Shown here piece after piece: positions 1-18,225 of a stretch of DNA of 18,225 nucleotides. Origin of the DNA: an archaeon (GTDB taxonomy: Archaea; B1Sed10-29; JAJSAI01). Position numbers and translations under genes: made by a program. The stretch spans positions 1 through 18,225 of the forward strand of contig JAJSAI010000009.1 of NCBI GenBank assembly GCA_024274695.1, in the 5' to 3' direction. The notes beneath the pieces were generated by a model, which was not told where the DNA came from, made no database searches, and saw nothing but the letters and a program-made list of their open reading frames with translations. Numbering within the stretch: position 1 is the stretch's first letter; the number at the start of each line of letters is the position of its first letter.

Positions 1-99
1 CAGGATGTTCCAGAGGGTACTCCTGGGATGGAGGTCGGAGCGCTCGTGGAAGGAGTCACCCCAGAAGACGTTCAGCTGAAGGAATACTCCTTTGAGTAA
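1..99 (+). CDS. C-terminal end of an unidentified protein (partial)
   Basis: Frame 1 is open from the left edge to a TAA at 97-99 and gives 32 residues ending in VTPEDVQLKEYSFE. The composition (acidic, with Gly, Pro and Val) looks like ordinary coding sequence, and it stops 44 bases before thrS on the same strand. No domain can be recognised from so short a piece, so no function is proposed. A T-rich tract follows directly and may end its transcript. Confidence 0.55.
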   Translation, partial: QDVPEGTPGMEVGALVEGVTPEDVQLKEYSFE

Positions 100-102
100 T
101 CA

Positions 103-113
103 TTTTTTCTTTT
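103..113 (+). terminator. Possible oligo-T terminator after the first partial gene
   Basis: Two T runs (six and four T, separated by one C) follow the stop codon at 97-99. Archaeal transcription commonly ends at U-rich tracts without a hairpin, and I see no stem here. The tract lies before the thrS ribosome binding site, so it could equally be spacer. Confidence 0.3.
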
Positions 114-143
114 CGCGCACCGTTTGAGGAGGGCGCATGACTC

Positions 144-2030
144 ATGAGGCTACTGCTGGTGCACGCGGACTACATAAACTTCAAGGCCAAGGAAAAAGCC
201 CTGAAAGCGGCTGAGGAGATCAAGGAAAAAGAACAGAGGGTAGAAGAGTGTCTCGTGGTTTTCACGGCTGCCGAGAAAACGGACGAGGGCAAGGAGGATG
301 TCGTGGCGCACAGGGCCGCGGGCCAGATAGCTTCTGATGCTGAAAAAGTGAAAGCAGAAAAGATAGTAGTGTACCCCTTCGTGCACCTGACCGACGGTCC
401 TGCAAAACCCGAGAGCGCCAGGAAGGCCCTGGACCTGCTCGTGAAAGAACTGCAAAAGAAGGAGGGGTTGCAGGTCTGGAAGGCGCCGTTCGGGTACTAC
501 AAGGAGTTTGAGCTAAAGTGCAAGGGACACCCTCTGGCAGAACTCAGCAGGAGAATAACTGCTGAGGCAGGAAAAGAGGAGGTCAGTGAGGCCCTGAAGG
601 CAGAAGAGAAAGCCAAGTCATACTGGTACGTTCTGGACCAAGAAGGTGTCCTGCACGAGATAAGCCTGAAGGACGAGGAGATAACGGGATACGATTTTTC
701 CAAGTACCCTAACCTTGAAAAGTTCGCGAGGTACGAGATGAAGAAAGTGAGGGCAGTAAAGCAAGAGCCGCCTCACGTCAGGTTCATGAGGGAACTGGAG
801 CTCGCGGACTACGAGCCCGGAAGCGATCCTGGGAACATGAGGTACTATCCCAAGGGAAGGCTAATAAAATCCCTGCTGGAGTACTACGTCACCAAAAGAG
901 TAATAGACTACGGCGGCGTGGAAATAGAAACACCAATAATGTACGACTTCGAGCACCCGACCCTCAAGAAGTACTTGAACAGGTTCCCCGCCAGGCAGTA
1001 CATAGTCTACTCTCCTAACAAGAAACTGTTCCTAAGGTTCGCAGCCTGCTTCGGGCAGTTCCTGACCGCCCACGACGCGGTCATCTCCTACCGGAACCTG
1101 CCCCTGAGACTGTACGAGCTCGCCAGGTACGCGTTCAGAGCAGAGCAGAGGGGAGAGCTCACAGGGCTCAGGAGGCTCAGAGCGTTCACGATGCCGGACT
1201 GCCACGCGCTCTGCGCTGACATACCCCAGGCAAAAGAGGAGATGATGGTCAGGTTCAAGTTCCAGAAGCAGCTGCAGACTGAAATAGGGTTCAAGATTCC
1301 TGAGGACTTCGAGCTTGCCATCAGGGTGACCAAGGACTTCTGGAACGAGAACAAGGACTTCGTGGTATCCCTCGTGAAGGAATGGGGCAAGCCGGCCCTC
1401 GTGGAAATGTGGGACAAGAGGTTCTTCTACTTCGTGCTCAAGTACGAGTGGAACTTCGTGGACGCCCTCGGCAAGGCCAGCGCGCTCAACACTGACCAGA
1501 TAGACGTGGAGAACGGGGAAAGGTACGACATAAGGTACACTGACAAGGACGGGTCCCAAAAGCATCCTGTCATACTGCACATGAGCCCGAGCGGGGCGAT
1601 AGAAAGAGTGATGTACGCAATGCTCGAGAAAGCATACTACGACCAGCAGGCTGGGAAGAAGCCCATGCTCCCACTATGGCTCTCTCCAACCCAGGTCAGG
1701 ATAATCCCAGTGTCAGAAAAACAGCTGGAGTACGCAAAGAGCCTGCTCCACGAGTTCGAGGGAGTGAGAGCAGACCTTGACGACACTGACGAGACCCTCG
1801 GTAAGAAAATCAGAAAAGCGGAGAAAGAATGGGTCCCGTACATTGCTGTGGTAGGAGAAAAGGAAGTGGAGTCAGGAACTCTTTCAGTCAGGATCAGGGA
1901 AACAGGCGAGCAGAAGCAGATGACTGCGCAAGAGCTGGCTGAACTGGTGCGGGAGAAGACAAAGGGCATGCCCTTCAAGAAGCTGTCTCTTCCAGTGTTC
2001 CTGAGCAAGAGGCCCGTGTTCGTGGGCTAA
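144..2030 (+). CDS. thrS: Threonyl-tRNA synthetase, archaeal type
   Basis: This enzyme activates threonine and charges tRNA(Thr) in the cytoplasm. Its 628 residues match the usual archaeal length. Residues 1 to about 145 form the archaeal D-aminoacyl-deacylase-like editing domain that removes serine from mischarged tRNA; H81, K120 (in FGYYKEFE) and E133 sit where the known active-site residues of Pyrococcus ThrRS lie. The class II core follows: motif 2 is [18 protein letters not shown] (331-348) and motif 3 is [14 protein letters not shown] (481-494). The expected zinc ligands are C302, H354 and H479. The anticodon-binding domain runs from about 510 to the end. The ATG at 144 is chosen because GAGGAGG (126-132) precedes it and the [11 protein letters not shown] opening is typical; the ATG at 137 is in another frame. 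There is no sign of truncation. It is a housekeeping gene that happens to border the pilus locus. Confidence 0.97.
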
Positions 2031-2033
2031 ACC

Positions 2034-2042
2034 TTTTAAATA
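2034..2042 (+). promoter_or_regulatory. Archaeal TATA box before the pilus ATPase gene
   Basis: TTTTAAATA lies just after the thrS stop codon, in a T-rich gap. A start site 26-27 bases from its centre would fall near 2064-2065, giving either a leaderless TTG start at 2064 or a leader of about nine bases before the ATG at 2073. It would drive the ATPase-TadC-TadC operon. No other promoter element is visible. Confidence 0.55.
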
Positions 2043-2072
2043 CTCTCTCTTCTTTATACTCTGTTGAGTAGC

Positions 2073-3665
2073 ATGGGGTACCTTGACGAGCTTCTCAAGG
2101 AATCAGCAAAGGCAGTAGAAGAGGAAGAGAAGACGGAAGAGGTCAAAAAAGAAGAGGAGAAAAAGGAAGAGGTAAAAAGGGTCATAGAAGAAGCGGCTGC
2201 GGAAGAAAAGGCAGAAATAGAATACCTCGGGACCAAAACGCTCGTCGCGTCCTACGGTAACGTGAAAATATACAAGGTGGAAGGAGAACCCCTGCTCGTT
2301 TACACGATCCCAGTCATAAAACCCAAGGGCCCCGAAAAAATTCTCGTTAACACCATAAAAGAAGCGGCAACCCGGATAATCACTGTTTCTCCCGAGGAAA
2401 TCAGGGATCCTGAAAGAAGACGCAGGTTCTACTTCGAGAAAGTAAAAGAAATAATAGAGGGGAGTCCTGAGCTAGGGGTCCCGAAGACGAGGGTGGACTT
2501 CTACGCTGACATGGTAGTAAGAGAAATGATCGGCTACGGAATACTAGACCCGCTCGTGCAGGACGACAAGCTTGAAGACATAATGGTAATAGGTCCGGAA
2601 AAACCAGTTTACGTTGCGCACAGAGAATACGATATGATGAAAACCAATGTAATGTTCGCCAACGACGATGAGATAAAGAACATAATAGACAGGATAGCCA
2701 GGCAGGTTAACAGGAGGGTTGACCTGCAGACTCCCCTGCTGGACGCAAGGCTTCCTGACGGGAGCAGGGTGAACGCCACAATAAAACCAATATCCGTGGA
2801 CGGCAACACCCTGACCATAAGAAAGTTCAGGGAAGACCCGTACACTGTTATAGACCTGCTCAAGTTCGGGACGTTCACCCTTGACCTGGCCGCGTTCCTA
2901 TGGCTGGCAGTGGATGGCCTGGGGGCCAAGCCCGCAAACATAATCATTTCCGGAGGAACAGGCTCTGGGAAAACAACAACACTGAACGTGCTCTCCTCAT
3001 TCATCCCTCCGTCCGAGAGGGTTATAACCATAGAAGACACGGCGGAGCTCAAGCTGCCTCTAGAGCACTGGGTAAGGATGGAGACAAGGCCTCCGTCCAT
3101 AGAAGGGAAGGGAGAAGTGAGCATGGAAGTCCTTGTTAAGAACTCGCTCAGGATGAGGCCCGACAGGATAATAGTAGGAGAAATAAGGTACAAGGAAGCC
3201 CAGACCCTGTTCACCGCGATCAACACAGGGCACGACGGGAGCGCGGGAACAGTTCACGCTAACTCGGCTCACGAGACCGTGATAAGGGTAACCTCCCCGC
3301 CCATGAACGTTCCCGAAATAATGCTGGAAGGGCTTGACCTGATAGTCGTGCAGCAGAGGATCCACGATCGGAGGAAAGGGGTCATAAGAAGGGTTACAGA
3401 AGTGGCAGAAGTTACAGGGGTCATGGGAGGAAAACCGCAGATACAAGTAATATTCGAGAGAGACCCTGCCCTGGACACCATAAAAGCCACAGGCATTCCG
3501 AGCAAGTACGTACAAAAGCTCATGAGGTTCACCGGGCTCTCAAAAGCGGACATAGCGACCGAGATAGACAAGAGAAAGGAACTGCTCAAGTCACTTCTGG
3601 ACAGGGGAATAAGAAAACAGGAAGACGTGGTAAGAGAGCTCAGGAAGATCACGTCCCTAGAGTGA
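2073..3665 (+). CDS. Type IV pilus / type II secretion family assembly ATPase (TadA/PilB/FlaI-like)
   Basis: This is a cytoplasmic hexameric motor ATPase that powers filament assembly at the platform proteins encoded next. It has 530 residues counted from ATG 2073. Residues 1-50 are a Lys/Glu-rich low-complexity tail. The catalytic half shows Walker A GGTGSGKT at 294-301, an Asp box VITIEDT at 317-323, a Walker B-type segment DRIIVGEIR at 364-372, and a His box GHDGSAGTVHA at 386-396. This order and spacing define the GspE/VirB11/FlaI family. A TTG nine bases upstream (2064) is the alternative start and fits the TATA spacing for a leaderless message. Thirteen bases separate it from the first TadC gene. 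No archaellum-specific genes (such as flaG, flaF or flaH) are seen beside it, so a pilus role is more likely than an archaellum. Its closest described parallel is the EpdL ATPase of methanococcal pili (inference from gene layout). Confidence 0.95.
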   Translation: MGYLDELLKESAKAVEEEEKTEEVKKEEEKKEEVKRVIEEAAAEEKAEIEYLGTKTLVASYGNVKIYKVEGEPLLVYTIPVIKPKGPEKILVNTIKEAATRIITVSPEEIRDPERRRRFYFEKVKEIIEGSPELGVPKTRVDFYADMVVREMIGYGILDPLVQDDKLEDIMVIGPEKPVYVAHREYDMMKTNVMFANDDEIKNIIDRIARQVNRRVDLQTPLLDARLPDGSRVNATIKPISVDGNTLTIRKFREDPYTVIDLLKFGTFTLDLAAFLWLAVDGLGAKPANIIISGGTGSGKTTTLNVLSSFIPPSERVITIEDTAELKLPLEHWVRMETRPPSIEGKGEVSMEVLVKNSLRMRPDRIIVGEIRYKEAQTLFTAINTGHDGSAGTVHANSAHETVIRVTSPPMNVPEIMLEGLDLIVVQQRIHDRRKGVIRRVTEVAEVTGVMGGKPQIQVIFERDPALDTIKATGIPSKYVQKLMRFTGLSKADIATEIDKRKELLKSLLDRGIRKQEDVVRELRKITSLE

Positions 3666-3678
3666 AAAAGGTGCTATA

Positions 3679-4848
3679 ATGGCTGACGTTGACGAACTGA
3701 AAAAACTCCTTGGCATGAGAAAAGAGCCGGAGAAAAAAGAAGAAAAAAAGCCAGAGCCCAAGCTAACCACGCCAGAGGAATCTCCTCCGGCCACAGGAGA
3801 AGAAATAGACGTTGAAGCCCTTTCTAAAATAGTTCAGAGGATGAGGGCCAAGTATGCTCCCAGGGAAGAAAAGAAGGGAGAGGAAATAAAAAGAATAATA
3901 GAAGCGGCCCCAGCAGTGGAGATCGCCAGGGGCAGGCCCGAGGAACTCAGCCTTGCTCCGGAAAAAGGAGTGCGGACAGTAGGAAAGGTCTACAGATCCC
4001 TGAGCCCCGTGATAAACGTTTTCCTGAAACCTTTCTCCAAGACAATGGGAGAAAGCCTGGGCAAAGACCTGGTGGCGTCAGGAAGCAGGTACACTGCAGA
4101 ACAGTGGCTCGCGCTCTCTCTCACCTCAGCCTTCATGGTCTTCATAGTGATGGTCCTGCTGGCCATGGGCATGATAGCAGGCAATGTCCTAAGCCCTGCC
4201 CTGAGCGTGCTGTTGGTAATAGGCGCGCCAGTACTCGTCTTCTTCATACTCCTCATGATTCCTGGAATGAAGGCAAGGTCAATCGCGGCCCAGATAGAAA
4301 AAGACCTTCCTTTCGCGCTCAGGCACATGAGCATAGAAATCAGGGCAGGAGTCGGAATATACAAGAGCATGGAATCAATCTCAAAATCGGACTACGGCAT
4401 GCTCTCACAGGGCTTCAGGAACGTGCTCCTGCAAATAGAAAAAGGAGTGCCAACAGAAGAAGCCCTCACCAAGTGGGCTGCGAGCACTAGGTCAGAGGCT
4501 CTTAAGAGGGTGGTGGCCCACATAGTCAGGGCCATCAGAACAGGAGGGAACCTGTCGGAAGTGATGATAACAATAGCAGATGACGTGGCCTTCGAGAAGA
4601 GGATGAAAATCGCAGACTTCGCCGAGAAACTGAACCTCATAGGACTGTTCCTGATGATGGGTGCGATAGTAATGCCCGTGCTCATAGGGATACTAACAGC
4701 AATAGGAAGCAGCCCGAGCATAAGCAGTCAGGTGGCGATGTTCAGCGTGTTCACCCCAGAAATGCTCTCGCTGTTCTACTTCCTGATAGCCCCCGCGTTC
4801 ATCCTAATGTTCCTGTTCTTCATAAAATCCACAGACCCCGGAACGTGA
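3679..4848 (+). CDS. TadC/PilC-family pilus platform protein 1 (type II secretion F domain)
   Basis: This is an inner-membrane platform protein that should couple the ATPase to pilin insertion. It has 389 residues. Residues 1 to about 105 are hydrophilic and rich in Lys, Glu and Pro. Membrane segments lie near 143-168 and 172-197, followed by a cytoplasmic T2SSF-type helical domain at about 205-315 (LPFALRHMSIEIRAGVGIYKSM, split by family-typical glycines), then membrane segments near 320-343 and 362-383. The start ATG is preceded by AGGTG at 3669-3673. Its TGA overlaps the ATG of the second platform gene by one base, implying translational coupling. The long charged N-terminal tail resembles that of the ATPase and contains a similar KR-I-IE-A motif. 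The family call is firm; the exact subfamily is not. Confidence 0.9.
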   Translation: MADVDELKKLLGMRKEPEKKEEKKPEPKLTTPEESPPATGEEIDVEALSKIVQRMRAKYAPREEKKGEEIKRIIEAAPAVEIARGRPEELSLAPEKGVRTVGKVYRSLSPVINVFLKPFSKTMGESLGKDLVASGSRYTAEQWLALSLTSAFMVFIVMVLLAMGMIAGNVLSPALSVLLVIGAPVLVFFILLMIPGMKARSIAAQIEKDLPFALRHMSIEIRAGVGIYKSMESISKSDYGMLSQGFRNVLLQIEKGVPTEEALTKWAASTRSEALKRVVAHIVRAIRTGGNLSEVMITIADDVAFEKRMKIADFAEKLNLIGLFLMMGAIVMPVLIGILTAIGSSPSISSQVAMFSVFTPEMLSLFYFLIAPAFILMFLFFIKSTDPGT

Positions 4849-5759
4849 TGCTCATGAACTTCATACGAAAGTACACCGAGACCCTCGAATACATAGGATG
4901 GAAAGCGAAAGCGCCAGTGATAATAGGAGGAGGGATTGCAGGAGCAGTAGCAGCAGTAATCCTCCTGGGCCTAACGTACGACATAGTCCTCGGGTTCCTG
5001 ATTGCGCTCACCCTGCTTGACATCTCCTTCGGGCTCCCGTTCTTCCTCGCGGACAAAAAACTCACGGAAATGGAGAGACGGCTTCCGGACGTGCTCGGGC
5101 ACATGAGTACCACCCTCAAGACAGGCGGGACAATAGAAATGGCCTTGAAGGAAGTCAGCAGGATGGACTACGGGCCCATAACCCCTGGAATGAGGCTGAT
5201 GCTCAAGAACATAAGAGAAGGGGTAACATTTGAAGAGGCCTTCAGGAGGTTCGCCGAGAACAGCAGGTCAGACCTGATCAAAAAAGCAGCCACCATAATC
5301 ATCTCCGCCAGGAGGAGCGGAGGAGCACTGACCGAGACCCTGAACGCCATGTCCCAGGACATCCGGGCCATGGAAAGACTGAACAGGGAAAGAAAGACCA
5401 AGACATTCATGCAGTTCTTGTTCCTGATAACCGCAGGGGTCCTGGTGGCGCCCCTCGTGTTCGGGATCGTGCACTCAGTGCTCATGATCCTAATACAGTC
5501 CTCAGGAGGCGGGGCCGCGGGTGTTGCCGTGACCCCAAGCAAGGGCCTCGCGTCCACGTACAACTTCCTGTTCAAGACCTACATCATAATAGAATCATCC
5601 CTCACGATGATGGGGGCAGTTCTCATAAGGGAGGGTAAGATAAGCAGGAGCGTATTATACGTTCCCCTCGCGGCAATGGCAGCGTACATAATATACACTG
5701 TGGTGGCCGCGGGGTTCATGAGCTTCATAGCCGGAGGAGGCATGATGGGAGGATTTTAA
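4848..5759 (+). CDS. TadC/PilC-family pilus platform protein 2 (type II secretion F domain)
   Basis: This is a second membrane platform protein of 303 residues, distinct from the first by lacking the charged tail. Hydrophobic segments lie near 24-42 and 46-66. The T2SSF-type domain at about 77-185 includes LPDVLGHMSTTLKTGGTIEMAL and a SRSDLIKKAATII stretch parallel to SRSEALKRVVAHIV in the first protein. More membrane segments lie near 190-216, 244-260 and 270-296, and the C terminus is Gly/Met-rich. The start ATG at 4848 overlaps the upstream stop as TGATG; a GTG at 4845 and an ATG at 4854 are alternatives. Archaella usually have one larger FlaJ, whereas paired TadC-type proteins are known from bacterial Tad and methanococcal Epd pili, so the pair points to a pilus rather than an archaellum. 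Confidence 0.9.
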   Translation: MLMNFIRKYTETLEYIGWKAKAPVIIGGGIAGAVAAVILLGLTYDIVLGFLIALTLLDISFGLPFFLADKKLTEMERRLPDVLGHMSTTLKTGGTIEMALKEVSRMDYGPITPGMRLMLKNIREGVTFEEAFRRFAENSRSDLIKKAATIIISARRSGGALTETLNAMSQDIRAMERLNRERKTKTFMQFLFLITAGVLVAPLVFGIVHSVLMILIQSSGGGAAGVAVTPSKGLASTYNFLFKTYIIIESSLTMMGAVLIREGKISRSVLYVPLAAMAAYIIYTVVAAGFMSFIAGGGMMGGF

Positions 5760-5760
5760 A

Positions 5761-5907
5761 ATGGACAATAAAGCCCAAGCTTCTCTGGAGTACCTGATAC
5801 TCGTGGCTGTGATAATCGCTATCGCCGCACTGGTGGCCTTCATGGTGAAAAGCACGGCAGGAGGCCAGGGAAAGGCGCTCGCAGAAGAAACCGGGACGAG
5901 CCCGTGA
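5761..5907 (+). CDS. Mini-prepilin with class III signal (Flp-sized), 48 residues
   Basis: This short gene encodes MDNKAQASLEYLILVAVI followed by more hydrophobic residues, a Lys and a Gly/Glu-rich tail of about 18 residues. The leader would be cut after K-A, leaving a mature protein of about 43 residues that starts QASLEYLIL and so fits the archaeal QxSxExxxL pilin motif, with Glu at +5. It starts one base after the stop of the second platform gene, with a strong GGGAGGA (5747-5753) at good spacing, so it is translated with the motor operon. Size and shape resemble bacterial Flp pilins, being little more than one helix. The residue before the cut is Ala, whereas most prepilins here have Gly. 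A paralogue with the same MDNKAQ opening lies at 14089. Whether it builds filaments or is an accessory is unknown. Confidence 0.85.
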   Translation: MDNKAQASLEYLILVAVIIAIAALVAFMVKSTAGGQGKALAEETGTSP

Positions 5908-5910
5908 ACA

Positions 5911-5925
5911 GAAATATATATAAAT
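5911..5925 (+). promoter_or_regulatory. Strong TATA box for the cysteine-rich pilin genes
   Basis: An A/T-only tract, AAATATATATAAAT, lies between the mini-pilin stop and the ATG at 5967. A start site about 26 bases from its centre falls near 5944, leaving a leader of about 23 bases that carries the near-perfect ribosome binding site GAGGTGGTG at 5953-5961. This is the best promoter-plus-SD arrangement in the window, as expected for an abundant pilin. Confidence 0.75.
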
Positions 5926-5966
5926 GATGTTAACCCTTTGTAAAACAACCGAGAGGTGGTGAAAAA

Positions 5967-6344
5967 ATGATTGGAAAGAGTAGGAAAGGACAAGGAGCCT
6001 TGGAGTACCTCATCATAATCGCGGGAGTCCTCGCGATAGCCGCTATCGTGGTATACTTCTTGTCAGGAGCAACAAACCCGCGGCAGACAGCGTTTTCAGC
6101 TTGTAGGAACGCTGCAGCCCAGTGCAGGCAGGCAAAGTTCTCTGACCCGACTTACGACTGCTACCCGGACTGTGTGAAAGCCTGCGCAGACCCGACAACG
6201 GGGCAGGATCTGCTGGATGGCACGCAGCTCGCGGGAGTCAGTGTTGACGATCTCAGGGACTGTGACACTTCAGGTTACACGAGCGCTTACTGTGCCTGCG
6301 TGAATGGGGACCTGTCCTACATCAGCAGCTCGAACGTACAATAA
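5967..6344 (+). CDS. Class III prepilin, cysteine-rich (likely major or structural pilin A)
   Basis: This 125-residue prepilin has an N-terminal leader MIGKSRKG, a predicted cut after G8, and a mature start QGALEYLIIIAGVL with Glu at +5 and a hydrophobic helix to about residue 32. The exposed domain has eight cysteines (46, 53, 65, 69, 73, 99, 109, 111), enough for four disulfides, and a segment C-x3-C-x-DPTTGQD shared with the next gene. It should be cleaved by the peptidase encoded at 6815 and assembled outside the membrane. The dedicated TATA box and strong SD suggest high expression, which is the main reason to think it is a major subunit; the mini-pilins are the competing candidates. The GQGALEYLIIIAGVL core is common among archaeal class III pilins. 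Confidence 0.9.
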   Translation: MIGKSRKGQGALEYLIIIAGVLAIAAIVVYFLSGATNPRQTAFSACRNAAAQCRQAKFSDPTYDCYPDCVKACADPTTGQDLLDGTQLAGVSVDDLRDCDTSGYTSAYCACVNGDLSYISSSNVQ

Positions 6345-6372
6345 AACCACTTAAAAAGAATAAAGAGGGTGC

Positions 6373-6753
6373 ATGAACGTGATCACGCGCAAAAAAGGAC
6401 AAGGGGCCCTTGAGTACCTGATAATAATCGCTGGAGTGCTGGTGATATCAGCGCTCGTGGTATACTTCATAACAGTGTCCGGGGGCACAGGAGCAAAAAG
6501 GAACGTTGAAGCAGCGTGCCAGAACGCAGCCAGCCAGTGCGCTCTCAAGCTCCAGATGAAGCCGGACTTTGACTGCACTCAAATGTGCACGGACGCCTGT
6601 GTGGACCCCAGGACCGGGCAGGACATAATGGCAGACAAGCCCGCAGGCCAGCAGGCCGTTGACCTGTGCAAACAAGGCAAGTACGCTGACATCACGTACA
6701 CGTACACGCCAGGAGCGCAGACAACACAACAGAGCCAGCAGACTCAGAGCTGA
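6373..6753 (+). CDS. Class III prepilin, cysteine-rich (tandem paralogue, pilin B)
   Basis: This 126-residue prepilin has the leader MNVITRKKG, a cut after G9, and a mature start GQ-type helix nearly identical to that of the preceding gene for its first 14 residues. The outer domain keeps six cysteines (49, 56, 68, 72, 76, 99) in the same order as pilin A and the same AC-x-DP-x-TGQD segment, but diverges elsewhere and ends in a Thr/Gln/Ser-rich tail. It is a tandem duplicate. GAGGGTG (6365-6371) sits very close to ATG 6373; a GTG at 6379 has better SD spacing and would give the leader MITRKKG, so the start may be two codons downstream. It lies 28 bases after pilin A and probably shares its promoter. 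A structural or modifying pilin role is inferred. Confidence 0.88.
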   Translation: MNVITRKKGQGALEYLIIIAGVLVISALVVYFITVSGGTGAKRNVEAACQNAASQCALKLQMKPDFDCTQMCTDACVDPRTGQDIMADKPAGQQAVDLCKQGKYADITYTYTPGAQTTQQSQQTQS

Positions 6754-6782
6754 GAAAACCCTGATCCACTAGCGCCACCTCT

Positions 6783-6790
6783 CTTTTTAA
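6783..6790 (+). promoter_or_regulatory. TATA box for a leaderless prepilin peptidase message
   Basis: CTTTTTAA ends 25 bases before the ATG at 6815 in a pyrimidine-rich gap, and there is no SD before that ATG. The spacing fits transcription starting at or next to the A of the start codon. The T runs at 6784-6788 and 6796-6800 could also end the upstream pilin transcript. Confidence 0.5.
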
Positions 6791-6814
6791 CCTCCTTTTT
6801 CTAAATTCTTCTGC

Positions 6815-7837
6815 ATGATCAGCTTGGAGCACGCGCGGCTCTTGACCGCGCTCGCGCTCTTCGGTATAGCGAGCGCACAAGACCTCAGGACCAGGGAAGT
6901 CCCAGACTGGATTCCGCTCCTGCTCGCAGTTTCAGGGCTCGCGCTCGCAGGGGCTGAAGCGCTCGCAGTGCAGAGCATTCTGCCAGTCCTGTTAAGCGCG
7001 GGAATGCTCGTGCTTTGCTTCGCGTTCGCCTACGTGTTGTACAGGCTGGGCGCGTGGGCAGGCGGAGACGTGAAACTGTTCACGGGCCTGGGCGCAGTGC
7101 TACCCTCTTACTCTGGCATGCTGTTCTTTCCTTTCCTCGCGCTTGCCGCGAGCGCGCTCGCGGTATTCCCTTTCCTTGTTTTGTACGTGCTCGCAGGGTT
7201 CAGGAAACCGAGCGTGAGGAGAGAGTTCCTGAAAGAACTGAAAAAGGTTCCTGTCAGGTCCTGGCTCTCGGGATTCATCCTGTTCGCGGGAATAACCCTC
7301 TCAGAGTGGGCGGGCGTCCCCTACGCTTCTCTTGTGCTCGTGCCGGCAATGTACTACACGAGAAGACTTAACCTGTTCACGGTCCCGGCCGTATTCTCCT
7401 ACTCATTCTATCTTGATCCCTTCAGGACGCTGTCCATGCTCTCCTATTCTGTCCTGGTTTCCGCGGCATTCATTCTAGGAACTGTTTCTTTCCGGACCGC
7501 CAGGAAAACCGTGCTCAGGAGAAGAATTCCCGCGCGGGAAGCGCGGGAAGGAATGATTCCCGCAAAAGACTACTGGCTCCTGCCTGACGGCAGGATCATT
7601 ACAACAGAGCCCAGCTTGTTCGGTCCCAGGAAACAGGTTGGCAGGCTGCTTGCTGACTCCAGGAGCGCGGCAGGCCTCACCCCCGAACAAGCCGAAGAGA
7701 TCAGGAGGCTTGCAGGGCAAGGAAAGATCAAATGGTTTGAGGAAAAGCTCAGCATCCCGTTCGTGCCCGTGTTCGCTCTCGGGATACTGCTGGCAGCACT
7801 GTTTCCAGCGGTTTTCAGCATATTGAAAGCTATTTAA
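6815..7837 (+). CDS. Archaeal prepilin peptidase (A24 family aspartic membrane protease)
   Basis: This membrane protease cuts the short basic leaders of class III prepilins. It has 340 residues with several hydrophobic helices. The two catalytic aspartates are expected at D23 (in SAQDLRTREVPDW, after the first helix) and D85 in the motif AGGDVK, equivalent to the GxGD/GGAD motif of TFPP and FlaK. It is longer than a minimal FlaK of about 230 residues because of a C-terminal region with REGMIPAKDYWLLPDGRI, an EEIRRL helix, and a final IPFVPVFALGILLAALF membrane segment; this resembles the archaeal A24 C-terminal extension that Pfam calls Arc_PepC. The ATG at 6815 has a TATA box at leaderless distance. 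It sits between two groups of prepilin genes, its likely substrates. An EppA-like role, specific for pilins rather than archaellins, is the best guess. Confidence 0.93.
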   Translation: MISLEHARLLTALALFGIASAQDLRTREVPDWIPLLLAVSGLALAGAEALAVQSILPVLLSAGMLVLCFAFAYVLYRLGAWAGGDVKLFTGLGAVLPSYSGMLFFPFLALAASALAVFPFLVLYVLAGFRKPSVRREFLKELKKVPVRSWLSGFILFAGITLSEWAGVPYASLVLVPAMYYTRRLNLFTVPAVFSYSFYLDPFRTLSMLSYSVLVSAAFILGTVSFRTARKTVLRRRIPAREAREGMIPAKDYWLLPDGRIITTEPSLFGPRKQVGRLLADSRSAAGLTPEQAEEIRRLAGQGKIKWFEEKLSIPFVPVFALGILLAALFPAVFSILKAI

Positions 7838-7839
7838 AA
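7833..7839 (+). promoter_or_regulatory. TATA box starting the large surface-protein operon
   Basis: TTTAAAA overlaps the peptidase stop codon (7835-7837) and is centred about 26 bases before the ATG at 7862. No SD precedes that ATG, so a leaderless transcript is likely. From here to the window end every gene overlaps or nearly touches the next, so this may be the main promoter for more than 10 kb. Confidence 0.55.
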
Positions 7840-7861
7840 TTAGGCTGTGTTATTATACTGG

Positions 7862-9583
7862 ATGGCTGTCAAAAAAAGAAAGAAAGCTAAAAAGATCCCG
7901 ATAAAAATTCCTATCGGGATGAGAGGAGACAGGTTTTCTTTACGCGGAAAGAGCATTCCTGCAGAAGAGGAAACAGTTCTCTCAAAAACAGTTAAAGAGG
8001 CGAAGGAGGCCATCAAAAGGTGGGAGAGAGCAGAGCGGCTGACCGCGGAAAAAGAAAGGCAGATGAGAACTCCAAAGCTTACTCCCATAACCAAAACAAA
8101 GCTCGAGAACATACAGAGGATAAAAAGGATTATAATAAAAGGCACGGGCCTTGCGGCCTTGAAAGGAACTTCTTCTAAAGAAAAAGAGCTGCTCAGGTCA
8201 CGGATAGACACCCTCAACAGAGTTCACGACTTTCTCAAGACCGCGAGCGTGAAAGAAATAGCAGACTCGCTGGCCAGCAGGAAACAGTTCTCTCACATGA
8301 TAAACAAGGAAGTGTCAGAAGAAGAGTTCGCTGTGATAAAAAAATCAATAGCGCTCGCTAAAGACAAGGATGCTCTCCTCAGGGGGCTCAGGGCAACAAG
8401 AGGAGAACTTGAAAGAATGTTGCGCGCGTCCCCTGAAAAGATTCCGGCGCCTGCAAAGGGTATTGAAAGAGGAGAACTCGCCGCTGCAGAAGCGTTCAGC
8501 GTGCCCGCAGGCCTTCTGTACACGAGTATCGTGTCAGATCCCAAGTTGACTGCCAAGTTCATAAAAGAAATGAGAAAAGCAGAAAAGACTCTTTCCAAGG
8601 GCAGGATCCCCTCCTTCTTGAGGGATCCCGCGTCCTTCAAGAAAAAGTTCGGGGTGACACCAACACAAGACGAGCTGGAGGCACTCACTAACATTGCTCG
8701 CGCCGGAAAAGTGAGCGCGCTTGAAGAGGGGCTTTCCAGAATAAGTGTAGAGAAACCGTTCGAGGAAGTTGGAGAATCAAAAAGAAGACTAGACCTTTTC
8801 ATGAGGGAAATGGAAAGAGCAAAGGCACAGATAGACTCCGGAGAAGTGCCAGAGTTCCTGAAATCCCCTGAAGCGTTCCAGAAAAGGTTCGGGGTAAAAC
8901 CCTCCAAGCAAGCCCTTGGGGAAATAAGAAGAATGATCAAAGAGGGGCAGGCTGACCTACTGTTTGAAGGAATAAGGAGGGCGAGGCAAGCGCAGGGCAG
9001 GCTGCTCCAAGGAGACCTTAAGAGAATAAGGGACGCAAAAGCAGAGGTTAGAAGAGTATCTGGAATCAAGCTCTCTCTAGGAGTCAAGCGGCTGGAGGCA
9101 TTCAGGGATTTCAATCAAAAGCTCCTGGAGCTAATGGAAAAGAATAAAGAGAAGATAATCAGGGGCGAGCTGCCAGAAGAACTGACCAACGCGAAGAAGT
9201 TCAAGAAGTACTTCGGACTCACTCCAGAAGAAGCCGAGGAAATAAGCAAGAGGATAGAAAAAGGAGCCTTGATAGGTGGCGCGGCGGGAACCGCCACAGG
9301 CACAGCCCTTGTTCTCTCCCAGGCAGCCCTATTCTCTCCAATACCTCTCGTTATCCCTGTAACATCTTACGCAATAACCGGTTTTGGTTTGGGGGGATTG
9401 GCAGGAAAAGCAGGGGAAGAGGGAGTGTATAAGGCAAGGCAACTGAAGACCAAGAAAACCGTGAAGGGAGTTAGGACGGAAAAGGATTATAACCTTTTTA
9501 TTCGCGCGCTTCGTGCAAACATACGTGAAATAGACAAGAAGATAGAAGAGGCGTATAAGAAAAGCGGAGGTCGGAAGAAGTGA
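7862..9583 (+). CDS. Basic helical repeat protein of unknown function with a Gly-rich hydrophobic segment
   Basis: I do not recognise this protein. It has 573 residues from ATG 7862 (an in-frame GTG at 7847 lies upstream but the TATA spacing favours 7862). The N terminus is very basic (MAVKKRKKAKKIPIKIP), and most of the chain is charged and helical. A unit of about 60 residues recurs at roughly 233-294, 313-374 and 417-470, with a weaker copy at 123-177; its core is G-x-[IVL]-P, a hydrophobic pair, then F-x-K-x-FG-[VL]-x-P. Residues about 469-520 are rich in Gly, Ala and hydrophobic residues (GGAAGTATGTALVL, then GFGLGGLAGKAG) and could form two short membrane helices; a basic tail follows. 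No signal peptide or enzyme motif is seen. Its stop overlaps the GTG of the giant exported protein by four bases, so the two are probably co-translated. A scaffold or cytoplasmic-face partner of the pilus is possible but unproven. Confidence 0.8.
   Translation: MAVKKRKKAKKIPIKIPIGMRGDRFSLRGKSIPAEEETVLSKTVKEAKEAIKRWERAERLTAEKERQMRTPKLTPITKTKLENIQRIKRIIIKGTGLAALKGTSSKEKELLRSRIDTLNRVHDFLKTASVKEIADSLASRKQFSHMINKEVSEEEFAVIKKSIALAKDKDALLRGLRATRGELERMLRASPEKIPAPAKGIERGELAAAEAFSVPAGLLYTSIVSDPKLTAKFIKEMRKAEKTLSKGRIPSFLRDPASFKKKFGVTPTQDELEALTNIARAGKVSALEEGLSRISVEKPFEEVGESKRRLDLFMREMERAKAQIDSGEVPEFLKSPEAFQKRFGVKPSKQALGEIRRMIKEGQADLLFEGIRRARQAQGRLLQGDLKRIRDAKAEVRRVSGIKLSLGVKRLEAFRDFNQKLLELMEKNKEKIIRGELPEELTNAKKFKKYFGLTPEEAEEISKRIEKGALIGGAAGTATGTALVLSQAALFSPIPLVIPVTSYAITGFGLGGLAGKAGEEGVYKARQLKTKKTVKGVRTEKDYNLFIRALRANIREIDKKIEEAYKKSGGRKK
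7895..7920 (+). other. Perfect 9-bp inverted repeat just inside the operon's first gene
   Basis: ATCCCGATA at 7895-7903 is matched by TATCGGGAT at 7912-7920 across an eight-base A/T-rich loop. It lies 33 bases after the start codon, close downstream of the inferred start site. It could be an operator or RNA hairpin, or a by-product of codons for the IPIKIPIG peptide. Confidence 0.4.
8228..9274 (+). repeat. Four diverged copies of a ~60-residue protein repeat inside the helical repeat gene
   Basis: Copies lie at about 8228-8392 (weak), 8558-8743, 8795-8983 and 9110-9274. The second and third align without gaps over 63 residues with 21 identities by my count, including GxxPxFLxxPxxFxKxFGVxP. 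The fourth keeps G-E-L-P, then FKKYFGLTP and EEAEEI. The first keeps only hydrophobic positions and an E-rich turn. The repetition is at protein level; the DNA copies have diverged. Confidence 0.7.
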
Positions 9584-12500
9584 GGGTCAAGCTCTTCATG
9601 CTGCTCCTGTTGTCTGTCACCATATCTCTCGCGATAACATCTGACATAAAAGGGTTTGATGTTAAACGCAACGGGGAAAGCCTTCCTGCGGGAGCGTGTG
9701 TCAAAGGAGGAGAAGTTCTGACAGTCAGTAATACTGGCTTGGGCGTTAAAGACGTTCCCACCGGGGCCATGGTGAGCTCTAAGGGATGCGTGGCGGACCT
9801 TCCGGGAACAGGGGTATGCTTCTCCTGTGGAGGAGTAAAGCTCACGAGCACAGAAGGATGGACCAAGACCCTAAAATACTCCTACCAGTCCTGCCCGTAC
9901 GAGGGAAAAACATGCTATATCTCCAGAGAAGACGAGTTCATCGTCCCGTCAGGAGAAAGCCACTACGGGGAAGAGTTCACGGTAGGACTGTACGCTGGAG
10001 CAGCGTACGCACAGTGGTTCGGCGTAGAAACATTCCTGTTTTGTGCTAACAAGGACACTAAAACAAGGTCTTTCCTGATAGGGGAGTGCTCTTCAGACTC
10101 TGACTGCCCAAACGGGTTCTGCGGTTCTGACTGCATGTGCCACTCGCTGGAGGAAGAAGGCTGGACCCATCCAAACCACAACTCTTACGGGGACGGCAAC
10201 ATCAGGCGAACTTCCGCTTGGGGGCAAGTGAAAGAATTCTCTGAAGAAAATCCCTTTGACAGTAATAACGTGAACAGGCTCTGGGAAGCCCAGTTAAGCG
10301 GGTCGCCTAAAGGAGCTGCCAGGTGGGCTGCACCAATATCATTCGTTGAACCGGACTCTGACAAGAACCTTGTGGCAGTATACGAAGGGTATGATAGCAC
10401 TTCTGTGAGCAGGTCAGGGGGATGTACTAACTTTTTGGGGAGGTATCTTCTAACAAAAGTAGAAAAGTTCTCCGCAATTCACAAGATAGCAATATTTGAC
10501 GGTAGTACCGGTAAAAAAATAAACGAGATAAACTTGGTCCCTTATGTTGACACGGTCAGCAGGGGGGGACTATTTAATTCACTCGCCGCATGCCAGCAGG
10601 CTTACAATGATCCTCTGGTGCCCTCATCCAGTTTCGTAAACGAGAGAGACTCTCCCGCGTTAGAGTACATGGCCTTTGTTCCGGCTTCAGAGAGTCAGAC
10701 CCTCGTGTTCTTGTACAGGTATAAGGACTATAGCACCACTGCCAATGCATACAAAAAACTCGCGTACGTTGAAAAGCCCTGGGACAGTTCCTCGTCTGTT
10801 AGCATGGTCACCAAAATAGACCAGACTAACTGCGGTGACGGGATCGTTGACCTGGATGATGACAAGCATTACGTGCTCGCCGTCACGCCAATGAAAATGG
10901 GTTTGTACACTGATCTCTTCGTGACGTACCTTGACGACGGGAAGATTAGGGGCGCGAATGTCAGGCTGTCTGGTGATACCCTCAGAGTGTACCAGTCAAA
11001 GGACGGCTGCAGGAGAAAATCATACGATTTGGGTAATGCGAAGCAGGGCCTGCTTTCAGCAGGAACCCTGCAGAACGTGGAGTTCACAGGATCTCCCGGG
11101 ACTATTGAGATGGGTTCATTTTCTCTCATACAGTCTGGGGGAACTCCTGTTACTTACACTGGGGCGTGGAGGGGTATTTCAGCGTATATCACTGCCGATT
11201 GGGATGAGAGGACAATGCTTCTCTCAAACCCATACTATGCTTCATCGTCTGCAGACAGCGGTGGGTTCGTGTACGATATAGCCGGGTACGCGAGGAACAA
11301 GTTCTACGTGCGCAGGGTTCACGCGACCACAACATCAGGAGACGTTTCCGGCGACGTGGAGCTTTTGGGCGAGTACTCCCTGGCCGATTACGACGGTCAC
11401 TCTAGCATGGCCAAGTTCCTGTTAAAAGACAATCCCGACCACTACTTCATGGCGGTGGTCAAGCCAGGAGGGCAGGGGATAATGTTCGTCTCCGTGCCCA
11501 AGACCAGCTGCGATCCTTCAAAGGACAGCCTCTGCAGTTACAAGTCCTGTGGTCAGGGAACGTGCAAGTGGGAGTACAGTCTGCCCTTCACAGCAGCCGG
11601 ACTGGCTGCCTCAGCGGATCTTGACGGGGACGGGAACGATGAGATCATCCTCGCCGGAGAGGACGAAAGGATACACTTCCTAAGGTGGACCAAAAGCGGA
11701 GGGTTCAGTGTTCTCGGAGAATCCAAGCCACTTGGAGGAGAGATCACGGGAATAGCAGTTGACGATGTTGACCGGGACGGGTTCCTTGACATTCTGGCCT
11801 CAGTGGACACGACGGTTTCCGGGAAGCTTGTCGTGTTATCCTGGCTTCCCCCCTGCAAGGTGAGCTTCACCGTGGACAACATGGTGTGCGCTGAGGACGG
11901 TGCCACTGCATTATACTCCTTTAGTGTCCTGTTCCCGAGAGCAGGTATGCAGGGCAATGCAAGGGTGTACCACACGTACTGGGGTACCCGGAAGGACTAC
12001 ACAGACTATCCTGAGCCCGTGGGCTCGGGAGCGTACGGTTACTCTCACACTTTCAGCACGAGCGCAGGGGATATAGACCTGTCCACGCGGGCGGGGAAGG
12101 TAAGCTGGAGTGCTGTGGAGATAACCCCCGTGTATCACGGTGTGACTCTTCCTGACAGCGCTTGCCTTGACAAGGACCTTATGTACATCCTGGGAGGAAA
12201 GATATCCCCTGAACTGCCCGCAGGAGTCACAAGACCAGGTGACGTGAGTTTCACGGTAGAACAGCAAGGAGAGATCCTGAACCAGCCGAAGGCAGGGACC
12301 AAGATCCCCGCGGACGTGACCTTTATCGCAGACAACATTAAGGAGTACACTCACTGCAAGGTCTCGGAAGGTTATGATGGGTTCGGGCCCGGCAGCGAGA
12401 TCGCGCTGGACATGAACGGTGACGGTGTCTACGAGTCCTGGAAGTTTGACTCAGACGTGAGCGATACGATCAAGTACGAGAACGTACGGGGCGCGTCCTG

Positions 12501-14085
12501 CGTTCCTCTTGGGGACACTTCATGGAGGGCCTGCGAGCCCACGTCTTACGGGGAGGGTAAAGCGTTGTCAGAAGGTTGGATAGTGGTGCAGGACCCGGGG
12601 CATACTCTGAAGTACGTCCTAGGAGGCTCCTGCGGCACGACCACTGACCAAAAACTGTTAGAACCTGGTACGTACCCCGGAGCGTTCAAGGCATCGTACA
12701 CCACGCCTGGGAAGACTTTCGAGCCGCGGGCTGTTTTCAAGTTCCACGATCTTGAGGATACGAAAGAAGACGGGTCCCAGGTGACCCGCAAGGGGCCGGC
12801 CTGCACCGCGAGAACAACGGTCAGTACCGCGAGCGCGCCAGAGTGCTCGGTCAGCATAACCCCTTCATCAGACTACCTGTGCTACGGTCAGCCAGCAGAG
12901 TTCACTGTCTCGTATGATGACGAATTAGGCTCTCCGGGAGAAGTCACCGTGGACTTCGGAGGAGGAAACAAGAAGACAGTCACTGTGAACAGCGGGGACA
13001 CTGTTCTCGTGTCAAACCAGTACCCTGCCGAAGGAACATACTCTGTCAGGGCTGACGCGGTCGGGAAAGAATCAGGGGCAAGATGCTCTACAGAAGTTCA
13101 GTTCACGGTGAACGAGAGGAGAGAGGACGTGGAACCCTTCGTGCAACCGCGGGTAGTGTGCACCGCCAGTGTCCAGGAGCTCGTGCTAACCTGCACCGAC
13201 CAGAAGGGAGCGCCAGTGCCCGCTGGCACGGTCACTGGCTGGAGCGTGACCGTGAACGGGGAGGACAAGTCCAGCGAGTGCAGTGCGGGGAGCAGCACGT
13301 GCACGATACCCCTGTCAGGGTTTGACACTCAGGACTTCGTGTACACTGCAGCGTGCCAGGTGAGCGGGACAGAATGCTACGTTTACGCTAAGACCAGCGC
13401 GAGCACTTCCGGGGACTTCAACTGTTCTCTCGCGGGACAGCCGGCAGAGGAAGAGGGGGCAGTAATCTCGGACGTGTCCTGCAGCCAGGTCTCTGACAAG
13501 GGCTACGAGGAACCCTTGGACTGCGTGGTAACCCGTTCAGGGAAAACAGTCAGCGGCGTCCAGTCAGTAGAGTCAGTAAACTGCCCTGGTGTTGAAAAAG
13601 ACCACCAGGTGGTCTGTCATGTCAAGGTCAAGAGCACCGTCGGGGGCAGCATGAGCCTGGAAGCCAATTCAGGGACATTCCCCCTGAAGAGCCTCGGAAC
13701 TAGTGGGTGCCCGCCGAATCAAATATGCAACGATCTTACGACCACTGTCCTGTTCCCCCAAGGGGGAGGGGAGGCCACAGCGGTCCTGAAGTTCCTCCCG
13801 AACAAGTACGGGGCCAAAGGGACCGTGAGCCTGTTCCTCTTGGACCAGAACGGCTTCCCAGAAGACTCCGCTTCAATAACAGTAAGCGTTGTGGAAGCGC
13901 CGGGCAAGTGCTCCGAGGACTGCAAGTACTGCGCCACGCAGACAGCGTGCCAGTCCAACCCGAACTGCGAGTGGACCGGAGCCGAGTGCAAGTACCGGCA
14001 GGTAGGTGGCCTGCCAGAATATCCTGAGATGGCGCTACTCGCGGTCGCAGGCTTCTTCGCCGTGATACTGCTTAAAAGGAAGTGA
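9580..14085 (+). CDS. Giant exported, membrane-anchored surface protein with calcium-loop propeller-like repeats (possible pilus tip adhesin)
   Basis: This 1501-residue protein has an N-terminal signal peptide (MRVKLFMLLLLSVTISLA). A short cysteine motif, CSSDSDCPNGFCGSDCMC, lies at 170-187. The region from about 240 to 760 looks like a propeller, with repeated hydrophobic strands and two FG-GAP/VCBS-type calcium loops, ADLDGDGNDE (about 679-690) and DDVDRDGFLDI (728-738). A third loop, LDMNGDGVYES, is at 943-953. A PKD-like domain lies at about 1089-1178, followed by more cysteine-rich Ig-like stretches. A compact cysteine cluster from C1444 (CKYC, CQSNPNCEWTG) precedes a tripartite tail LPEYPEM, a short hydrophobic stretch and KRK. 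The GTG start overlaps the upstream stop by four bases and has GGAGGT at 9566-9571. The protein is probably displayed on the outer face of the membrane. Position before minor pilins suggests a PilY1-like adhesin role (inference). An S-layer-associated role is the alternative. Part of the N-terminal third has lower G+C than its neighbours. Confidence 0.85.
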   Translation: MRVKLFMLLLLSVTISLAITSDIKGFDVKRNGESLPAGACVKGGEVLTVSNTGLGVKDVPTGAMVSSKGCVADLPGTGVCFSCGGVKLTSTEGWTKTLKYSYQSCPYEGKTCYISREDEFIVPSGESHYGEEFTVGLYAGAAYAQWFGVETFLFCANKDTKTRSFLIGECSSDSDCPNGFCGSDCMCHSLEEEGWTHPNHNSYGDGNIRRTSAWGQVKEFSEENPFDSNNVNRLWEAQLSGSPKGAARWAAPISFVEPDSDKNLVAVYEGYDSTSVSRSGGCTNFLGRYLLTKVEKFSAIHKIAIFDGSTGKKINEINLVPYVDTVSRGGLFNSLAACQQAYNDPLVPSSSFVNERDSPALEYMAFVPASESQTLVFLYRYKDYSTTANAYKKLAYVEKPWDSSSSVSMVTKIDQTNCGDGIVDLDDDKHYVLAVTPMKMGLYTDLFVTYLDDGKIRGANVRLSGDTLRVYQSKDGCRRKSYDLGNAKQGLLSAGTLQNVEFTGSPGTIEMGSFSLIQSGGTPVTYTGAWRGISAYITADWDERTMLLSNPYYASSSADSGGFVYDIAGYARNKFYVRRVHATTTSGDVSGDVELLGEYSLADYDGHSSMAKFLLKDNPDHYFMAVVKPGGQGIMFVSVPKTSCDPSKDSLCSYKSCGQGTCKWEYSLPFTAAGLAASADLDGDGNDEIILAGEDERIHFLRWTKSGGFSVLGESKPLGGEITGIAVDDVDRDGFLDILASVDTTVSGKLVVLSWLPPCKVSFTVDNMVCAEDGATALYSFSVLFPRAGMQGNARVYHTYWGTRKDYTDYPEPVGSGAYGYSHTFSTSAGDIDLSTRAGKVSWSAVEITPVYHGVTLPDSACLDKDLMYILGGKISPELPAGVTRPGDVSFTVEQQGEILNQPKAGTKIPADVTFIADNIKEYTHCKVSEGYDGFGPGSEIALDMNGDGVYESWKFDSDVSDTIKYENVRGASCVPLGDTSWRACEPTSYGEGKALSEGWIVVQDPGHTLKYVLGGSCGTTTDQKLLEPGTYPGAFKASYTTPGKTFEPRAVFKFHDLEDTKEDGSQVTRKGPACTARTTVSTASAPECSVSITPSSDYLCYGQPAEFTVSYDDELGSPGEVTVDFGGGNKKTVTVNSGDTVLVSNQYPAEGTYSVRADAVGKESGARCSTEVQFTVNERREDVEPFVQPRVVCTASVQELVLTCTDQKGAPVPAGTVTGWSVTVNGEDKSSECSAGSSTCTIPLSGFDTQDFVYTAACQVSGTECYVYAKTSASTSGDFNCSLAGQPAEEEGAVISDVSCSQVSDKGYEEPLDCVVTRSGKTVSGVQSVESVNCPGVEKDHQVVCHVKVKSTVGGSMSLEANSGTFPLKSLGTSGCPPNQICNDLTTTVLFPQGGGEATAVLKFLPNKYGAKGTVSLFLLDQNGFPEDSASITVSVVEAPGKCSEDCKYCATQTACQSNPNCEWTGAECKYRQVGGLPEYPEMALLAVAGFFAVILLKRK

Positions 14086-14088
14086 GCT

Positions 14089-14256
14089 ATGATGGACAAC
14101 AAAGCACAGGTTTCGCTTGAATACCTTACCATGGTTGCGATAGCACTCATGCTGGCCGCGATAGCAACCCTGCTAGCGGCCAGGCTGTTCAGCATAAAAG
14201 ATGATGTTAAGAGCACTATAGAATTGTACCGCAACAAGACAATACAAATAGAGTGA
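14089..14256 (+). CDS. Second mini-prepilin with class III signal, 55 residues
   Basis: The product opens MMDNKAQVSLEYLTMVAIAL, continues as a hydrophobic helix to about residue 34, and ends in a short charged tail with KDDVKSTIELYRNK. Cleavage after K-A would leave about 49 residues starting QVSLEYL with Glu at +5. It is a paralogue of the mini-pilin at 5761, sharing the DNKAQ opening and the Ala before the cut, but its tail differs. It begins three bases after the giant protein's stop and ends four bases before the next prepilin, so it belongs to the same operon. The second ATG (14092) would make the start identical to the paralogue. AAAGGA at 14075-14080 is a plausible SD. It may be a helix-only core subunit or a connector for the minor pilin complex. 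Confidence 0.83.
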   Translation: MMDNKAQVSLEYLTMVAIALMLAAIATLLAARLFSIKDDVKSTIELYRNKTIQIE

Positions 14257-14260
14257 TCCC

Positions 14261-14869
14261 ATGATGCTGACTTCAAGGAAAGGCCAGGCTTCCTTTGAGT
14301 ACCTGCTCATAATCGTCGCGATACTGTCCCTGGTGACTATCTACACCCTCTCAGCGTCCCGGGTTGTAAAGGTGAGGCAGGGTGTGAACGAGACCCAGGA
14401 GCTGTACGCTAACTACTCCGGGGACATGCTCTCAAAACCCAACTGCAGGATCCTGTTCAGGAAGTGCGGTTCAGGATGGGGTCCGGGTACGAGTATTGCA
14501 ACGGACTACGATCAGGACGGAGAACTAGAATCGTACGAGTACACCATGGACACGGGAGTGGTCAGAATAAGGCTGCTCGGCCGCACAAAAGAAGGGTATC
14601 CGATCTACTACGCTCAGGTTCCGTCAAAAGGAGGGCTTGTCCAAAGCGTTGACATAGGCTCTCTCTCAGGACAGATTATCACACTCCCCGGGGAAGAGAC
14701 AGCCAAGCCAGGACTACCGCAGCAGGAGACCAGCTGGGTTACAGGAATAGCTGTTAACACCAACCCCACGGACCCTTCCGGCCAGTACCACTTTTACGAG
14801 CAAGGAGGATCCTGCCCGACTGACCCATTCCCCCTCTCTCAACCAGGAGTTGATGAAACGTGCGCGTGA
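14261..14869 (+). CDS. Class III minor pilin with a calcium-loop motif
   Basis: This 202-residue protein has the leader MMLTSRKG, a cut after G8, and a mature start QASFEYLLIIVAIL with Glu at +5 and a helix to about residue 31. The outer domain holds NCRILFRKC (61-69) and then an EF-hand-like loop, TDYDQDGELES (81-91), with Asp at 82, 84 and 86. The segment around it closely matches residues 934-956 of the giant exported protein encoded just upstream, so the two may share a small calcium-binding fold. The C-terminal part is Pro/Gly/Thr-rich with a final Cys pair. The stop overlaps the next start. Size and context suggest a minor pilin displaying a domain at the filament tip or surface. Confidence 0.87.
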   Translation: MMLTSRKGQASFEYLLIIVAILSLVTIYTLSASRVVKVRQGVNETQELYANYSGDMLSKPNCRILFRKCGSGWGPGTSIATDYDQDGELESYEYTMDTGVVRIRLLGRTKEGYPIYYAQVPSKGGLVQSVDIGSLSGQIITLPGEETAKPGLPQQETSWVTGIAVNTNPTDPSGQYHFYEQGGSCPTDPFPLSQPGVDETCA

Positions 14870-15294
14870 AAAAAAGAAGAGGCCAGGCGGCAATAGAATA
14901 CGTTGCGGTGCTCACCCTAATGCTCATACTACTGATAGCCCTGGGCATGGACCTAATGCAGTCAGCCATAGCCAGCACAGGCGGAGCTGATGCGGACGCG
15001 TTGTTAAAAAAGACTGCAAAGGATCTTGGGCTCGCGGTCTGGGAGGTTGAGAACCTGCAGACCTTCCGAAGAGTGCAGGTCACGGTCCCAGCAGACTGCG
15101 AGTACAGAGTGTACGAGAACGCGGTCTGGAGCTACTGCCAGGTGGATCCCAGCGACCCCAGCAGGATAGAGAAGAGGGTGCTCGCGGCATCCAAGAAAGT
15201 CAGCTTCGGCCCTGACCCGCCGAACACGGTAGGGGATATGGACCAGGGCACGACGAGCACGGGAGTGATAACTGTTGCACCAGCACAACCATGA
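14860..15294 (+). CDS. Class III minor pilin-like protein
   Basis: This 144-residue protein has the leader MRVKKRRG, a predicted cut before QAAIEYVAVLTLMLILLIALG, Glu at +5, and then an exposed domain. The domain holds one cysteine pair in PADCEYRVYENAVWSYC, and the tail is rich in Asp, Pro, Thr and Gly. The start is a GTG at 14860 that overlaps the previous gene by ten bases; a GTG at 14866 would give the usual four-base GTGA overlap and a leader two residues shorter. GGAGTTGATG (14846-14855) could serve either. The P-x-DC-x-Y-x-V element recurs in the next protein, suggesting the two belong to one family or contact each other. It should be a peptidase substrate and part of the minor pilin complex. 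Confidence 0.85.
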   Translation: MRVKKRRGQAAIEYVAVLTLMLILLIALGMDLMQSAIASTGGADADALLKKTAKDLGLAVWEVENLQTFRRVQVTVPADCEYRVYENAVWSYCQVDPSDPSRIEKRVLAASKKVSFGPDPPNTVGDMDQGTTSTGVITVAPAQP

Positions 15295-15298
15295 CCTG

Positions 15299-15751
15299 AT
15301 GAGGAAGGGACAGGTCACGATAGACTTTCTCGTGACATTGACAGTGGTAATGATATTCTTTTTCTCGATAACCTTCCCGCTCATGCAGGACTCTCTCAAG
15401 AACGCGGGAGTAATGCAGTCTAGGGAGTTGATTAACGCGGACGCGCAGAAAATAAGGATAATCGTGAACAGCCTCGTGCAGTCGGGGGCAGGGGCCAAGA
15501 AAGTACTGGACCTCAGAGCACCTCCTGACTGCTACTACTACGTGAACGAGACGGTCCTAGAAGGAGGGTACGCTGCCTGGAAGCTTGAGGCACTATGCCC
15601 TGACCAGGGCCTGCACGAGATCCTCGGGTACCCTGCCTACGGGATAAAGTACGACTGCCCGTCCTGCAAAACCATTACAGTGGGAGGGGAGAACCACAAG
15701 GGGCTGAAAGGAGGAGAAAAGAGTGGGTTCGTCATCAAGCGAATATACTAG
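15299..15751 (+). CDS. Class III minor pilin-like protein with Asp at +5
   Basis: This 150-residue protein has a very short leader, MRKG, then QVTIDFLVTLTVVMIFFFSI, so the usual Glu at +5 is replaced by Asp. The outer domain contains PPDCYYYVNETVLEGGY, parallel to the Cys element of the preceding gene, and ends with cysteines in CPDQG and YDCPSC. The ATG at 15299 lies five bases after the upstream stop. An in-frame TTG at 15275 would add eight non-leader-like residues and is not favoured. No clear SD is present, so translation probably depends on re-initiation from the upstream gene. Its last 29 bases overlap the next gene. Loss of the Glu suggests a specialised, perhaps terminal, subunit. 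Confidence 0.83.
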   Translation: MRKGQVTIDFLVTLTVVMIFFFSITFPLMQDSLKNAGVMQSRELINADAQKIRIIVNSLVQSGAGAKKVLDLRAPPDCYYYVNETVLEGGYAAWKLEALCPDQGLHEILGYPAYGIKYDCPSCKTITVGGENHKGLKGGEKSGFVIKRIY

Positions 15752-16148
15752 AAAAGGCCAGGCGTCCCTGGAAATACTCGTGATAATCGCGGCAGTCACG
15801 TTCATAGTCAGCGTGATAATGATAGACGCGATGACCGAAACCCACAAGACCCTGATACTTTCGGGGGTGAAGAACACCGCCAACTACGAGATAGGGATGA
15901 TGATAGTCCAGAACGGAGCATGCGCTGGGACAAGGATCTCGCACCTGACAATGACAGAGGACACGATCACGGTAGGCCTTGAAGGCCCGTGCGCTCCAGA
16001 GCAAGAGGAAGAGCAAAACTTCCTGAACATTTTAGAACAGGGTGTGGAAACCAACTACTGTGGGGTCCCGGAAGAAGGGTACTCTCCCGATGGCGTGATC
16101 TCGTGCGGCGGGCAAGATTACGCTCTTGAATACTATTCCGGAGGATGA
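15723..16148 (+). CDS. Class III minor pilin-like protein
   Basis: This 141-residue protein has the leader MGSSSSEYTRKG, a cut before QASLEILVIIAAVTFIVSVI, Glu at +5, and an outer domain with four cysteines (GACAG, GPCAP, NYCGV, ISCGG) and an acidic EQEEEQ stretch. The GTG start lies inside the previous gene, giving a 29-base overlap. It is well supported because AAGGAGGAG (15708-15716) precedes it at about seven bases and no other in-frame start exists before the K-G cleavage site. Its stop lies inside the region that forms the SD and start of the next gene (GGAGGATGACC). It is probably another component of the minor pilin complex. Confidence 0.85.
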   Translation: MGSSSSEYTRKGQASLEILVIIAAVTFIVSVIMIDAMTETHKTLILSGVKNTANYEIGMMIVQNGACAGTRISHLTMTEDTITVGLEGPCAPEQEEEQNFLNILEQGVETNYCGVPEEGYSPDGVISCGGQDYALEYYSGG

Positions 16149-16150
16149 CC

Positions 16151-17725
16151 ATGAGAGTAAAAAAATGGTACGAGCAAAGGCACGGATCGGCCAAAGGCTA
16201 TTACATAATGCTAATGGAAGCCAGCGTGCTCTCGTGCCTGCTCGTGTCAGCAGCCTCCAACTTCCTCCCAGGATTATACTCCCTGAACGTTCTGCCCGCG
16301 GCAGGGCTAGCGCTCTCCCTGTACCACTTCGGCAGAGAATACAAGAAAGAATTCCTTTCCCACGCGATCGTCTTCGCGGGCCTGTTCCTGTTCGCGTTGT
16401 ACGCGCCCTGGCTGATGAAATCCCTGGCAGCAAGGCTCTCACGAGAACCCTTGTCAGCAGCAAGGGAAACAGCAGTAGGGGCAGTGGTTGTCCTTCTCGT
16501 GTTCGCAGTCCTCAGGACTGTTTTCAGGAAAAAAACAGTAGAAGGCAAGGTCATAATGGCTGACAAAGAAAACGCGGTCGTGAGAATAGACTACGACATC
16601 TTCGCTGGGATCAAGGCAGGAGAGTACGTTGTCAAGAACAATGGAGCCAGAAAAGGAGACACTGTAACCGTGGAGCTGGAAACGAGTTTTATTAAAGGAG
16701 TAAAACCCTCAAGAATAGTAATGAAACCTTCCCGGAGAAACAGAAGGGCGGGAAAGCGGAAGAAAGGGCTGGTAAGCATTGATGCGATAGCAGCCATAGT
16801 CCTGCTGCTCATGATCCTCGTGGCAGTCCAGAACTATGCCACGAGTATGAACAAGCAAGCGAAAGAATACGGGACCGCGATCCAGGCCAAGGCTGCTTCC
16901 ATCGGAATGGGGTCCAGGATGAACGCGCTCAAGGCCCTCGGGCTCGGGCCAGCGGACTATTACAACGCAAGGTCAAAAGTTCCCGTGATAAGCGTGAGCC
17001 CCACGGAATACGAGGAAGCCAAGATCACTAAAAACAAGGGAGAAAACGACGTTCACACCCTGTTCGGAGAATACGAGTTCACGTACCCCGCCCCATTAGA
17101 CTACTACTATTACAACGGGTGCATCGCGTCCAACCCCGCGGTCATGCAGTCCGCCTGCAAGACAAGCCTGCCCCAGTGCACTGTCAAGTTCAGGCACTGT
17201 TCCAGCAAGGGATACCTTGAACCGGGGAACACCTTTTCTATACGTGATAATGAACAGCAGGAACTTCTCACGTCCTATGTTCTGAAACCAAAGCAAGTGG
17301 AATATTCCGGTCATATCTTTGATTCCGTTGACACAATCACCCTAGATGAACTTAGAACATACTTTGATGATGCAGGGTTTGTCCCCCCGGACTTTTTCCC
17401 CTCAGATTACTACTCACAGGAGTACGCTAACCTCTACGCTCTTTGCCTAGACTCATTGGGAGGGCCTGGGAATACCCAGGGGATTGAGGTAGCTCACGTT
17501 TACAAGGGAAAGGAAGGCACTCCTTACGCTAACACGTACACGATATCCTGCGGTTATAATAATAGACAGGCTGGTCCTCTTACTGGAGGCACTCAGTACC
17601 TTTGTGGTGAAGACCCCAGAACATATAACGGGTACTGCTTCCCCTTGTACACGATCGGGGGAGACTGTGACATAAGGCCAGAACCGAACCTGAACTATTA
17701 TCCTGAGAAAGAGGTATGCGAATGA
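16151..17725 (+). CDS. Fusion of a polytopic membrane domain (DUF2101-like) with a class III pilin-like protein
   Basis: This 524-residue protein has two halves. Residues 1 to about 190 carry four hydrophobic segments (near 20-38, 45-59, 72-88 and 108-124) and then a small beta-rich cytoplasmic domain (VEGKVIMADKENAVVRIDYD, AGIKAGEYVV, TVTVELE), a pattern I associate, without proof, with archaeal DUF2101. After a very basic linker comes KRKKG at 202-206 and LVSIDAIAAIVLLLMILVAV, a class III signal with Asp at +5, then an ectodomain of about 290 residues with ten cysteines. The ATG at 16151 is chosen over 16145 because GGAGG (16140-16144) is six bases away; the earlier ATG has no room for an SD. 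The stop overlaps the next ATG by four bases. The middle of the ectodomain gene (about 17200-17640) has lower G+C. If the peptidase cuts after G206, the membrane domain would be released as a separate protein. Confidence 0.82.
   Translation: MRVKKWYEQRHGSAKGYYIMLMEASVLSCLLVSAASNFLPGLYSLNVLPAAGLALSLYHFGREYKKEFLSHAIVFAGLFLFALYAPWLMKSLAARLSREPLSAARETAVGAVVVLLVFAVLRTVFRKKTVEGKVIMADKENAVVRIDYDIFAGIKAGEYVVKNNGARKGDTVTVELETSFIKGVKPSRIVMKPSRRNRRAGKRKKGLVSIDAIAAIVLLLMILVAVQNYATSMNKQAKEYGTAIQAKAASIGMGSRMNALKALGLGPADYYNARSKVPVISVSPTEYEEAKITKNKGENDVHTLFGEYEFTYPAPLDYYYYNGCIASNPAVMQSACKTSLPQCTVKFRHCSSKGYLEPGNTFSIRDNEQQELLTSYVLKPKQVEYSGHIFDSVDTITLDELRTYFDDAGFVPPDFFPSDYYSQEYANLYALCLDSLGGPGNTQGIEVAHVYKGKEGTPYANTYTISCGYNNRQAGPLTGGTQYLCGEDPRTYNGYCFPLYTIGGDCDIRPEPNLNYYPEKEVCE
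16687..16696 (+). promoter_or_regulatory. Possible internal TATA box before an in-frame ATG at 16721
   Basis: TTTTATTAAA sits inside the fusion gene, ending 25 bases before an in-frame ATG (16721). This is the same spacing as at the leaderless peptidase start. The shorter product would begin MKPSRRNRRAGKRKKG, a normal-looking class III leader. The match may be chance; no other support is visible. Confidence 0.3.
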
Positions 17726-18225
17726 AGCCCGCGCGCAGCAGAGGACAGGTGTTTACCCTGGACATGTTCATGGCAATCGTGGGGCTGGTGATAGTCCTGT
17801 CCTACGCGAGCGCATGGTACCAGCAGGCGTTCTCAGGAGCTGACAGGATAGAGCAAATGAAGATGGACCAGATCGCCCAGGACATCGCGCAGATCGCGGT
17901 CAAGGACACTCTCGCGTACCACGATGAGTACGGGAACAGGTACCCGAACCTGATCAAAGGAAGTTCTGAGGAAATAAAACAGAAAATGCAGGACACCATG
18001 ATCCAGTTGCTCGGAGGAGAATACGCGGGAGGGATAATACTAATCGGAAAAAACACTTTCATCAGCTACGCTCACGTTCCTTCTCATCCCTGTGATCATG
18101 AAAAAGAGCTCGTGGGCATGGCCAAAAGGCCGGTGTACTACGATAGCGGCGCGGGAGCCGTGCCCGCGACCCTCTTCGTCACGGTCTGCCAGCTTCCGCC
18201 GGAAGAACAGCAGCCCGGGCTCAAC
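17722..18225 (+). CDS. Class III pilin-like protein, 3' end outside the window (partial)
   Basis: The frame is open for 168 codons to the right edge. The leader is MKPARSRG, followed by QVFTLDMFMAIVGLVIVLSY, a hydrophobic helix in which the acidic residue is Asp at +6 rather than Glu at +5. An amphipathic helical region (DRIEQMKMDQIAQDIAQIAV) and an outer domain with cysteines in SHPCDH and TVCQLP follow. The ATG overlaps the upstream TGA by four bases and has GAGG at 17711-17714. The non-standard N terminus resembles that of specialised minor pilins. The operon clearly continues beyond the window. Confidence 0.82.
   Translation, partial: MKPARSRGQVFTLDMFMAIVGLVIVLSYASAWYQQAFSGADRIEQMKMDQIAQDIAQIAVKDTLAYHDEYGNRYPNLIKGSSEEIKQKMQDTMIQLLGGEYAGGIILIGKNTFISYAHVPSHPCDHEKELVGMAKRPVYYDSGAGAVPATLFVTVCQLPPEEQQPGLN

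Follow-up and report, generated by a model that had tools for sequence, protein, structure and literature searches.

Two proteins encoded close together in an archaeal pilus locus, a giant surface protein and a small pilin, each contain a stretch of 26 residues centered on a calcium-type loop. Is this one small fold used twice, or a loop of a common kind that has come to look alike in two otherwise different proteins? The first-pass annotation had read the pair as a single small calcium-binding fold. We find that the two loops were accurately described, belong to a known kind, are encoded in one operon and resemble each other more than chance alone usually gives; the likeness is probably genuine but local. 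We consider it reasonably likely that the two segments are calcium-stapled beta-hairpins of the Dx[DN]xDG class, placed in the heads of two extracellular proteins that have no domain in common.

The pilus locus and its two loop-bearing proteins

The window, i.e., the whole stretch of 18,225 nucleotides analyzed here, belongs to an archaeal genome of 825 kb in 32 contigs that is 91% complete. A threonyl-tRNA synthetase gene is followed by genes for a pilus assembly ATPase, a pair of T2SSF/TadC-like proteins, two proteins with a class III signal peptide and a prepilin peptidase; 3' of the peptidase gene lie genes for a 578-aa protein, the giant protein, a 55-aa class III protein, a 202-aa pilin and further pilin-like proteins.

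2064..3665, + strand, pilus assembly ATPase (T2SSE)
3679..5759, + strand, two T2SSF/TadC-like membrane proteins
6815..7837, + strand, prepilin peptidase (Peptidase_A24, FlaK-like), from a family match
9580..14085, + strand, giant surface protein, 1501 aa, the open frame given by the first-pass annotation
14089..14256, + strand, 55-aa class III signal peptide protein in the interval between giant and pilin, PF04021 at 28.2 bits
14261..14869, + strand, small class III signal peptide protein, 202 aa, probable minor pilin, Pfam PF04021
14276..14341, + strand, pilin residues 6-27, matching the class III signal peptide family PF04021
14860-15294, 15275-15751 and 15723-16148, + strand, three more small pilin-like genes, overlapping

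Pilus machinery genes flank both the giant and the pilin genes. From the giant gene onwards, neighboring genes overlap or stand a few bases apart, which is consistent with a single operon, and we infer that giant and pilin belong to one type IV pilus operon. Among the three small pilin-like genes, 15723-16148 has a class III signal (E 7e-4) and 14860-15294 a TadE-like match (E 0.06). The 578-aa protein (7847-9583) is rich in lysine and glutamate, its gene runs a few bases into the start of the giant gene, and it matched no family above that family's cut-off. A 526-aa protein (16145-17725) encoded amid the pilin-like genes matches DUF2101, a predicted membrane protein family, over residues 109-192 (E 1e-7).

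The giant protein has an N-terminal signal-like segment, FG-GAP repeats at residues 680-743, a PKD domain at 1091-1174 and a C-terminal hydrophobic anchor. Its FG-GAP_3 match (37.4 bits, residues 680-739) contains two calcium-type loops. The protein matched neither PF05567 (up to E 1) nor DUF2341. Its C-terminal tail (window 13996-14085), GLPEYPEMALLAVAGFFAVILLKRK, resembles PEF-CTERM sorting tails, and no PEF-CTERM-type NCBIfam match was obtained up to E 1. The genome has three matches above cut-off to TIGR04178 (exosortase/archaeosortase), a family that several control genomes match too.

The 202-aa protein combines a class III signal peptide (PF04021, 23.9 bits against a cut-off of 23.7) with a hydrophobic helix, drawn at residues 7-32 in the model. 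Its position after the peptidase gene and the two class III proteins upstream make it a probable minor pilin.

Compared with window 7847-14085, related genomes differ in what follows the peptidase gene. In the pilus locus of one relative (G006, L058:7742-14890), a class III protein of 2383 aa that contains a Laminin_G_3 domain is encoded 3' of the peptidase gene; the pilus locus of another (G005, L057:283-3699) encodes a CARDB-containing class III protein of 1139 aa; and three loci of relatives (L055, L056 and L059) have no large protein after the peptidase. The pilus locus thus seems to acquire large surface proteins that are specific to a lineage.

A likeness confined to 26 residues

The shared element and the calcium-type loops of the two proteins are located as follows.

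12379..12456, + strand, shared element, giant residues 934-959, from the BLASTP alignment
14474..14551, + strand, shared element, pilin residues 72-97, from the BLASTP alignment
12409..12435, + strand, calcium-type loop DMNGDGVYE, giant residues 944-952
14504..14530, + strand, calcium-type loop DYDQDGELE, pilin residues 82-90
11617..11643, + strand, calcium-type loop DLDGDGNDE, giant residues 680-688, in an FG-GAP repeat
11764..11790, + strand, calcium-type loop DVDRDGFLD, giant residues 729-737, in an FG-GAP repeat

The first-pass annotation had aligned GFGPGSEIALDMNGDGVYESWKF (giant residues 934-956, 12379-12447) with GWGPGTSIATDYDQDGELESYEY (pilin residues 72-94, 14474-14542) over 23 residues without gaps. 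Its coordinates are correct, as are its count of identities (11 of 23) and the pairing of aromatic residues that it described (F/W, W/Y and F/Y). BLASTP widens the pair to 26 residues with 12 identities (E 3e-4), and the local score of 66 compares with a maximum of 51 in 60 shuffles. With the giant segment as query, a whole-genome search recovers the segment itself and the pilin only, the latter at E 0.003; in the converse search, with the whole pilin as query, the giant segment appears at E 0.05, ranked under several matches based on the signal peptide. Common to both segments are GxGPGxxIA before the loop and ES followed by an aromatic residue after it. By contrast, the remark that both segments follow a nearby Cys is uninformative. 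The cysteines are out of register (C926 of the giant lies eight residues before the match, and C62 and C69 of the pilin 10 and 3 before it), and a Cys within 10 residues upstream is found at 28% of positions in the giant.

The similarity is not limited to a generic DxDxDG loop. The nine-residue loop contributes 18 of the 66 BLOSUM62 points and the flanks score 48; with most of the score outside the loop, the match exceeds a generic one. When the loop was held fixed and the flanks were randomized, with 400,000 trials in each of three pools, a flank score of 48 never arose with two pools and arose with a frequency of 2.5e-6 with the third. These trials disregard the strand-like preferences common to real loops, and we therefore rely more on counting real loops. 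The Dx[DN]xDGxx[DE] pattern has about 200 DNA matches summed over 19 genomes of the phylum, and one unrelated loop there, in an FG-GAP-like blade of another genome (L070), is 13/21 identical to the giant segment and reaches 27.3 bits, the same bit score as the pilin against that segment. Thus, about 0.5% of loops match it equally well. As a control, the giant segment was searched against 115 genomes of another archaeal phylum and gave one match at E ≤0.05 (best 0.028), indicating that the E-values are not inflated. A profile built from the two segments recovered the L070 blade and PDB chain 6mlt_A, a hemolysin-related protein (E 0.049); its best E was 0.07 in another 50 genomes, most of them relatives reached via the locus. 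Some relatives have 20-43 matches to the DNA pattern, compared with five in the 825 kb of this genome.

Outside the element, the two proteins show nothing alike. Extension of the alignment past the edges of the 26 residues scored 0 on either side. Neither the segments nor the pilin head nor giant residues 841-1087 matched a Pfam family up to E 10, and a search of solved structures yielded no match to the pilin, to the giant or to its middle region. Single-sequence AlphaFold (AF2) models had mean pLDDT values of 32 and 42 and were too poor to superpose; they show strand-loop-strand in both proteins at a confidence too low to count as evidence of a fold. Judged by sequence, giant and pilin appear to have no domain in common. 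Of the claim of one small calcium-binding fold in two proteins, the calcium-type loop in both and a similarity that reaches beyond it and above chance hold, while the shared fold is not supported, with no common family or solved structure; "one small fold used twice" exceeds the evidence. It is accordingly very improbable that both proteins contain a single larger calcium-binding domain with which they bind the same partner: the local match speaks for such a domain, as does a third protein, pilin-like at its start and encoded in an archaeon of the same order, that carries IVIDYDNDSVYESAYFDVD (E 0.12), but similarity ends at the 26 residues, no family is common to the two proteins, their cysteines are out of register and no partner is known.

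This third protein is a 422-residue frame (L071:457-1722, in the genome G006) with a pilin-like hydrophobic start, and its IVIDYDNDSVYESAYFDVD resembles the second half of the shared segment. A pilin encoded near it on the same contig (L047:3389-3775) contains DGDQDGVFED. A regular expression for wider loops picked out two further pilin-like proteins with such loops, which is weak evidence.

Class of the loop and origin of the likeness

Both loops follow the D-x-[DN]-x-D-G pattern (DMNGDG from giant residue 944, DYDQDG from pilin residue 82), and both have an acidic ligand two residues past the motif, E952 in the giant and E90 in the pilin. The resulting Dx[DN]xDG-x2-[DE] spacing is that of the calcium blade, known from integrin, PilY1, a fungal lectin and rhamnogalacturonan lyase (PMC3123361), and the two loops in the FG-GAP repeats of the giant have the same spacing as its 944-952 loop. 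A location in a propeller blade was not found at the level of sequence: the segments lack a Pfam match and the FG-GAP match stops at residue 743. Because the giant segment has no match to FG-GAP or another family, "calcium blade" refers here to loop spacing only. An EF-hand was rejected for the giant, in which loop position 12 is K955 and not acidic; in the pilin alone this position is acidic (E93), and the low-confidence models draw no helices around either loop. PKD-type loops (DFDGDGTYD) were also rejected as the origin, with scores of 34-36 that lie almost wholly within the loop.

We predict that both loops bind calcium. Each segment would form a hairpin of beta-strand, calcium loop and beta-strand, in which one Ca2+ per loop would be held by the Asp/Asn side chains of loop positions 1, 3 and 5 and by the Glu of position 9. 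The bound ion may then lock the hairpin within the extracellular head. In the giant, the hairpin would be sited between the FG-GAP repeats and the PKD domain, and in the pilin, it would follow the class III helix, as part of the globular head.

How might two such hairpins have come to be so alike? Internal duplication, one of the origins previously proposed, is unlikely to have been recent: at the DNA level, 37 of 78 bases (47%) are identical and the same codon is used at 3 of the 12 shared residues, which makes a recent copy or gene conversion unlikely. When relatives of the giant and of the pilin head were sought in 19 genomes from the phylum, the searches returned signal-peptide matches only, or none, and there were none among the open reading frames of 176 loci, including the pilus loci of related genomes. 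A strict form of the DNA motif had no hit in the genome_contigs collection, while the same pattern recovers both copies in the window; a shorter form had none in viral contigs, nor did a protein search of these contigs give a match. The pilin segment found nothing in 23 genomes of a further phylum, a search that, without a positive control, shows little.

The likeness of the hairpins would then reflect either convergence on one favorable hairpin or an old transfer of the loop. We lean slightly to convergence, based on the general account in PMC3123361 and on the equal likeness of the L070 loop elsewhere. The flanks, however, are more alike than pure convergence usually gives (P ~2.5e-6 or less, by shuffling), and this leans towards local homology, i.e., a hairpin copied long ago between genes of the operon, or derived from a common propeller blade, of which 26 residues are left alike. 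Besides the flank score, it is in keeping with local homology that, among the matches listed, equally high-scoring loop pairs fall within one domain family each, that the two genes are near neighbors and that four of the five matches to the DNA pattern in the genome lie in these two proteins. Against it, the DNA and the codons hold no trace of copying, an unrelated blade matches the giant segment equally well and no intermediate form was found. On balance, we regard local homology as possible but unlikely. It is more doubtful still that a calcium-binding hairpin moved between these two neighboring pilus-operon genes, as a real case of loop transplant.

A chance likeness between two generic acidic loops, picked out by comparing many segments, gains support from the one unrelated loop in about 200 that matches equally well and from the several proteins of the operon that were available for comparison. 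Against this, the genome itself has only five such loops, four of them in giant and pilin (pattern matches at 11617, 11764, 12409 and 14504), and a match as good as the whole-genome E of 0.003 was absent from the 115 genomes of the other phylum. We therefore hold a purely chance origin to be improbable, and continue to favor two hairpins of a known calcium-loop class in otherwise unrelated heads.

Comparison with known calcium-binding systems

Rigden et al. (2011; PMC3123361) weigh loop transplant against convergence for Dx[DN]xDG loops and hold transplant to be the less likely. The giant/pilin pair is one candidate case for how these loops reach unrelated proteins, and is so far a single pair without relatives. 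Calcium governs the assembly and adhesion of some bacterial pili, and metal sites occur in archaellins; a calcium loop in a surface protein and a pilin of one operon, if true, would suggest that calcium tunes this archaeal pilus. Had the hairpin been transferred, matched hairpins might let the two proteins respond jointly to calcium.

With the calcium blade (PMC3123361), the two segments share the loop consensus, the extra acidic ligand, probable flanking strands and an occurrence in extracellular proteins. However, such blades are parts of beta-propellers, while no propeller family matches either segment and the pilin is not large enough for a whole propeller. FG-GAP repeats (PF13517, PF01839) come closer in that the giant itself has two of them, with the same loop spacing, and that the FG-GAP-like L070 blade matches its 934 segment; the FG-GAP match nevertheless does not include this segment, for which Pfam gives nothing even at E 10.

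Among pilus proteins, the locus resembles those of the PilY1/PilC tip adhesins in that a large protein with candidate propeller-type calcium loops is encoded beside probable minor pilins. PilY1 and minor pilins are described as forming a priming and tip complex (PMC7541494), and PilY1 is described as calcium dependent (PMC8833165). The giant differs from these adhesins by lacking PF05567 and DUF2341 and by having a C-terminal hydrophobic anchor. The archaellins ArlB1 and ArlB2, archaeal subunits of type IV pilin-like kind, likewise bind a metal in their extracellular head, modeled as Ca2+ and held by Asp/Asn/Ser residues; the ArlB1 ligands (D154, D156, S158, N166 and D169), by contrast, form no DxDxDG loop (PMC8821640). 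Archaeal pilus loci with large proteins have been described: some of these proteins contain DUF2341 and have been compared with the PilY adhesins, and one large protein, which has a transmembrane domain at its C terminus, has been taken as S-layer-like (PMC4858521). The giant protein would fit this general picture of large proteins encoded in archaeal pilus loci.
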